DNA of 64,000 bases. Origin: Roseofilum casamattae BLCC-M143 (GTDB lineage Bacteria; Cyanobacteriota; Cyanobacteriia; Cyanobacteriales; Desertifilaceae). Position 1 is the stretch's first letter; every line of letters begins with the position of its first letter. The position numbers and the translations under genes were made by a program. The notes below the pieces were generated by a model. It was not told the DNA's origin, did no database searches, and saw only the letters and a program-made list of their open reading frames with translations. Below are positions 1 to 64,000 of this stretch, one piece after another. The stretch lies in assembly GCF_030068455.1 (NCBI RefSeq), contig NZ_JAQOSQ010000006.1, positions 62,001 to 126,000 of the forward strand. Direction: 5' to 3'.

Positions 1-1
1 T

Positions 2-1087
2 CTTTCAACCATACTCGTCGGTTATGCGATCGTTGCCTTAAGCTTATTACTTTTAAAAGTTGCTTCCGCAACTATTGATAGTCTGGATAACTTAATTGAA
101 TCGTTCTTTAAATCCGGAACGTTAGTCAACCGTTACTATACCAACCTGAAGCACTTAGTTCCCTTTGGCAAACGCTGTTTGGAAGCGGTTCTCTATGTCA
201 ATATGGTGACTCAGGTCATTGGTTTAATTGAGGCAATTACGGGATTAGTTGATGTTGGCTCGAAGTTAGTTAACTTAATTGTGATTATTCTTTTAAGCAG
301 GGTCTTTATCGAACTCGCTCGACTTCTAATTGAAGAAGTAATGCTCACCAACCAAAACTTATCGGACACCGATCGCCAACGCCGACTCACCATTACTCCC
401 CTACTCCAAAGTCTCTCTCAATACATGATTTACTTTGGAGCGGCAATTTGGATCTTAGATATCTTTGATGTCGATCCGACTCCAATTTTAGCAGCGGCAG
501 GTTTATTGGGATTGGCTGTTGGTTTGGGCGCGCAAAACTTAATTAATGATATGGTTAGCGGGTTCTTTATCTTATTTGAAAATTACTATTTGGTTGGAGA
601 CTATATCGAAAGTGGGGATGCTTCCGGAATTGTGGAAGCGATCGAGCTGAGAACGACTCGCATTCGCCATCCCAACGGCCAGTTGTATATTATTCGGAAT
701 GGTAATATTGAGGAGGTAGTGAATTTTTCCCGAGACTTTATCTATGCCGTAGTCGATATTCCGATTTCCTACAAACATGACTTGCAAGCGGTTTATAATG
801 CGATCGAACAAGTGAGCGACGACCTGCAAAAAAATTATCCAGAAGTTCTCGAACCGGTTGACTTTAATGGCATTGAAGAATTTGCACCGACATTTATGGT
901 CATTCGCACCATGACAAAACTACGGCCGAATGATAATCCTAGAGGGTTGCATGACGAGATGCAAGGGACAATTCGGGAAATGATTAAAAACATGTTCGAT
1001 AAGCAAGGAATTCCTCCCATCTTGCCCCAGCAAATGGTTCATCTGAAAATGGTCGAAGATCCTAAGATTAATTTGCAAAAATCATAA
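2..1087 (+). CDS. Mechanosensitive ion channel, MscS family (5' end outside window)
   Basis: The frame is already open at base 2 and runs without a stop to the TAA at 1085-1087, so the window edge truncates the gene; the TTG at 179 is not a believable start because the frame upstream also encodes hydrophobic membrane-type sequence. The visible part has membrane segments, then the Ala/Gly-rich pore helix (AAAGLLGLAVGLGAQNL), then the cytosolic beta domain (VGDYIESGDASGIVEAIELR and RHPNGQLYIIRNGNI) and an alpha/beta C-terminal domain. These are the core features of MscS channels, which open under membrane tension and release solutes on osmotic downshock. A hairpin follows the stop. Family assignment is secure; which MscS paralogue it is cannot be told. 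Confidence 0.9.
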   Translation, partial: LSTILVGYAIVALSLLLLKVASATIDSLDNLIESFFKSGTLVNRYYTNLKHLVPFGKRCLEAVLYVNMVTQVIGLIEAITGLVDVGSKLVNLIVIILLSRVFIELARLLIEEVMLTNQNLSDTDRQRRLTITPLLQSLSQYMIYFGAAIWILDIFDVDPTPILAAAGLLGLAVGLGAQNLINDMVSGFFILFENYYLVGDYIESGDASGIVEAIELRTTRIRHPNGQLYIIRNGNIEEVVNFSRDFIYAVVDIPISYKHDLQAVYNAIEQVSDDLQKNYPEVLEPVDFNGIEEFAPTFMVIRTMTKLRPNDNPRGLHDEMQGTIREMIKNMFDKQGIPPILPQQMVHLKMVEDPKINLQKS

Positions 1088-1094
1088 GTTTGAT

Positions 1095-1140
1095 ATCGCT
1101 CAAGCAAGACTTGAGCGATCTAATGCCGTTTATTTTTTTT
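1095..1140 (+). terminator. Probable terminator after the MscS gene
   Basis: A 10-bp perfect inverted repeat (ATCGCTCAAG at 1095-1104, CTTGAGCGAT at 1110-1119) with a 5-base loop begins 7 bases after the stop codon. A run of eight T follows at 1133-1140, about 13 bases beyond the stem, which is further than in a textbook intrinsic terminator. Confidence 0.5.
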
Positions 1141-1322
1141 GATGCGATCTCTAGAAACAATATATTCAATCTGTAGCAGGAATTTTTGAATTTTATATAA
1201 CCTTGGAACTTAATCCATATAATTGCACCTCAATTGAGTTCGCGATCGCATTTTGATGGTTTGTATTATTTTAAGTCCCTGCTTGCGCGATTGTAACTAC
1301 TTGTTAGATCCATTCAATGACG

Positions 1323-1351
1323 TTGACACCAAAGGGAAATTAAGGTAATAT
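1323..1351 (+). promoter_or_regulatory. Near-consensus sigma70-type promoter for the hybrid kinase
   Basis: TTGACA at 1323-1328, a 17-base spacer and TAATAT at 1346-1351. The predicted transcription start near 1358 leaves a 5' leader of about 90 bases before the ATG at 1449. The match is by eye; no transcript data are available. Confidence 0.55.
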
Positions 1352-1448
1352 TCTGTATAAGTTTTTATATGAGAGGACAATAATCTTCGTTCCATCCTCT
1401 TGTGTTCTGGATGACACGAACTATTGGCGCTTTTATATCTAAAATCTT

Positions 1449-3326
1449 ATGTACTATGGTTTCAGTGTGCTTAAAAAAGCCGAAAAAACAGATCCCTCAT
1501 TTAATCTGTCTCGCAAGTTTTGGCTGAATACAATTGTGGGTGCAACTTTATCAATCGTCGGTTTTTCCACATACTATAGTTACCAATTGCTCAGAACGTC
1601 TTTTTTGGAGACTTTAAAGCAAAATGCCATCTTAGAGGTGCAACAAGGGGTTGATAAGATCGATCGCTCGCTGGCGACTCAAACCGCTGACACCATATCG
1701 ATCGCCGATACGCCAGAGTTGCCAACCCATGCAGCGGGTAACCTTCAGTATGGAGAAGGAAGTTATGCGTTTGCGTTTAAATCAGACAGCGGAGCCGCCA
1801 TCAGCGATCGCGATCGCTCTAATGTTTGGTATCTGAGCGATCGCGCTTTCGCCAAGCAAAGGGGTATCGAACTGGTAGAAACCAACGGAGAACGGTACTA
1901 TATCGCTTATGTCCCCCTCGAACATGCCAATTGGTCCATTGCTTTAGTCATCCCTCAAGAGAATATCGAATCTCAACTGAGACCGCTACAAGCGATCGCC
2001 TTCGCCATTCTCTTGTTGATTATCGCTACCATAATTATCCTCTGGCAGGTTCAGGAACTAGAGCGCAAGGAGCTAAAGCGATCGAAAGAAGCTGCCGATG
2101 CTGCCAATCAAGCCAAGAGTGATTTTCTCTCCAGCATAAGTCACGAATTGCGCACTCCCCTCAATGGAATCCTCGGCTACGCGCAACTTTTAGAACTATC
2201 GCCAACCTTATCCAGCCCCGATCGAGATGAAGTTAATATTATTTACCAATGCGGCTCCCACCTATTAAACCTAATTAATGATATTTTAGACCTGTCAAAA
2301 ATAGAAGCGCGCAAAGCTGAATTAAATCCTACTGTGGTTTGCTTGCCAGCGCTCTTGCAGAATGTGCTAGAAATGTGCAAAGTGCGAGCCGAACAAAAAG
2401 GAATTGACTTTATTTATCAACCCGACGATCGCTTGCCAGAAAGTATCCTTGCTGATGCAAAACGCTTATCTCAAGTCTTGATTAATCTGTTAGGCAATGC
2501 CATTAAATTTACCGCAACTGGTGCGGTAACCTTCCGCATTGAGCAGTTAACTCCAACCTCTCCAAACCTCGCCCGACTTAAATTTCAGGTATCCGATACT
2601 GGAGTAGGGATTTCCCCAGAGGATCGATCGCGACTATTCCGAGCCTTCGAGCAATTTGGCGATCGCCAGAAACGCTCGGAAGGCACGGGATTAGGACTCA
2701 TTATTAGCCAGAGAATCATCCAACTAATGGGAGGAACCATAGACGTTACCAGTGAATTGGGCGTTGGCAGTCAATTTTTCTTTACAGTTGAGTTTCCTGT
2801 AGTAACGGATTGGATCGAACACCAATCTAGCGATCGCCAACCAAAAATTATTGGTTATTCAGGAGAACGACAACGGATTTTAGTCATCGACGATCGTCAA
2901 GAAAATCGATGTCTTTTAATCGATCTCTTAACACCATTAGGGTTTGCAGTAGATAGTGCTGAAACTGGCTTAGAGGGATTAGAGAAAATGCGCCAACAGC
3001 AGCCTCATTTAGCGATCGTCGATATTGCGATGCCGGGGATGGATGGATATGAATTTTTGCACTATCTGCGCCGCGATCGCGCGCTAAACACCTCAAAAGC
3101 GATCGTTTCTTCAGCATCCGTTAGTCAAGAAGATTGCCAAAAAGCACTGCAAGCTGGAGCTGATGATTTTCTGCCCAAACCTATAGAAATTCCAGCCTTA
3201 CTCAGGTGTTTGGCATCTCATTTAGAACTGGAGTGGCTGTATGAGAGCGATGGAGGCAATCCCGACATTCTGCCATCAGAACAAGCCATTCTTCAGAAGA
3301 ACGCTCCTGTCACGTCAGGGGATTAG
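1449..3326 (+). CDS. Hybrid sensor histidine kinase / response regulator with shortened Cache sensor
   Basis: A 625-residue membrane sensor kinase. Order: TM1 (about 23-45), extracytoplasmic sensor (about 50-170), TM2 (about 181-200), HisKA with the phospho-acceptor His232 in SHELRTPLNG, HATPase_c with N box (LINLLGNAIKF), G1 (DTGVGIS) and G2 (GTGLGL), then a C-terminal receiver with acceptor Asp525 (IVDIAMPGMDG) and the conserved Lys in LPKP. The sensor keeps the start of a Cache domain (VDKIDRSLATQT...IADTP) and its membrane-proximal end (LQYGEGSYAFAF...YIAYVPL) but is only about 120 residues long, so the distal subdomain seems to be missing. No helix-turn-helix output is present; the receiver probably passes phosphate within a relay. 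Its ligand and partner are unknown. Transcribed from its own promoter. Confidence 0.88.
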   Translation: MYYGFSVLKKAEKTDPSFNLSRKFWLNTIVGATLSIVGFSTYYSYQLLRTSFLETLKQNAILEVQQGVDKIDRSLATQTADTISIADTPELPTHAAGNLQYGEGSYAFAFKSDSGAAISDRDRSNVWYLSDRAFAKQRGIELVETNGERYYIAYVPLEHANWSIALVIPQENIESQLRPLQAIAFAILLLIIATIIILWQVQELERKELKRSKEAADAANQAKSDFLSSISHELRTPLNGILGYAQLLELSPTLSSPDRDEVNIIYQCGSHLLNLINDILDLSKIEARKAELNPTVVCLPALLQNVLEMCKVRAEQKGIDFIYQPDDRLPESILADAKRLSQVLINLLGNAIKFTATGAVTFRIEQLTPTSPNLARLKFQVSDTGVGISPEDRSRLFRAFEQFGDRQKRSEGTGLGLIISQRIIQLMGGTIDVTSELGVGSQFFFTVEFPVVTDWIEHQSSDRQPKIIGYSGERQRILVIDDRQENRCLLIDLLTPLGFAVDSAETGLEGLEKMRQQQPHLAIVDIAMPGMDGYEFLHYLRRDRALNTSKAIVSSASVSQEDCQKALQAGADDFLPKPIEIPALLRCLASHLELEWLYESDGGNPDILPSEQAILQKNAPVTSGD

Positions 3327-3425
3327 GTTTGGCGATCGCCAGATCGGTTGCGATCTGAAGAACAACTGGAGAGACTCGAAGATGCTCCCATCGCAACCCG
3401 CTGTAACCTTAAGACTTAGTAGGAT

Positions 3426-3576
3426 TATAGTCAATCCGATTAACAGTGAGATAAGCTAGCGCGTGAGGACTGAGCGCAGTCGAAGTCCGGATTGGTTGCG
3501 CTGTCCGAGCTTCGACTTCGCTCAGCTCTCATTGGCTTTGCCATTTTATGCCTCACTGTTATTGCAATCAACTATA
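3426..3576. repeat. MITE-like element with nested inverted repeats
   Basis: Outer arms: TATAGT (3426-3431) plus TAACAGTGAG (3441-3450) pair with CTCACTGTTA (3552-3561) plus ACTATA (3571-3576). Inside lies a second imperfect inverted repeat of about 27 bp (3464-3490 against 3505-3531) built on the CTGAGCG-AGTCGAAG motif often seen between cyanobacterial genes. It is non-coding, about 150 bp long, and sits between two convergent genes. The size and terminal symmetry fit a miniature inverted-repeat element, but target-site duplication is not clear. Confidence 0.45.
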
Positions 3577-3592
3577 GCCATACATTTTCCTC

Positions 3593-4585
3593 TTAGCGAT
3601 TAATCGAACCATCCGGTAATGTCGCCCCGCGCAAAGTTGCGCCCATTAAATTAGCGCTACTCAATTCCGCATTAAACAAATTTGCCTCGGATAAATTCGC
3701 TCCACTTAAGTCTGCTCGTCCCAAATAAGCATCAATCAGTTCTACCTTTTTCAAGATTGCATTACAAAAACTTACCCGACTTAAATCGGCGCGATTCATC
3801 CGCGCTAAAGTTAGATCGGCGAGATCGAGATTAACTCGATTCATTTTCGCATCGGCGAGCAGAGCACCCTGCAAATTGACTCCAAATAAATTAGCATCAA
3901 TTAAATTAACGCGCTCGAGTTTGGCATCTTCTAAATTGGCATACTCAAAGTTAGCGCCCTTGAGCATGGCTTGAGTGAGAAATGCACCTTTTAAATTCGC
4001 TCCTTTTAAATTCGCTCCGCTTAAATCTGCATCTCGCAGGGTAGCTTCGCTTAAGTTCGCTTCGCTTAAATCGACTTTCGATAAATCCGCACCCGATAAA
4101 TTCACGCCCCGCAAATCCGCACGATGCAACATAGTCCCGCGCAAGGAAGACATGTAGGCGCGGCGCTCTTCTCGCAAGTTAGCTCCGCGCAAACAGGCGC
4201 CGGTTAAATTCGCACCGCTTAAGTCCGCACCCCGCAGATCCACTTCCATTAAATTCGCATCAACTAAATTGGCTAGGGTGAGATCGGTCATGCGCATATC
4301 AGCCTTTTGCAGCATGGTGCCGTGGAGATCGGCATCGTGTAACTTGGCAGCGTTTAAACTGGCTTGGGTTAAATTCGCGCCACCGAGTTGAGTCCCCATC
4401 AAGTTAGCGCGGTTTAAATTCGCCCGATTCAGATAGGCAAACATTAAGTTCGCCGCTTGCAGGTCAGCTTGGTATAAGTAAATACCAATAAGATCGGCCC
4501 CGCGCAGGTTCGCTCGATTGAGTTTTACTCCAGCAAACTTGGCTTCCCCAGCTTCATAGCGATCGATCAGTTCTTGAGCATCCAT
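3593..4585 (-). CDS. Pentapeptide-repeat protein
   Basis: 330 residues, almost wholly tandem A(D/N)LXX pentapeptides (for example ADLSGANLTGACLRGANL), predicted to fold as a right-handed quadrilateral beta helix. Only the first ~20 residues (MDAQELIDRYEAGE) and a short interruption near the middle (REERRAYMSS) break the pattern. It carries no signal peptide, membrane segment or fused enzyme domain. Cyanobacteria have many such proteins; some related ones mimic DNA and bind gyrase, but most have no known role and nothing here points to one. The start ATG at 4585 begins the common N-terminal lead-in of this family. Confidence 0.9.
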   Translation of the reverse strand: MDAQELIDRYEAGEAKFAGVKLNRANLRGADLIGIYLYQADLQAANLMFAYLNRANLNRANLMGTQLGGANLTQASLNAAKLHDADLHGTMLQKADMRMTDLTLANLVDANLMEVDLRGADLSGANLTGACLRGANLREERRAYMSSLRGTMLHRADLRGVNLSGADLSKVDLSEANLSEATLRDADLSGANLKGANLKGAFLTQAMLKGANFEYANLEDAKLERVNLIDANLFGVNLQGALLADAKMNRVNLDLADLTLARMNRADLSRVSFCNAILKKVELIDAYLGRADLSGANLSEANLFNAELSSANLMGATLRGATLPDGSINR

Positions 4586-4674
4586 AATCTTTAAAGGTTA
4601 TATCATCCAAAACTATCCCAATGTTTCCTAATGCTCCTCCTTCTCCATTCAGTGGAAAAGTTGATGCCAAAAAG

Positions 4675-5550
4675 TTATGCCTCAGAAGGTAACACCTGAC
4701 GAGTTGATGTGTTGTTGGTGCTAGCGGTAGCTGAGTCCGCAATAATGCGAGTAATCAGACTGGGAGCGTTAAGTTCATTAGTTTCAGCCTTGGCACGAGC
4801 TACACAAACCGCATCTTGTAGTCCGGGTTCCCACTCGGTATAAAACCGCTTCATGCATTGCAAGATTGCACCGGCAGCTTGATTGCATTCGCTTCGTTCT
4901 TCCAGGCTATCTGCGGCAGCACAAAGATAGGTTTCCATTTGCTGAAAGGTTTGGCAATCGGCGTAGAGGGCGTAGAGGAGGGTATCGAGGTCTTTGGTTT
5001 TCAGGTTAGCCCAATCATCGGCATCCAGGGTTGTTTTATGTTCTGATGCGGCATAGAGAAGAATTTTCACCCGGAGGGGATTGGTATACCGCATTACCTC
5101 TAGGCGCAAGTCAAAGGGATTGTAACCCGTACGGACTTCGGAGGCTTGCGGTTGCCCGACATACGTTCCATCCGAGGGAGATTCGCTTTCGGTATATCGA
5201 GCAATGGTTATATGACTGGGAGGAGCTGTAAAAGCTTGAGTGGCTTCGTCAGAGTCTCCGTAAAGTTTGCCTAAATGGAGCACAATGGCATTGGCGATCG
5301 CCTGATATTCTTGTTTTTTATTGAGCGTACTGGCAATGCGGTTCAAGCATTCGCTTAAAGATTCAATGGTTGGGTGCTTCTGCAACGCCGATTGGATCAG
5401 ATGTTGGGTATCGATCGCTTGCAGAGATTTGGAATCGTTTTCCCATTTATCTTGCCAAGCACAGACTAACATTTTTTTCATCCGCAGGGCTTGGGGATGG
5501 CGTTCGAGTTGCCGGACAACTTGAGGGAGGGCAGAAGCTAGAAGAACCAT
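4675..5550 (-). CDS. Conserved hypothetical protein with an internal duplication
   Basis: 291 residues, not recognised. Predicted soluble and mostly helical, with no signal peptide. Two halves look alike: a segment near residues 24-94 (KMLVCAWQD...ECLNRIASTLNKK...AIVLHLGKLY) and one near 174-246 (KILLYAASE...TYLCAAADSLEER...AILQCMKRFY) share the spacing of Leu, Ala, Cys/Ala and aromatic positions, including a shared ending A-I-x5-K-x2-Y. The C-terminal ~35 residues are Ser/Thr/Asn-rich and probably disordered. It lies on the same strand as the pentapeptide gene, 89 bp upstream, and could be co-transcribed with it. Function unknown. Confidence 0.7.
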   Translation of the reverse strand: MVLLASALPQVVRQLERHPQALRMKKMLVCAWQDKWENDSKSLQAIDTQHLIQSALQKHPTIESLSECLNRIASTLNKKQEYQAIANAIVLHLGKLYGDSDEATQAFTAPPSHITIARYTESESPSDGTYVGQPQASEVRTGYNPFDLRLEVMRYTNPLRVKILLYAASEHKTTLDADDWANLKTKDLDTLLYALYADCQTFQQMETYLCAAADSLEERSECNQAAGAILQCMKRFYTEWEPGLQDAVCVARAKAETNELNAPSLITRIIADSATASTNNTSTRQVLPSEA

Positions 5551-5765
5551 AGGGATGGGGGTCGCGTTCGGTGAGATGGCCAGAGGTCACAATTAGGAGA
5601 TCGAGTGCCGTAATTCCCTCGAAAGGGATTGCATTTTATTGTAATCGCAGTTGCTAATGCTGTATTTATCTTTTAGAAAAGCTTACAATCCTCGAGTTGG
5701 GCGATCGGGTTAAACTAGCGATCGGGAAAGAGTAACATCGGGTTTTCCCCATTCCCCATTCCCGT

Positions 5766-5787
5766 GCCCTGAGCGTAGCCGAAGGGC
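5766..5787. repeat. Short palindromic intergenic repeat
   Basis: GCCCT and AGGGC flank GAGCGTAGCCGA. This belongs to the CTGAGCG(T/A)AG(C/T)CGAAG family that also forms the inner arms at 3464-3531, and lies in a C-rich low-complexity stretch (CCCCATTCCC repeated) just before the next gene. Confidence 0.45.
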
Positions 5788-5812
5788 TATTCCCATTCCC
5801 TAACCAAGCACT

Positions 5813-6748
5813 ATGTTATTTCCGATTATCTATTCTGAGGATTTTTTACTTCACGATACGGGAAAAGGTCATCCGGAACGGCCGGAGCGTTTGCGCGCTA
5901 TTGTTGATGGGTTGCGCTCTAGCGTTTGGGCAGAATATCTCGATTGGCAGGTTCCGACCTCAGTTGAGGGTCGTCCTCCCTTGCTCTGGATCGAGCGCAT
6001 CCATACCCGAGAGCATATCGCACTGGTGCGAGGACTCGCCAGCAGCGGTGGCGGTTTTTTAGATGGGGATACGATTGTTTCGCCGCACAGTTATGATGCG
6101 GCCTTACTTGCCGTCAATGCTTGGTTGGATGGAGTCGATCGGGTTCTGGAAAGAGAAAATCCGGCGTTTGTTCTCGCTCGTCCTCCCGGACACCATGCCC
6201 TGAGCGATCGCGGTATGGGCTTTTGTTTGTTTTCTAACGCGGCGATCGCGGCGCACTACGCACTGGAACAACCGGGAGTGGAGCGAGTGGCGATTTTGGA
6301 TTGGGACGTGCATCATGGGAATGGTACGGAGGCGATCGTGGAGAACCATCCGCAGATTATTTATTGTTCTCTGCATCAATATCCTTGCTATCCGGGAACG
6401 GGGCGGATGCGCCGGCGCAAATGGCAGGAAAATATACTCAATATTCCGTTAACTCCCGGTAGCGCCATGGATGAGTATTGGCCGGAGTTTGAAACAGAAG
6501 CCATACCGTTCGTGCGAGACTTTCAACCGGATTTACTGATTGTCAGTGCGGGTTATGATGCCAATCAGAACGATCGACTAGCCGGAATGAACTTGCATCC
6601 GGAAGATTACGGTAAGTTTACCGAAGCTTGCTTGCAGGTTACCTCGAGGATTTTGTTCGGACTGGAAGGGGGATACGATTTAGAGAGCTTATCGCAGTCG
6701 GCGATCGCCACCGTTGCGGCTTGCTTGCGAGAAACTGCGGGTGTTTGA
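5813..6748 (+). CDS. Histone deacetylase family protein (zinc-dependent deacylase)
   Basis: 311 residues spanning the full arginase/deacetylase fold. Catalytic signatures are all present: RPPGHHA with the His127/His128 pair, the zinc ligands in DWDVHHGNGT (Asp165, His167) and a third Asp in DANQNDRLAG (Asp254), and the GGYDLESL loop with the catalytic Tyr. In bacteria this family includes acetoin-utilisation (AcuC-like), acetylpolyamine amidohydrolase and protein deacylase members; the substrate cannot be read from sequence. Cytoplasmic, stand-alone gene, convergent with trmD 58 bp downstream. Confidence 0.92.
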   Translation: MLFPIIYSEDFLLHDTGKGHPERPERLRAIVDGLRSSVWAEYLDWQVPTSVEGRPPLLWIERIHTREHIALVRGLASSGGGFLDGDTIVSPHSYDAALLAVNAWLDGVDRVLERENPAFVLARPPGHHALSDRGMGFCLFSNAAIAAHYALEQPGVERVAILDWDVHHGNGTEAIVENHPQIIYCSLHQYPCYPGTGRMRRRKWQENILNIPLTPGSAMDEYWPEFETEAIPFVRDFQPDLLIVSAGYDANQNDRLAGMNLHPEDYGKFTEACLQVTSRILFGLEGGYDLESLSQSAIATVAACLRETAGV

Positions 6749-6806
6749 TGTGATTTAGATAACGGAAATATGGATGCGATCGCGATCGCTCTTTCGGTAT
6801 TTTGAG

Positions 6807-7526
6807 TTATTCCACATCGCTCTTATCTTGCCCGAACTCTTGCCGTTGCAACCAAGCCTCATATAGATCGGGTCGTCGTTGCTGAGTGCGTTGTAACTGT
6901 TGTTCGTAGCGCCAGCGAGTAATCCGCTCGTGATGGCCCGAGAGCAACACATCCGGAACGCGATGACCTCTCACCTCTGCCGGTCGAGTATAATGCGGAT
7001 AATCTAACAATCCTTCCTCAAAACTTTCCGCTTTTAACGACTCTTGCTTGCCAACGGTTCCCGGTAACAAACGGATCGTTCCATTGAGAATCGTCAGAGC
7101 AGGAATCTCGCCGCAGGTCAGGACAAAATCGCCTAAAGAGACTTCCCGCGTCACAACCGTCGTTACCCGCTCGTCTACTCCTTCATAATGTCCGCAAATT
7201 ATCACCAACTGATCGCACTCTCTGGCCCAAGTTTTGAATAAATTTTGGTGGAGAACTTCTCCCTGGGGACTCATTAACAACACTTCCCGGCGATCGATCG
7301 CCGGCAAAGAGTCCAAGGCTGCAAAAATGGGTTCCGGTTTCAATACCATTCCCACACCGCCACCATAAGGTTCGTCATCAGCCTTGCGATGCTTATCAGT
7401 GGTAAAATCGCGAGGGTTGGTTAGGCAAACTTCAGCAATATTCTTAGCCAGGGCCTTACCAAGCAATCCAGAAGCTAAGGGAGAGGCAAAAAAATCGGGA
7501 AACAGCGTAATTAGATCGAATCGCAA
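6807..7526 (-). CDS. trmD: tRNA (guanine-37-N1)-methyltransferase TrmD
   Basis: 239 residues, the usual TrmD length. It methylates G37 next to the anticodon with S-adenosylmethionine and prevents +1 frameshifting. Diagnostic stretches: MRFDLITLFPDFF at the N-terminus, GGGVGMVLKPEP, the knotted SPOUT cofactor site (IICGHYEGVDERV, SLGDFVLTCGE, LLPGTVG) and the C-terminal tRNA-binding tail (HYTRPAEVRGHRVPDVLLSG). Translation starts at a TTG (7524-7526) with AGGAG six bases upstream, so the unusual start is well supported. It is not in the rpsP-rimM-trmD-rplS operon known from many other bacteria; it stands alone here. Confidence 0.96.
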   Translation of the reverse strand: MRFDLITLFPDFFASPLASGLLGKALAKNIAEVCLTNPRDFTTDKHRKADDEPYGGGVGMVLKPEPIFAALDSLPAIDRREVLLMSPQGEVLHQNLFKTWARECDQLVIICGHYEGVDERVTTVVTREVSLGDFVLTCGEIPALTILNGTIRLLPGTVGKQESLKAESFEEGLLDYPHYTRPAEVRGHRVPDVLLSGHHERITRWRYEQQLQRTQQRRPDLYEAWLQRQEFGQDKSDVE

Positions 7527-7779
7527 GGTTTGCTCCTAATTAATGGACATCTGGCAGCAAAGATAATGGCTCGAGAAGATTCTTTCAAGCAGACGACAGT
7601 GTATTGACCATTAAGCTATAGCATAGAAGATACTCACCAAATCCGAGAGGTTGAAGGTCTAGAACGTTGAATGGCTCGTTCCATTCCGAGTCACCTGTTG
7701 ACCGTTTCAGGAGAAGATAGTTAATTTTCTCGATTCTCTTCTCCCTCCATAAGTCACTCAATGTCTAAATTTAAGTTCC

Positions 7780-8646
7780 ATGTTAAAGTTTCAATCCCAA
7801 CTGCACGCGCCAGAAAACCCACGATCGACCAAAACTTCAATCATGATTATTGGCGGCGCAGAAGATAAAATTCATGGCCGAGAAATTTTACAAACCTTCT
7901 TCAACCGCTCTGGAGGGCAAGAGGCTAAACTCGCGATTATCCCCTCAGCCTCTCGCGAGCCTCTCTTAGTTGGCGATCGCTATCGCAACATTTTTAGCGA
8001 TATGGGTGCTAAAGAAATTACGATCTTCGATATTCGCGATCGCGAAGCAGCGAGCGCATCTCAATGGCAATCCTTTCTTGAAGAGTGCACCGGAGTCTTT
8101 ATGACCGGTGGCGATCAACTGCGACTGTGCGGACTGCTGGCCGATACTCCAGTGATGCAAACCGTGCGCGAAAAAGCACAAGGGGGAGAGATTACCTTGG
8201 CTGGAACTAGCGCGGGAGCTGCAGTCATGGGCGAATATATGATTGCAGGGGGGGGCAGTGGCGAATCTCCAAATCGCTCCCTAGTCGATCTGACCACGGG
8301 ACTGGCCATCGTGCCGCAACTGCTGGTCGATCAGCATTTCCATAACCGCAACCGTATGGCTCGCCTGATTAGCGCGATCGCCAGTTATCCCGATCGCATT
8401 GGGATCGGTATTGACGAAGATACCTGCATCATCGTTGAAGGGGACGGCTTGCTTTCGGCGATCGGGAAAGGGACAGTAACGATTGTCGATCCGAAAAACA
8501 TGACCGGAAATAACTACAGTGAAGTGGGGGCAACTGACCCCTTGAGCTTGTGCAATCTCAAGGTTCATCTGCTCTGCCACGGAGGGCGCTACAATATGCA
8601 TTCGAGAGAAATTATTGCCGAGTCAGGACCGACCGGAAGCCACTAA
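7780..8646 (+). CDS. cphB: Cyanophycinase
   Basis: 288 residues. A serine-type exopeptidase of the S51 family that cuts cyanophycin, the Asp/Arg storage polymer, into beta-Asp-Arg dipeptides in the cytoplasm. The nucleophile elbow GTSAGAAVMG places the catalytic serine at residue 144, and the conserved VDQHFHNRNRMARL supplies His and Arg residues. The first ~20 residues (to STKTS) are a poorly conserved lead-in before IMIIGGAEDK. It is followed 190 bp later by cphA on the same strand, the usual cyanobacterial order cphB-cphA, so synthesis and breakdown of nitrogen reserve are encoded together. Confidence 0.95.
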   Translation: MLKFQSQLHAPENPRSTKTSIMIIGGAEDKIHGREILQTFFNRSGGQEAKLAIIPSASREPLLVGDRYRNIFSDMGAKEITIFDIRDREAASASQWQSFLEECTGVFMTGGDQLRLCGLLADTPVMQTVREKAQGGEITLAGTSAGAAVMGEYMIAGGGSGESPNRSLVDLTTGLAIVPQLLVDQHFHNRNRMARLISAIASYPDRIGIGIDEDTCIIVEGDGLLSAIGKGTVTIVDPKNMTGNNYSEVGATDPLSLCNLKVHLLCHGGRYNMHSREIIAESGPTGSH

Positions 8647-8836
8647 ACTTTTGGCAAGCTTAACCTGACTGGTGATGAAGAAAAAAACTGTTTGCTGCGA
8701 ACAGTTTTGCCTCCTATTTTGCCATCATGCTTAACCAGAAGGCGCGATCGGGATGTGCAAAACTCTAAGCAACAGTCCGCGTTCCCTCTCTGCTGCAGCC
8801 AAATCATCCCCCTAGCATTGCCGACCCATCTGCCCC

Positions 8837-11458
8837 ATGAAAATCCTGAGAACCCTAACTTTACGCGGCCCGAACTACTGGAGCATTCGCCGACCGAAAC
8901 TAACAGTACTTCGTCTCGACTTAGAAGACCTTGCCGATCGCCCTTCCAACACCATTCCCGGCTTTTATGAAGGAATCGCGAATGTCCTCCCAAGTTTAGT
9001 CGAACACCATTGTTCCCCAGGACATCGAGGAGGATTCCTGAAACGCATTGAAGATGGTACTTATATGGGGCACATTGTCGAGCATGTGGCCCTGGAACTA
9101 CAAAGCCTCGCTGGCATGTATGTCGGGTTTGGCCGAACTCGCGAAACAGCCGAACCAGGAATCTATCAGGTTGTCTTTGAATATAAGGATGAAAAAGCCG
9201 GTCGCTATGCCGGACGCGCGGCAGTTCGGTTGTGTCAGAGCATTGTGGAGACCGGGACTTATCCTGCCTCGGAGTTGGAGCAAGATTTAGAAGACTTAGA
9301 AGAACTGCGCGCCGATGCTTCTCTCGGGCCGTCCACAGAGGTTTTAGTTAAAGAAGCCGATGCGCGAGATATTCCTTGGATGCCCCTGAGCGCTCGCTTT
9401 ACGATCCAACTCGGCTATGGCGCTCGGCAAAAACGAATTCAGGCGACTCTGAGCAATCAAACGGGTATTTTAGGAGTCGAGCTTGCCTGCGATAAGGAAG
9501 GTACTAAACGAATTCTGGAAGATGCTGGGGTACCGGTTCCGAGAGGCACGACTATCGAGTATCTCGACGATCTCGAAGATGCCATTGATGAAGTCGGGGG
9601 ATATCCCCTGGCAATTAAACCCCTAGACGGGAACCACGGTCGCGGTATTACTTTAGATATTAAGTCTTATGAGGATGCGGAAGTCGCTTACGACGATGCC
9701 AGCGCTGCCTCCAAAACCCGTCAAGTCATTGTCGAACGTTACTACAAGGGCAACGATCACCGGGTATTAGTAGTGAATGGGAAAGTGGTTGCCGTGGCCG
9801 AGCGCGTCCCCGCTCATGTGGTTGGAAATGGCAGCTCGACGATCGCCGAACTGATTGACGAAACCAACGAAGATCCGAACCGAGGAAAAGGGCACGATAA
9901 TATTCTCACTCGAATTGAGGTCGATCGCCACAGCACCACAATCCTGGAAAAACAAGGGTATACCCTCGATAGCGTACCGCCAGAAGGAGAACGGTGCATG
10001 TTGCGGGCGACGGCGAATCTAAGTACGGGGGGAATTGCGATCGATCGCACGGACGAGATCCATCCTGAAAATATTTGGCTGGCCGAGCGGGTGGTGAAAA
10101 TTATCGGTCTCGATATTGCAGGGATTGATATTGTCACCGATGATATTAGCCGGCCGTTGCGAGAAACGGATGGCGTTATTGTAGAAGTGAACGCTGCCCC
10201 CGGATTTCGGATGCACGCTTGCCCCAGCTATGGCTTGCCGCGCAATATTGCCGCTCCGGTGATGGAGATGCTCTTTCCCGATGGCACTCCCTCCCGTATC
10301 CCCATTATTGCACTGACGGGAACGAATGGGAAAACAACCACAACTCGCTTAACGGCTCACTTGATGAAGCAAACGGGTCAAGTGGTCGGGTATACGACGA
10401 CAGACGGGACTTACATTGGCAATTATTTAGTCGAACCCGGAGATAATACGGGGCCCCAGAGTGCCGAACTGATTTTAAAAGATCCGACGGTCGAGATTGC
10501 AGTGCTGGAAACGGCTCGGGGAGGAATTTTACGCAGCGGACTGGCTTTCGATCGCTCGGATGTTGGCGTGGTGCTCAATGTGGCGGCCGACCATTTAGGA
10601 TTGGGCGATATCAATACCATCGAGCAAATGGCGAAGGTGAAAGGCGTGATTGCCGAAACCGTGAGACCGGAAGGCTATGCGGTGCTGAATGCGGACGATC
10701 TTCTGGTGCGCGAAATGGCATCTTCGGTGAAGTGTAATATTGCTTACTTCTCTATGGAAGCAAACAATCAAGTGGTGAAACGCCATTGCGAGGGCGGTGG
10801 TATTGCTGGAATTTATAGTGATGGCGATCTGCTCATCCAAAAGGGCGAGTGGAAAATGCGGATCGATCGCGCGGTGAATATTCCGATGACGTTGAAGGGA
10901 ATGGCTCCATTTATGATTGCTAATGCTTTGGCAGCGAGCGTTGCCGCATTCGTGCAAGGGGTGAGCCTGGACGAGATTCGCGCCGGGTTATCCACGTTTA
11001 AGGCGTCTTCGAGCCAAACTCCAGGACGGATGAATCTGTTCGATTTGGGCGAGTATAGCGCTCTAATTGACTATGCTCACAATGCCCACAGCTACGAGGC
11101 TTTGGGTGGTTTTGTGAAAAACTGGAAGGGCAAACGAATTGGGGTAGTTGGCGGTCCTGGCGATCGCCGCGATGAGGATTTTGTCACTTTGGGCAAGCTC
11201 TCGGCGGAAATTTTCGACCGGGTTATCGTGAAAGAAGATAACGATAATCGGGGTCGTCCGCGCGGCGATGGTGCGGATCTGATCGTGAAGGGAATCGAGA
11301 CGGCTGAGGCCAGTTGCGAGTATGAAACCATACTGGATGAGGCGGAAGCGGTTCGTACAGCTCTAGATTCTGCGCCCAAGGACAGTCTAGTGGTGATTTT
11401 ACCGGAGAGTGTTTCTCGCGCTCTCGATGCAATTAACTCGAGATTGCCAGTATCGTAA
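8837..11458 (+). CDS. cphA: Cyanophycin synthetase
   Basis: 873 residues, the normal length for the enzyme that builds multi-L-arginyl-poly-L-aspartate using ATP. Three parts are visible: an N-terminal domain (about 1-165), an ATP-grasp domain (about 170-480; GNHGRGITLD, VVGNGSSTIAEL, EVNAAPGF) that adds Asp to the backbone, and a Mur-ligase-like domain (about 485-873; P-loop GTNGKTTTTRL, QTPGRMNLF, DYAHN) that attaches Arg. All active-site motifs are intact. The start ATG at 8837 begins the conserved MKILRTLTLRGPNYWS. The product assembles into insoluble granules; cphB just upstream degrades them. Confidence 0.97.
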   Translation: MKILRTLTLRGPNYWSIRRPKLTVLRLDLEDLADRPSNTIPGFYEGIANVLPSLVEHHCSPGHRGGFLKRIEDGTYMGHIVEHVALELQSLAGMYVGFGRTRETAEPGIYQVVFEYKDEKAGRYAGRAAVRLCQSIVETGTYPASELEQDLEDLEELRADASLGPSTEVLVKEADARDIPWMPLSARFTIQLGYGARQKRIQATLSNQTGILGVELACDKEGTKRILEDAGVPVPRGTTIEYLDDLEDAIDEVGGYPLAIKPLDGNHGRGITLDIKSYEDAEVAYDDASAASKTRQVIVERYYKGNDHRVLVVNGKVVAVAERVPAHVVGNGSSTIAELIDETNEDPNRGKGHDNILTRIEVDRHSTTILEKQGYTLDSVPPEGERCMLRATANLSTGGIAIDRTDEIHPENIWLAERVVKIIGLDIAGIDIVTDDISRPLRETDGVIVEVNAAPGFRMHACPSYGLPRNIAAPVMEMLFPDGTPSRIPIIALTGTNGKTTTTRLTAHLMKQTGQVVGYTTTDGTYIGNYLVEPGDNTGPQSAELILKDPTVEIAVLETARGGILRSGLAFDRSDVGVVLNVAADHLGLGDINTIEQMAKVKGVIAETVRPEGYAVLNADDLLVREMASSVKCNIAYFSMEANNQVVKRHCEGGGIAGIYSDGDLLIQKGEWKMRIDRAVNIPMTLKGMAPFMIANALAASVAAFVQGVSLDEIRAGLSTFKASSSQTPGRMNLFDLGEYSALIDYAHNAHSYEALGGFVKNWKGKRIGVVGGPGDRRDEDFVTLGKLSAEIFDRVIVKEDNDNRGRPRGDGADLIVKGIETAEASCEYETILDEAEAVRTALDSAPKDSLVVILPESVSRALDAINSRLPVS

Positions 11459-11483
11459 GAGCGATCTTCAAAGTGACGAGGCC

Positions 11484-11547
11484 AGAAACCCAGTTTCTCG
11501 AACTGATGTGACTTCCAGCTTCAGATCGAGTGATAAACTGGGTTTCT
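11484..11547. repeat. 13-bp inverted repeat between cphA and the convergent gene
   Basis: AGAAACCCAGTTT at 11484-11496 is repeated in inverse at 11535-11547, 38 bases apart, in the 102-bp gap between two convergent stop codons. It may act as a bidirectional terminator. Similar GAAACCCA segments occur at 21520-21527 and 22640-22646, so it is likely a dispersed repeat motif. Confidence 0.45.
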
Positions 11548-11560
11548 CAGATTCCCGGTG

Positions 11561-11980
11561 TTAGTTGCCGCTAATGTGAACGACCAGCTCTCGCTGATGG
11601 GGGCGATCGCGATGTTCCCAAAGGTACAATCCTTGCCAAGTCCCCAAGAGCAACCGTCCCTGATGGATAGGGATTTGTTCCGAGGTTTTGGTCAAAACAC
11701 TACGGATGTGAGCCGGCATGTCGTCCGGCCCTTCCGCATCGTGAATATAGCTGATACCATCTTCGGGAACCAGTTTGGCAAAAAAGCTTGATAGATCTCG
11801 CAGGACATCGGGATCGGCATTTTCTTGAATGACTAAACTGGCCGATGTATGTCTTAAAAATAGGGTACATAATCCGGTTTGAATGCCGGATTGAGCAACG
11901 ATATGTTTAATTTTAGAGGTAATGGAGACAAACTGTTTGCCAGCCGTTTGGACAATCAGTTGGCTTTGATAATGAGTCAT
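11561..11980 (-). CDS. Secondary thiamine-phosphate synthase-like enzyme, YjbQ/UPF0047 family
   Basis: 139 residues from the ATG at 11980 (MTHYQSQLIVQT), the usual length for the family; an upstream start at 12013 would add 11 poorly conserved residues. Family signatures are clear: GLCTLFLRHTSASLVIQEN, the PDVLRDL helix, SYIHDAEGPDDMPAHIRSVL and the closing GTWQGLYLWEHR. Some members make thiamine phosphate weakly in vitro, but the physiological role is unsettled. Small cytosolic protein, probably trimeric as in known structures. Lone gene, convergent with cphA. Confidence 0.9.
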   Translation of the reverse strand: MTHYQSQLIVQTAGKQFVSITSKIKHIVAQSGIQTGLCTLFLRHTSASLVIQENADPDVLRDLSSFFAKLVPEDGISYIHDAEGPDDMPAHIRSVLTKTSEQIPIHQGRLLLGTWQGLYLWEHRDRPHQRELVVHISGN

Positions 11981-12072
11981 AATAAGAGTTTCGAGCCGAT
12001 CGCAAATCATCAATTATCCAGCAGTCCCATCTAACGATGAGACCGCTTGCTGGCACTCGTAAGCGATCCTAG

Positions 12073-12360
12073 TCATGACATAATTAATTGACCGGATGGA
12101 ACATCGACAACAGCAATAGAGCTGCGATCGGTCTGAATCTTAATGGTATGGGCTAATCTGAGTTGGATTACTGGTTCTCGAACCAAGTTATAGGCTTTGG
12201 CGATCGCCTCGGCCATATCTCGATTCAAACACTGAATGTGCAATACCCCCCACCGTCTAAACACGCGACACTGAGCCAAAGGTAATACTTGCCTTAACTC
12301 CACTCGATCCTCGCGATAAAAATCCCAGATCAAACGCGTCAGTTGTGAAGGTCGTTTCAT
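12073..12360 (-). CDS. Conserved hypothetical protein, 95 residues
   Basis: Not recognised. Basic N-terminus (MKRPSQLTRLIWDFYREDR) followed by an alpha/beta-like segment rich in Arg and Val, with no signal peptide and one soluble domain at most. Codon use and HIP1 content match the neighbours, and the gene lies 92 bp upstream of the YjbQ gene on the same strand, so it may be transcribed with it. Coding nature is supported by size and context only. Confidence 0.55.
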   Translation of the reverse strand: MKRPSQLTRLIWDFYREDRVELRQVLPLAQCRVFRRWGVLHIQCLNRDMAEAIAKAYNLVREPVIQLRLAHTIKIQTDRSSIAVVDVPSGQLIMS

Positions 12361-12514
12361 GGTTTTAGGTCCTTAGTTACAATGTGCCCAATCCCGCATT
12401 CGTCTTAAAGTGACTCCTACCCTCATTGAAGCTTAAGATTCTGGGTTTGCTCCTCTTTCTGAAACTATATTTAATAATTCTTGGAGTAATTTAAATGTTG
12501 CGATCGCATTAGCC

Positions 12515-13021
12515 ATGACTCAAAGCAAGCGCATTCTCATCTGCACGATCGCGGCCTTAGCCTCTGGAATCTTGGGGTTTGCCATTGGCGGACAACTGCA
12601 AGCTCGCGCGCAAACCGAAGCGTGCGATCGCTATTCCTGGGGATGGAGCCACCTGTGTAAGGGCTGGAACGGGCCGACAGCTTGGTTGCAAGGGAGCGGT
12701 ACGGGACTCTGGGTAGGAGCGGTCTTCGGCTCATTTTTGGCTGGGGTTGCCACGTTCGAGCCGTCCCAACATTCCTCGTCTTCTGCAACAAGCAATACCG
12801 ATCTCTTGTCTATCGAAGAACAAACCAAACTCAAGCAACTTTTATTATTGCTAGATACGACCAAAACCCCGGAGAATTTAACCCCTGAAGAAACATTGCG
12901 TTTGGCATTGGGAACCGGATCTCTAAAGTCGCTCAACCCCAAGACCATCGAACGGCTGCTGTTAGTCTTAGCCGAAGATGCCGCGCAAGAGGACGATCGC
13001 GATCGCAACGATAATTGCTAA
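12515..13021 (+). CDS. Hypothetical membrane protein with two hydrophobic segments
   Basis: 168 residues. The N-terminus (RILICTIAALASGILGFAIGG) is a signal peptide or first membrane helix; a second hydrophobic stretch lies near 63-82 (GTGLWVGAVFGSFLAGVATF), with a short extracytoplasmic loop containing two Cys between them (CDRYSWGWSHLC). The rest (about 83-168) is soluble, Leu-rich and ends in an acidic tail (EEDDRDRNDN-like). The ATG at 12515 is used because it directly precedes the hydrophobic segment. Not assignable to a known family by eye. Confidence 0.6.
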   Translation: MTQSKRILICTIAALASGILGFAIGGQLQARAQTEACDRYSWGWSHLCKGWNGPTAWLQGSGTGLWVGAVFGSFLAGVATFEPSQHSSSSATSNTDLLSIEEQTKLKQLLLLLDTTKTPENLTPEETLRLALGTGSLKSLNPKTIERLLLVLAEDAAQEDDRDRNDNC

Positions 13022-13030
13022 CGCTATCCC

Positions 13031-13050
13031 CATTATTAATTGTTAATTGA
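13031..13050. repeat. AT-rich short repeat (TTAATTGTTAATT type)
   Basis: Cluster of TTAAT/GTTAATT words overlapping the 3' end of the HAD gene. The same words recur at 21106-21150 and 45034-45057, suggesting a dispersed intergenic repeat typical of filamentous cyanobacteria. Confidence 0.4.
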
Positions 13051-13789
13051 TATTCTCCAGTATTTCCCGATCTTGGTTTTCCCATTCCTGATGACCGGCC
13101 AAAACCTGTCGCACTCGGTCAACCTCTAACTCGTGTAAATAGTCCACCGTCCAATTGGCTTGACGTTGGATCATGTGAAAAGGATAAGTGTTGGCCACTC
13201 CCACCACCATTATTCCGGCATTTTTTGCCGATAAAATTCCGACTGGGGTATCTTCGATCGCCAAACAATCTTGCGCGACTAATTTTAAACTCGGATCGAG
13301 TTGATTAAATCGGTCGATGGCTAAGCAATAGGCTTGAGGATCGGGTTTACTCTGCGAGGTTTCATCTCCTCCGACAACGACTTCAAAGTATTGCCATAAA
13401 TTGACGCGATTGAGCACCCATTTTACTTCAGTGCGTAAGGCTTCGGTCACTAATCCGATACGAATTTTAGCCACTCGTAGTTTATAAATTAAATCTTCGA
13501 CTCCTGGATAAACCGGGATTTTGGGCAAGCTTTCTAAGCGCTGTTGATAGGCGATCGCTTTCTGACGAATTAAGCGCTCGAGCGATCGTGCGTCGGGACT
13601 TCTGCCTCGTTTTTGCAGGAGGTTAGTTAAACTGGCGCGATCGCTTCTTCCCAAGCACAATTGTTTGTAATCATTCGGATCCGGTCGCAGATTTTCCGAG
13701 AGCAGCGCCTCATCAAGTAAGGCTTGATGAATGGATTCATCATTCACAATCACCCCATTAAAATCAAACAGAACAACCTTAAGACTCAT
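13043..13789 (-). CDS. HAD-family hydrolase, beta-phosphoglucomutase-like
   Basis: 248 residues with a helical cap after motif I, as in subfamily IA phosphatases and phosphomutases. Motif I is FDFNGVIVND (nucleophile Asp9), motif II IGLVTEA, motif III the Lys in SQSKPDPQAY, and motif IV AIEDTPVG. The second Asp of the usual DxD pair is Asn11. That Asp normally acts as acid/base, so activity may be altered or specialised. Substrate unknown; probably a small phosphorylated sugar or nucleotide. AGGA lies a few bases ahead of the ATG. It is followed on the opposite strand by the hypothetical membrane-protein gene, tail to tail. Confidence 0.85.
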   Translation of the reverse strand: MSLKVVLFDFNGVIVNDESIHQALLDEALLSENLRPDPNDYKQLCLGRSDRASLTNLLQKRGRSPDARSLERLIRQKAIAYQQRLESLPKIPVYPGVEDLIYKLRVAKIRIGLVTEALRTEVKWVLNRVNLWQYFEVVVGGDETSQSKPDPQAYCLAIDRFNQLDPSLKLVAQDCLAIEDTPVGILSAKNAGIMVVGVANTYPFHMIQRQANWTVDYLHELEVDRVRQVLAGHQEWENQDREILENIN

Positions 13790-13852
13790 TGAATAATCCT
13801 ATGCCCTAATCTCGTCACGCTATGCACTCGTAAGAGTATGCAAACTGAAGTA

Positions 13853-14716
13853 TTAGAATGCCGGAGCAGCGTCCTGCCAAACACTGTTCGTTACTGGAGA
13901 TGACCATCTATTTTGGACGGGTAAGGGTTTCCGGCTATGGGTAACTTGATGCACCAACCACACTGACTGGGAATAAACTTCGGTAAAACTCGCCTGTTGC
14001 ATCCACATTGCCAGATCCCCTGCAGCAAAGGCTTTGATATACGGCTCTTCAAAAATATCCGTCAACCACTCGGTTTGTCGCAATGTACTTTGGTTGCCAT
14101 CTAAAATGAGACATTGCCCCCCTGGGGTTAACAGTCGGAAGGCTTCTTGTAAGATGGCTTTCGTAATGGCTGGAGGGGTTTCGTGAAAGAGCAAGCTCGC
14201 CGTAACGAGATCGAATTGTTCGCTTTCCCATCCCGTGGCTTCTGCCAATCCATGATGCCATGAAATGTCTAAATTTGCCTCCTGAGACTTTTTCTCTGCC
14301 ATGACAAGCATGTAGGGAGATAGATCTAATCCGACGATTTCTGCATCGGGATAAGCTGTTTTCAGCATTACTGTTGTCGAACCCGTACCGCATCCAAGAT
14401 CGAGGATGCGACGGGGAAATCCTTGAATGCGATTAACTAATTCTTCTCTGATCCAAGTTTCGTTGGGGGGGAGCACATACTGGGTAATGGGATCGTAGGT
14501 GACGGCAGCATCGGGATTCAGATAACCCTGTTGCACGCCGTGGAAATTCTCGTCGGTATAGTAACGAGGATAAATGATATTGGGATTGTGAAGACGCTCG
14601 GCCTCTCGCTCCCAGTTGGTCTCGTTGCGCAGTTTTTGCAAGGAGTCTTTATCTAAAAGTAGGGATATTAACGGTTTGAGATAGGTTTCCCACAGGGGTT
14701 GTTTCTGGTTAGCCAT
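13853..14716 (-). CDS. Class I SAM-dependent methyltransferase
   Basis: 287 residues. Motif I is ILDLGCGTGSTTVML, followed by the acidic loop EIVGLDLSPYML, motif II region FDLVTASLLFHE and GGQCLILDG: a Rossmann-fold methyltransferase of the UbiE/ubiquinone-like type. An N-terminal stretch of about 110 residues (PLWETYLKPLISLL, IYPRYYTDENFHGVQQGYL) precedes the domain and is typical of a cyanobacterial group whose substrate is not established. Soluble. Located 63 bp upstream of the HAD gene on the same strand, so the two may be co-transcribed. Confidence 0.88.
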   Translation of the reverse strand: MANQKQPLWETYLKPLISLLLDKDSLQKLRNETNWEREAERLHNPNIIYPRYYTDENFHGVQQGYLNPDAAVTYDPITQYVLPPNETWIREELVNRIQGFPRRILDLGCGTGSTTVMLKTAYPDAEIVGLDLSPYMLVMAEKKSQEANLDISWHHGLAEATGWESEQFDLVTASLLFHETPPAITKAILQEAFRLLTPGGQCLILDGNQSTLRQTEWLTDIFEEPYIKAFAAGDLAMWMQQASFTEVYSQSVWLVHQVTHSRKPLPVQNRWSSPVTNSVWQDAAPAF

Positions 14717-15006
14717 AGGAAGGGGGTTGACAGTACAGAGATCGGAACGATGGATTTTTCCGCTCTTATCTTACATGCCCTCTCCAATCCGTGCAGAAGA
14801 TGCGATCGCTCGCGATACCATTTCTGTTATAGATCGTACAATTTGCGATGGAGATTACCGAGATATAAAATGTGTTATTTATTCCGACGAACTCAATGGG
14901 GATTCTTTAGTAGTTTCTGAGTTTTGTGATAGCATGACAAAGCAATACTGCCAAAAATGCTACTCGATTGGGGTGAAGATAGTCACCCCAACCTGTTGAT
15001 AAATTT

Positions 15007-16200
15007 ATGAATATCTCGATGAAGCGAGCGATCGGCTACCTCAGTATATTTATCATCGGTGGAGGTACTGGATGGTTGAGCAATCAGTATCTCCAGCAAG
15101 GATACCTCTTCGATCGCCAACCCCATGCTGTGGTTCCCGCGACCTTCCCTCCCTTAGCCAAAGCCTCTGTCTCTCCTAACTCAGGAAATCTCAGCAGCTC
15201 CAATTTTATTGCCAAGGCAGTGGAAAAAGTGGGGCCGGCAGTCGTCCGTATTGATGCCACGCGACGGGTAAAAAATATCAGTTCTGTTCCGTTCCGCAAT
15301 CCCTTATTCGATCGCTTCTTTGGCGATGAGATTCCTTCCGAGTCTCCAGAGCGGTTGGAGCGCGGCACTGGCTCGGGTTTGATTTTAAGCGAGCAAGGAC
15401 AACTGATTACCAATGCTCATGTGGTGGAAGGGGCAGATGTTGTTGATATTACCTTGAGAGATGGACGGCGGTTTGAAGGTCGAGTCTTGGGCCGCGATCG
15501 CGTGACTGATGTTGCCGTTGTGAAAATCGAGGTGGACGGTTTACCGGTGGTGGAAATGGGGAGTTCGGAGCACCTGGTACCGGGGCAATGGGCGATCGCG
15601 ATCGGCAATCCTTTGGGGTTAGATAACACGGTGACAGCTGGCATTATTAGTGCGACGGGGCGATCGAGTACTCAAGTAGGAATACCGGATAAGCGAGTGC
15701 GATTTATTCAAACGGATGCGGCGATTAATCCGGGAAATTCTGGAGGGCCCTTGTTAAACGAACATGGAGAAGTAATCGGTATTAATACTGCGATTCGCGC
15801 CGACGCTCAAGGGTTGGGGTTTGCCATTCCCATTGAAACGGCCATTCGAGTGGCAGACCAGCTCTTCACAACCGGAGTCGCAGAACATCCCTTTTTAGGG
15901 ATTCAAATGGTGGAATTAACCCCCATGACCAAATCCTTGCTGCAACAGCAAGATTTTCCGATTCCCGATATGCTAGATCGGGGAGTCATCATTACCGGAA
16001 TTGTGCCCGACTCTCCGGCTGAAGACTCGCAACTGCAACCGGGAGATATTATTCTGAAAGTGGATAATATTTCAGTAAAAAGTGCGACTGATGTACAAGA
16101 ATTGGTGGAAGAATCTCGAGTGGGGGAAGAACTGATTTTACAGGTAAACCGGAATGGAAAAGAACTTGCGATCGCGATTCGTCCGGGGTCTCTTCCTTAG
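15007..16200 (+). CDS. HtrA/Deg-family serine protease
   Basis: 397 residues. An N-terminal hydrophobic segment (AIGYLSIFIIGGGTGWLS) exports or anchors the protein, then a trypsin-like domain with catalytic His138 (ITNAHVVEG), Asp168 (RVTDVAVVK) and Ser245 (NPGNSGGPLL), then a single PDZ domain (about 290-395; HPFLGIQMVEL, PGDIILKVD). Cyanobacteria usually have three such enzymes (HhoA, HhoB, HtrA), all with one PDZ domain; sequence alone does not decide which this is. They degrade or refold damaged proteins in the periplasm and thylakoid lumen under light or heat stress. Confidence 0.95.
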   Translation: MNISMKRAIGYLSIFIIGGGTGWLSNQYLQQGYLFDRQPHAVVPATFPPLAKASVSPNSGNLSSSNFIAKAVEKVGPAVVRIDATRRVKNISSVPFRNPLFDRFFGDEIPSESPERLERGTGSGLILSEQGQLITNAHVVEGADVVDITLRDGRRFEGRVLGRDRVTDVAVVKIEVDGLPVVEMGSSEHLVPGQWAIAIGNPLGLDNTVTAGIISATGRSSTQVGIPDKRVRFIQTDAAINPGNSGGPLLNEHGEVIGINTAIRADAQGLGFAIPIETAIRVADQLFTTGVAEHPFLGIQMVELTPMTKSLLQQQDFPIPDMLDRGVIITGIVPDSPAEDSQLQPGDIILKVDNISVKSATDVQELVEESRVGEELILQVNRNGKELAIAIRPGSLP

Positions 16201-16322
16201 GAGAAAATTAGGTAATCCGGCCAAGATAAGATTAATCCGGATGGCATCCAAGGGTAAAAGTAGGAAATAAGCATCCCGGTCTAAGTTTTCTAGCTGGGTC
16301 AATTTTTCCCGATAAGTATTCT

Positions 16323-16607
16323 ATGATTGACTATTACAAAGGTTGGACAATTCAATTAGTTTTAGAAGATCGACACTGGCAAGTTAATTTGATTAACCCG
16401 GAGGGTAATTATTCGGGGATTGGATGTTTAGTTGGTATGCATTCTCACCCCGGTTGTGCGCTCATTGAAGCCAAAGAATGGATCGATCGCCGCAATGCTT
16501 GGACGTTGCTCCGCCAAACCTTCCGTCAATTTCGCGATCGCGGCCTGATCTGCGAGCAAGAGTGGGATAACTTAAGTGATTCTCTCACGTGTTGGTTCGT
16601 CCATTGA
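16323..16607 (+). CDS. Small conserved hypothetical protein, 94 residues
   Basis: Not assignable to a named family. It starts YYKGWTIQLVLEDRHWQVNLINPEG, a beta-rich pattern, and continues with a helix containing AKEWIDRRNAW and RQTFRQFRDRG. One compact soluble domain, no Cys pair. The ATG at 16323 follows an AT-rich leader. The stop codon lies inside TTGACATCCTC (16604-16614), a word that recurs at 43480-43490. Confidence 0.6.
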   Translation: MIDYYKGWTIQLVLEDRHWQVNLINPEGNYSGIGCLVGMHSHPGCALIEAKEWIDRRNAWTLLRQTFRQFRDRGLICEQEWDNLSDSLTCWFVH

Positions 16608-16720
16608 CATCCTCCGCACACCTAATACCTAATACAGAAATAGTGTATTAAAGCATGAGAGGTCATCCCTCATGCTCCGCTGCAAAACCGCTATCCTTCA
16701 ATTTCGCGCGCAACAGAAAT

Positions 16721-17353
16721 CTATTCGTGGCAAGCAATATTGCGCTCGTATTGTTGGCGTTGTTCGGGAGTAAGAATTTGCATCAAACTCTGTTCGATTT
16801 CGCGATCGAGTGCTTCAATTTTTGCCTCTTGTTCGGCGCTGGGTTCGGGAAATACTGCCTCTATCGCTTCATCAAGTTTCTCCTCTAAACCTTCTACCCG
16901 TTGCTGTTGTTCTGGGGTTAATAAATTCCAATAGCGCTCCTCAAAGTCGTCTTCGAGAGCATATAATTGTTTTTCTTGTGCGGAAGTAAGATTGGGTTCG
17001 TCATCTTCCAAAAGTTCGGGCGCAATACTTTCGAGACGCTCGTCAACCCAGTCTTCCAGTTGTTCGACTTGTTGAGTTTGCTCGGGAGTAAGCATGGCTT
17101 CGAGTTGTTGCTCAAAGTTCTCTTCCAATTGTTCGATCTGGGTTTCAATCGCCGGAGAAATTGGCAAAATGGCATCAAATTGCCGATCCCAACGTTCTTC
17201 TAGTTCGTATAATTGAGATTCTTGGCGATCGCTAAATTCAATTCCGGCAAACTCGTCCGGACAGAATTCCTCGCTTTCGGCACGAGCAACAAAAGGAATG
17301 GCGATCGCCGCGATCGCTCCGAGTACAATGGCAGCTATTGTTCCAGTTTTCAT
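16721..17353 (-). CDS. Spy/CpxP-like periplasmic protein with repeated LTxxQ motifs
   Basis: 210 residues from the ATG at 17353, which follows GGAG and begins a clear signal peptide (MKTGTIAAIVLGAIAAIAIP, cleavage after ARA). The mature part is acidic, almost all helical, and contains four related helical hairpins marked by LTPEQTQQVEQLE, LTSAQEKQLYALE, LTPEQQQRVEGLE and LTPEQRQQYERN. LTxxQ is the signature of Spy/CpxP periplasmic chaperones and adaptors; those have two copies, this has four, so it is a relative or look-alike. Two Cys are present (near the mature N-terminus, and in IACHE at the end). Gene lies 88 bp after the TPR-CHAT gene on the same strand; any link is unproven. Confidence 0.72.
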   Translation of the reverse strand: MKTGTIAAIVLGAIAAIAIPFVARAESEEFCPDEFAGIEFSDRQESQLYELEERWDRQFDAILPISPAIETQIEQLEENFEQQLEAMLTPEQTQQVEQLEDWVDERLESIAPELLEDDEPNLTSAQEKQLYALEDDFEERYWNLLTPEQQQRVEGLEEKLDEAIEAVFPEPSAEQEAKIEALDREIEQSLMQILTPEQRQQYERNIACHE

Positions 17354-17441
17354 GATAATTTCTCCGATGTTTTGAACGCGATAAATCCATCTTAGAGAGC
17401 ATAAGGGAGAATTTGAGGGGAAGAAGTCGGGTAGAAATCGG

Positions 17442-20400
17442 TTAGGGCGATACCTGGATATCCAACGGCCCGATATCTCCCTGGCATATCCATGCTCCCC
17501 AATAGTAAGGATGGGAAAGCGGACAGTCTTCATCGGCATAATCTCTATTTTGCATTTGGATAACTTCCTGCAAGATTTGTTGTCCTAACTCCGACTGGCG
17601 CAACTGGCCTGCGGTAACCGTGCGGACATCGGACTGAGCGGCGGCCAGAGCAGCAGCCCGTCCCATTTGGCGATCGAGGTAGGCAAAGAAACGTTCCATC
17701 AGATAGGACGTAGCCAGGGCAGGAACCGACCATAAGCTCATAATTAACGTTTTTGACCCGGCGATCGCAAATGCCCGCCGCAAGCCAAATACGCCCTCTC
17801 CAGAAGACACCTCACCGAGTCCGGTTTGGCAAGCAATCAGGGCGCTCAGTTCGTTCCCCCACAGGTCAAGAGCCGCGATATCTTGAGCGAACATCACCCC
17901 CTTCATCCCCTCTCGTTGTAATTTCTTACCCTGGTTCCAGATATTGGCTCCAGCGAGGGCAATTCCCGCCCGGTACATGGCATCCTCCACTTCCATATCT
18001 AGGCGACTGCTCGGGGGATGCTCGTTTAGGTAGGCTTGGATTTGTGGGGTAAGAAAATTGTGCAACCATTCGGTTACTTTAGGATTATTGTCTTGGTAAT
18101 ATTGCGCGACTGCTTCGACTACTTTCAACAGGCGCGAGTTCATGAAACTGGGATTGCTTTGAAAGAGTTGGGTTTCCGTTCCCGATTCCGCAGCAATCAA
18201 CGCTAGCACGAACTGAGCATAAGGCTTTTGGCCGGTGCGCGCGAAGCCGTGGGTGGCAACGGCGAGGATGCGCGGACAGGCGCTATGGGTGAGATGGGTA
18301 GAGACAGCTTCTTTATCCAGATAGGGTTGTACTCCCAGCAGTTTGCCCACTTTGCGACCGAAGGTATCGGTTCCGGCAGCGCGGCCAAACCCAGAGAGGG
18401 TATTGAGTGTGCCTGCTAAACCTGCTTCAGCAAGATCTTGTTGTTTCGCTTCACCCGGTGCGGGATGAGACTCTTTGCCATCCCAGTTGTAATCGGGATC
18501 GGCTAAAATTGTTGCTGGGCGGAGATCGAGCTGGCGCTGGGGTAACTGGCGCGGTAAGAGGTCCCGTCCGGAACTGAGATAACTGATGCTATAGGTATTC
18601 GTCAGATAACCCATTTCTTCATTGTCCTGGGAGAGAGAGGTTGGCGGTGAAGACATGGGCAAAATCTGAAATGGCAGCAGATTCAAGGCACTATCTGGAG
18701 CGAGGAACCAGCGAGAAGTTGTACCCAATACCTCGATTAAGGGTTGGCAGAGAACTTGAAAGATTTGCGGTTGCGTCTGCAAGTGTTGTTTGGCTAACTC
18801 CTTCGCTTTCTGCTCCCGTAACTTCTTCTTTTGTAATTCCTCCTGTTTTTTTTGCTCCTCAGATTCTTTTGTACGGCGCACTCCAAGAGTGTCCCCTCCA
18901 GAGGTAAAGTAATCGGGAAATTCAGTAAGATATTCGCCGCACTCGATAAAGTAGCTGCGAAACTGGTCGAGCAACCGGTCGAGGCTTTCTGCTTCTCCTA
19001 AATCGATTAACCGCACCTGCTCCGGTTGATGGGCCATTACTGCAAACGCGAGATAGCGCTCTTCTTGCCACTCTTTGCCTTTTTCGGCATCAAAATTCCA
19101 GCGCTCGAAGCGGACGAACTCGACTAGGGCCGAGCCTTCTGGCAGTTGCTCGGCGATGAGTTGCCGGTTGATGGTGTCTTGGTTCAGTTGCAGTTCCGGC
19201 ACTTCTTTGGCGAGTTGTTTTTCTAGGATTTCGGCTTCGGTTTGCAAGTCTTGGAGCTGCTGGCGATAAGAATCTCGCTGCTGTTGATTCTGCTCTGGGG
19301 AAAGGTTGGGACTGGGAAGGGTTGGGTTATAGGTGGCTTTGCGCAGTTTTTCTAGGGAGTGTTGCCATTGATGGAACAAAGCTTTCACGGGTTCGCCATA
19401 ACGACCGCCATAGATAGCCGCACTCTGGGCTGCTAGAGCCGCTGTAGTTAGGGACTTGCGGCGCAACACGGCATCGAGAGCAGCTCCCACGGCTTCCGGG
19501 TCATCGGCTAGATACTTAGCAACTAGGCTGAGGAATACGTTATAGGTTACTCGGTTTGATTCCAGATATTCTCGGCGCTCCCGGTCAGAATGGGTGCTGA
19601 AGATATAGCGCAGTCGGTTTTGTTCGCACTCTAGAGAGGCTTGGAACTGTTGCAAGGCTTCCGAGTATCGTCCTTGAGACTCGTATAATCCTGCCAGGTT
19701 GTTCAGGTCGGTGGCAATAGAGGGATGGTTTTCCGGCAGGGCGATGCGGTCGATGGCGATCGCATCTTGGAACAGGGGTTCGGCTTCCGAGTATCGTCCT
19801 TGAGAACGGTACAAATTTGCCAGGTTGTTCAGGTGGGTGGCAAGATCGGGATGGTTTTCCGGCAGGGCGATGCGGTCGATGGCGATCGCATCTTGGTACA
19901 GGGGTTCGGCTTCGGAGTATCGTCCTTGAGATTCGTATAATCCTGCCAGGTTGTTCAGGTCGGTGGCAATAGAGGGATGGTTTTCCGGCAGGGCGATGCG
20001 GTCGATGGCGATCGCATCTTGGTACAGGGGTTCGGCTTCCGAGTATCGTCCTTGAGACCGGTACAAATTTGCCAGGTTGTTCAGGTGGGTGGCAAGTTGG
20101 GGATGGTTTTCCGGCAGGGCGATGCGGTCGATGGCGATCGCATCTTGGAACAGGGGTTCGGCTTCCGAGTATCGTCCTTGAGAACGGTACAATCCTGCCA
20201 GGTTGTTCAGAGCGGAAGCAATGTTGGGATGGTTTTCCGGCAGGGCGATGCGGACGATGGCGATCGCATCTTGGTACAGGGGTTCGGCTTCCGAGTATCG
20301 TCCTTGAGAACGGTACAATCCTGCCAGGTTGTTCAGAGCGGAAGCAATGTTGGGATGGTTTTCCGGCAGGGCGATGCGGACGATGGCGATCGCTTCTTCG

Positions 20401-21101
20401 TACAGGGGTTCGGCTTCTGAGTATCGTCCTTGAGACCTATACAAACCTGCCAGGTTGTTGAGGTGGGTTGCCAGTTGGGGATGATTTTCCGGCAGGGCGA
20501 TGCGGTCGATGGCGATCGCATCTTGGAACAGGGGTTCGGCATCGGAGTATCGTCCTTGAGATTTGTACAAACCTGCCAGGTTGTTCAGGTCGGTGGCAAG
20601 ATCGGGATGGTTTTCCGGCAGGGCGATGCGGACGATGGCGATCGCTTCTTGGTACAGGGGTTCGGCTTCCGAGTATCGTCCTTGATGCTCGTACAAACTT
20701 GCCAGGTTGTTCAAACTAGTGGCTACGTTTTTATGTTCGTTACCCCACCGCTCTCGTGCTAGTTCAACTGCTCTCTCTCCCAGAGGAATAGCGGCTGCAT
20801 ATTGTCCCTGTTGGTAGAGTTGCACGATTTGCTCCATGAGGGTATCCCAACTTTCCGAGTTATCCGAGCGTCCCAGTTCTCGTATCCCTGGTTCTATGTG
20901 TCGGGCAAATTCTTCTAACCACTTGGCATTATTTTCCTGTCCCTCCCCGCGCAGATATTGGCTATACATTGCCATCACTGCCAATAATCCCGCATCCAAT
21001 AACTCAACATTGGCTTCCAGAATCTCCATTTCCTCGCCATTCGGACAAGCGAGTAATTTCTGGATTAGTTCTGCATATCGTGCAATTCGTTGTTCGTCCA
21101 T
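17442..21101 (-). CDS. TPR-CHAT protein (caspase-like protease domain)
   Basis: 1219 residues. Order: a cyanobacterial N-terminal helical module (about 1-75; ELIQKLLACPNGEEMEILEA), a linker with a degenerate TPR, eight near-identical 42-residue TPR units of kinesin-light-chain type (about 136-471; LYxSQGRYSEAEPL...AIAIxRIALPENHP), a partial ninth unit, a long helical linker with a charged coiled coil (about 720-745), and a C-terminal CHAT domain (about 830-1210). The caspase-type dyad is intact: His951 in ATHGF and Cys1091 in ALIACQTGLGE, followed by GEGVFGLRRAF and IMSLWSVP. CHAT proteases in characterised systems are switched on by a partner and cleave a specific protein. Upstream genes at 21189 and 21544 share strand and spacing and may encode partners. 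Substrate unknown. No signal peptide, so cytosolic. Confidence 0.92.
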   Translation of the reverse strand: MDEQRIARYAELIQKLLACPNGEEMEILEANVELLDAGLLAVMAMYSQYLRGEGQENNAKWLEEFARHIEPGIRELGRSDNSESWDTLMEQIVQLYQQGQYAAAIPLGERAVELARERWGNEHKNVATSLNNLASLYEHQGRYSEAEPLYQEAIAIVRIALPENHPDLATDLNNLAGLYKSQGRYSDAEPLFQDAIAIDRIALPENHPQLATHLNNLAGLYRSQGRYSEAEPLYEEAIAIVRIALPENHPNIASALNNLAGLYRSQGRYSEAEPLYQDAIAIVRIALPENHPNIASALNNLAGLYRSQGRYSEAEPLFQDAIAIDRIALPENHPQLATHLNNLANLYRSQGRYSEAEPLYQDAIAIDRIALPENHPSIATDLNNLAGLYESQGRYSEAEPLYQDAIAIDRIALPENHPDLATHLNNLANLYRSQGRYSEAEPLFQDAIAIDRIALPENHPSIATDLNNLAGLYESQGRYSEALQQFQASLECEQNRLRYIFSTHSDRERREYLESNRVTYNVFLSLVAKYLADDPEAVGAALDAVLRRKSLTTAALAAQSAAIYGGRYGEPVKALFHQWQHSLEKLRKATYNPTLPSPNLSPEQNQQQRDSYRQQLQDLQTEAEILEKQLAKEVPELQLNQDTINRQLIAEQLPEGSALVEFVRFERWNFDAEKGKEWQEERYLAFAVMAHQPEQVRLIDLGEAESLDRLLDQFRSYFIECGEYLTEFPDYFTSGGDTLGVRRTKESEEQKKQEELQKKKLREQKAKELAKQHLQTQPQIFQVLCQPLIEVLGTTSRWFLAPDSALNLLPFQILPMSSPPTSLSQDNEEMGYLTNTYSISYLSSGRDLLPRQLPQRQLDLRPATILADPDYNWDGKESHPAPGEAKQQDLAEAGLAGTLNTLSGFGRAAGTDTFGRKVGKLLGVQPYLDKEAVSTHLTHSACPRILAVATHGFARTGQKPYAQFVLALIAAESGTETQLFQSNPSFMNSRLLKVVEAVAQYYQDNNPKVTEWLHNFLTPQIQAYLNEHPPSSRLDMEVEDAMYRAGIALAGANIWNQGKKLQREGMKGVMFAQDIAALDLWGNELSALIACQTGLGEVSSGEGVFGLRRAFAIAGSKTLIMSLWSVPALATSYLMERFFAYLDRQMGRAAALAAAQSDVRTVTAGQLRQSELGQQILQEVIQMQNRDYADEDCPLSHPYYWGAWICQGDIGPLDIQVSP
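19689..20696 (-). repeat. Tandem 126-bp repeats encoding TPR units (8 copies)
   Basis: Eight in-frame 126-bp units of 42 residues each, nearly identical at DNA level, plus a partial ninth ending near 19641. Differences cluster at a few codons: LY(E/K/R)SQ, L(F/Y)Q, AI(D/V)R and the two residues after ENHP (DL, QL, NI, NI, QL, SI, DL, SI), arranged as a mosaic. This indicates recent duplication and gene conversion. Confidence 0.95.
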
Positions 21102-21105
21102 CGGT

Positions 21106-21150
21106 CAATTAACAATTAATAGTGAATAATGAATAATTAACAATGATTGG
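21106..21150. repeat. AT-rich short repeat upstream of the TPR-CHAT gene
   Basis: Words of the AATTAACAAT / AATAATGAATAATT type in the 87-bp gap before the 92-residue gene. Similar words occur at 13031-13050 and 45034-45057. It may be a dispersed repeat and not a regulatory site. Confidence 0.4.
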
Positions 21151-21188
21151 GCTGTCAGGCGGCTTTGAGGTGCTCGAAATCGGCTTTC

Positions 21189-21467
21189 TCAGATTCGCGG
21201 TTGGAGGCGCTCCATAACACCACCAAAGGAAACCGCGACGTTATAGCCGATGCGAAGACCAAACAGGCGCGCATTCGGATGTTTCTGACTCAAATTCCTG
21301 GAAGCTTGTAACCCCGTAGGATCGACTTCATAATCTCCGGTCTCGATATCGATAATCACCATTTTGCCGATATTCTCTGGCACTTCTACCTCTTGTCGGA
21401 TCTGGGTTTCGTACCATTCCTTCGCTCGTTTGCCCACTTCTTCACGGCTTAAAAACATAGCGTCCAT
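21189..21467 (-). CDS. Small conserved hypothetical protein upstream of TPR-CHAT gene
   Basis: 92 residues, ATG at 21467 preceded by AGGAG with eight-base spacing. An N-terminal amphipathic helix (SREEVGKRAKEWYETQIRQE) leads into a beta-rich core (GKMVIIDIETGDYEVDPTGL, KHPNARLFGLRIGYNVA). From memory, short proteins with this ETGDYE/KHPNA pattern occur widely in cyanobacteria, often as the first gene of a two-gene unit, but I cannot name a function. It lies 87 bp before the TPR-CHAT start and 76 bp after the DUF4384-like gene, all minus strand. Confidence 0.7.
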   Translation of the reverse strand: MDAMFLSREEVGKRAKEWYETQIRQEVEVPENIGKMVIIDIETGDYEVDPTGLQASRNLSQKHPNARLFGLRIGYNVAVSFGGVMERLQPRI

Positions 21468-21543
21468 TTGACTAACTCCTAATTACTCACTCGTGGCGGT
21501 CGGGAGCCGGGTTGCTTGGAGAAACCCAACTTCTAGTTTTGGG

Positions 21544-22377
21544 CTAACACACTTCATATTCCGTATAGAGTAACCGTCCCTTGTGCCCGGCGATCGCATA
21601 ATCCAACACGTCCTGTAACTGTTCCGGTCGCAATTCCAATGCCTCGGCGCGACTCCGATCCAACCAGGGAAACTGAGGCTGCTCCGGAGTCAGCAGAGCC
21701 AGCCACCGCTCCTTACCGACTTCCGTAGCGGCAAACGTGCGGTAGGGGGCAGTCTCTTGCGGCAATTGGTGATTCCCCACCGCAAGCTGACTCTCCCGTG
21801 CATACTCGGACGGACACAAACAGACCACGGCTCCATTCGGTTCTTGCTCCAACAAGGTTAAATGAACCGGGTCGGCAACGGTCATCTCTAATACCACTTC
21901 ACTGCCCAGTTTCACCGCTTTGACATAGGGACGAGCCGGTTGATGGCGCGCCCCCAAATGACTCACCGGCAACCTATCCAGCACTTCCAGAAACCCCATC
22001 TGCTGCGTCAGTTGCGCCTGCTGCATCAACATCTGCCACAACCAGGACTGATACTTACCCTGCTCCAACCACTCGCGCACGTTGAGCCACCCTTTTTTGA
22101 TATTCTTCGGCAGACTAAACTGCTGCTGGTGCAAAGCCTCAATAATCTCTTTACTCCAGACATTGCGGTGCGCATAGCCGTAGTCAATCCCATTCGGCAA
22201 TGCAGCGACTAACTCTTTCCACTGCTTCTTTAAGTTCTTCTGCAATAACCGCGTCACAAACACCCCGCGAGCCGTCGGCGAAAGACCCAGCTCGGCAGCC
22301 ATACTCTCCAGAAATGGGGTTTCGTAGTGTTGTGCGATCGCAACCGCTTGCTTTTCCATTGCTCCTAAACTTTCCAT
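21544..22377 (-). CDS. Protein with helical N-terminus and DUF4384-like module
   Basis: 277 residues. About 1-150 is helical (AIAQHYETPFLESMAAELGL, WLNVREWLEQGKYQSWLWQ), with no signal peptide or enzyme motif. About 155-245 resembles the DUF4384 beta sandwich: VHLTLLEQEPNGAVVCLCPS, then a pattern of LAVGNHQLP, PYRTFAATEVGKERWLALLT. DUF4384 is often found attached to or near caspase-like and CHAT proteins, and here it heads the run leading to a TPR-CHAT gene, which supports a functional link. Assignment of the module is by pattern memory only. Start: ATG 22377 (GAGG upstream); an alternative ATG at 22359 has AGGAG very close. Confidence 0.65.
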   Translation of the reverse strand: MESLGAMEKQAVAIAQHYETPFLESMAAELGLSPTARGVFVTRLLQKNLKKQWKELVAALPNGIDYGYAHRNVWSKEIIEALHQQQFSLPKNIKKGWLNVREWLEQGKYQSWLWQMLMQQAQLTQQMGFLEVLDRLPVSHLGARHQPARPYVKAVKLGSEVVLEMTVADPVHLTLLEQEPNGAVVCLCPSEYARESQLAVGNHQLPQETAPYRTFAATEVGKERWLALLTPEQPQFPWLDRSRAEALELRPEQLQDVLDYAIAGHKGRLLYTEYEVC

Positions 22378-22788
22378 AATCTTTTGCCTCGATCGCTAAT
22401 CTTAACCTGCTTTTACCATAACAAAACCAACCTGAAATTATCCGCGATCGAACTAAGTAATAGACAAAATGAGGAAAATTGAGATGTTTTTAGACTTATG
22501 CAGATATTTACTGCAAATTAATCGACATAACCTGCTAAAAAGGTAGCATTTTTCAATGAGTTATATCAAGTCCGCCAAATTAGCTATGATTGAGTAATAC
22601 CAAATCCAGTGACCACAGACTATATTCAAGAATTAACCGAAACCCAGTAGAGACAAGGCATGCCTTGTCTCTACCCATGCCTTCTCTACGGCAGACCCCG
22701 AAAACATCCTCAACCAACGGATCTTGTTTTTCAATAAGAATAAGTTAGACGCTCAAAATCTGCCAATATTGCGAGGAAATTGCTGCAT
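22378..22788. other. 411-bp intergenic region upstream of the CHAT gene run
   Basis: Separates two minus-strand genes, so it should hold the promoter for the DUF4384-like/TPR-CHAT run and the end of the response-regulator transcript. The only clear structure is the 28-bp palindrome at 22647-22674, followed by a partial copy of its right arm (CCATGCCTTCTCTAC at 22674-22688). No coding potential or tRNA fold seen. Confidence 0.6.
22647..22674. repeat. Perfect 28-bp palindrome, dispersed cyanobacterial repeat
   Basis: GTAGAGACAAGGCA followed at once by its reverse complement. Palindromes that begin GTAGAGAC and end GTCTCTAC are common between genes in filamentous cyanobacteria. It is preceded by AAACCCA, part of the other repeat motif seen at 11484. 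Confidence 0.65.
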
Positions 22789-23466
22789 TTAATATTGCTT
22801 CAGCCGATAGCCGACACCCCTCACCGTTTCGATAAAATCGCTGGGAGCGCCGGCTTTTCGCAATTTTTGTCGCAAACTTTTCAGATGAGATTTAACCGTT
22901 TCTTCATCGGGAACTGCATCCATATCCCAACAGCGATCGCTCAGAACCGAGCGACTCAAAACTCGCCGTCCGTTGTGCAAAAAGAGTTCCAGCAAGCTAA
23001 ATTCTTTAGGAGTCAGATGCACGGGAGAGCGATCGCAAAACACCTCATGAGCAGCCGCATCGAGAGAGATCGGCCCCCAAACCAGCAGGGTTCCCGTATC
23101 GCTAATGGCACTGCGTCGGAGCAGCGCGCGCAAACGTGCCAATAACTCCAGCAGATCGAAGGGTTTGACCACGTAATCATCAGCTCCAGCATCCAAGCCA
23201 GCAATCTTATCGGTATTGGTATCGCGAGCCGTTAACATGAGAATGGGTACGCGCTTGCCCGTATCCCGCAATTGCCGACAGAGATGAATGCCATTAATTT
23301 TTGGCAGCATGACATCCAATACCATCAAATCGTAGGTTAGATCGCTCGCCTGAATCCAACCCATTTCGCCATCGGTTACCCAATCTACGGTATAACCGGC
23401 ATCGGTGAGCGCTTCGGTCAAACCTTCACCCAGTTGCAGATCGTCTTCAACTAATAAAATACGCAT
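22789..23466 (-). CDS. Two-component response regulator, OmpR/PhoB family
   Basis: 225 residues: a receiver (1-120) with the acidic pocket EDD (8-9), phospho-acceptor Asp51 (LMVLDVMLPKINGI), and Lys101 (VVKPFD), followed by a winged-helix DNA-binding domain (about 130-223; HLTPKEFSLLELFLHNGRRV, TVKSHLKSLRQKLRKAGAP, VRGVGYRLK). It is divergent from a histidine kinase gene only 57 bp away, so the two probably form a cognate pair with shared control region. Targets unknown. Confidence 0.94.
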   Translation of the reverse strand: MRILLVEDDLQLGEGLTEALTDAGYTVDWVTDGEMGWIQASDLTYDLMVLDVMLPKINGIHLCRQLRDTGKRVPILMLTARDTNTDKIAGLDAGADDYVVKPFDLLELLARLRALLRRSAISDTGTLLVWGPISLDAAAHEVFCDRSPVHLTPKEFSLLELFLHNGRRVLSRSVLSDRCWDMDAVPDEETVKSHLKSLRQKLRKAGAPSDFIETVRGVGYRLKQY

Positions 23467-23523
23467 GACTTACTCTTCTGATAAGGCACTCATGGCAAAT
23501 AATATCCCGTTTGGATTTGGATC

Positions 23524-25011
23524 GTGTTAAATTTCTCCCAACCTCGGACATGGTTAACTCTGGGTTCTTGTCTAATTGCTCTGTTTCTTTCCAGTGCATT
23601 TGCGATCGCCCACCAATCGATCGCAAACCGATTGCTCCCCCTCGAGGAGATGTATGATGAGAGTCTTGGTTTGGCTTACTATCTCAATGACTTACTCTTC
23701 ATTGTATCAGAAGCAGAAATTATCCAGAATATTTCTCTCGAGACTGGCGATCGCGAACAATTAGAACTTATTTTTTCCTATCTCCAAGAGTTATCTGAAG
23801 AGGCAAAGACGGCAACAGAAGATTGGGAAGATGAGGAATTATTTTCGGAACTCAATGTTGCATTGGATAGCTTTATCGAAACCTTAGCAGAAAGTCGCGA
23901 TCGCGCGGTAACCGATAATCTTTCTCCCCGCGATCGGTTGGAAATTTCTCGAGAGTTGGTGGAAGCTCGATTAGAATTGCAAATTGTCGTGCAGGGATTG
24001 CTCGAAGAAATTAGTTGGGAACAACAGTGGGAAATTACAGACGCGAGGATCGATCTCGATCGCAGTCTCTGGTTAATCGGAATTTTCCTCGGATTGAGTC
24101 TCGTTATCTTGGGTATTTTGTCGGTTTGGTTGCGTTCTCTGCTCGGACAAAACGAACATAGCGCAACCGAATTGCAACATCACAATCAAAGTCTTTCCCA
24201 AGAATTACATGTTGCGATCGCCGATCTACAAAATACTAAAACTCTGTTAGCAGCCGAATCTCACCGCTGTCGGGAAATCGAAGCAGCTCGGGAAGATATG
24301 GAACGAGCGAAAGAACTTACCGATCTTAAACTCAACTTTTTTTCTCTTGCATCTCACGAATTTAGAACGCCGTTAAGTACGATTTTAGTGTCGGCTCAGT
24401 TATTAGATAATGCTAAAGCTGAATGGTCTGCGGAAAAGCGATCGCGCAATCTGCGACGGATTCAAGCTGCCGCGAAAAGTATGACGCAACTGCTAGCGGA
24501 TATTCTCATTCTCACTCGCGCCGAAGCTGGAAAATTAGAGTTTACGCCAGAAACCATTACTTTACCGGAATTTTGCCAAAATCTGGTTGAAGAAGTGAAA
24601 TACAATACTCAAGCTCAACATGAAATTTCTCTTTCTTATGATGGAGACTATCAAGAAGCTTATTTAGATGAAAAACTCCTGCGCGCAATTTTAATGAGTT
24701 TGCTCGTGAATGCCATTAAATATTCCCCTCCAGAGAGCGAAATAAAATTAATTGTTATTGGAGAAGAAAATAAGACTCGTTTTCAAGTGTGCGATCGCGG
24801 TATTGGCATTCCTCCCGTCGATCGCAAACATCTGTTTGAGACATTCCACCGAGGACAAAACGCGCAAGCTTCCGTGGGAACCGGTTTGGGTTTAGCTCTG
24901 GTGAAAAAATGCTTGGATTTGCATGGGGGTGCGATCGCAGTAGACAGTCAACTCGGTACGGGAACCACTTTCACCATTGAGATTCCTTGGCTCTCTCGTT
25001 CGGAAGAATAA
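23524..25011 (+). CDS. Membrane sensor histidine kinase
   Basis: 495 residues from a GTG at 23524. TM1 (about 11-30), an acidic, mostly helical extracytoplasmic sensor of about 150 residues, TM2 (182-204), a coiled-coil linker, HisKA with acceptor His278 (SLASHEFRTPLSTI), and HATPase_c with N box (LLVNAIKYSP), G1 (DRGIGIPP), F (LFETFHR) and G2 (GTGLGLALVK). The sensor is of four-helix-bundle appearance and matches no named domain by eye. Likely partner of the divergent response regulator. It ends exactly where the convergent Uma2 gene ends, with no spacer. Confidence 0.92.
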   Translation: MLNFSQPRTWLTLGSCLIALFLSSAFAIAHQSIANRLLPLEEMYDESLGLAYYLNDLLFIVSEAEIIQNISLETGDREQLELIFSYLQELSEEAKTATEDWEDEELFSELNVALDSFIETLAESRDRAVTDNLSPRDRLEISRELVEARLELQIVVQGLLEEISWEQQWEITDARIDLDRSLWLIGIFLGLSLVILGILSVWLRSLLGQNEHSATELQHHNQSLSQELHVAIADLQNTKTLLAAESHRCREIEAAREDMERAKELTDLKLNFFSLASHEFRTPLSTILVSAQLLDNAKAEWSAEKRSRNLRRIQAAAKSMTQLLADILILTRAEAGKLEFTPETITLPEFCQNLVEEVKYNTQAQHEISLSYDGDYQEAYLDEKLLRAILMSLLVNAIKYSPPESEIKLIVIGEENKTRFQVCDRGIGIPPVDRKHLFETFHRGQNAQASVGTGLGLALVKKCLDLHGGAIAVDSQLGTGTTFTIEIPWLSRSEE

Positions 25012-25713
25012 CTAGGAGAGAGAATCCGGATCGATATTTAGCTGTCGCAGTTTATCGCGCAATTGTTGTAGTTCTAGTTCCGCACGCTCTGCTTTTAGTT
25101 CCGCGCGCTCCGCTCTTTCATCTGAAGTCAAATAGCGATCGCCTTCTTCATTATACCAATAGAGCCACTCTCGGGTAATTCCTTGATACGTTCCCTCCGC
25201 TTTCCCGATACTTAAATTGAGCTGTGGCAACCATACCGGCTCACCCGATAGTAACTTATATTCACCCGCTTCGAGCTGATAAACTTCTAATTTTGGTTGC
25301 CGTTTCCGCAGAGGGTTATAAATGGCATAATACAAAATACCCAATTGCGCGTACTGTTGTTTTTTCTTACTATATTCTCCCCGTCTTTTGTTCGAGACAA
25401 CTTCTAATACCAAGGTGGGAACTTGTAGCTCTTCCCACAGAACATAGGATAAGCGTAGATCGGTATCGATAATTCTCGGTACGCCGATACTCAAAAAACC
25501 ATCCGGGACGATCGCAGGTTGCTCGGGGTCGTGATAGACTCCCATATCCACTCCAAAAAACCAATCCATTCTCTCCGACCAAATATAGGCGAGTATCGCT
25601 TCCAGCAGTCCGGGAATCAGATGTTGTAGTTGATTATCCACAGGAGTATCGTCCGAGTCGGGTAAATCTTCCGCCGAGGGTAAACAAGCTCTGGGATCGT
25701 ATTTGAGTAGCAT
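25012..25713 (-). CDS. Uma2 family (DUF820) restriction-endonuclease-fold protein
   Basis: 233 residues. The PD-(D/E)XK-like core is visible: IVPDGFLSIG, then VPTLVLEVVSNKRRGEYSKK, followed by YAQLGILYYAIYNP. The C-terminal ~40 residues (RAERAELKAERAELELQQLR) are a charged coiled coil, common in cyanobacterial Uma2 proteins. Cyanobacteria carry dozens of such genes, with spread linked to mobile elements; molecular function remains unproven. The stop codon abuts that of the convergent kinase gene. Confidence 0.88.
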   Translation of the reverse strand: MLLKYDPRACLPSAEDLPDSDDTPVDNQLQHLIPGLLEAILAYIWSERMDWFFGVDMGVYHDPEQPAIVPDGFLSIGVPRIIDTDLRLSYVLWEELQVPTLVLEVVSNKRRGEYSKKKQQYAQLGILYYAIYNPLRKRQPKLEVYQLEAGEYKLLSGEPVWLPQLNLSIGKAEGTYQGITREWLYWYNEEGDRYLTSDERAERAELKAERAELELQQLRDKLRQLNIDPDSLS

Positions 25714-25849
25714 AAGTTCGCCAAGAGTTTCTCTTTATTATATTATAGGGTTGACTTGGGAAAACAGGAAGAAAACCTACTCCAGTTCTGAGGTTTAGCG
25801 ATCGCAAAAAATTAGAATGAAACAGCCCTCCTTAAAAAAGCAGGGCTAA

Positions 25850-25890
25850 CGGGGATCGAGATGTATTGCAGAGCAGAAAAAAGTGCTCTA
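25850..25890 (+). other. Short segment copying the ribosome site and first codons of the gene at 37285
   Basis: Over 30 bases (25851-25880) this matches the region of the FecR-like gene start (37275-37304) at 26 positions, including the ATG and the next eight codons (MYCRAEKSA against MYRRAEKTA). The match ends shortly before the 3' end of the GH57 gene on the other strand. It may be a degenerate remnant. Confidence 0.35.
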
Positions 25891-25900
25891 ATTTCCTTAA

Positions 25901-28633
25901 CTACTCCAAGCGCTCCAACCACACGCGAACGTCGATCGCCAATTTTTCTCCCAACCGTAACAGTCGGCGGCTTTGCGGCAGATCCAACCTAACTGGAGCG
26001 GGAATATCTTCGGTATCGGGTTCCGAAATAACATCCAGTTCGCTCGCCGCAGGCGGGAGAGAACCAAAACAGCGAGGAATAATCCGATGATGCAAATAGC
26101 TAAAATATAGCTCTTGGCATTGGGCTAAGGAGATTCCTAACTGCAATTTACGCCCCACATTAATTAAGCGCTCGAGACGGTCTAAATCTGCATTTAAGGT
26201 ACTGGGATCTTCGTTTTCTAAGACTTCTAACAAACCGACGAGGATCGATCGCTCTAATAAGTCTTTGCCTTCAGGAATATTCAAGCGACAATGAAGATTG
26301 GCACTTTCACTGGCAATCACTTCTAACTCTAAGAGAACGCTCGAGCCTTCCTGGGAGGCAAAGTTATCCGGTTTGAGAGAACCGAGCAGGGCAAAACAGC
26401 GATGAGACAGAGCAATTTCCGCCGCAACTTGCAGCTCTCGCGGAGCGGGTAAGTTTTCTCGATGCAGGGCGCGCAAGATACTATAATTATCGCGATAAAC
26501 TTGCGTATACAGTTGATCGACGCGGTTCAAGGTTTCTTGACTGAGCAACATCATAATCCGATGTCGTTCTTGCGCCAATAGGTGGTCTAGGCTAAAGGTT
26601 TGTTCGCCCAAACACCGTTCCATGGCAACGATAACGCTGGCGGCGCTGGCTCGTTGTAAGGCATGGGAGAGGCTTTCTTTGACTTGTAAATAAGCTCGTC
26701 GGTTGGAGAATGTTTGCACGCAACAATGGAAGTCCCAACCCCCTAAGTGCAAGAGAGCGAAGATAAAATGACCTTTTTCGCCGATAATTTCGGAGGTAAG
26801 TTCGATTTCGCCAACGGCTAGGGTGAGGGCGCCCATGCGTTGCAGTTGATAGTCCCGTTGTTCGACGTTATAACAATAGAGAGAAAGTCCATTGGATTTG
26901 TTCGTTCGGTCGCGCCAATTCAATCCTTTATCTGCAGTTGAATAACTATTGAACAACGAACCGATCGCATAATGAGCGGCGACTTGTTCTAAACTAACTT
27001 GAGCGGTGAGGACGTTACGATGGTAAACTCCTGCTCCGGTTCGGAATAGCTCGACATTACTGGGTGCTTTTTCCAGTTGCTCGATAAACTCGGGTTCTAA
27101 GTCAATTCCAGTAATTTCTCGGGCGAGTTCAATGGCGCGAGAAGCATAGCGCAAAATCTGCGTGCCTTCGGGACGAGAAATTTCTTCAAAGAACCAACCG
27201 CAACTGGTGAACATGAGTAGGGCATGGCGCTGCATTTCTAGCAAACGCAAGGCGCTGACTCGCTCGTAGTCGTCCAGGGGATGGGTTTGGTGACGAGTGA
27301 GGAAGTTAGTAACGCTCTCGGGGAAGCGATCGCTGATAATAGCAATATATTCGTCTCGCACCGCCCAGGGATCTTTGAAGAACTGGTGGCCGTCCGTTTC
27401 GTAAATTTCGATCAGGCGATCGCGCAAATGGTTTAAGCTATCCCGTAGAGGTCTGCGCCATTTTTGCTGCAACCCCCCTCCAGAACCACAACCGCAGTCG
27501 TCTTGCCACCGATCCACTCCATGAGCGCAACTCCAAGCAGTGACGGGTTTGAGCTGCACTTCCCAGGTGGGAGGATGTTGATTGAGGTAGTGGCTGTAGT
27601 TAGTGACGCTCCATCCTCGTTCCGGGAATTCTCGCAAGAAAGCATAGGCTAAGGTTTTTTCCGTACCACCTTTGTGGTGGCCGAAGGTTTCGCCATCGGT
27701 AGCTACGGAGAGTATTTGACTGGGACGATTATCTCCTTGAATGGCTTGTGCTAAACGGGTTCCTAAGTGGTTGGAGCTGCTCAGCACGTCGCTAAATCCC
27801 ATATCGCGGGAAATGGGGCCGTCGTAGAAGAAGATATCTAGGTAGCGGCCGTCTTCGATAAAACAACGATAGGGACGGGTGGGGTCAATTTGCGATCCCC
27901 CAACTTCCTGCCATTCGGGATCGGGAGTTTCTGAGGTGGGTAGCGGACGGCAGCGTTGAGCTTGGGAGGGAGCGAGGATGGTAAATTTAATGCCTTCATT
28001 AATTAAAGCCGTCACCGTCGGATAATCGATCGCAGTTTCGGCAAGCCACATGCCTTCGGGATCGCGGCCGAATCGGGATTTGAAGTCGAATTTTCCCCAG
28101 CGAATTTGGGTGATTTTGTCCCGTTCGTTGGCCAGGGGCATAATGATGTGATTGTAGACTTGCGCGATCGCATTCCCATGGCCGTTTAAGCGGTGACAAC
28201 TTTGGCGATCGGCGTCAATAATTCGTTGATAAACTTGAGGATCGTAGCGCTCTAACCACGCCATTAATGTTGCGCCAATATTGAAACTGAGATACTCGTA
28301 ATTATTAACAATACCAATAATTTCTCCCCGGTCATTCAGCACTCTGGCAAAGGCGTTGGGGCGATAGCATTCGCGAGCAATTCGTTCGTTCCAGTTGTGA
28401 TACGGAGCGGCACTGGGCTGCCGTTCGATTTCGTTGAGATACGGATTTTCGCGAGGTGGTTGGTAAAAATGACCGTGAATCGTTACGGAGATTCCTAGAT
28501 CCGTTTTAGGTAATGATTCTTGATATTGCTTGCGATCTAAGTCTTTCTGCAGATCGGGCGGCGAAGCTTGAGGAAAGGAGACAGTGTTCGGAAAGATACT
28601 GCCATCGGTTAGAGCTTGAGAAATAGATTCCAC
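25901..28633 (-). CDS. GH57 / DUF3536 family glycoside hydrolase-like protein
   Basis: About 910 residues. The N-terminal two thirds carries the GH57 polysaccharide-deacetylase-like barrel (TIHGHFYQPPRENPYL, GHGNAIAQVYNHIIMPL, WLAETAIDYPTVTALINEG, ATDGETFGHHKGGTEK with the Asp/His motif, CAHGVDRWQDDCGC), and the C-terminal part matches DUF3536 found with it. GH57 enzymes act on alpha-glucans as amylases, branching enzymes or 4-alpha-glucanotransferases; the specific reaction is not known. There is no ATG near the start; a GTG at 28633 preceded by GGAGG (11-base spacing) is preferred over a TTG at 28651. Cytosolic. Divergent from the deaminase gene. Confidence 0.85.
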   Translation of the reverse strand: MESISQALTDGSIFPNTVSFPQASPPDLQKDLDRKQYQESLPKTDLGISVTIHGHFYQPPRENPYLNEIERQPSAAPYHNWNERIARECYRPNAFARVLNDRGEIIGIVNNYEYLSFNIGATLMAWLERYDPQVYQRIIDADRQSCHRLNGHGNAIAQVYNHIIMPLANERDKITQIRWGKFDFKSRFGRDPEGMWLAETAIDYPTVTALINEGIKFTILAPSQAQRCRPLPTSETPDPEWQEVGGSQIDPTRPYRCFIEDGRYLDIFFYDGPISRDMGFSDVLSSSNHLGTRLAQAIQGDNRPSQILSVATDGETFGHHKGGTEKTLAYAFLREFPERGWSVTNYSHYLNQHPPTWEVQLKPVTAWSCAHGVDRWQDDCGCGSGGGLQQKWRRPLRDSLNHLRDRLIEIYETDGHQFFKDPWAVRDEYIAIISDRFPESVTNFLTRHQTHPLDDYERVSALRLLEMQRHALLMFTSCGWFFEEISRPEGTQILRYASRAIELAREITGIDLEPEFIEQLEKAPSNVELFRTGAGVYHRNVLTAQVSLEQVAAHYAIGSLFNSYSTADKGLNWRDRTNKSNGLSLYCYNVEQRDYQLQRMGALTLAVGEIELTSEIIGEKGHFIFALLHLGGWDFHCCVQTFSNRRAYLQVKESLSHALQRASAASVIVAMERCLGEQTFSLDHLLAQERHRIMMLLSQETLNRVDQLYTQVYRDNYSILRALHRENLPAPRELQVAAEIALSHRCFALLGSLKPDNFASQEGSSVLLELEVIASESANLHCRLNIPEGKDLLERSILVGLLEVLENEDPSTLNADLDRLERLINVGRKLQLGISLAQCQELYFSYLHHRIIPRCFGSLPPAASELDVISEPDTEDIPAPVRLDLPQSRRLLRLGEKLAIDVRVWLERLE

Positions 28634-28858
28634 GGTGGCGATCGCCTCCAAAACAAACTTTATGCGGCTCTGCTCGTCATGAAACTTAACATCAGGATTG
28701 ACAGTATTATGCTGTGTTTCATTGACTTAGAAACCTTACTCAGTCTATCCTAGAAACTAAACTCTGACCGTCAAAAAAATCTAAAGATATACTTAATTTC
28801 TAGCGATCGAGTTAACAAATTCCCGATTGCCTATTTCTCATTCCTCATTGACCCAGTC

Positions 28859-30166
28859 ATGGATAAATCGATTCTCGATCGCGATCGCTATTGGCTCTAC
28901 AATGCGCAAATTCCATTATCCTTATTCCTTCCTGACACCGGACAGGCGACGGTTATTCCCAATCTAGATAACTTAGTCCGAGTCGATCTGGAAATTAATC
29001 GCGGCTTAATCTCTAATATTCGTCCCGTTAGCAATCGCAACGCACCGGGAATTAATCTTAACGGCGGTCAAATTTGGTGTTGTTTTGTTGACGTTCATAC
29101 TCATTTGGATAAAGGACATATTTGGGAGCGAACGCGCAATCTAGATGGAACGTTTTCTGGGGCAATTGCCAGCAGTACGGAGGATGCCGAACGCTATTGG
29201 AATGGCGAAGATATTTATCACCGCATGTCTTTTGGTTTGCGATGCAGTTATGCTTATGGAACCCAAGCCATACGCACCCATTTGGATATGAGAGGCGAGA
29301 AAACTGACGAAAGTTGGGATGTATTTTCAGCTTTACGTCATGAATGGTCTGGCAAAATTGAGTTGCAAGGCGTTCTATTTGGGCTGTTAGATGATGTTAT
29401 GAGTCCTTTAGGAGAAAAATCAAGCGATCGCATTGCAACTATGGGCGGTATTTTAGGAGGAGTGCTCTTTATGAATCCAGATTTAGACCGCCAACTCGAT
29501 CGCCTTTTTGCTATGGCAAGCGATCGTAATTTAGATTTGGATTTACACGTTGATGAAAGTCTCGATCCTAATTCTCGAACGCTATATTATGTCGCGCGAG
29601 CTGCCTTAAGAAATAACTTTACAGGACAAATTACTTGCGGTCATTGTTGCAGTTTAAGCGTCCAGTCTCCAGATGTTGTGAAAGAAACCCTGGATCTGGT
29701 GAAAGCTGCTAATATTGCGATTGTGAGCTTGCCGATGTGCAATCTCTATTTGCAAAACCGACATCCGGGACAAACCCCGAGAGCGCGGGGAGTGACCTTA
29801 CTGAAAGAGATAAGCGATCGCAATATTCCAGTTATGGTAGCTTCTGATAATTGCCGCGATCCCTTTTTTGGATTTGGCGATCATGATGGTTTAGAGGTGT
29901 TTCAACAAGCCGTCCGCATTGCTCATTTAGATACGCCTTATGGAAATTGGCCGAATGCGATCGCAACCACTCCAGGAGAAATAATGAACTTGGTAAATTC
30001 CGTAGCAATTGGCGTAGGTTTACCGGCAAATTTAATTTTGTTCAAAGGACGGGGATTTAGCGAATTACTCTCTCGTCCGCAGTGCGATCGCGTTGTTTTA
30101 CGGCAGGGAAAACCTATCGATACGACTTTACCCGATTATGCCGAATTAGACGATTTAATGAGATAG
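28859..30166 (+). CDS. Cytosine deaminase-like amidohydrolase
   Basis: 435 residues with an amidohydrolase (TIM-barrel) active site: VDVHTHLDKGHIW (HxH metal ligands), the DLHVDESLD strand, ITCGHCCSLS, and VASDNCRDPFFGFGDHD. This set resembles CodA-type cytosine deaminases, which turn cytosine into uracil and ammonia for pyrimidine salvage; other deaminases of the subfamily act on isocytosine, guanine-like or s-triazine substrates, so substrate is inferred. No signal peptide. Lone gene on its strand. Confidence 0.8.
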   Translation: MDKSILDRDRYWLYNAQIPLSLFLPDTGQATVIPNLDNLVRVDLEINRGLISNIRPVSNRNAPGINLNGGQIWCCFVDVHTHLDKGHIWERTRNLDGTFSGAIASSTEDAERYWNGEDIYHRMSFGLRCSYAYGTQAIRTHLDMRGEKTDESWDVFSALRHEWSGKIELQGVLFGLLDDVMSPLGEKSSDRIATMGGILGGVLFMNPDLDRQLDRLFAMASDRNLDLDLHVDESLDPNSRTLYYVARAALRNNFTGQITCGHCCSLSVQSPDVVKETLDLVKAANIAIVSLPMCNLYLQNRHPGQTPRARGVTLLKEISDRNIPVMVASDNCRDPFFGFGDHDGLEVFQQAVRIAHLDTPYGNWPNAIATTPGEIMNLVNSVAIGVGLPANLILFKGRGFSELLSRPQCDRVVLRQGKPIDTTLPDYAELDDLMR

Positions 30167-30242
30167 TTGTCGTTACCTATAACTTAATCTCAGTTAAGTG
30201 ATTATTGTCCGACTTAAGAATTAGTTTACTGTATCTAAAAAA

Positions 30243-30251
30243 TGCTATAAT
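30243..30251 (+). promoter_or_regulatory. Extended -10 promoter for the Rpn-type gene
   Basis: TGCTATAAT: a perfect TATAAT with TGn immediately upstream, ending 30 bases before the ATG at 30282. No good -35 box is present, as expected for an extended -10 promoter. Confidence 0.45.
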
Positions 30252-30281
30252 CCAATGGTATAGTATTTCAACCTTATCCCC

Positions 30282-31175
30282 ATGGAATTTATTAACCCGA
30301 AAACAGATTATGCATTTAAAAAGATATTTGGCTCAGCTCAAAGCAAGCCTATTTTAATTAGCTTTCTCAATGCATTGCTCTATGCCGGCAATTCGACAAT
30401 CCAAGATCTGGAAATCATCAACCCCAACTTACCTCCTCAAATTGAAGGACTGAAAGACACTTACTTAGATGTCAAAGCCAAACTCAGTAATGGTACCTTA
30501 ATCATCATTGAGATGCAAGTATTGAATGTAGATTCGTTTGGCAAGCGAGTGCTATTCAATGCGGCGAAAACTTATGCCTTTCAACTGCAAAAAGGTGAAG
30601 GTTATCGAATGCTCAAGCCGGTGATTGCTTTAACGATTACTGATTTCGAGATGTTTGCCGAACAAGAACAACTTATTTCGCGCTTTATTTATCGGGAAAA
30701 AGATAAAGGCTGGAATTACACTGAAAACGAAATGGAGTTAGTCTTTGTCGAATTAACAAAATTTACCAAAAAACTGGAGGAACTGGAAACCCTAGCCGAC
30801 AAGTGGATTTATTTTATTAAATACGCGCGATCGCTAACATCAATTCCCGAACCATTTGATGATATTCCAGAACTGCATCAAGCCTTTGATATTGCCAATC
30901 AAGCGAGTTTAACGGCAGAAGAATTAGACAACTTAGAACGCCAGGAAATGTTTATTCACGACCAACAAGGTGCGATCGCTTTCGGACGGCGCGAAGGACG
31001 GCAAGAGGGACGGCAAGAAGGACGGCAAGAGGGACGGCAAGAGGGACGGCAAGAAGAAAAATATGATATTGCTCGAAATTTATTGGGTCAACTCAATGAT
31101 GAAGCTATTGCTGGAGCAACAGGACTGAGTGTGGAAACTATTGCCACATTACGTCAGGAAATGACTAATAGCTAG
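30282..31175 (+). CDS. Rpn family recombination-promoting nuclease / PD-(D/E)XK transposase-like
   Basis: 297 residues. The start MEFINPKTDYAFKKIFG and the core LDVKAKLSNGTLIIIEMQV (acidic residues plus E-M-Q in the PD-(D/E)XK pattern) place it in the Rpn/PDDEXK_2 family, DNA nucleases annotated as putative transposases that promote RecA-independent recombination. The C-terminus has six tandem Gly-Arg-(Arg/Gln)-Glu units from a 12-bp DNA repeat and then a helical tail (YDIARNLLGQLNDEAIAG). Such genes occur in many slightly different copies per cyanobacterial genome. It is not flanked by obvious inverted repeats. Confidence 0.88.
   Translation: MEFINPKTDYAFKKIFGSAQSKPILISFLNALLYAGNSTIQDLEIINPNLPPQIEGLKDTYLDVKAKLSNGTLIIIEMQVLNVDSFGKRVLFNAAKTYAFQLQKGEGYRMLKPVIALTITDFEMFAEQEQLISRFIYREKDKGWNYTENEMELVFVELTKFTKKLEELETLADKWIYFIKYARSLTSIPEPFDDIPELHQAFDIANQASLTAEELDNLERQEMFIHDQQGAIAFGRREGRQEGRQEGRQEGRQEGRQEEKYDIARNLLGQLNDEAIAGATGLSVETIATLRQEMTNS
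30984..31055 (+). repeat. Six tandem 12-bp repeats inside the Rpn gene
   Basis: Unit GGACGGCAAGAG/A encoding GRQE; the first copy has CGC for CAA (GRRE). Copies differ only in the last codon (GAG or GAA) and so are prone to slippage, which would change protein length by four residues per unit without breaking the frame. Confidence 0.95.
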
Positions 31176-31201
31176 GTTATCAATTTTTCCTACTCAAAGG
31201 A

Positions 31202-32275
31202 CTAAAGATAGACCTGCAATAATTGGCAAGTTTGCTCGCCGGTACGCGACCAACTAAATTCTTTGGCTCGCTGTAAACTGGCCTGACAAAGACGATCGCG
31301 AAATTGATGATTTTCAACAACATTTTGCATCGCCTCAGCTATCTCGGAAACGGAATAGGGATCGACTAAAATTGCTGCATCGCCGGTAATTTCTGGCAGG
31401 GAAGAACAGTTAGAAGTAATGACCGGAATACCGCAACCCATGGCCTCCAATACTGGTAAGCCAAAGCCTTCCCACAAACTGGGAAAGACGATCGCGATCG
31501 CCCGATTAATAATTGTTAATAATTCTTCCGCAGAAACATAGTCGCGAAACCGAACGCGATCGCTAATTCCCAACTCTTGCACGCGATCGCATAAACTGGG
31601 AGTATAACGGCGATCGCTCGGCCCGACTAACCATAACTCGCAGTCCCCATCTTTCGGAAGTTTGGCAAAGGCTTCGAGCAACCGATGCAGGTTTTTATAG
31701 CTCGCATGTCGTCCCACATATAAGAAATAATTGGAGCGCGGCAAATGTAGGGGTTTGAATTGTTCTTGGTTATAACCCAAGAGAATAGGCGTTATCCGCT
31801 CCCCTGGAATCTGAAAAAAATCCATAATATCGCTCGCCGTTGCCCGAGAATTGCAGATAATATGAGTAGCGTCGTGCAACACTTGCGGCAGATAATACTG
31901 GCAGTAAGCATTCATCGGCGAAAAGCGCTCCGGAAACCGTAAGGGAATCAGATCGTGTACCATGACAACCGTACGACAATTTTGGTATAATGGAGCTTCG
32001 GGTAAAGGAGAAAAGAGTAAGTGCGATCGCAATTTCCGGTAAATTTTCCCTAACTTAAATTGCGTCCACAATAACCGCCGCAAATGGCCTCGCGCGCCCT
32101 GTTCCGGAGTCATTCTATTGGGAATCGAGTAATGAGTGAATCCCGAAATAGTTTTCGCAGCCAACAGAGTCGGATTGAGAGGAGCCAGATAGGGGAGAAT
32201 ATTTGAACTATAGGTGCTAATTCCCGTCGGTTTATCCATTAATGCTGCCAGATTAATCAGAAGAGAATTAGACAT
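31202..32275 (-). CDS. Glycosyltransferase family 4
   Basis: 357 residues in the GT-B fold. The N-terminal domain includes GISTYSSNILPYL (acceptor side) and the C-terminal donor site has YVGRHASYKNLHRLLEAF, SLWEGFGLPVLEAMGCGIPV with the E-x7-E nucleotide-sugar motif, and TGDAAILVDP. It probably transfers a hexose to a polysaccharide or lipid intermediate at the cytoplasmic face. Nearby sulfotransferases suggest exopolysaccharide or glycolipid decoration, but no full polysaccharide operon is present. Convergent with the Rpn gene at 26 bp. Confidence 0.93.
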   Translation of the reverse strand: MSNSLLINLAALMDKPTGISTYSSNILPYLAPLNPTLLAAKTISGFTHYSIPNRMTPEQGARGHLRRLLWTQFKLGKIYRKLRSHLLFSPLPEAPLYQNCRTVVMVHDLIPLRFPERFSPMNAYCQYYLPQVLHDATHIICNSRATASDIMDFFQIPGERITPILLGYNQEQFKPLHLPRSNYFLYVGRHASYKNLHRLLEAFAKLPKDGDCELWLVGPSDRRYTPSLCDRVQELGISDRVRFRDYVSAEELLTIINRAIAIVFPSLWEGFGLPVLEAMGCGIPVITSNCSSLPEITGDAAILVDPYSVSEIAEAMQNVVENHQFRDRLCQASLQRAKEFSWSRTGEQTCQLLQVYL

Positions 32276-32454
32276 AGTTGAGCGCGATCGAAACTGAAAG
32301 AGAAATGGAAAGACACCAAACGTTTTAAATTTTATCTTAATACCGAAAAAACGAGAATAGTATTATTATACAGCTTTATGGGAATCAAAGCGGCAAGGGA
32401 TTGGGTGGATGACTTGCGGATTAATTTCTCGAGTTCGCGCGATCGAAATTGGAT

Positions 32455-32484
32455 TTGACACTTGAAGCTTGTAGAGTGTAAAAT
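32455..32484 (+). promoter_or_regulatory. Promoter ahead of the sulfotransferase gene
   Basis: TTGACA (32455-32460), an 18-base spacer and TAAAAT (32479-32484). Predicted start near 32491 gives a leader of about 24 bases before the ATG at 32515. Confidence 0.45.
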
Positions 32485-32514
32485 GATTGAATAAATATCC
32501 AATCCATCAATATA

Positions 32515-33438
32515 ATGATGATGGCGCAAAAGAAAGTTTTATTTATCATTGGAGCCGGTCACTGTGGTTCGAGCCTTCTGGCTCTAATTTTAGGGAGCCA
32601 TTCTCATTGCTTTTCCGCCGGAGAACTGAGCAATCTCCCAAATCGCTACAGAAAAGGATTGTATATAGACTGCGTGAACTGTAATTCCGAGTTTTGGGAT
32701 AGCACATTTGGAGAATCCGGTCTGAAGCAGCTCTCTATTGGGTTAGGGGATACTCGTGCCACTCCTTATATTCCGTTAAAGCTAGAAAAAGCAGTTCGCG
32801 AATTCCTCGGACAAGATCGAATTTTTCGACCCTACAGCGTTTTACTCTCTAACGTCAGAAAAGACGTTCTTATCGATGCCAGTAAATATTATCTTTGGGT
32901 CGATCGAAAGACTCAAACGAAAGAATTTACCAGTGGCGCAGTTCGACCTTACCTATTACATTTGATGCGAGATGGACGAGCTGTCGTTAATTCCTATTTG
33001 CGCAAATATCCTGACAAAGATATTTCTGAATTTACGCAAGAGTGGATGGAGAAAACCAAACAACGGCAGGCATTTTACAATACATTCGATCGCGGCGAAA
33101 AGATTCAAGTTGCATACGAAGCCCTAGCTAGCGATCCTCAAACGATAGTAACTGAGATTTGCCAATTTTTGGGTATAGAGTTTGCTCCCGATATGCTGAA
33201 CTATTGGAAATACCCCCATCACGATATTTCCGGTAATGATGGTACTTATTCCTTAGTCAGACGCTATAACCAGCAGCAAGCATTGGCAAAAATCGAACAG
33301 ACTCATGGTGACTATTACAAAAAAATGGATTTAGGCATTAGACTCGATCTGCGATGGAAAACGGAGTTATCGCCAGAAAAATTAGAAGCTTTTAATCGCG
33401 TGGCAGGCAAGTTTAATCAAGCCTATGCCTGGGAATAA
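32515..33438 (+). CDS. Sulfotransferase family protein
   Basis: 307 residues. The 5'-phosphosulfate-binding P-loop is FIIGAGHCGSSLLALILGSH near the N-terminus, and the 3'-phosphate motif is likely HLMRDGRAVVNSYLRK. Enzymes of this family move a sulfuryl group from PAPS to hydroxyls of sugars, lipids or peptides. Three successive Met codons start the frame (ATGATGATGGC) and none has a good ribosome site; the first was kept. Followed 251 bp later by the TerB-like gene. Different from the sulfotransferase at 38650, which has the PKAGTT form of the P-loop. Confidence 0.8.
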   Translation: MMMAQKKVLFIIGAGHCGSSLLALILGSHSHCFSAGELSNLPNRYRKGLYIDCVNCNSEFWDSTFGESGLKQLSIGLGDTRATPYIPLKLEKAVREFLGQDRIFRPYSVLLSNVRKDVLIDASKYYLWVDRKTQTKEFTSGAVRPYLLHLMRDGRAVVNSYLRKYPDKDISEFTQEWMEKTKQRQAFYNTFDRGEKIQVAYEALASDPQTIVTEICQFLGIEFAPDMLNYWKYPHHDISGNDGTYSLVRRYNQQQALAKIEQTHGDYYKKMDLGIRLDLRWKTELSPEKLEAFNRVAGKFNQAYAWE

Positions 33439-33689
33439 CAGCGACAAGCGATCGCGCGGGCTAAAGTTTTCGTTAATCTCAAATTCAATCATTCTGGAAT
33501 GTAGTCTTTGCGATCGCTTTAAATTTTAAATAAATCTTAAGAAAACTGATTCATTATCCTGATTTATCCTATAAACTGAGTGGATACATTATTGCAACGA
33601 TCGACTCTGACTTATGATAGGTCGGGACAGCTCATTGATTAAGTATCAAAATCTCCGAAACACTCAAGGATTAATTAGGATAAGTTTAA

Positions 33690-34172
33690 ATGGCTAGTAA
33701 GAATCTCGAACCCACCAAATATGCCCAGCATCGGTACAATATTACCCAACCTGTTGATTTTGATGTAGCCATCAATTATGGAGCAGCATTAATGGCGATC
33801 GCCGGAGCAGATGGCGAACTTGCCGAAGCCGAATTTCAGTGGTATGTTGACGAGCAAGAACTGTTGCTCAAAAATCCAGAGGAATATGTTGAAACCTTGC
33901 GTAAATTGGACTGGAAATCTGTAAATTTCGAGGAAGTTCTCGGCGGTATTAGCTATACTTTTCCGCTCAATTTTCGGCGTTCCATGTTATACCAAGCTAT
34001 TAAAATGAGCCGTGCTGATGGAGCATACCACGATCGCGAGAAAGCTGCAGTTGCGAAAGCAGCAGAAATTTTAGGCATTGAACGCAGCGTCGTTGTCAGC
34101 TTGGAATCAATGGCAGAGTTAGAAGATGCTAGCGAACGGTTGAGACTGGCCTTGTTTGAAACAGAGGTCTAA
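33690..34172 (+). CDS. TerB-like domain protein
   Basis: 160 residues, all helical. Two acidic loops of the TerB pattern are visible: ALMAIAGADGELAEAEFQWY and AIKMSRADGAYHDREKAAV, each ADG with downstream acidic residues, in helical repeats. TerB proteins bind metals and were first linked to tellurite resistance; in many genomes they work with unrelated partners. It is 136 bp upstream of the CDPS gene on the same strand, but a promoter-like TTGACA and hairpin lie in between. Association with CDPS is a possibility only. Confidence 0.65.
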   Translation: MASKNLEPTKYAQHRYNITQPVDFDVAINYGAALMAIAGADGELAEAEFQWYVDEQELLLKNPEEYVETLRKLDWKSVNFEEVLGGISYTFPLNFRRSMLYQAIKMSRADGAYHDREKAAVAKAAEILGIERSVVVSLESMAELEDASERLRLALFETEV

Positions 34173-34196
34173 CTCGAGCGATCTTCTGTTTCTTGC

Positions 34197-34257
34197 TTGA
34201 CAACTAGTCATATCAATCTGGTATCCTCTGAAGCAGTATAGAAACTGTTTTCAGAGG
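34197..34257 (+). promoter_or_regulatory. Promoter-like site and hairpin ahead of the CDPS gene
   Basis: TTGACA at 34197-34202 with TATCCT at 34222-34227 (19-base spacer, weak). Overlapping this, CCTCTGAAGCAGT (34225-34237) pairs with ACTGTTTTCAGAGG (34244-34257), apart from one bulge and a mismatch, leaving a 6-base loop. The right arm ends in AGAGG, the only ribosome-site-like word before the first ATG downstream (34265), so the stem could hide it. Equally it may terminate the TerB transcript. Confidence 0.45.
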
Positions 34258-34264
34258 GTTTTCA

Positions 34265-34306
34265 ATGAAAATGGAGACAGGAAAACTTGGTTCCCCTAGA
34301 TACTGA
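34265..34306 (+). CDS. Possible leader peptide upstream of the CDPS gene
   Basis: A 13-codon frame (MKMETGKLGSPRY) with AGAGGG six bases upstream; its TGA (34304-34306) is followed after two bases by the CDPS ATG (34309). The CDPS start itself has no ribosome site, so translation might be coupled through this frame. A frame this short can arise by chance. Confidence 0.3.
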   Translation: MKMETGKLGSPRY

Positions 34307-34308
34307 AA

Positions 34309-35169
34309 ATGAGTACCCAAGAAACGATAGTTCAAAATATAGATTGGAACCAATTTTCCATAGAACAGTTAAAACAGATTCAATCTGAAGTTTGTAAAGC
34401 AATTTACCAAAAACAATCATCCTCAAAGTTAACGTCTCCAACAACGAGTCAAGCTGGCAATTATAAAGTCTCTGTTGCGAAAGTCTTTCCCAGACCTCTC
34501 CGTCATTCACTGACTGACTATCAAAACTGTATTTTCTTAATTAGCCTCGGCAGCAAAAATGTTACCCATAGTAACCGGCTAAAAGCATGTATTGAGTGGA
34601 TTAGTCAAAATTTCCAAACTTGTACGGTTGTGGTTGTAGATAGTATTTATCGACTAACTCTTGAAATCAGGCATCAATTTATAGGGGAAAGAGCTTTGCA
34701 GGAAGCTCTCCAAACCGGTCAAGAGTTTATCGATCGCAATCGGGATTATTTTGCACAATGGGAACAACAGTGCCAGTTTCAGTTCAAATGCACTTCAGAC
34801 ATTGAAATGGAGTATGAATCGCGCTTTACTCAATATTATCAGCAGCTTCAAATGCTTTATCAAGCGAATGTATCGTTTCAATCTATGGTAGATCGGTTTG
34901 CACGAGATTATCTCAACCGAGGCAAAGAAAGGACTCCCAATTCGGAACGAGAAGATCGACCTCAAGAATCTGTCCTCGCTAAAACTTACTGCCTGGAAGA
35001 ATCAGCATTATTTACCTGTTTGGTAGAAGAGAAAAACTGCCCTTTTATCTATCCCGGATCGATTAAAACATTTGAAGAAATCTCAGACGGACTATATCCA
35101 GATGTTCCTCAACCTCTACAATCAATGATTTGGGTTAGTTTGCGGTTGAATAAGAAACGGGAAAGTTAA
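34309..35169 (+). CDS. tRNA-dependent cyclodipeptide synthase (CDPS), XYP subfamily
   Basis: 286 residues. CDPSs take two aminoacyl-tRNAs and make a cyclic dipeptide (diketopiperazine) by a ping-pong acyl-serine mechanism. The Rossmann-like core is clear: KVFPRPLR basic patch, then IFLISLGSKN with Ser79 as nucleophile and Ser82 where NYH members have Asn; VVVVDSIYRLTLEIRHQFIG with A..EA..G.EF.DRN after it; YCLEESALF giving the Tyr227/Glu231 pair; and FIYPGS with Tyr248-Pro249, the YP of the XYP subfamily in place of YH. It ends LPMIWVSLRL-like (QSMIWVSLRLNKKRES). Product amino acids cannot be predicted by eye. There is no adjacent cyclic dipeptide oxidase or P450; nearest possible tailoring enzyme is the 2OG dioxygenase at 36088. 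Confident in family. Confidence 0.87.
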   Translation: MSTQETIVQNIDWNQFSIEQLKQIQSEVCKAIYQKQSSSKLTSPTTSQAGNYKVSVAKVFPRPLRHSLTDYQNCIFLISLGSKNVTHSNRLKACIEWISQNFQTCTVVVVDSIYRLTLEIRHQFIGERALQEALQTGQEFIDRNRDYFAQWEQQCQFQFKCTSDIEMEYESRFTQYYQQLQMLYQANVSFQSMVDRFARDYLNRGKERTPNSEREDRPQESVLAKTYCLEESALFTCLVEEKNCPFIYPGSIKTFEEISDGLYPDVPQPLQSMIWVSLRLNKKRES

Positions 35170-35194
35170 GTCAACGAAGTTAGCAAAACGCAAA

Positions 35195-35467
35195 TTACGG
35201 TCCGGCTAAGACAGCATCTTGGATATCTTGACGGCTGAGAGAATACTTAAACGCCCGTTTCACATCACTGCCATCTTCAGCAGCACTGAGATAGCACACC
35301 ACTAATTGCTCGATTTCCAAATAAATACGAGCATCCCAATCCTCTTGACTGAGCGCCCAGCAATGCAACTGCTCGTTATCCTGCGTGCTTCCTAGATTGT
35401 AGAGCCATTGCTCGATTTGTGGAAGGGGATGGTTGTACAAGGGAGTATCGGCGCTAGGGAGAGACAT
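35195..35467 (-). CDS. DUF3143 family protein
   Basis: 90 residues. LPSADTPLYNHPLPQIEQWL and the following WDARIYLEIEQLVVCYL resemble the cyanobacteria-specific DUF3143 family. Small soluble protein of unknown role. It lies 28 bp downstream of the J-domain gene on the same strand; DUF3143 and a DnaJ-like gene are neighbours in other cyanobacteria by my recollection, so this is a conserved pair interrupting the accessory stretch. Convergent with the CDPS gene at 25 bp. Confidence 0.75.
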   Translation of the reverse strand: MSLPSADTPLYNHPLPQIEQWLYNLGSTQDNEQLHCWALSQEDWDARIYLEIEQLVVCYLSAAEDGSDVKRAFKYSLSRQDIQDAVLAGP

Positions 35468-35495
35468 AGAGGTCTTTTTTTTTGCAGATGGATGT

Positions 35496-35981
35496 TTAAG
35501 AAGGGGGCAATGAAAAATTCGGAGTGGCGAGTTCTGGATGGAGCCAGGCGATCGCGATCGCTAACCCTAAACATAGCATAAAGGTTAAAGCCAGGATAAA
35601 GAGAGCAAACAGTTCTCCGGGGGAGAGGGGACGATCGCTCGGATCGAGATATGCTGAATCGGGATAAGATGATGAAGACTCCGAGCTGCGTAAATCCAGA
35701 GGGGCTTGCACCTGGTAAAATCGAGAATAGCCAATACTGCGATCGTACATTCGTCGGCGCTCCACATTACTCAAAGTCGCATAGGCTTCATTGAGCTGGT
35801 GAAATTGAACCGTAGCGACTTCAGCATCCAAAACCGTTGTATCTGGATGATAGCGCTTACTTAGCTCGCGATAGGCGCGGCGAATTTCCAGAGCAGATGC
35901 ACTCGGATGCAATCCCAATCGAGTATAGTAAGTCGAGACAACCGGAGTGGAATTTGGGGAAGTGGAGGAATCGGTATTCAC
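35496..35981 (-). CDS. J-domain protein with C-terminal membrane segment
   Basis: 161 residues from a GTG at 35981. The J domain (about 17-75) contains the HPD tripeptide (LSKRYHPDTTV) needed to stimulate Hsp70 ATPase. A linker rich in Ser, Asp and Pro follows, then one membrane helix (about 124-146; LFALFILALTFMLCLGLAIAIAW). It probably brings DnaK to a membrane. Pairs with the DUF3143 gene. Confidence 0.9.
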   Translation of the reverse strand: MNTDSSTSPNSTPVVSTYYTRLGLHPSASALEIRRAYRELSKRYHPDTTVLDAEVATVQFHQLNEAYATLSNVERRRMYDRSIGYSRFYQVQAPLDLRSSESSSSYPDSAYLDPSDRPLSPGELFALFILALTFMLCLGLAIAIAWLHPELATPNFSLPPS

Positions 35982-36087
35982 GTGCTTCTAATTGAGGGCG
36001 ATCGCAGTTAACGACAATCCATTGCTTGTCAAGTTATTGTAACCCCAGATGCCAATTCTGGCGCGATCGCGCGGAGGAGATTGAATT

Positions 36088-37200
36088 ATGACATCACTAC
36101 AATTATCAGTTGGCGATTTTGCCCCAGCATTTATTATGCCTTGCCAAACTGGGGAACGATTGGATAGTCGCCGTTTCCAAGGAGAACCCATGCTTTGGGT
36201 CTTTTTTCCAGACATTACCGACACTCAATCTCAAACATTACTCTTGGGCTTGCAAGGGTTGCACGAGCAATTGAAGCCGTGGAATTTAGAAATTATGGCT
36301 ATTAGTACCGACTCAGTCGCCACTCTATCTCAGTTTAGCCAAGACCACAACATTTCCTTTTCTCTCATCTGCGATGAAAATGGCGAGATCGTGCAAGGAT
36401 TGGGATTAAATCGTCCCGAACTTCCCAGTGGAGAAGTCAAAGCCAAGTTTACCACATTTTTGATTCATTCCAACTATAAAATTGTCCAAATCAATACAGA
36501 TTTTAATATCGAAACTTACCTCGATCGCCTATTAGACGATCTGAACCATTTACTCCCTCGGGAGAACCCCCATCACTTGAGACAAATAGCTCCCGTTCTG
36601 CTCATTCCCAATGTGCTATCTCGCGACTTTTGCCGCCAGTTAATTGAAGTTTGGAGAACTCAAGGTCATGGAGATTCTGGATTTATGGTGCAGCGAGCTG
36701 GGAAAACCATCGGAGAATTCGATTACGGGCATAAAATTCGCAAAGATCACTTTGTTCGAGACGAGCAACTCATTAATCAATTGCGCTATTTCATTATTCG
36801 CCGCGTCCGTCCCGAATTGTTGAAAGCTTATTATTTTGATATGACCCGCTTTGAAGATTTTCGCATTGCCTGTTACGAGTCGAGTCGAGGTGGTTTTTTC
36901 CGCCGACATCGAGATAATACGACGTCGGGTACGGCACACCGGCGGTTTGCCATGACTCTCAATTTAAATACGGAAGAGTATGAAGGAGGATATTTGCGCT
37001 TCCCCGAATACGGTCCCCATTTATATCGTCCGGAAACGGGAAGTGCGGTTATTTTCTCCTGTTCCTTACTTCATGAAGCGACTGATGTTACTGCCGGCGA
37101 TCGCTTTGCTCTGTTAAGTTTTTTCTATGGCGAGAAAGAGGCTCAGTTGCGCGATAAAACGCAACAACAGAAAGAAACGGCAAGCTCCAATATTTCTTAA
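36088..37200 (+). CDS. Peroxiredoxin-like / 2OG-Fe(II) dioxygenase fusion
   Basis: 370 residues. Residues 1-155 form a thioredoxin-fold AhpC/TSA domain (VGDFAPAFIMP, MLWVFFPDITDTQ, TFLIHSNYKI), but the peroxidatic Cys expected after FFP is absent (FFPDITDTQSQT). Residues 170-350 are a prolyl-4-hydroxylase-type dioxygenase with His274 and Asp276 (RRHRDN), distal His329 (SLLHEAT) and 2-oxoglutarate-binding Arg339 (GDRFALLSF), so the oxygenase half looks active and the peroxiredoxin half does not. GGAGGA ahead of the ATG gives a strong start. Substrate unknown: protein hydroxylation is possible, and 2OG oxygenases tailor cyclodipeptides elsewhere, but two minus-strand genes lie between it and the CDPS gene. 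Confidence 0.87.
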   Translation: MTSLQLSVGDFAPAFIMPCQTGERLDSRRFQGEPMLWVFFPDITDTQSQTLLLGLQGLHEQLKPWNLEIMAISTDSVATLSQFSQDHNISFSLICDENGEIVQGLGLNRPELPSGEVKAKFTTFLIHSNYKIVQINTDFNIETYLDRLLDDLNHLLPRENPHHLRQIAPVLLIPNVLSRDFCRQLIEVWRTQGHGDSGFMVQRAGKTIGEFDYGHKIRKDHFVRDEQLINQLRYFIIRRVRPELLKAYYFDMTRFEDFRIACYESSRGGFFRRHRDNTTSGTAHRRFAMTLNLNTEEYEGGYLRFPEYGPHLYRPETGSAVIFSCSLLHEATDVTAGDRFALLSFFYGEKEAQLRDKTQQQKETASSNIS

Positions 37201-37284
37201 GATAAAATAATTGGGAACTCGCAAAGCACAGAAGAGTCACTTCGTTTAGATTTGAGATGATGGGAGTATGAAAGGAGGATAGAG

Positions 37285-38583
37285 ATGTATCGCAGAGCAG
37301 AGAAAACGGCTGGTACGATCGATAAACAACATTCACCCATGGGTTTGGGATTGCTTCGGCGAGGATTAGCTCGTTGGATTTGGGTATTTTTAGCTACACT
37401 GAGTTTGGCACTTCTAGCTCGCCCTTCCTTGCCTCCGAGCGCAGGTCAAATGGCGATCGCCCAAAGCCCCAGAATTACAGAAGCCGTCATTACCGAAACC
37501 ATAGGAGAAGGGGTTTCAATTAATCGCGATGTAGCGAATAAAACAGATAAGGCGCGATTGGGCGATCGCATTCGTACCGCCAATGCCAGAGCAGAACTAA
37601 AATTTAACACGGGTGCCATCGGGCGTTTGGGCGAAAATTCTGCCCTCGTCGTCAGCAGTCAATGCTTGCAACTGCAACGGGGACAAGTTCTGCTCCATGG
37701 AGCGAGTAACGGCTGTACGAGGGCGGTGCGATCGCAAGTTAATGGAGCCACGTACTTATTAGAACTGTTAGCCGACGGTCAAACTCGCTACAGCGTTCTC
37801 GCCGGTACGATTGAATTAAGCAGTACTGCTGCTTCTGAGAACTTCAGCCTCAAAGCCAGAGAACGAGTCACGATTAATACTGAAGGTGAATTTAGCGCTA
37901 TTCAACCTATGGCTGAAGAGAGTTATAACCAGATTATGGCTGGCGCGCTCGTGACTGGATTTTCCGATCCACTGCCCAGTTTAGGCAGCATAGCACGAGC
38001 AGACAGTGGAGTTGCTCCCAGACGCTCGGTTCCCGTAGATTCGCGGAGCGCAGAGCCGCCATCCGCAACACGACAGACGCCGCCTGAATCCTCAAGAACC
38101 GATAGAACGAATCCTGTCGTCAAGAATCCGGCCAACTGTTTTGCTGACTTACCCCCTCGCGGTATTTCAACAAGCGATCGCCAAAACTGGAAGACTCAAA
38201 TTAGTTTATCGCGGTTGAGTCATCATAACGAAAGTGCATTAGCCATTCAGTTCCAAGTTTTAGATAAACCCGTCACTCGATATGCCAATGCCGTCTATCA
38301 AATTTACGGACGGCAGAACAATCGCTGGATTCCTCTGTATACCAATATCGGCTCCCGATTAATTGAAAATAGCGCTGGCTCTTTTGCTCCAGTTGCTGAA
38401 GAAATCCCTCTCGAATCGTTGCGACTGCAAGCCTTAGGAAAGCGAGTAAATTTAGACCGCTTGCAACTCAAGGCTGTCGTCCAAATTCGCTATGACTTAT
38501 CTCGCGATAATCGCGATTTACAAGTTGTCTTCGAGCATGAAGATAGCTATCGAGAACTCCCGGTTATCTCTTGTCCGTTTTAA
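37285..38583 (+). CDS. FecR-domain-containing secreted or membrane-anchored protein
   Basis: 432 residues. GGAGG seven bases before the ATG fixes the start. A hydrophobic segment near 33-51 (WIWVFLATLSLALLA) serves as signal or anchor. Residues about 66-215 resemble the FecR domain (VITETIGEGVSIN, DKARLGDRIRTANARAELKFN, IGRLGENSALVV, LQLQRGQVLLHG). The second half (about 285-430) is beta-rich with Cys residues at either end, role unknown. FecR domains bind or sense surface components and are common in exopolysaccharide and biofilm proteins. The ribosome site and first codons are echoed at 25851-25880. Confidence 0.75.
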   Translation: MYRRAEKTAGTIDKQHSPMGLGLLRRGLARWIWVFLATLSLALLARPSLPPSAGQMAIAQSPRITEAVITETIGEGVSINRDVANKTDKARLGDRIRTANARAELKFNTGAIGRLGENSALVVSSQCLQLQRGQVLLHGASNGCTRAVRSQVNGATYLLELLADGQTRYSVLAGTIELSSTAASENFSLKARERVTINTEGEFSAIQPMAEESYNQIMAGALVTGFSDPLPSLGSIARADSGVAPRRSVPVDSRSAEPPSATRQTPPESSRTDRTNPVVKNPANCFADLPPRGISTSDRQNWKTQISLSRLSHHNESALAIQFQVLDKPVTRYANAVYQIYGRQNNRWIPLYTNIGSRLIENSAGSFAPVAEEIPLESLRLQALGKRVNLDRLQLKAVVQIRYDLSRDNRDLQVVFEHEDSYRELPVISCPF

Positions 38584-38649
38584 ACTGGAGTAGCAGTCTA
38601 GTACTTTCACTTTCCAGTAAGCGATCGCAGTTGGTTCTATCCCGAACAA

Positions 38650-39582
38650 TCAGTTCAGCCATGCCGATAAATCTTTACTCAGTAAATCCTGTAAATTTAA
38701 GATATCTTGATGATAATCTTGGGTCAAGCTTTGACGGATTGATGGGGACAGTCTGGCTTGATAAGGTTTATCTAACTCAGCCGTATTCTGTTTCATCAAA
38801 AAGTTGCGCGTTCTCTGGCGAAGTTGTTGGGGAAGCAAGCGTTTTACGGTCGATCGCAGCACGTTATCTCGATTTAATAGATTATGGATGGTTTTACTGC
38901 GCGGCTCTTTTTTTACATAGGAAACATTATATCGTTTCGAGGTATCGGGAAGATAGCGATCGCCGACATTTAAAAAAGAGAAAATATCTTTAACTACCCC
39001 AATCGGGTCAGCCGTAAAGTCATCATACCAATAGACACGAATTTGCTCGCGATCGAAGCGATCGAAATACCGTTGCAAATGTCGAGCATACAACCCAATA
39101 CTTTTATACTGCCAAAATGGACTCCAGCCATCGGCCATGCGCTGTTCTTCTGCATAAAACGCTTCGGCAAAGTCCAGAATAATTTCTCCTCCATTCCGAT
39201 AGTGGTGCATGTAGTTAGAGAACGCGCGATCGACAGGCTGACGCAGCATAGCAATCAGTTTCACATCCGGTAAATAATGCTGGATGCGATCGGCCGCTTC
39301 TGGTACATACAAGTATGAGGTTGAAGCTTCTCCGATCGCGATTTCATCGTTAACCGTACTAAATAACCTGCAGTAATCAGCCCAAGTAGTCACTCGTTTT
39401 TGCATAAATTTTTCTTGACCCGGGCCATTGAACCCCTGACTTCTTCCTTCAAAGGAAAAAAAATGAGGTTCTTTCTTCTCTGGGAGAAAGATTTGTGGAT
39501 GAGAATTCAGATATCTATAGAGGGAAGTTGTTCCGGCTTTGGGAGCACCAATAATCAGAAAGTTGGGTAATGTTTCACTCAT
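38650..39582 (-). CDS. Sulfotransferase (PAPS-dependent)
   Basis: 310 residues from the ATG at 39582; an upstream in-frame ATG would add 18 Cys-rich residues not typical of the family. The P-loop NFLIIGAPKAGTTSLYRYL and the 3'-phosphate site LIAMLRQPVDRAFSNYMHHY are those of sulfotransferase domain families such as carbohydrate sulfotransferases. Acceptor unknown. Convergent with the FecR gene; the two sulfotransferases and the glycosyltransferase nearby hint at sulfated glycan or glycolipid production. Confidence 0.9.
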   Translation of the reverse strand: MSETLPNFLIIGAPKAGTTSLYRYLNSHPQIFLPEKKEPHFFSFEGRSQGFNGPGQEKFMQKRVTTWADYCRLFSTVNDEIAIGEASTSYLYVPEAADRIQHYLPDVKLIAMLRQPVDRAFSNYMHHYRNGGEIILDFAEAFYAEEQRMADGWSPFWQYKSIGLYARHLQRYFDRFDREQIRVYWYDDFTADPIGVVKDIFSFLNVGDRYLPDTSKRYNVSYVKKEPRSKTIHNLLNRDNVLRSTVKRLLPQQLRQRTRNFLMKQNTAELDKPYQARLSPSIRQSLTQDYHQDILNLQDLLSKDLSAWLN

Positions 39583-39654
39583 ATCGTTGATTGAAATAAA
39601 ACTGAGATAAGTATCCGTGCAGCACCCACCTGACATAATGAATCACGAGTGCCT

Positions 39655-41616
39655 TTAAACGGCTGCCGCCTTGGTTAATTCAATGGAGGGTTGCTCGTTT
39701 TGGTAATCTTCAACAATTTTGCGAAACTGGTCGCCTTCAATAGTTTCTTGGTCGAGCAAAACCTCAACCAGGCGATCGATCAAGGGACGATGTTCCCGCA
39801 GAATGCGTCGCGCTTCATCATGGCAGCGTACCGCAATTTCCCGAACTTGGCGGTCAATTTGCGTGGCTACTTCTTCTGAATATTCCGAACGAGTCATGAG
39901 GTCTCGTCCTAAAAAAACTTCATTTCCTTCACTTTCGAGGGCGAGAGGTCCGAGATCGGACATGCCGAATTTAGTTACCATTTGCCGGGCCAGTTGCGCT
40001 ACATTTTTAATATCTCCGCTCGCCCCTTTCGTAACTTCTGAATAGCCAAAAACTTCTTCTTCTGCCGCTCGTCCGCCCAGAAAAATGGTAATTTGATTGA
40101 GCAACCAACTGCGACTGTATAAGCCACTGTCTAGAATTTCTTCGTTAAAAACCTGTTGAGCAAAGCCACCGATGCCACCAGAGCGAGGAATAATCGTCAC
40201 TTTATTCAGGGGATCGGCATTTTTGAGTAGGGTCATCAAGAGTGCGTGACCGATTTCGTGATAAGCAATGAGCCGCTTTTTCTTGCTGTCGAGCAGGGGA
40301 TTGAGACTCATGCCAATGGTAATGCGATCGATCGCATCATCCACTTCTAATGGAGTAATTGCCTCTTTGTACCGTCTGGCAGTTAAGATAGCCGCTTCGT
40401 TGAGCAAGTTGGCTAAATCTGCTCCCGAAAATCCTGGAGTCCGTTGCGCGATCGCCTCTAGGGAAACTTCTGCTGCTACTTTTTTCTCGCGAGCATGGAC
40501 TTCCAGAATACCAAGCCGTCCCTTGTAGGTGGGTAAATCCACGGTTACTTGGCGATCGAAACGTCCGGGACGTAACAAGGCTTGGTCTAATACATCGGGA
40601 CGGTTAGTGGCTGCAATAATAATAATGCCGCTATTGCCTTCAAACCCATCCATCTCCGTCAGCAGTTGGTTTAGGGTTTGCTCGCGCTCGTCATTTCCGC
40701 CGCCAATCCCCGCGCCGCGCTGTCGTCCTACGGCATCGATTTCATCGATAAAGACCAAACAAGGGGCATTTTCTTTCGCCTTTTTGAATAAGTCGCGCAC
40801 GCGAGAGGCACCGACTCCGACAAACATCTCGACAAACTCCGAACCGGAAATACTAAAGAACGGAACTCCGGCTTCTCCGGCGATCGCTTTTGCCATCAGG
40901 GTTTTCCCCGTTCCAGGAGGGCCGACTAACAAGACGCCTCTGGGAATTTTCGCACCAATGGCGGTAAACTTCTCCGGTTGCTTCAAAAAGGTAACGACTT
41001 CTTGCAGCTCTTCTTTTGCCTCTTCTACTCCCGCTACATCATTAAACACGACTCCGGTTTTCGCTTCCATTTGGAACCGCGCGCGGGATTTGCCAAAGTT
41101 CAATGCATTGCCTGTCGCTTGCGAAGAGCGTTTAATAATCATCATTAATCCCATAATCACCAACAGGATTAACAACACATTGACGACGCTGCTGACTACC
41201 ATGCGGTTATCCGCACTCGCTTGTTCGCCAAATTCGACCTTATGAACTTTCAATGCTTCGATTAATTCCGGGTTGCGCTCGAAAATGGTAACTGTTTGCG
41301 CGGTATCAGATCCTTCTAAGGTGACTTCCACTCGATTCTTAGTGGGATCGATTTCAACAAACTTCACCTCTCCCATCTCAATTTTTTCCAACAGCTCGGT
41401 GTAGCTCAAGGTGTTGGGTGTGGACTGCGCTTGCACGGGACGGGTAAGCAAGGCAGAGTCGAACGTTAAGGAACTACTCAGTGCTAGAGTGCATCCCAGC
41501 AAAATCCGTTTAATGTTCGATGATTTCATCCAAGTGGGGAGGTGAGAGTGATTCATAGCGTCAGATTTAGTGAATTGCGATCGCCCAAGAGTCGGTATTC
41601 GGGTAGATGAGAGCAT
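39655..41616 (-). CDS. ftsH: ATP-dependent zinc metalloprotease FtsH
   Basis: 653 residues. N-terminal hydrophobic segment, a lumenal or periplasmic domain (about 65-130), a second membrane helix ([16 protein letters not shown]), AAA+ ATPase with Walker A GPPGTGKT and [18 protein letters not shown] region, and the protease motif YHEIGHALL (HExGH). The [10 protein letters not shown] loop after the zinc site resembles the FtsH1/FtsH3-type enzymes of cyanobacteria, which form an essential hexamer, more than the photosystem-repair FtsH2. In-frame ATGs at 41616, 41556 and 41529 are all possible; none has a good ribosome site, and the last directly precedes the signal-like hydrophobic stretch. Confidence 0.95.
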
Positions 41617-41668
41617 CGACGACTAGCCAATGGCGTTGGTTCTTGCTCTTATTTGTAGTGTAACGATT

Positions 41669-42397
41669 TTAAGTCAGTTTACGCGCGACGAAAACCGGAT
41701 GAGCCTCGTGCAAGCGATCGGGACAATAACCCTCTCGAATTTCCACATCAAACCCAACCTCTTTTAGAGAGTTAGCGATCGCCTCTCGCCGATACAGTTG
41801 CACGCAATGAACTTCATCCGATCGCCGATAGAGATCTCCCATTTGGCGGAAGGTAATAATGCGGCGGGTTAGGGTATTTAAATTGGGGTCTTCTTCTTTT
41901 TCTACCAAAATTGTCCAATCTCGACCTTGATTAAAGGTTTGTTGTTTTTCTCCGGGGGAGAGTTGTCCGGGTTCGAGCAGGTCAAAAATCCAGAGTCCGC
42001 CAGGAGTCAGAGCTGTATAAATGCGTTCAAACAGTGGGGTTAAAACGGACAAGCTTCCCCGTTCGTCAAACTGGTAGTTGAGGCATTCGCTCAGGGAAAT
42101 GGCGGCTTGGCATGGAGGAATGGGGGTTTGCAGGAACGAAGCCAGGCGGAACTCGGCTTGGGGAACTCGCTGACGGGCGATCGCCAATAACGGCTCGGAT
42201 TGGTCGATACCCAACACTTGGTATCCCGCTTCGGTCAATACTTTCGCCGACCAACCACCACCGCATCCTAACTCGACAATTAAGCCGCGATCGAGATGAT
42301 GGTTTTGGAGAATTTGCAATATCCCTGGCGTCGATCGTATCGCGTACTCGCTATATCCAGCATCGTGAATATAGGCAAGATCTTCGGCATATCCCAT
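41669..42397 (-). CDS. Class I SAM-dependent methyltransferase
   Basis: About 242 residues. GLIVELGCGGGWSAKVL is motif I, QVLGIDQSEPLLAIARQR carries the acidic SAM-binding loop, and AAISLSECLNYQFDERG plus GGLWIFDLLEP follow. A typical Rossmann methyltransferase; the substrate cannot be inferred. GGGAGA just before the ATG at 42397 supports that start over the one at 42409, four codons upstream. On the same strand as ftsH (52 bp ahead of it). Confidence 0.87.
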   Translation of the reverse strand: MGYAEDLAYIHDAGYSEYAIRSTPGILQILQNHHLDRGLIVELGCGGGWSAKVLTEAGYQVLGIDQSEPLLAIARQRVPQAEFRLASFLQTPIPPCQAAISLSECLNYQFDERGSLSVLTPLFERIYTALTPGGLWIFDLLEPGQLSPGEKQQTFNQGRDWTILVEKEEDPNLNTLTRRIITFRQMGDLYRRSDEVHCVQLYRREAIANSLKEVGFDVEIREGYCPDRLHEAHPVFVARKLT

Positions 42398-42435
42398 TGG
42401 CTCTCCCATAAATTACATCAATCGTTGCGGTGTCG

Positions 42436-42915
42436 CTATGACATTAATTCCGGAAAAACATAAACCACAACTCCCGTGTCTGGGTGGTTGTCGATGCTGG
42501 CGTATCCAGTTTTCAGCATTTGCATCAACAACTGTTCCACTTCTTCAAACTCCAGTCCTGTATCGATAACAGCTTGAGTAACAGAAATCTGTCCTCCTCT
42601 GGCAGCCGCAGCACGGAGCAGTTGCACTTTCGGATCGCTGGGAGCTTGAGTTGTCGGCATCACTTCACTGGCAATCCCTCGATTTAAGGGAACTCCTGCC
42701 GGAGATAACCCGTGTTTGAGCCTGTACTTAATGTTATACTCATCTACCATATTCGGAATCAAGAGCAGATCGATAAATTGCCCAAAGCCGAATAAGCCTA
42801 AAGTACAAAACCAAAGAATTCCGGTGACAATCTTGCCATTGTAGAGACGATGAGCGCCGTGAATTTGTAAGATGCACAGCAGCCAGAAAAGATAACTCGT
42901 GCCAACCTTGTTCAT
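42436..42915 (-). CDS. TM2-domain protein with C-terminal cytosolic domain
   Basis: 159 residues. The N-terminal TM2 domain has two membrane helices (SYLFWLLCILQIHGAHRLYNG and GILWFCTLGLFGFGQFIDLL) joined by a short loop and ending in the D-x-LLIPNMV motif. The soluble C-terminal part (about 95-159; VQLLRAAAARGGQISVTQAV) looks like a small winged-helix or repeat-type segment. Function unknown; TM2 proteins occur across all domains of life. Distinct from the neighbouring methyltransferase. Confidence 0.85.
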   Translation of the reverse strand: MNKVGTSYLFWLLCILQIHGAHRLYNGKIVTGILWFCTLGLFGFGQFIDLLLIPNMVDEYNIKYRLKHGLSPAGVPLNRGIASEVMPTTQAPSDPKVQLLRAAAARGGQISVTQAVIDTGLEFEEVEQLLMQMLKTGYASIDNHPDTGVVVYVFPELMS

Positions 42916-42940
42916 GAGCGTCAGTAATGGATAATGGACG

Positions 42941-43048
42941 ATGGATAATGGATAGTTAAGAGGTAGAGCCAGTAGCGCCTTCAGAGCTATCCGTATACCA
43001 TTGTAGACTTAACTACTCAAGGATATCCCTCTATTATCCATTATCCAT
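42941..43048. repeat. Inverted repeat between rpsF and the TM2 gene
   Basis: ATGGATAATGGATA at 42941-42954 is repeated inverted at 43035-43048, just after the rpsF stop codon; a direct copy of ATGGATAATGG overlaps at 42927-42937. The hairpin could serve as a terminator for rpsF or be a dispersed AT-rich repeat. Confidence 0.4.
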
Positions 43049-43051
43049 AAT

Positions 43052-43390
43052 TTACTCTTCGATGGCCTCTTCTACTGGCTCCGAATTCTCTTCAATTTCC
43101 TGTTTGACGGTCAGGTAACGAATCACCTCATCAGACAGGCGCATGGCTCGCTCTAGTGCAGCAATGGTTTTGCCGGGAGCCGTGTAATTCATCTGAATGT
43201 AAACTCCTTCGCGCTGTCCGGCAATCTCATAGGCTAGACGACGTTTTCCGCGATGTTGAGTTTCCAAAATTTCTCCACCATTATCTCGCACCAGGCCTTG
43301 ATAGGTCTCGATATTCTGATTTACCTGTTCGTCAATCAACTCAGGTCTCAGAATATACATTGTTTCGTAAGTAAAGTTTCTCAGGGTCAT
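43052..43390 (-). CDS. rpsF: 30S ribosomal protein S6
   Basis: 112 residues, standard for bS6: [20 protein letters not shown], then [19 protein letters not shown] and [19 protein letters not shown], and an acidic C-terminal tail. It binds 16S rRNA with S18 in the small-subunit platform. AAGGA precedes the ATG. No rpsR or ssb follows, so it is monocistronic here. A hairpin of CTAAG...CTTAG form (about 43438-43467) lies in the leader. Confidence 0.96.
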
Positions 43391-43478
43391 TGTTTGGTTT
43401 TCCTTATGGTCTTTGTGGCCGATCCAGCAGTTTGCCTGCTAAGACTTGCTGTTTCAGCAAGGGCTTAGTATTGTAGGA

Positions 43479-43512
43479 TTTGACATCCTCTCCTAGGGAT
43501 TCGCTAGGGATT
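43479..43512. other. Possible degraded IS200/IS605-type end
   Basis: TTTGACATCCTCTCCTAGGG followed by ATTCGCTAGGGATTTTT: a TTGACATCCTC word next to a short CCTAG/CTAGG stem, resembling right ends of IS200/IS605 elements in cyanobacteria. No transposase gene remains nearby. The same 11-base word occurs at 16604-16614. Confidence 0.25.
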
Positions 43513-43665
43513 TTTCATCTCTTCAATTGAGCGATCGCCGGTTCATTCATTTGAGTCGGTCAATGCTTTATTGAACGAGACTTTGGTCTGGTTTAGCTCG
43601 ATTCGATCGCAGCAAATAAGTTCAGACCGATCTCCAAGTATACATAAAAAGTCGCAGGTAAGGTA

Positions 43666-44454
43666 ATGGCCCAACGCTATGTTCGAGTTCAAACGACCCA
43701 AGGCAAGATCTACTACGGGTTATTGAATCTCAACCGAGAGGTGCAAGTCCTGGATGCTCCGCCGTGGTTGCAGGGAGAACCGACTGAGTTAGTTCTAGAA
43801 GCGAAGTCGTATCATTTCCTGGCACCTTGTGCTCCCTCAAAGATTGTGGCGGTTGGGAAAAATTATGTCAATCATGCGGCGGAGATGGGAACCCCCGTCC
43901 CGGAAGAACCTCTCTTGTTTCTGAAACCTTCGACGGCGGTTATTCCGACCGATAGTACTATTCTCTATCCTCCCCAGTCGGAACGGGTCGATTATGAAGG
44001 AGAATTGGCTTTAGTTATCGGCGCTCGCTGTTTCGATTGTACGGTGGAAGAGGCGGCCGGTAAGATTTGGGGTTATACCATTGCCAACGATGTCACCGCG
44101 CGGGATTTGCAGCGCCGAGACGGTCAGTGGACTCGGGGCAAAGGATTCGATACCTTTTGTCCTATCGGGCCTTGGATCGTGCGCGAACTGAATCCAAGTG
44201 CCCGCTTGCAAACTTTTGTTAATGATGAAGAAGATCCTCGCCAATCTGCGTCGATTAGCGATATGGTGTTTTCCCCAGAAGTGTTAGTAGCTTATATTTC
44301 CCAGGTGATGACATTAATGCCCGGAGATATTATCCTGACGGGAACTCCAGAAGGCATCGGACCGGTGCAAGTGGGCGATCGCGTTCGGGTGGAACTCGAA
44401 GGCATTGGTTATTTGGAAAACCCGATCGCCGCCCGGCCGAGCCGCCATTCCTAA
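43666..44454 (+). CDS. Fumarylacetoacetate hydrolase family protein
   Basis: 262 residues. KIVAVGKNYVNHAAEMG, LLFLKPSTAVIPTD, DYEGELALVIGARC (metal-binding Glu residues), YTIANDVTARDLQRRDGQW and PGDIILTGTPEGIGPV are the family signatures. Members act as FAH, acylpyruvase or 2-hydroxyhepta-2,4-diene-1,7-dioate isomerase, splitting or isomerising beta-diketones with Mg2+; which activity applies is unknown. Cytosolic stand-alone gene, convergent with tic20. Confidence 0.94.
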   Translation: MAQRYVRVQTTQGKIYYGLLNLNREVQVLDAPPWLQGEPTELVLEAKSYHFLAPCAPSKIVAVGKNYVNHAAEMGTPVPEEPLLFLKPSTAVIPTDSTILYPPQSERVDYEGELALVIGARCFDCTVEEAAGKIWGYTIANDVTARDLQRRDGQWTRGKGFDTFCPIGPWIVRELNPSARLQTFVNDEEDPRQSASISDMVFSPEVLVAYISQVMTLMPGDIILTGTPEGIGPVQVGDRVRVELEGIGYLENPIAARPSRHS

Positions 44455-44469
44455 GATGCAGGAGCTAGC

Positions 44470-44949
44470 TTACCGGACTTGAGTGTAGGCAGCTTCCGAG
44501 ATGGTCGGGATTTCGGCATAGCGACCCATAATCGATTGGGCGATCGCATAACCCACGGCGACCAATACTCCCAAGAAGATAGTGTTATTCAATGTCTCTA
44601 AAGCCAATCCTCCGCGCAGTACGGGTTGCAGCAGGTAGTTCATCACCAACGAGCACAAAACGAGAACAATGTCAATCAAAATCGCTTGCATGGTATTAAA
44701 GCGAATGAAGTGATTGATATTGGTATTGCGAACCACCAACATGAAGAGAGCGAAGAAAATAATTAGACCGGCGAAGGGTATGGAGCTGTAAATTTGCATC
44801 AGAGGGGCTAAAGGAATCAGGAGCAGGGCCAAAATTGGAAACTGCTGCATGAGGGAAATACCGAAGGGCAATCCATACAATAGAGGAAGCAAATAGGGCA
44901 AGCACGCAAAGATTCGGTCTGCTACTGTGGTCGTTCCACGCCAGGTCAT
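44470..44949 (-). CDS. Tic20-like membrane protein
   Basis: 159 residues with four membrane helices. FACLPYLLPLLYGLPFG at the start, ALLLIPLAPLMQIYSSIPFA, then VRNTNINHFIRFNTMQAILI, the conserved signature, and a fourth helix. Tic20 in chloroplasts is part of the inner-envelope protein import channel; cyanobacterial homologues are related but their role is unclear. The ATG at 44949 has AGGAGAG eight bases upstream, so an earlier in-frame ATG (44979) is unlikely to be used. Confidence 0.85.
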   Translation of the reverse strand: MTWRGTTTVADRIFACLPYLLPLLYGLPFGISLMQQFPILALLLIPLAPLMQIYSSIPFAGLIIFFALFMLVVRNTNINHFIRFNTMQAILIDIVLVLCSLVMNYLLQPVLRGGLALETLNNTIFLGVLVAVGYAIAQSIMGRYAEIPTISEAAYTQVR

Positions 44950-45269
44950 GATTAATCTCTCCTCGAGAATGGGAAGCATCTACATTAAATCCACCATAGC
45001 GCAAGTTCTTCCTCTCGAACCGGGTTCTCGATCGATTAACAATTAATAATTAACAATGGGTATGGAAGACCGGTATAACGGAAAAAAATAGCGATCGCCC
45101 AATTCTACAATCAATGTTTTTCTTGCGTTTATAGTGAATGAATTTCTCAGATGGGCATTATGGGTTTGTGTATTCATACGAGTTAGGGGCGAACTATTGT
45201 CCGCCCCTAGCAAAAATGGCAATATTTATTGCGGGATTGACAGCACGGGACATGCTGCACGGGCAAAGA
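44950..45269. other. 320-bp gap between groEL2 and tic20
   Basis: It contains the tic20 5' leader, an AT-rich repeat (45034-45057, AATTAACAATTAATAA words) and the palindrome at 45184-45209. No gene or RNA fold recognised. Confidence 0.6.
45184..45209. repeat. GC-rich palindrome, probable groEL2 terminator or dispersed repeat
   Basis: TAGGGGCG (45184-45191) and CGCCCCTA (45202-45209) form an 8-bp stem with a 10-base loop about 60 bases after the groEL2 stop. It has the form of the GTAGGGGCG...CGCCCCTAC family of cyanobacterial repeats; there is no T-run after it in the groEL2 direction. Confidence 0.45.
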
Positions 45270-46952
<1,683 letters not shown>

Positions 46953-47000
46953 CTATACACCTTATCGGATTTAGGTTTACCTGAATATCTTCAGCCACTC

Positions 47001-47026
47001 TAGCACTCCGGACTCGAGAGTGCTAA
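47001..47026 (-). promoter_or_regulatory. CIRCE operator (HrcA binding site)
   Basis: TAGCACTC, nine bases, GAGTGCTAA: the conserved CIRCE inverted repeat, with only the outermost T of the left arm missing. It is 54 bases upstream of the groEL2 start. HrcA normally binds here to repress chaperonin genes until heat or misfolding titrates it away. hrcA itself is not in the window. Confidence 0.92.
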
Positions 47027-47143
47027 CTGACTCTACATATATCAGGTTTCGCTAAGGTGCTCAGGTAGGGATATCCACACATTATCGGTAGATTGCCGGT
47101 CATCCAAGCCCGGATTTCGACGACCGACAATAAAGCAAATTCC

Positions 47144-48013
47144 CTAACGATGAGCCTGCAGATAATGCTGGTGGTCAGACCAGAGTTTACGATCGCGTTG
47201 TGCCACCCGCTCGAGAAATTGCTGTTTTGACTCCCAGGAGCGATCGTGGCGACTTACCAGGCCGATAAACCGTTTGCCCTCAGTTCCCAGTCCATTAGCC
47301 TCCCACTCCGTCAGGAGTTGCTGGGGATACATGTTCGCTCGAGCAATATGATCGAACAATTGCTCCAGTTTGTAGGGATAGACGGTAAAGTGGTGTTCAA
47401 ACTGAGTTTGCTCGTTTTGATGATAGCGCCAGTGCAGAGTTTCGTTATTGCCATCCACAGTTTTTTTCCACTGGTAACCGGCCAAAATACTACGGTCTGG
47501 AACCCAACTGGCAACCATGGAATCTGCAGCATTAATCCAGGAGGTCGATTCTGATGTATAGAGATATGGAGTGGTGTCAATGGCCAGAAAACCATTATCG
47601 CTGAGATGGTTTCGGGCGTTCGCGATCGCGGCTAATCTGTCTTCTTCGCTACTCAAATGTTTGAGTACGGATAAAGCCATAACGATCAGATCGTATTTCC
47701 GCTCGAGGGAAAAGGAACGAATGTCGGCTTGGATAAACTCAGTCACTGCATTGTCAGGAGTGCGATCGGCAAAATACTTTCTCCCTTCGGCTAACATTTC
47801 CTCGCTTAGATCGATGCCAGTTACCACGTTGGCTGTTTTCAGGAAGATGGAGAAGAGGCGACCCATGCCGCAACCGAGTTCGAGGACGGAGTCTGGTTTT
47901 AAGATCTCGACTAAATCGTTATAGAACGAGAAATCCATGATAAATGCATTCATGATTTCGTCATAGAAGAAGGCAGCTTTGTCGTATTCTAATTCTGATG
48001 TGTTGGCGCTCAT
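47144..48013 (-). CDS. Class I SAM-dependent methyltransferase
   Basis: 289 residues from the ATG at 48013; the longer frame begins with a TTG. Motifs: DSVLELGCGMGRLFSIFL (motif I), VVTGIDLSEEMLAEGRKYF, AVTEFIQADIRSF, YDLIVMALSVLKHL and GFLAIDTTPY. No substrate clues. Stand-alone gene between groEL2 and pxcA; its start region lacks a strong ribosome site. Confidence 0.85.
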   Translation of the reverse strand: MSANTSELEYDKAAFFYDEIMNAFIMDFSFYNDLVEILKPDSVLELGCGMGRLFSIFLKTANVVTGIDLSEEMLAEGRKYFADRTPDNAVTEFIQADIRSFSLERKYDLIVMALSVLKHLSSEEDRLAAIANARNHLSDNGFLAIDTTPYLYTSESTSWINAADSMVASWVPDRSILAGYQWKKTVDGNNETLHWRYHQNEQTQFEHHFTVYPYKLEQLFDHIARANMYPQQLLTEWEANGLGTEGKRFIGLVSRHDRSWESKQQFLERVAQRDRKLWSDHQHYLQAHR

Positions 48014-48147
48014 ACTGTGATTTTTTGACGAGACTGATGCTGGAATCAATTAACTTGCGATCTTAAATTACTATTTAGGGAGACTTTAATAGTTCATCTG
48101 AAACAATTTGTTATCTTTCGGATTAAGAGTAGGGGGAGCCAGAGAGC

Positions 48148-49503
48148 TTACTCATTCATTTCTTTATAGGTGGCCACCGCAGATGGAGAAATGCGATTGA
48201 GATAGCGGAAAATCCAATACTTAAAGACGGTATCGAGAATTACGGGAAACGTGGCGATAAACAGGAAGATAAACTCCCGACTTTCTGGCAGGCCAAAATG
48301 GCGAGATAACCCTTCCAGAATCACTTCCCAACCGTGAGGGGAGTGGAAGCCGACGAACATATCGGTAAACAAAATAAGAATAAAGGCTTTCGCGCTATCG
48401 CTCAATCCATAGATCAAATCGTCCATAAAGGATTTGAGTACTGTAATTTCGCGCTTGCTGGTATAAATTACGCAGCCAAAGGCAATAAAGCCAAACAGAT
48501 CGGAAAAAATATTTTTGACGGCATTCGCGCTCTCAATACTGAACTCTTCTTTGAGTTCCTCGGCTTTATGATGCAATTCCTTATCAAATTCTTCTGGATT
48601 GAGCGCGGGCCGATCGCCGAGCAGAATCTCAAACTTTAACTTACTCTCAAAACGCTCTAATTGCAGTAAAGCTTCTTCTTCCATCTCTTCATGTAAGAAG
48701 ACTGCGATTTCATGGCGGTCTTTAAACCGATCGACGATGGGGCCGACAATAAAAGTGTTTGCGATCTGCTGAGCGAGCAAGGGAATTAAGAAGACGAGTA
48801 AAATAAACCGCAGGGAAATAACCGTTTTAAACTTAGACACCCGAAAGCGATTGACTAATTCGGCTTCGGTTTTGGGGTCGAGTTCTTTTTGGACGCGCTT
48901 AAAGGTACCGAGAATAGTACGGGGTAAAAAACTGGACTGGTCGGAAATGGTTTCGGCGTTTGTAATTTCTTCGACTGTGGGTTGCGGTAGTCGCTGGGAA
49001 CGAGGTTTGTCGATCGCGCGATCGCTGTTATTTCCATTATCTTTATCTAACGGAATCAGCGCTTGCGATCGCAGATTCCCTTCATCAGAATTACTGTAAC
49101 GGCTCAAAACTAGATCGATCGCGGTCAATTTCTCTAAAATAAGTTGCTCGTTCTCCAAGTTAGATCGCTGGGGAATTCCGCGCCAGGAATCCCAAAATAC
49201 GGTGGCTAACTTGCGCGAGGCCGGATTGACCAAAAAACGACTGGTATTAAACTCGGAAAGCCGAATGCGCGCGGCATTTAAATTGTTCTGTAATTCTCGT
49301 TTAAAATAACCTTGCACGGAGCGATTGTATCGATCGGAATCGACAATAATTTTCTTTCCCGCAAAATACTCATCTTCGATGGCCTGGATATTCAAAATGG
49401 CTTCATAAGCATCGTCTAATGCTCGTTCCGGGGTTTGCCAAAACCATCGATTGAGAAATTGGAACGAAGATTGCAGCTTTTGCCCGGGAGATCCTTTCGC
49501 CAT
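48148..49503 (-). CDS. pxcA: Proton extrusion protein PxcA (CemA family)
   Basis: 451 residues. The N-terminal half is soluble and charged (WQTPERALDDAYEAILNIQA, RSVQGYFKRELQNNLNAAR, FNTSRFLVNPASRK), and the C-terminal half carries four membrane helices and the CemA signature (FRVSKFKTVISLRFILLVFL, FKDRHEIAVFLHEEMEEEAL, GFHSPHGWEVILEG, FLFIATFPVILDTVFKYWIF). PxcA is required for light-induced Na+-dependent proton extrusion and is homologous to chloroplast CemA (Ycf10). Located in the cytoplasmic membrane. Divergent from the P-loop gene 58 bp upstream. Confidence 0.94.
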   Translation of the reverse strand: MAKGSPGQKLQSSFQFLNRWFWQTPERALDDAYEAILNIQAIEDEYFAGKKIIVDSDRYNRSVQGYFKRELQNNLNAARIRLSEFNTSRFLVNPASRKLATVFWDSWRGIPQRSNLENEQLILEKLTAIDLVLSRYSNSDEGNLRSQALIPLDKDNGNNSDRAIDKPRSQRLPQPTVEEITNAETISDQSSFLPRTILGTFKRVQKELDPKTEAELVNRFRVSKFKTVISLRFILLVFLIPLLAQQIANTFIVGPIVDRFKDRHEIAVFLHEEMEEEALLQLERFESKLKFEILLGDRPALNPEEFDKELHHKAEELKEEFSIESANAVKNIFSDLFGFIAFGCVIYTSKREITVLKSFMDDLIYGLSDSAKAFILILFTDMFVGFHSPHGWEVILEGLSRHFGLPESREFIFLFIATFPVILDTVFKYWIFRYLNRISPSAVATYKEMNE

Positions 49504-49561
49504 GTTGCCAGGAGTGATTAAGGTTGCCTAAATCCTAATTCATCTTAAGCATAAGCTACAA

Positions 49562-51679
49562 TTGACTTATTATTCATTCTGCAAGTATCCCGTGTTTTCA
49601 GCGCCTCATTGGATTACCGGCCCGTCTCGCAGCGGTAAGACATCTCGCCTACTGTACTATATCAGCCAAGAACTGGAGCCAGAATTAGAGCAGCCGCCAA
49701 CTCCAGCCAAACCCTTACTCATTTTGGCAGCAACGGGGGATAATCGTCTCGACCTGGACGATCGCCTCGCGCGCATTCCCGGAGGAGCAAACCTAGGCAA
49801 AACCACCACGCCTCTGGGGTTTATCCTCGATCAAGTGGGGTTGTTCTGGCCGCAGTTGATGACCGATCTCGGGGTGCGATCGCAGTTTCCCGTGCGTTTG
49901 CGTCCCGAAACCGAACAAGATTTGGCCACTCGGTTGTGGCGATCGCAACTGGATGACGGAACGCTACGGCGAGAAGGAGTTTCCGAGACTCGTTTGGTGC
50001 GCCAGATCCTCGATGTTTGGGCATTGTCCGCCGCCAGCGGTACTCCCATTAGCGACATTGCAACCATCCTGGAAACCGGGCAACTGGGGGGTTCTCCCGA
50101 GTTGTGGCAGAAGTTTGCAGAAGCTTTAGAACAATGGCGAGACTGGTGTTTGCGCAACGGACTGCTCACCTACGGTTTGGCTCTAGATTTATACGGACAA
50201 CACCTGATTGGCGATCGCCGCTATCAAGACTATTTATTACAGCGATATCGCGGGATTTGCGCCGACGATGTGGATGAATATCCGGCGATCGCGCGGGAGC
50301 TGTTTGCCTTATTTATCGATCGCGATCGTCCCGCTTTGTTTACCTACAACCCCGATGGCGCCATTCGTCTGGGCTTAAATGCCGATCCGCAATACATGGC
50401 ACAACTGTCCGATGGCTGCACTGTAGAAGCCCTCAGCGAACTACCCCAGCAAGGTCTAGCCGGCGCTCTGAGCCTGCCTTGCGTGCAAATGGCCCTCGAT
50501 CCCCTTTGTGCTGCGCCAACCGCCCTTCCTGAGGATCTCATTATCTCTCTGCAAACCATTTCCCGCGCCGATCTGCTCCGACAAACCGCTCGGACGATTA
50601 TCGACGCCGTCAAAAACAAGGAGATCGAACCGGAAGAGATTGCCATTATTGCTCCTGGATTGGACGATATCGCTCGCTATACCTTAATCCAGTTATTAGA
50701 CGCGGCGAAGATTCCCCTGCGACCGTTGAACGAACAGCGACCCCTGGCGGCCTCTCCTCCAGTGCGCGCCTTGTTGACCTTACTCGCCCTAGTCTATCCC
50801 GGTTTGGGGCGACTGCTGCGCCGGGAGGCGATCGCCGAAATGCTGACCGTTCTCAGCCATCCCCTCTTCGGCGCCACCCAACCCAACCAACCCCCTCCCT
50901 ACTGGATCGATCCGGCACGCGCGGGATTAATTGCCGATAGTTGCTACGTTCCCGACCCCGAGCATCCCCATCTCCTGGAGATCCAAGAGTTCCCGCGCTG
51001 GGACCGACTCGGGTATCGGCCGAGCACCGCTTATACACAAATCCGGGGTTGGATCGAGCAGCAGAAAGCCGACTTAGCAGAACGGTTATTACCCAATCCG
51101 CCCATTTTTCTCGATCGCGCCATTAATCGCTTTTTCCTCAACCATACCTTGGCCTACAACCAACTGGCCGCCATCCGCGAACTGATGGAAACCGCCCAAC
51201 ACTACTGGACTCTAGACCGTCGCCTCCATGCCGATACCCCAGCTCTGACGCGCTTTATTCAACTGCTCCAGCAAGGTGCGATCGCCGCCAACCCGTATCC
51301 CGTCCGTCCCAGCGGTCCCAAAGGTAACGCCATCACCCTGGCGACAATTTTCCAGTATCGCTCGGCCCGGCGATCGCATCGCTGGCACTTTTGGCTGGAT
51401 GCCAGTTCTCCCTTGTGGCTGAAAGGGGGTTCCGCCAGTCTATTCGCCGCTCCCTTATTTCTGCAACATCGTTTGGGCGCACCTTGGACGATTGACGAGT
51501 CGGAAGAACTGGATCGCGATCGCTTGCGGCGCATTCTCTTTGACTTACTCAGTCGAGTAGAAGAAAAACTCTATCTCTGTCATAGCGATTTAGCCGTCAA
51601 TGGCACCGAACAAACCGGCCCCCTCTTCTCCTTAGTCAGTGCCAGTATTTCCATACCCGGTAGTGACTCATCTCAATGA
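49562..51679 (+). CDS. P-loop protein of AddB/UvrD-like type, possible recombination factor
   Basis: 705 residues. Walker A is WITGPSRSGKTSRL near the N-terminus and a Walker B-like GICADDVDEYP follows near 230; further pieces such as IAIIAPGLDDIARYTLIQLL recall the second helicase lobe. This resembles inactivated or non-motor helicase-like proteins such as AddB, but the C-terminal Fe-S nuclease cysteines of AddB are not seen, so function in end processing is uncertain. The frame opens with TTG (49562); GTG at 49592 (before FSAPHWITGPS) is another candidate. Cytosolic. Convergent with the GH13 gene. Confidence 0.65.
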   Translation: MTYYSFCKYPVFSAPHWITGPSRSGKTSRLLYYISQELEPELEQPPTPAKPLLILAATGDNRLDLDDRLARIPGGANLGKTTTPLGFILDQVGLFWPQLMTDLGVRSQFPVRLRPETEQDLATRLWRSQLDDGTLRREGVSETRLVRQILDVWALSAASGTPISDIATILETGQLGGSPELWQKFAEALEQWRDWCLRNGLLTYGLALDLYGQHLIGDRRYQDYLLQRYRGICADDVDEYPAIARELFALFIDRDRPALFTYNPDGAIRLGLNADPQYMAQLSDGCTVEALSELPQQGLAGALSLPCVQMALDPLCAAPTALPEDLIISLQTISRADLLRQTARTIIDAVKNKEIEPEEIAIIAPGLDDIARYTLIQLLDAAKIPLRPLNEQRPLAASPPVRALLTLLALVYPGLGRLLRREAIAEMLTVLSHPLFGATQPNQPPPYWIDPARAGLIADSCYVPDPEHPHLLEIQEFPRWDRLGYRPSTAYTQIRGWIEQQKADLAERLLPNPPIFLDRAINRFFLNHTLAYNQLAAIRELMETAQHYWTLDRRLHADTPALTRFIQLLQQGAIAANPYPVRPSGPKGNAITLATIFQYRSARRSHRWHFWLDASSPLWLKGGSASLFAAPLFLQHRLGAPWTIDESEELDRDRLRRILFDLLSRVEEKLYLCHSDLAVNGTEQTGPLFSLVSASISIPGSDSSQ

Positions 51680-51725
51680 AAGTTGTAGGTTAACCCAAAC
51701 TGAGGTTAATCTGTATCCAGACTGA

Positions 51726-53834
51726 TTACGAGTCGGGTTCAAACGACCCTGGAGGAGAAACCACAATTAGTTTTGCTTCCCAAGGTAATAACTGGATCGT
51801 TGGCGGGCGATCGTCGAGAGAGATAATATCTTCCTCATAGCGTCCTTGCAGATTGCTCCACAATACCCGAGCCATACCGTTTAAATTGGTATATTCCAGC
51901 TCCTGTTGGGTCTCAAACTGACTAAAATTCAATGCCGTCACTTGCCAAGACTGCAACTTATCGCGGGGATTGGGCAACTTATTTACCAGAATAACTACTG
52001 CTGGATCGGTGACTTCCGGAACCAGAACCAACTCGCTCCGAGCAATACGCAAGTCCTTTCGCAGCTCCAGCAACTGTTGCAAGCGCGAGGCAAAGGAGTT
52101 CGGGTCTTGCAATTGTTCCGGCAAATTACCATAAATATAAGGGGCGCGGGGCATGTTTTGTACCGACCGGCCGCGATAGGGAGCATTGCCAATCAAATCG
52201 TAGGCGCCGCGATTAATCCAGCGATAGTCTCCATCGGCGAGCAGAGATGGAATGGTTTTTTCCGGTAGGGGTAAAGCTCCGACCAAATCCCAACCCGAAA
52301 TAATAAAGACTCCCGGTTGCAGAGCATTGTAAGCTGCTGCGAGCAAGTGAATCTGTTTGATGGTTTCAATCTGTTGGCGCGAAATCTGATGAATCTCTCG
52401 TACGCCTATAGTCGCCGCAATTAACCCTGCCAGAGTCGAACAGACTCCAGGCATAGCGAAAGGTTTATTATAGGTTGCGCGATCGCCCGTGGTCCTTTCC
52501 ACCACCCGAGTATGCATCCGCTCGAACAAATCTGCACCGCGCTCGTTGCGTCCTTCGTACTCGAAAATGCGATCGCCATTCACTTGTAAATGGGTAGTTT
52601 CTAACATCAGCTCGTCGTGGTTTTGCAAGCCGTGTACCATGCGCATTAAAGGTACTTCATATTCCAATAACTGGCGCAACATCAACCGTAGCGGCCCTCC
52701 ATCTCCGGTGACCAAGGCATACAAATAAGCCGGACGAGTCGTAAAGTCGTAATTCAGTTCCGGCCCGAAGGATAACGATTCCTTAATTTTCTCCAGATCG
52801 ATATTTAACTCTTGGAAACTAAAGCCACCAAACTTGCGAATCATCATTCCCAAAATCGTGGTAATTTGATTCGACAACGGATGGCCGGCCAGCCATCCCA
52901 GCTCTCCCTCCGCGCGTCCTTCAATGCCCAAAAACATGGTGGCATCCAGGCGCAACCCCTTGACTCCCAAGCCGTGCAACGAATGCAACATATCTGCCGC
53001 GAGCAAGCGATGGGCCGCAAAACTGGGGTCAGTCCAATTCAGCGACGGCTGTCCTTGTTTGAATACGTGTAAATAAACCCAACGCCGCTCTCGTCCGTCC
53101 GCGCCAACGACAACATCTGTGGCGCTCCAACTGCTATCTTTTATTCCCGGACGAGCAAAGATTTCTGCATCGAGCATCCCGACTAAGTTATACCCTTTCT
53201 CGCGCAACTCGTCTAAGACATCCGGCAGCAGGTTCGCGCTATCGGCATCTGGAGGAACAGTCGGCAGCACAGACCAATCTTCCGGATCGATTTCGATCAT
53301 CGTATAGAGATTGGGAAACCCCGGTACATTGCGCTCGGCCAGGCGAAAGTCCGGCCCTTTCCCTGTATGGCCGGGAACGAGATCGCCGATTATCGTAATC
53401 CCGTATTCTGCCGCACTTTTGACCAACTGTTGATATTGTTCCTCGCTGCCATAATTGGGATCGATTTGCAGCTCAATGCGATCGAAGTTACCATCAATGC
53501 TGGGACCGTATCCGCGATCGCTCACGCTTCCCGATCGCTTCATCGGTCCGGTATGGATCGCTTCAATCCCAATTGCTGAGAGCAGATGATGGAGTTTATC
53601 GCTGCCGAGAATATCGAGAACTTTACTGCCTTCCGGTCCGATTAAAGCATTGGGATACGCAGCAAACCATACCGAACTGCGATCGAGAAAATCTTCTGGA
53701 CGAGATTTCCCATAAGGATTCTGCCATTGACGAGATTGACCGCCGAAGGCAGCGATCGGATCTTGATATTTTAAGAAAATGGAATGGTCTTTAAGCCATT
53801 CGATCGAATCGATGAATGTTGTATCGGCGATCAT
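51726..53834 (-). CDS. GH13-family alpha-glucan enzyme (trehalose synthase / glucosyltransferase-like)
   Basis: 702 residues. A GH13 barrel with region I GDLVPGHTGKG, region II GLRLDATMF (nucleophile Asp), region III FQELNI (acid/base Glu) and region IV LQNHDEL. The layout resembles TreS-type maltose alpha-glucosyltransferases, and the C-terminal ~130 residues form a beta sandwich. It acts on maltose, trehalose or short glucans; the exact reaction is uncertain. Cytosolic. No close operon partner; the next gene is glsA, 263 bp away on the same strand. Confidence 0.78.
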   Translation of the reverse strand: MIADTTFIDSIEWLKDHSIFLKYQDPIAAFGGQSRQWQNPYGKSRPEDFLDRSSVWFAAYPNALIGPEGSKVLDILGSDKLHHLLSAIGIEAIHTGPMKRSGSVSDRGYGPSIDGNFDRIELQIDPNYGSEEQYQQLVKSAAEYGITIIGDLVPGHTGKGPDFRLAERNVPGFPNLYTMIEIDPEDWSVLPTVPPDADSANLLPDVLDELREKGYNLVGMLDAEIFARPGIKDSSWSATDVVVGADGRERRWVYLHVFKQGQPSLNWTDPSFAAHRLLAADMLHSLHGLGVKGLRLDATMFLGIEGRAEGELGWLAGHPLSNQITTILGMMIRKFGGFSFQELNIDLEKIKESLSFGPELNYDFTTRPAYLYALVTGDGGPLRLMLRQLLEYEVPLMRMVHGLQNHDELMLETTHLQVNGDRIFEYEGRNERGADLFERMHTRVVERTTGDRATYNKPFAMPGVCSTLAGLIAATIGVREIHQISRQQIETIKQIHLLAAAYNALQPGVFIISGWDLVGALPLPEKTIPSLLADGDYRWINRGAYDLIGNAPYRGRSVQNMPRAPYIYGNLPEQLQDPNSFASRLQQLLELRKDLRIARSELVLVPEVTDPAVVILVNKLPNPRDKLQSWQVTALNFSQFETQQELEYTNLNGMARVLWSNLQGRYEEDIISLDDRPPTIQLLPWEAKLIVVSPPGSFEPDS

Positions 53835-54097
53835 AGTATCGTTCGACGAGTTAGGGTACGCGATATTTCTGTTGCTAACCCAGACTACTCAGGTGACTCA
53901 GACTAATCCGGGTGGGGTTGCGATCGCGGTTCTGATTTCAGCTATAGTTAAGGCGATCGCAATCCTTGGCATCAGTATAGGTTTTTGCTTGTCTTTTGCC
54001 GAAAACCTTAACGCCAGTTTTGGATAAGAACGGCAACCAGGACTCCCATGAGCGAAAATGATATTACTGCGATCGCCGGTTGCTTATTAACCCGAAC

Positions 54098-55060
54098 TCA
54101 GGTTAGATTAGTCCATTGGCTCTCTCTCTGCGTAAATCCTGCCTGAGTAATTCGTCTTAACAGTGCCAGACCCATAACAGAATTACCGATCGCATCGAGC
54201 AGAGGACTGTAAATTGCGATCGCACCCCATTCCGAAACCAGAGAGAGCAACACTCCACTAACTCCTGATTTTGTCGGCAAGCCAATCTCGATCGCAAATT
54301 GCTCGGAATATTCGTATAATCCGCAAGTTTTGATTAACCGAATAACCCATTCCTGATGAACCGGATTTACTCGACCTTGGGGAGCGACTAATCCCAATCC
54401 TAATTGACTTAATTCGGCTAGGGTTCCACTCAAACAGCAAACTTGTTGATAGGTGTCTAACGCAATAGTTTCCGAACTTCTTAAATATCCCGATTCGGCT
54501 AATTTTTCGGTTAACGCTCTATTGCGCAAATTGGGTAATGATTCGACGGAGGCTAACAGTTGACGGTTGAGAGTTAACCGAACGCTGCCGTACTCGTTTA
54601 ACCATTCTCGGAAGCGATCGCATTTTTGCGCGGCACTTTCGCCGGGTAACGTCGAACACAGGGCGATCGCGCCGCTATTAATCATGGGGTTGCGCGGAAA
54701 CCCTTCATCTATTTCTAATTGCTCTAAGGAATTATAAGGCATTTGCGACGGGAGAGTGCCAACCATTTTCTCGACCTCAACCGTGCCAAACTCTTCTAAT
54801 ACATAGAGTAAAATAAACGGCTTGATCGCACTCATCAAAGGTAAAGGGCGATCGGGAGCATTCCAACTGCTATTTCTGCCATCCAAACATTGAATAGATA
54901 TTGATAATTGTTGTGGATTCACCCGAGCTAACTCAGGAATATAGGAGGGCAGAGTTCCCGTACAATTTCCCGTGCTATGTAAAGCCAGCACCTCATTAAT
55001 CCATTGTTCGATCCGAGAAAGATCTATCATATCAAATTCAGTTAATTGGCTATATGGCAT
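54098..55060 (-). CDS. glsA: Glutaminase A
   Basis: 320 residues from the ATG at 55060 (GAGG upstream); the longer frame starting at 55240 would overlap the divergent gene and is unlikely, and the ATG at 55030 gives 310 residues, the usual length. The fold is beta-lactamase-like: LPLMSAIKPFILLYVL contains the Ser-x-x-Lys nucleophile pair, then NPMINSGAIALCS and TKSGVSGVLLSLV. It hydrolyses glutamine to glutamate and ammonia. In cyanobacteria this complements GS-GOGAT; with cphA/cphB it suggests active internal nitrogen management in this genome, without linkage. Confidence 0.94.
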   Translation of the reverse strand: MPYSQLTEFDMIDLSRIEQWINEVLALHSTGNCTGTLPSYIPELARVNPQQLSISIQCLDGRNSSWNAPDRPLPLMSAIKPFILLYVLEEFGTVEVEKMVGTLPSQMPYNSLEQLEIDEGFPRNPMINSGAIALCSTLPGESAAQKCDRFREWLNEYGSVRLTLNRQLLASVESLPNLRNRALTEKLAESGYLRSSETIALDTYQQVCCLSGTLAELSQLGLGLVAPQGRVNPVHQEWVIRLIKTCGLYEYSEQFAIEIGLPTKSGVSGVLLSLVSEWGAIAIYSPLLDAIGNSVMGLALLRRITQAGFTQRESQWTNLT

Positions 55061-55204
55061 CGTACCAGAACCTCGCGCTTCCCTATTCCTCCATCTGTTT
55101 TTCCGATCCAGAACTGACGTTACGGTAAAATCAATGGGGCAATTGAAAGCGAGACCTACTAAAATACAAGCGAGCAAACCATGGAGTGCGCTAAAGGAGT
55201 GAGG

Positions 55205-55963
55205 ATGGATAACGAGGATGTGGCGATCGCTGCTCCCCAAATGGCATCAGTGATGGATCTTCCCGTTCGCTTAGATCGAGATTATCCGGGCTGGCTGCTG
55301 AATCACCTAAACAACCGCTGGGGGGTACATGTGGTCACTCTCAATGCCGAAATGACCATGCAAGCTCGGGAAAACCCTGCTTTAGCGGAAACGATTCGCA
55401 ATGCCGATTTGGTCATTCCTGACGGAGCTGGAGTGGTTCTGCATCTCCAATGGCAGGGGTACAAGATCGAGCGCTGTCCGGGAATTGAGCTAGCCGAGAA
55501 CTTGCTTTGTGGCTTAGCCGAGCAGACATCCACTACAACAGACGCATGTCATGTATTTTTCTATGGTGGAGAACCTGGAGTCGCTGCCGATGCTATGCAA
55601 ATCTGGCAGGAGAAATGTCCGACTCTATCCTTTTCCAGCCAACACGGTTATCTTAATTCCGAGGAAGAAAAAGAATTACAAGCAACCCTGAAGACCGAAC
55701 AACCCCAATTGATTTATGTTGGGTTAGGCGTTCCCCGGCAAGAATTTTGGATTGCGAAACACCGCGATCTCTGTCCGGAGTCGATTTGGATTGGAGTTGG
55801 CGGCAGTTTCGATATTTGGGCCGGACGCAAAGACCGCGCTCCAGCTTGGCTGCGCGATCGCAATTTAGAGTGGGTGTATCGACTTTATCAAGAACCCAGT
55901 CGTTGGCGGCGAATGCTCGCTCTCCCTCGGTTTGCTTGGCTCTCATTAACTCAATCTTTATAA
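55205..55963 (+). CDS. WecG/TagA/CpsF family glycosyltransferase
   Basis: 252 residues from the ATG at 55205, which has AAAGGAG six bases upstream; the frame opening at 55181 is not needed. GT26-family signatures: VHVVTLNAEMTMQARENPAL, LVIPDGAGVVLHLQW, ERCPGIELAENLL, YVGLGVPRQEFWIAKHRDL and WIGVGGSFDIWAGRKDRAP. Such enzymes add N-acetylmannosaminuronic acid or related sugars to lipid-linked carriers in cell-wall and exopolysaccharide synthesis. The next gene, ftsE, starts 16 bases after the stop and probably shares the transcript. Confidence 0.93.
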   Translation: MDNEDVAIAAPQMASVMDLPVRLDRDYPGWLLNHLNNRWGVHVVTLNAEMTMQARENPALAETIRNADLVIPDGAGVVLHLQWQGYKIERCPGIELAENLLCGLAEQTSTTTDACHVFFYGGEPGVAADAMQIWQEKCPTLSFSSQHGYLNSEEEKELQATLKTEQPQLIYVGLGVPRQEFWIAKHRDLCPESIWIGVGGSFDIWAGRKDRAPAWLRDRNLEWVYRLYQEPSRWRRMLALPRFAWLSLTQSL

Positions 55964-55979
55964 ACTCGATTCGCTCATA

Positions 55980-56729
55980 ATGCCCACCCTAACTCAAGCT
56001 CCCAACCCCTTCCAACACCTACAACATCCTTATCTATCGCAAGCGGCCGAACCGAAATCGAGAGAGGTAGCGATCTCTTTCCAACAAGTGAGCAAAGTTT
56101 ATGAGAGCGGCGTACGTCCTCTGAAACAGGTCTCGCTAACCGTGTATAAAGGCGATTTTCTCTTCATTACGGGGGCCTCTGGAGCCGGTAAATCAACCCT
56201 GCTCAAGCTCATGTATGGGGCGGAAAAACCGGAATCTGGGAAGACTATTGTACTGGGAGAGAATGTGGCACAATTAAAAGGCGATCGCTTAGCCCGGTTG
56301 CGTCGCAAAATAGGTATCGCCTTTCAAGACTATCGCCTGCTGCCCCAGAAAACCGTGGCCGAAAATTTAACCTTTGTTCTCCGCGCTCAGGGGTTTCGGC
56401 AAAAAGAAATCCAGCGCCGCTTGGGAGCGACTTTAAAAATGCTCGGGTTATCTCATCGAGCTAACTGGTTTCCCCAGGATCTCTCGGGTGGAGAGCAGCA
56501 GCGCACCAGTCTGGCGAGAGCGTTGGTGGGGACTCCGCCGCTCTTACTCGCGGACGAACCGACGGGCAATCTCGATGCTCATAACGCCCTGCAAGTGATG
56601 AAAATTCTGCAAAAATTGAATCGTATTGGGATTACAGTTATTGTTACGACCCATGACGATCGCTTAGTTCGCTGGACTGGAAAACCGGTATTGTGCTTGC
56701 ATCGCGGCGGTTTGCGGAAATTGGCTTGA
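55980..56729 (+). CDS. ftsE: Cell-division ABC transporter ATP-binding protein FtsE
   Basis: 249 residues: VSKVYESGVRPLKQVSLTVY, Walker A GASGAGKSTLLKLMYG, Q-loop AFQDYRLLPQKTV, signature LSGGEQQRTSLARALVG, Walker B LLLADEPTGNLD and the His switch VTTHDD. The LMYG after Walker A is the hallmark of FtsE rather than of general transporters. FtsE works with FtsX at the septum to control peptidoglycan hydrolases; ftsX is not adjacent here. An N-terminal 30-residue extension rich in Gln, His and Pro precedes the domain. Confidence 0.93.
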   Translation: MPTLTQAPNPFQHLQHPYLSQAAEPKSREVAISFQQVSKVYESGVRPLKQVSLTVYKGDFLFITGASGAGKSTLLKLMYGAEKPESGKTIVLGENVAQLKGDRLARLRRKIGIAFQDYRLLPQKTVAENLTFVLRAQGFRQKEIQRRLGATLKMLGLSHRANWFPQDLSGGEQQRTSLARALVGTPPLLLADEPTGNLDAHNALQVMKILQKLNRIGITVIVTTHDDRLVRWTGKPVLCLHRGGLRKLA

Positions 56730-56890
56730 GGGCGATCGAGTTGTCCAATCTCTGCATCGGCGATTTTTTCTTGAAATAGTAGAAGACACCGGGCAAATTG
56801 CGATCGCACCGCTGGTTAGAGAGTATACTCAATAATCTGGTCAGTTTTGGATAAAAATAGAGAACTGAGGGATCGGGGAGCTACCGTACC

Positions 56891-58345
56891 ATGGAAATTT
56901 TCACGCCAGACTGGGTCAAACATGCTGTTTTCTACCAAATTTTTCCCGATCGCATGGCCAGGGGAAAGACTTGGAAAAGTAAGATGGCTTACCATATTCC
57001 TTTAGAACCTTGGAACGATCCTCCCACATTGCAAGGGTATAAAGGAGGAGATTTATGGGGCGTCATTGAATCTCTGGATTATTTACAAGAATTAGGGATT
57101 ACGGCAATTTATTTTACTCCCATTTTCCAGTCGGCTTGCAATCATCGCTATCATACTCACGACTATTATCAAGTCGATCCGCTCTTGGGAGGTAATGAGG
57201 CATTTTTGGCATTGCTGAAGGCAGCGCGCGATCGCCAAATTAAACTCGTGTTAGACGGAGTCTTCAATCACGCCAGCCGAGGTTTTTTCTATTTTAACGA
57301 TATCTTGGAAAACGGCCCCCATTCGCCATGGCTAGATTGGTTTAAAATTGAAGGCTGGCCCCTCTCTGCTTATGATGGAAATTATCCAGCAAACTATCTA
57401 GGATGGGCAAATAATCGCGCGCTACCGGAATTTAATCATGCCAATCCCGACGCGCGGGAATATATTATGCAAGTGGCGGAATATTGGCTGCACCAAGGTA
57501 TTGATGGCTGGCGTTTGGATGTACCGTTTTGCATTAACGTCGATGGATTTTGGCAGGAATTTCGCGATCGCGTGAAAGCCATTAATCCAGAAGCATATAT
57601 CGTTGGTGAAGTGTGGACGGATGCTCGGCAATGGTTGGATGGCACGCAGTTTGATGGAGTGATGAATTATTTGTTTACCGGGCCGACGATCGCCTTTACC
57701 GCTGGCGATCGCGTTAATCTAGACCTAGTTAAATCTTCCGGTTACGATCCGTATCCTCCTTTAGATGCAGTCGGTTATGCCGATAAAATTAAATCTCTGT
57801 TCGAGTTGTACGATTGGCAAATTCACTTAACCCAGCTCAATCTACTCGACTCCCACGATACAGCAAGATTAATTACCATTGCAGAAAGCGATCGCGCTTC
57901 CGTGGAGTTAGCCACTCTCCTGCTGATGACATTTCCCGGAGCGCCCAGTATCTATTACGGAGATGAGGTTGGTTTACCGGGAGCGCGAGATCCAGACAGC
58001 CGTCGCAGCTTTCCCGAGTGCGATCGCTGGGACAATACCGTCTTAGCATATCACCGAGAATTAATTGCCTTGCGCCACCGCTACCGCGCTCTGCGAATCG
58101 GCGAATATAGAAGTATCTTTGCGGAAGGCTTAGTCTATCTTTTTACGCGACAAACTGAGGAAGAAACCCTAATTGTTGCCGTGAATGCCGGAGTCGAGAA
58201 TATGACGATTCGCTGTTTGCCAAAAGACCTCAATAAGATTCCTCGCACTGTCGTTTATGGGAATGCAGAGGTGAAATGGCTAGATGATGGCGATCTGAGG
58301 TTACATTTACCCGCTCGCCAAGGCTGTATTATTGCCTCAATTTAA
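56891..58345 (+). CDS. Alpha-amylase family (GH13) enzyme, cyclomaltodextrinase/neopullulanase-like
   Basis: 484 residues. Region I LVLDGVFNHAS, region II GWRLDVPFCIN (nucleophile Asp), region III AYIVGEVWTDA (acid/base Glu) and region IV LLDSHDT are all intact. AVFYQIFPDRMARGK and HRYHTHDYYQVDPLLG fit the neopullulanase/maltogenic amylase subfamily. It would trim alpha-1,4 glucans to maltose or panose-type sugars; no signal peptide, so probably intracellular glycogen breakdown. GGGAG precedes the ATG. The stop overlaps the convergent lspA stop by four bases. Confidence 0.92.
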   Translation: MEIFTPDWVKHAVFYQIFPDRMARGKTWKSKMAYHIPLEPWNDPPTLQGYKGGDLWGVIESLDYLQELGITAIYFTPIFQSACNHRYHTHDYYQVDPLLGGNEAFLALLKAARDRQIKLVLDGVFNHASRGFFYFNDILENGPHSPWLDWFKIEGWPLSAYDGNYPANYLGWANNRALPEFNHANPDAREYIMQVAEYWLHQGIDGWRLDVPFCINVDGFWQEFRDRVKAINPEAYIVGEVWTDARQWLDGTQFDGVMNYLFTGPTIAFTAGDRVNLDLVKSSGYDPYPPLDAVGYADKIKSLFELYDWQIHLTQLNLLDSHDTARLITIAESDRASVELATLLLMTFPGAPSIYYGDEVGLPGARDPDSRRSFPECDRWDNTVLAYHRELIALRHRYRALRIGEYRSIFAEGLVYLFTRQTEEETLIVAVNAGVENMTIRCLPKDLNKIPRTVVYGNAEVKWLDDGDLRLHLPARQGCIIASI

Positions 58346-58818
58346 TTTTTCTTCTGGCGTTTTGGTTCGGGAAAAGTTGTCGCAATCAGCAAACAAATAA
58401 TCCCCAAATTAATCGCCACATCGGCTAGATTAAATACTGGAAAACGAATTAACCGGAAATCGAGAAAATCGACCACATAACCTGCCACAAAGCGATCGAC
58501 TCCATTCCCTAACGCTCCTCCCAAAATTAACCCATAACCCGCTTGTTCCCAACGATTCATTTTCGGCCCGTACAAGGCTAATGCCATTAAGCCCAAACTA
58601 ACGATTAACGAGAGCCAGCGCAACCACTCTCCATTCTCGCTAAACAGACTAAAGGCAGCTCCGTAGTTGCGAACGTAAGTAAAGTGGAATACATTTTCCC
58701 ACACAGGTCGAGTTTCATTCAGTTCAAAGTTTTGGATCGTCCATAACTTAGCCAGATGATCTAAAGCTAAAGCCAGGGGAGAAATCAACCAAAACAGAGG
58801 ATGTTTTTTGAAGTTCAT
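58342..58818 (-). CDS. lspA: Lipoprotein signal peptidase (signal peptidase II)
   Basis: 158 residues from the ATG at 58818; the open frame continues further 5' but would overlap bioY and is not needed. Four membrane helices with the aspartyl-protease dyad: GGALGNGVDRFVAG (first Asp) and FNLADVAINLG (second Asp), plus HFTYVRNYGAAFSLFS. It cuts the signal peptide from diacylated prolipoproteins in the inner membrane. Third gene of the bioB-bioY-lspA run, 35 bp after bioY. Confidence 0.95.
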   Translation of the reverse strand: MNFKKHPLFWLISPLALALDHLAKLWTIQNFELNETRPVWENVFHFTYVRNYGAAFSLFSENGEWLRWLSLIVSLGLMALALYGPKMNRWEQAGYGLILGGALGNGVDRFVAGYVVDFLDFRLIRFPVFNLADVAINLGIICLLIATTFPEPKRQKKN

Positions 58819-58853
58819 CAAGCAGTGACGGAAGGCAGCAGGAGTTGTCTTTC

Positions 58854-59447
58854 TTAGTAAAACATTAAATGGCGCAGAGCATAGGCGATCGCCGTTGCCG
58901 CACAAACCACAGCCAGTTGTCCGGGAAGCGGCGTCCACGAATACTGAGCCACCATCTCGGAAAACAACGGACTGGTTTCACCCCCACTCATCCAAAGTTG
59001 GGCGAGCAGTAAATAAAGAATTCCAGTAACATGAATGCAAATTAACCCGCAGGTGCAACTGAGAGCGAGCCATTCCGGACGGGGAGGGAAACGAAAGGCT
59101 AAAAATCCGCAAGTCCACGCTCCCGGAACAAATCCCAGTAAATAACCAAAGCTCGGTTCTTTGAAATAACTTGCTCCCCCGCCTTGCGCAAAGACGGGAA
59201 ACCAGGTTAAACCGAGCATTAAATAACCCACTTGCGAGAGCGCTCCTGCCTTTTTGCCTCCCATGCATCCGACTAATAATACGGCTCCAATCTGGGAGGT
59301 GACCCCTAGAGAATGGAGCGCAATCGAGTAGTCTTGGGGAGGCCAAATAGGGGAAGCAATAAACGCTTCGACGAATGTTCCCCCAATCGTCAGGATCAGG
59401 CCGATAAAGGCCCAGAGAAATTCAAATAAAGGCCCGGAGAAGTTCAT
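58854..59447 (-). CDS. bioY: Biotin transporter BioY
   Basis: 197 residues, six membrane helices. GVTSQIGAVLLVGCMGGKKAG, LGLTWFPVFAQGGGASYF and GYLLGFVPGAWTCGFLAF match BioY, the substrate-binding S component of the energy-coupling-factor biotin transporter. It can work with the shared EcfAT module. Directly follows bioB (32 bp), which supports the assignment: uptake next to biosynthesis. Confidence 0.92.
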   Translation of the reverse strand: MNFSGPLFEFLWAFIGLILTIGGTFVEAFIASPIWPPQDYSIALHSLGVTSQIGAVLLVGCMGGKKAGALSQVGYLMLGLTWFPVFAQGGGASYFKEPSFGYLLGFVPGAWTCGFLAFRFPPRPEWLALSCTCGLICIHVTGILYLLLAQLWMSGGETSPLFSEMVAQYSWTPLPGQLAVVCAATAIAYALRHLMFY

Positions 59448-59479
59448 TAAACCCGATCGCTGGAGATGATTGTACGAGG

Positions 59480-60586
59480 TTACCGTTGTCCGGGGATGGG
59501 TGCTTCTCCACCTTCGAGGCCCAAGGATTCCAGCATTTCGCGATCGCGCTCTGGAGGTTGGCCGAGGGTGGTTAAATAGTGGCCGACAAGCATGGCATTA
59601 ATTCCAGCTTTCAGTCCTAATGCTTGCATATCGCCCATCACGACTTCCCGTCCGCCAGCATAGCGGATGATTTGTTCCGGCAGAATCAGGCGGAAAATAG
59701 CGATCGCCTTTAGAGCTTCGTAAGGATCGAGTCGGTCTTGTTTTCCGATAGGAGTGCCTTCGCGAGGATTGAGCAAGTTCAGGGGAACCGACTCTACGGC
59801 TAACTCGCGCAGAGACAAGGCCAAATCCACTCGGTCTTCCCAACTTTCGCCCATGCCCAAAATACCGCCGGTGCAGGCTTGAATGCCGACTGCTTTCAGG
59901 TTTTTGATGGTTTCTACTCGGTCTTGCCACTGATGAGTCGTCGCAACCGAGGGGAAATAGTTTTCCGAAGCTTCCAGGTTATGGTTATAGCGCGTGACTC
60001 CTGCCTCTTTCAGCGCTCGTGCTTGTTCTGGGGTGACTTCCCCGAGAGCGCAACAGGGTTTGATATCGGTTTCGTCGATAATTTGGCGAACGGTTTCGAG
60101 GATGCGATCGAACTCTCCAGACTTGGGAGAACTATACTTCGGTCCCCGTCCTTGACTGACCAAACAGAAGCGCTTGGCTCCAGCTACGGCTGCGGCTTTG
60201 GCTTGCGCTAAAATTTCTTCCGTAGATTTCAGTTCGTAGATGGGAGAATCTTTACCGGGATGGTGCGCTGACTGGGCGCAAAACCCGCAGTTTTCGGAAC
60301 AATTGCCCGACTTGACGTTAACAATACTGCACAGATCGACCACATTACCGCAGCATTCTTGACGAACGCGATCCGCTGCCGCACAGAGCAAGAGAATATT
60401 TTCTTGTCCTTCAATTTGCGTTAGCGCCAGTGCTTCGTCTTTGGTGAGTCGTTTTCCGGCGATAATCCGATCGCTGAGGCCATCGAGCCACGCTCCTAAC
60501 GATGATGCGTCGAGGAGATGGGGAGAGCAATCTGATGGCGATCGCCCGAGTTTCTGAGAGCGATCGGCTAATGGTGCTTGAACCAT
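59480..60586 (-). CDS. bioB: Biotin synthase
   Basis: 368 residues. A radical-SAM enzyme that inserts sulfur into dethiobiotin, the last step of biotin synthesis. The cluster motif CSENCGFC gives Cys96, Cys100 and Cys103; further conserved pieces are RFCLVSQGRGPKY, CCALGEVTPEQA, YNHNLEASENYF and GGILGMGESWEDR. The first ~30 residues are an extension, typical in cyanobacteria. Leads the bioB-bioY-lspA run. Confidence 0.97.
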   Translation of the reverse strand: MVQAPLADRSQKLGRSPSDCSPHLLDASSLGAWLDGLSDRIIAGKRLTKDEALALTQIEGQENILLLCAAADRVRQECCGNVVDLCSIVNVKSGNCSENCGFCAQSAHHPGKDSPIYELKSTEEILAQAKAAAVAGAKRFCLVSQGRGPKYSSPKSGEFDRILETVRQIIDETDIKPCCALGEVTPEQARALKEAGVTRYNHNLEASENYFPSVATTHQWQDRVETIKNLKAVGIQACTGGILGMGESWEDRVDLALSLRELAVESVPLNLLNPREGTPIGKQDRLDPYEALKAIAIFRLILPEQIIRYAGGREVVMGDMQALGLKAGINAMLVGHYLTTLGQPPERDREMLESLGLEGGEAPIPGQR

Positions 60587-60708
60587 GTCTAGCCCCTATT
60601 ATTACTGAGGAACATTAATAACCCTGCATTGTATCACCATCGGGTTAGGGACTCGAGAACATGACATTATGGGCTGTGGCGATCGCAGTAAAATATTAAT
60701 ATCGTCTC

Positions 60709-63615
60709 TTAATCTAGAACTTCCAAGGCACTAAGTACAGGCTCTAATGCAGTTTGAATGGCTTGCACGTGCTCATCAATCGCGGCTTCGCACGACTCTG
60801 TTCGGTAAGCGAGTTCGAGAGCTAAAGCAGCAGCTTGTACATTATGAATTCCTAAAAGTCCGGCAGTACTTTTTAAGCTATGAGCATACCGCATGGCGGA
60901 ATTAGGATCGTCACTCTGTTGCTCGGCTCTAAACTCAGTTTCAAAATGAGTATAGTCATCGCGAAATCCGATCAGTAGTTTACGATAGAGATCTACATTT
61001 TCAGTGTGTTCTATTCCGGCAAATTGATCGATCCCAGTTAATTGTGGAAAGGGCAAAGTAAAATCTTCAGAGGGATTAAGAGTGGCAAGATGATTTTGAT
61101 AACTTAGAGAATCTTCCCCATGATTTGCCTTGGAATCCAGAGAACTTTGTTCGTCGAGAACTTCCGTTCCATCAACTGTGAATGTCTTTGGCGTAATCCA
61201 ATCCGCCATTGTTATAAACAACTGGGCTATCTTAATTGGCTTAGTAATACGATCGTTCATTCCAGCTTTCAGGGCTTTCTCGCGATCGCCCTGCATTGCA
61301 TTAGCCGTCATCGCGATAATTGGCAGCTTGACGTAACTTGGCTGTTTGCGAATTTCTTGGGTCGCTTTATAACCGTCCATCACAGGCATGTGAATGTCCA
61401 TTAATATCCCATCAAACGTTTCTTCTTTTAAAAGATTTAATGCCTCTTCACCATTATTTGCTACGCGCACTTTTATTCCATTATTACTCAGCAAATCAGT
61501 AGCAAATTCCTGATTGAGTTTGTTATCTTCCACGAGCAATATACTCGCTCCTTGTAGCCGAGCAATGGCCGCCTGTGTTTTCTGAGTTTTGTGTTCGACT
61601 CGAGTGTATGTGATGCGATGATGCCCAAGGCAGTCAAGGATCGAGTTTAATAAGCTAGACGGTGTAATTGGTTTTGCTAAAATCTTAGAGATCTCAAGAT
61701 CCTGGCTAACTTGCATCGCTTCGTCACAACCATAACCTGTCACCAGAATAATATGTGGTACGCATTTAAGCCCTAGGAGGGTTTGAATCGCCCGAGTGCA
61801 CTCCACACCATCCATATTGGGCATATGCCAATCCATAAAAATGATGTCGTAAGGCTCGCTTAAGTCAGCCTGCTCTACGAGCTTAATGGCTTCTCGACAG
61901 TTTGAGGCATAGTTCGCCGAGCACCCCAAGTTAGTTAGCATTTTAGTTAAAATTTTTCGTGCCGTTGCATTATCATCAACCAGCAATAACTTCAAATGCT
62001 TAAGTTTGGGAAAAATATTTTTCTCTACCCTCACTTCCTGCTCGGTTTGTTTGCCCAAACACGCGGTAAAATAAAAAGTGCTTCCGGCTCCCACTGCACT
62101 TTCCACCCCAATTCGACCATCCATCAGTTCTGTAAGCTTCTTACAAATGGCTAAACCCAAGCCAGTTCCTCCGTACCTGCGAGTTGTGGATTCATCAACT
62201 TGGCTAAAGCTCTGGAATAATTTGACTTGCTGTTCTGAACTGATGCCAATACCCGTGTCCCGGATTGAGAACTGTAGTCGAACAGTTGTTGCATCCTCGT
62301 CAAGCACGCAGATAGAAATCACGATCTCACCTGTCTCCGTAAACTTGACTGCATTTGTGGCAAGATTCGACAAGATTTGCCTCAAACGAAGCGGATCTCC
62401 CACTAAAGCCATTGGCAAATTAGCAGGGAGATCGAATAAAAATTCCAGACCTTTTTCTTCAGTCTGTAAGCCAACTAAACTAGATATATCATCTAGTATG
62501 TCTTCAAGCTGGAAGGGCACGGTTTCTAAATGGAGCCGATCCGCCTCAATTTTAGAGAAGTCTAAAATATCATTGATAATTCCTAAGAGTAATCGAGCTG
62601 AGTGATGAATTTTACTGACATAATTGTGTTGCTGTCCGTCAAGATGAGTTTGCAGGACTAAATGGCTCATACCAATAATGACATTCATCGGCGTTCGGAT
62701 CTCGTGACTCATATTCGCCAGGAATTGCGATTTCGAGAGATTTGCCCGCTCTGCCTCTATTACCTTTTCTCTGAGTTCTATCGTTTTGTGTTCAACCAGT
62801 GTTTGCAATTGATTTTGCCGATCGAATAATGCCTCAGAGCGCTCCTCAATTTGCCCGGCCATGTACTTGAACGACTCGAGCACGCGATCGATTTCCTCAA
62901 CTCCTTGGCGATCGGGAAATTCAACTCTTTCTCCCTGACCCAAGTCACGGGCGAGATGAGCGAGTTTAGAAAGCGGTTTCACCACCTTGAAATAGATTCC
63001 AGCGAAACTAAGCAAAAGTATGATAGCGACGAGGATGGATGAAATTCCGTACCATAAATGAGCGAAGGAATGTAACCTGTGGAATTGCTCCTCTCGCTCT
63101 ACCAACAGGCGATTCTCTTCCTCGATGAAGTCGTTAAGGAGAAGGCGAATCTCATCCATGAAGTGCTTCCCTTCTTTATTCCTAACAATTTCCAGAGCCC
63201 GAGCTAGTTCGTTGCTGGAGGTCAAATTAATCGTCAACTGCAGGTTCTCAAACTTCAGTTGCATTAATGCTTGGATTTTTTCCAATCGTTGCTGTTGAGT
63301 GTTGTTGTCGCGCGTCAGAGATTTAAGCTTGTTGAATTGGTCTGTCGCTCCATGCACGCCTGTGTGGTAAGAGTCTAAATATGCAGGCACGCCCGTCAGC
63401 AGAAACCCTCGCTGTCCAGTTTCTGCATCCACTAAGTACTTCTCGAGTTGGGTTGCAGAGACGATCGCGTCGTGAGTATGATGCACCATATAGTTGGCTT
63501 GCTCGGCCTGTTTCTCCCCATCCCATACCATCAATATGCCAATCGTGACAATCGGAATTATCACCAGTGATAATACTCTGTAAAACCTTGTGATACTAGT
63601 TCTGGCGTGACGCAT
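60709..63615 (-). CDS. Large hybrid sensor histidine kinase (BarA-like)
   Basis: 968 residues from the ATG at 63615, which follows GAGGAT; a TTG four codons upstream is less likely. Order: TM1 (about 13-30), CHASE3 sensor (about 33-175; [19 protein letters not shown]), TM2 (about 188-210), HAMP, coiled coil, HisKA ([19 protein letters not shown]), HATPase_c ([25 protein letters not shown]), receiver 1 ([13 protein letters not shown]), receiver 2 ([14 protein letters not shown]) and a C-terminal HPt domain ([15 protein letters not shown]). The full phosphorelay sits in one protein; no separate regulator is adjacent. CHASE3 ligands are unknown. Confidence 0.93.
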
Positions 63616-63788
63616 TGTTATCCTCAATCAGAGATGGATTTGAGTGTGGCGACTCATGCAAAAAAATTAGAGCAGGGATTACTTTGTTCCATTCACGCTG
63701 TGCTTGTTATTTTAGTATAGTCAATTTAATCTAACTATGGCAATAGTAAAGTGCTCCCCCCCTCTTCGATTGCTACTGCCCAAAATGG

Positions 63789-63801
63789 GGGGAATAACCC
63801 C
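63789..63801 (-). terminator. Possible terminator between pheS and the hybrid kinase
   Basis: GGGG (63789-63792) and CCCC (63798-63801) enclose AATAA. Reading from pheS, the stem is followed by ATTTT only, a weak T-run. A C7 tract at 63756-63762 and G6 at 63787-63792 could form an alternative, larger hairpin. Confidence 0.3.
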
Positions 63802-63863
63802 TTATTTTTTGTTCGCGATCGCTAGCTGTAACAGTGGAATTTTACGCAAACGAACGCGAAAAT

Positions 63864-64000
63864 TTAGAACTGATGCAAGAATCGCAGATCGTTGCTATAG
63901 AACCGGCGAATATCATCAATTTGGTGCAAGACCATGGCAAAGCGCTCGATACCAAATCCGGCGGCAAATCCACTGTAAACTTCTGGGTCGTAACCCACAG
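63864..64000 (-). CDS. pheS: Phenylalanine-tRNA ligase alpha subunit, 3' end only
   Basis: Only the last ~45 residues are in the window, ending with TAA at 63864-63866. They read [19 protein letters not shown], then [20 protein letters not shown], then FLHQF, the conserved C-terminus of PheS, which includes part of the Phe-binding active site. The gene continues beyond base 64000. Confidence 0.93.

Follow-up and report, generated by a model that had tools for sequence, protein, structure and literature searches.

Background

The locus described here raises two questions: whether Roseofilum casamattae BLCC-M143, a cyanobacterium, encodes a tRNA-dependent cyclodipeptide synthase (CDPS), and which of the neighbouring genes, if any, belongs with it. 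The window, the whole stretch of DNA that was analysed, is 64,000 nucleotides long. A first-pass annotation had proposed a CDPS of the XYP type, unusual for a cyanobacterium, and had named a 2OG oxygenase, two sulfotransferases and a TerB-like protein as possible partners. As of 2010 every CDPS found was standalone, according to the available part of PMC2922099. The CDPS fusions reported in the available text of PMC5816076 carry a C-terminal methyltransferase, P450 or ABC-transporter; for CDPS 99, an XYP enzyme of Lyngbya confervoides, the same text records no product in E. coli, and it blames tRNA or start-codon mismatch for the inactivity of cyanobacterial XYP CDPSs in that host. One CDPS cluster in each of nine Roseofilum MAGs is recorded in the accessible portion of PMC9967302.

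Results

The window encodes an XYP-subfamily CDPS

The open reading frame (ORF) at 34309-35169(+) encodes an XYP-subfamily CDPS (Table 1). It is uninterrupted, starts with ATG and specifies 286 amino acids, with a catalytic core that begins at about residue 51. The NCBIfam model TIGR04539 (tRNA-dependent cyclodipeptide synthase) matched the protein at 52.5 bits, above the cut-off of 45 (E 4.5e-14). Pfam-A returned no family at E<=0.1, and the PF16715 search proposed in the first-pass annotation came back empty for the window protein alone; PF16715 does match its distant relatives. Because PF16715 gives no match here, mining with the Pfam CDPS model alone would miss the window CDPS.

Table 1 Features of the window and of related loci
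Feature	Location	Strand	Basis or remark
TerB-like protein, 160 aa	33690..34172	+	PF05099; linkage; L068 fusion; alignment of 16
TerB-CDPS gap with stem-loop	34173..34308	+	3' arm has AGAGG stretch ahead of the uORF
13-codon uORF MKMETGKLGSPRY	34265..34306	+	Direct reading; stops 2 nt before the CDPS ATG
CDPS, XYP subfamily	34309..35169	+	TIGR04539; PDB relatives; model and fold match; active-site residues
CDPS N-terminal extension, residues 1-51	34309..34461	+	Alignment; model; profile search; motif ETIVQNIDWNQFSIEQLKQIQSEV
L066 array			Three CDPSs (one broken) and three TerBs
L067 array			Two CDPSs and two TerBs
L068 array			Three CDPSs (one fused) and two TerBs
L073 array			Two CDPSs and one TerB
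Extended CDPSs	L083:9533-10747; L144:5991-7160; L145:4471-5607; L146:5207-6382
Extended CDPSs, rest	L147:5789-6949; L148:3744-4904; L149:6045-7085

A sequence search of the PDB placed 9j61 first (E 2.8e-36), with other CDPSs next; no publication on 9j61 was found. The 14 PDB sequences at E<=0.0065 are CDPSs, including 5mlp, which is listed as uncharacterized in the sequence search and named a Rickettsiella CDPS in the Foldseek output, and two weaker rows (E 0.1 and 0.27) are unrelated. An AlphaFold2 model built on 27 sequences had a mean pLDDT of 88.1 and a pTM of 0.79. Among the best 50 Foldseek matches to this model, ranks 1-44 were CDPSs and ranks 45-50 TyrRS, the best being chain H of 9j61 (Streptomyces sapporonensis CDPS; TM 0.94 by target length). 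The predicted fold is CDPS-like and contains the class-I aaRS-like Rossmann core, with TyrRS 6hb7 matched at E 1e-4.

Alignment with AlbC (letters 18-231) paired S79 with S37, S82 with N40 (Ser here), Y227 with Y178, E231 with E182, Y248 with Y202 and P249 with H203 (Pro here), so that all six residues named in the first-pass annotation lie where it had put them. The Ser nucleophile, Tyr178, Glu182 and Tyr202 are the catalytic residues of AlbC. S79, Y227, E231 and Y248 are invariant across the 22 rows of type A, the clade around the window CDPS. The protein is an XYP enzyme because Ser82, Tyr248 and Pro249 occupy AlbC positions 40, 202 and 203, and in the tree it groups with the XYP rows, apart from the NYH rows, a placement to be read with caution because of long branches. 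Every row of the type A clade is cyanobacterial (support 97/92 with 22 rows and 100/100 with 24 rows, in midpoint-rooted trees). TIGR04539, active-site residues, predicted structure and tree agree on a tRNA-dependent CDPS of the XYP type, as first proposed; family, fold and active site are thereby established by computation. Cyclodipeptide synthesis from aminoacyl-tRNAs is predicted from the family.

CDPS genes are uncommon in cyanobacteria

TIGR04539 passes in 4 of 386 genomes sampled over the phylum, and profile A3 matched 27 of 388 genomes of the order, remnants counted. Within the genus a CDPS is present in five of six genomes, in one of them truncated. The earlier view of a cyanobacterial CDPS as unusual therefore holds for frequency; it does not hold for novelty, as cyanobacterial XYP CDPSs themselves are already known from the available text of PMC5816076. 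No match to a related CDPS was obtained in viral contigs or in plasmids. A contig scan with the single window protein gave no match, and alignment-based patterns gave 26 loci: 19 cyanobacterial, one in Synechococcus (L083), four in Streptomyces, one in Actinokineospora and one in Photorhabdus.

A second, distant CDPS lies in the window's own genome (G000:C3, L008:9011-9676; 22% identity, PF16715 35.9 bits). It has Phe at the Tyr178 position and a look-alike in genome G544 (L150:2896-3612), with no TerB beside either.

A TerB-like gene accompanies related CDPSs

The protein encoded immediately upstream of the CDPS matched PF05099 at 36.3 bits (cut-off 24.4) and has a solved relative in PDB 2ou3 (E 1.2e-13). 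Two acidic stretches, ADGELAEAE and RADGAYHDRE, are conserved in an alignment of 16. The TerB family is, we presume, one of Ca2+-type metal binding, which is putative here.

When window ORFs from 24 to 48 kb were compared with the surroundings of the CDPS genes in five further genomes (G386, G389, G388, G213 and G360), only TerB and CDPS recurred (E<=1e-6). The TerB-like protein, originally one candidate partner among others, is the only suggested neighbour found beside related CDPSs. Neither the sulfotransferases nor the peroxiredoxin/2OG oxygenase has a homologue in the five neighbourhoods, and tailoring by these proteins was rejected. By Pfam, the ORF at 36088-37200 joins a peroxiredoxin (AhpC/TSA) domain to a 2OG-Fe(II) oxygenase domain. 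The ORF at 24094-25011 has a 26% match in the second CDPS locus of the same genome. No cyclodipeptide-type oxidase was recognised among the window neighbours run against Pfam.

Linkage was counted over 43 CDPS hits, from the 26 pattern-found loci together with the window, L016, L018, L009, L008, L011 and L090-L094, after removal of the duplicate contigs L010 (=L065), L017 (=L088) and L095 (=L070); the loci of this census were found with CDPS queries. A TerB was present within 700 bp of 24 of the 32 type A or B CDPS copies, in all 24 cases on the same strand, although at L084 it is only a 25-residue remnant. At least one TerB lies near a CDPS in 18 of the 26 type A/B loci, and the nearest TerB is upstream of the CDPS in 16 of the 24 cases and downstream in eight. 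For a gene chosen at random, chance predicts about 0.0005 close TerB at a distance of up to 700 bp, a figure based on 37 TerB copies (>=50% identity, >=90 residues) across 21 genomes, which by our own summation total about 157 Mb. The loci cannot be treated as independent: additional genes in the flanks are common to L016/L017, to L009/L018, to L064/L075/L077 and to L073/L078, and a single genome contains both L079 and L084.

Eight of the 32 copies have no near same-strand TerB. The stretch contains none at L009 (truncated CDPS), L070, L074 (contig edge), L076, L080 (broken CDPS) and L092 (contig edge), and L090 and L091 have an opposite-strand TerB at a distance of 1.8 and 2.5 kb, separated from the CDPS by a P450 or P450-like gene (PF00067 confirmed for L090). 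In G395, the genome of L070, the CDPS is intact and the search for TerB gave nothing at E<=0.001, which makes a requirement for TerB unlikely in this genome. No TerB was found near the five other cyanobacterial hits (L083, L093, L094, L008 and L011) or the six non-cyanobacterial ones. At a site between fabI-like and hisB-like genes (names from reading), G388 (L018) keeps both a type B CDPS and its TerB, and at the same place in G213 (L009:7026-7655) the CDPS is cut short and TerB is gone.

Replication in the order sample added two type A loci with TerB on the same strand, L141 and L142, which are not independent because they are near-copies of L067b. L143 has a type B CDPS, a P450-like gene and TerB on the other strand. 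Strand agreement fails at L144 and L145, whose CDPSs branch near type B and have additional N-terminal sequence: TerB is encoded on the opposite strand there, at distances of 760 and 139 bp. The stretches of L146-L150 contain no TerB, and no CDPS ORF was recovered from L151. A TerB-CDPS link was not found among the titles listed from the open-licence PMC literature; by term search, PMC2922099 mentions neither TerB nor an editing domain, and PMC7159879 neither CDPS nor TerB.

TerB and CDPS are fused once and form arrays

TerB and CDPS share one frame of 454 aa at L068:9479-10843, in which the TerB part is 63% identical over 147 residues and the CDPS part 53% over 278, with PF05099 above its cut-off; in the fusion alignment (A8) three residues per CDPS row still stray. 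Fusion and linkage, too, are established by computation. Arrays occur in four loci (L066, L067, L068 and L073). The model of the fusion has a disordered linker (pTM 0.61) and resolved no docking of TerB on CDPS. A Mantel test on 18 TerB-CDPS pairs gave r 0.164, with 1173 of 9999 permutations as high; when the type B pair was omitted, r was 0.202 (598 of 9999). Neither value shows clear coevolution. A tight, coevolved interface thus has no support from the Mantel test or from the loose fusion model. The TerB of L018 (type B) shares 53-73% identity with the other 17 TerBs; between the CDPS of L018 and the CDPSs paired with those TerBs, identity is 29-35%.

TerB copies also adjoin NRPS genes

Outside fragments, 37 close TerBs (21 genomes; >=50% identity over >=90 residues) were found. 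Of these, 23 have a CDPS no more than 2.6 kb away, and a further copy (G404:C316) is near a 23-residue CDPS remnant. Four lie 4-298 bp downstream of a thioesterase-ending NRPS (L096, L099, L103 and L104). Four more are at other places in the clusters of L098 and L099, where thioesterase NRPS ends and asparagine synthetase occur (by Pfam for L098, by reading for L099). Three adjoin methyltransferases (L100, L101 and L102), one adjoins a P450 end (L097, genome G396) and one is at a contig end. G396 also has a type B CDPS (L092) whose downstream ORF is cut off and has no Pfam match, and a CDPS-P450-TerB order across the contig break is possible. These neighbour classes were assigned by reading neighbourhood lists; of the TerBs below 50% identity, 13 and 5 stretches were viewed, a part of the set. 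A distant TerB paralogue (about 31%) occurs in three genomes of the genus (L058:5942-6484, L059:6162-6662 and L060:5894-6394), next to genes for an O-methyltransferase and a protein resembling type III polyketide synthases (Pfam on L058).

Pocket residues suggest a hydrophobic product

The pocket letters of the window CDPS, ILVVTLFF in P1 and FDYRGIK in P2, differ from every row of Table 2 in the available text of PMC5816076. With position 155 left out, P2 is almost invariant: 20 of the 22 rows of type A read F-x-Y-R-G-I-K, the exceptions having Leu (L066a) or Arg (L066b) at one place each. P1 is hydrophobic or small and variable across these rows, also between paralogues of an array (for example VLLSALLL and IGLTTINA in L067). 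Compared with random core columns, P1 showed no significant excess of variability (p 0.11). The difference in variability between P1 and P2 had p 0.03, with p 0.04 for the whole of P2 and p 0.00025 for P2 without position 155, an exclusion picked after the data were seen.

Under the cLI/cLL group test (P1 FGLGC[VI]F[MF], P2 FxYRGF[SG]), the type B copies L018 and L068_B pass and the window CDPS fails. L086 (P1 FGLGCVFM, P2 FRYRGFS) equals one row of Table 2 in PMC5816076, whose row labels are lost; the available text lets this row be assigned to CDPS 85 of strain EG49, the strain of L086, and reports that CDPS 85 made cLI at 65.7%. L018 and L068_B are predicted to make cLI/cLL because they share their P1 type with L086/CDPS 85. 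For the window CDPS, a product of two aliphatic or hydrophobic residues is proposed with low confidence, because its P2 is common to the clade and near that of the cLI/cLL group; P1 varies by copy.

Some CDPS relatives carry an editing domain

Seven CDPS relatives of about 350-405 aa have an extra N-terminal part (Table 1). PF04073 (aminoacyl-tRNA editing domain) scored above its cut-off in four of them (L083, L146, L147 and L149) and below it in L148 (22.8 against 25.5), with no match in L144 or L145. The L083 gene overlaps a SIR2/TIR gene by 20 bp and lies near nSTAND1-WD40 and patatin genes. Within the best 25 families, L146 is near a WD40-repeat gene and a patatin, and L147 near a SIR2 gene and, at a gap of 18 bp, a WD40-repeat gene. 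In PADLOC both patatins match effector models and the CDPS P0002 matches none. From these neighbourhoods, the CDPSs of L083, L146 and L147 look like components of a system for immunity or conflict. Editing-domain or defence-linked CDPSs were not found among the titles listed from the open-licence PMC literature.

The N-terminal extension and the intergenic region

In the AlphaFold2 model, residues 8-38 of the extension are mostly helical, with a helix at 18-38 and a low-confidence tether at 40-49. Of the 22 type A rows, 17 have the extension and five (L068c, L073a, L073b, L074 and L078) lack it. Its profile gave 17 strong matches in 15 genomes, each at the place of a CDPS, and three weak ones (E 0.006-0.04), one at a CDPS place; as a domain of other proteins it was not found in these genomes. 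Mimicry of the TerB stretch EEYIETLRKFDW by the extension, a post hoc idea that came from a misaligned MAFFT alignment (hhalign probability 13%, P 0.002), is not claimed.

The RNA of the TerB-CDPS gap folds at z -2.18, with 7 of 200 shuffles as stable. The stem-loop is not special to this gap, because the gap upstream of the window TerB folds at z -3.34. Across loci, 10 of 12 TerB-CDPS gaps (whole gap or last 150 bases) have hairpins at z <= -1.7, of unrelated sequence (the window, L016, L064, L065, L066, L069, L071, L077, L079 and L088, not L067 or L068), and three of eight gaps upstream of TerB do, all within the window's genus. Sigma-70-like sites around the TerB-CDPS pair showed no excess over shuffles.

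Discussion

We consider it probable that the two genes form a peptide-natural-product module in which TerB is a dedicated accessory, indifferent to the product and probably metal-binding. The CDPS would take two aminoacyl-tRNAs in turn and hold the first aminoacyl on Ser79; addition of the second would release a 2,5-diketopiperazine, probably of aliphatic or hydrophobic residues. TerB, whichever dipeptide arises, may regulate peptide biosynthesis, scaffold it or locate it at a membrane, most likely with a bound metal, rather than act as a tailoring enzyme. Its role appears independent of the exact peptide because it stands beside types A and B, is fused once and has spare copies after NRPS thioesterase modules. 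TerB stays similar while the L018 CDPS diverges, and it keeps NRPS company; regulation, scaffolding or localisation is therefore favoured over tailoring or product binding. We infer the chemistry from the family, and likewise the product class and all of TerB's mode of action.

The pair might instead consist of an ordinary stand-alone XYP CDPS and a passenger, with TerB kept by co-mobilisation and lacking a pathway role. The missing coevolution signal would fit, as would the type A copies L070 and L076 without TerB, the intact CDPS of G395 in a genome with no TerB match, and a transposon-type ORF family (TnpB-like by reading) in 6 of 22 clustered loci. However, the 24 near TerBs all share the strand of the CDPS in both gene orders, there are arrays and one in-frame fusion, and the same TerB subfamily accompanies NRPS genes, and a passenger is accordingly judged unlikely.

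A conflict module, in which a triggered CDPS drains aminoacyl-tRNA and TerB restrains it in a toxin-antitoxin or anti-phage-like manner, seems quite improbable. The patchy distribution, arrays and broken copies of the CDPS, the editing-domain relatives beside SIR2, nSTAND1/WD40 or patatin genes, and the NACHT-like gene (name from reading) after the Moorena copy L010 would all suit it, yet TerB also adjoins NRPS modules, a P450 adjoins a type B CDPS, and catalytic residues and P2 are conserved. PADLOC, moreover, gave no match at E<=0.001 for P0001 or P0002, and CDPSs have been expressed for production in E. coli (PMC5816076, available text). That TerB binds the peptide product, for self-protection or export, is very improbable: it would account for TerB beside both CDPS and NRPS genes, but TerB is conserved though the products should differ (P1 varies and NRPS products are unrelated), and besides TerB and CDPS no ORF family occurs in more than 6 of the 22 loci, the one at 6 being transposon-type.

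The window CDPS resembles 9j61 and the cLI/cLL XYP group (Actinokineospora EG49 CDPS 85) in fold and in the catalytic Ser/Tyr/Glu/Tyr-Pro. P2 is similar, FDYRGIK in the window against FDYKGFS in 9j61 and FxYRGF[SG] in Table 2 of the available PMC5816076 text, whereas P1 differs (ILVVTLFF against FGLGC[VI]FM in the cLI/cLL group) and Ser82 replaces the Asn of 9j61 and that group. The six non-cyanobacterial CDPS loci lack TerB, and of the two kinds only the window CDPS has the N-terminal helical extension. CDPS 99 of Lyngbya confervoides, compared by its description in the available part of PMC5816076, is like the window enzyme cyanobacterial and XYP. The window TerB shares the family match and the conserved acidic stretches with the TerB family (PF05099, 2ou3); unlike the family at large, its subfamily is associated with genes for CDPSs and NRPSs.

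We know of no CDPS that needs, or is fused to, a protein partner of the TerB kind. A stronger form of the favoured module, in which cyanobacterial CDPSs require TerB as activator or scaffold and NRPS release shares it as an accessory, is put forward tentatively and is rather doubtful. If true, it would explain why cyanobacterial XYP enzymes produced on their own in E. coli have been reported as inactive, and the CDPS/TerB arrays would be product-diversifying loci with one common accessory. This TerB subfamily, named after tellurite resistance, gains a genomic context in peptide biosynthesis.
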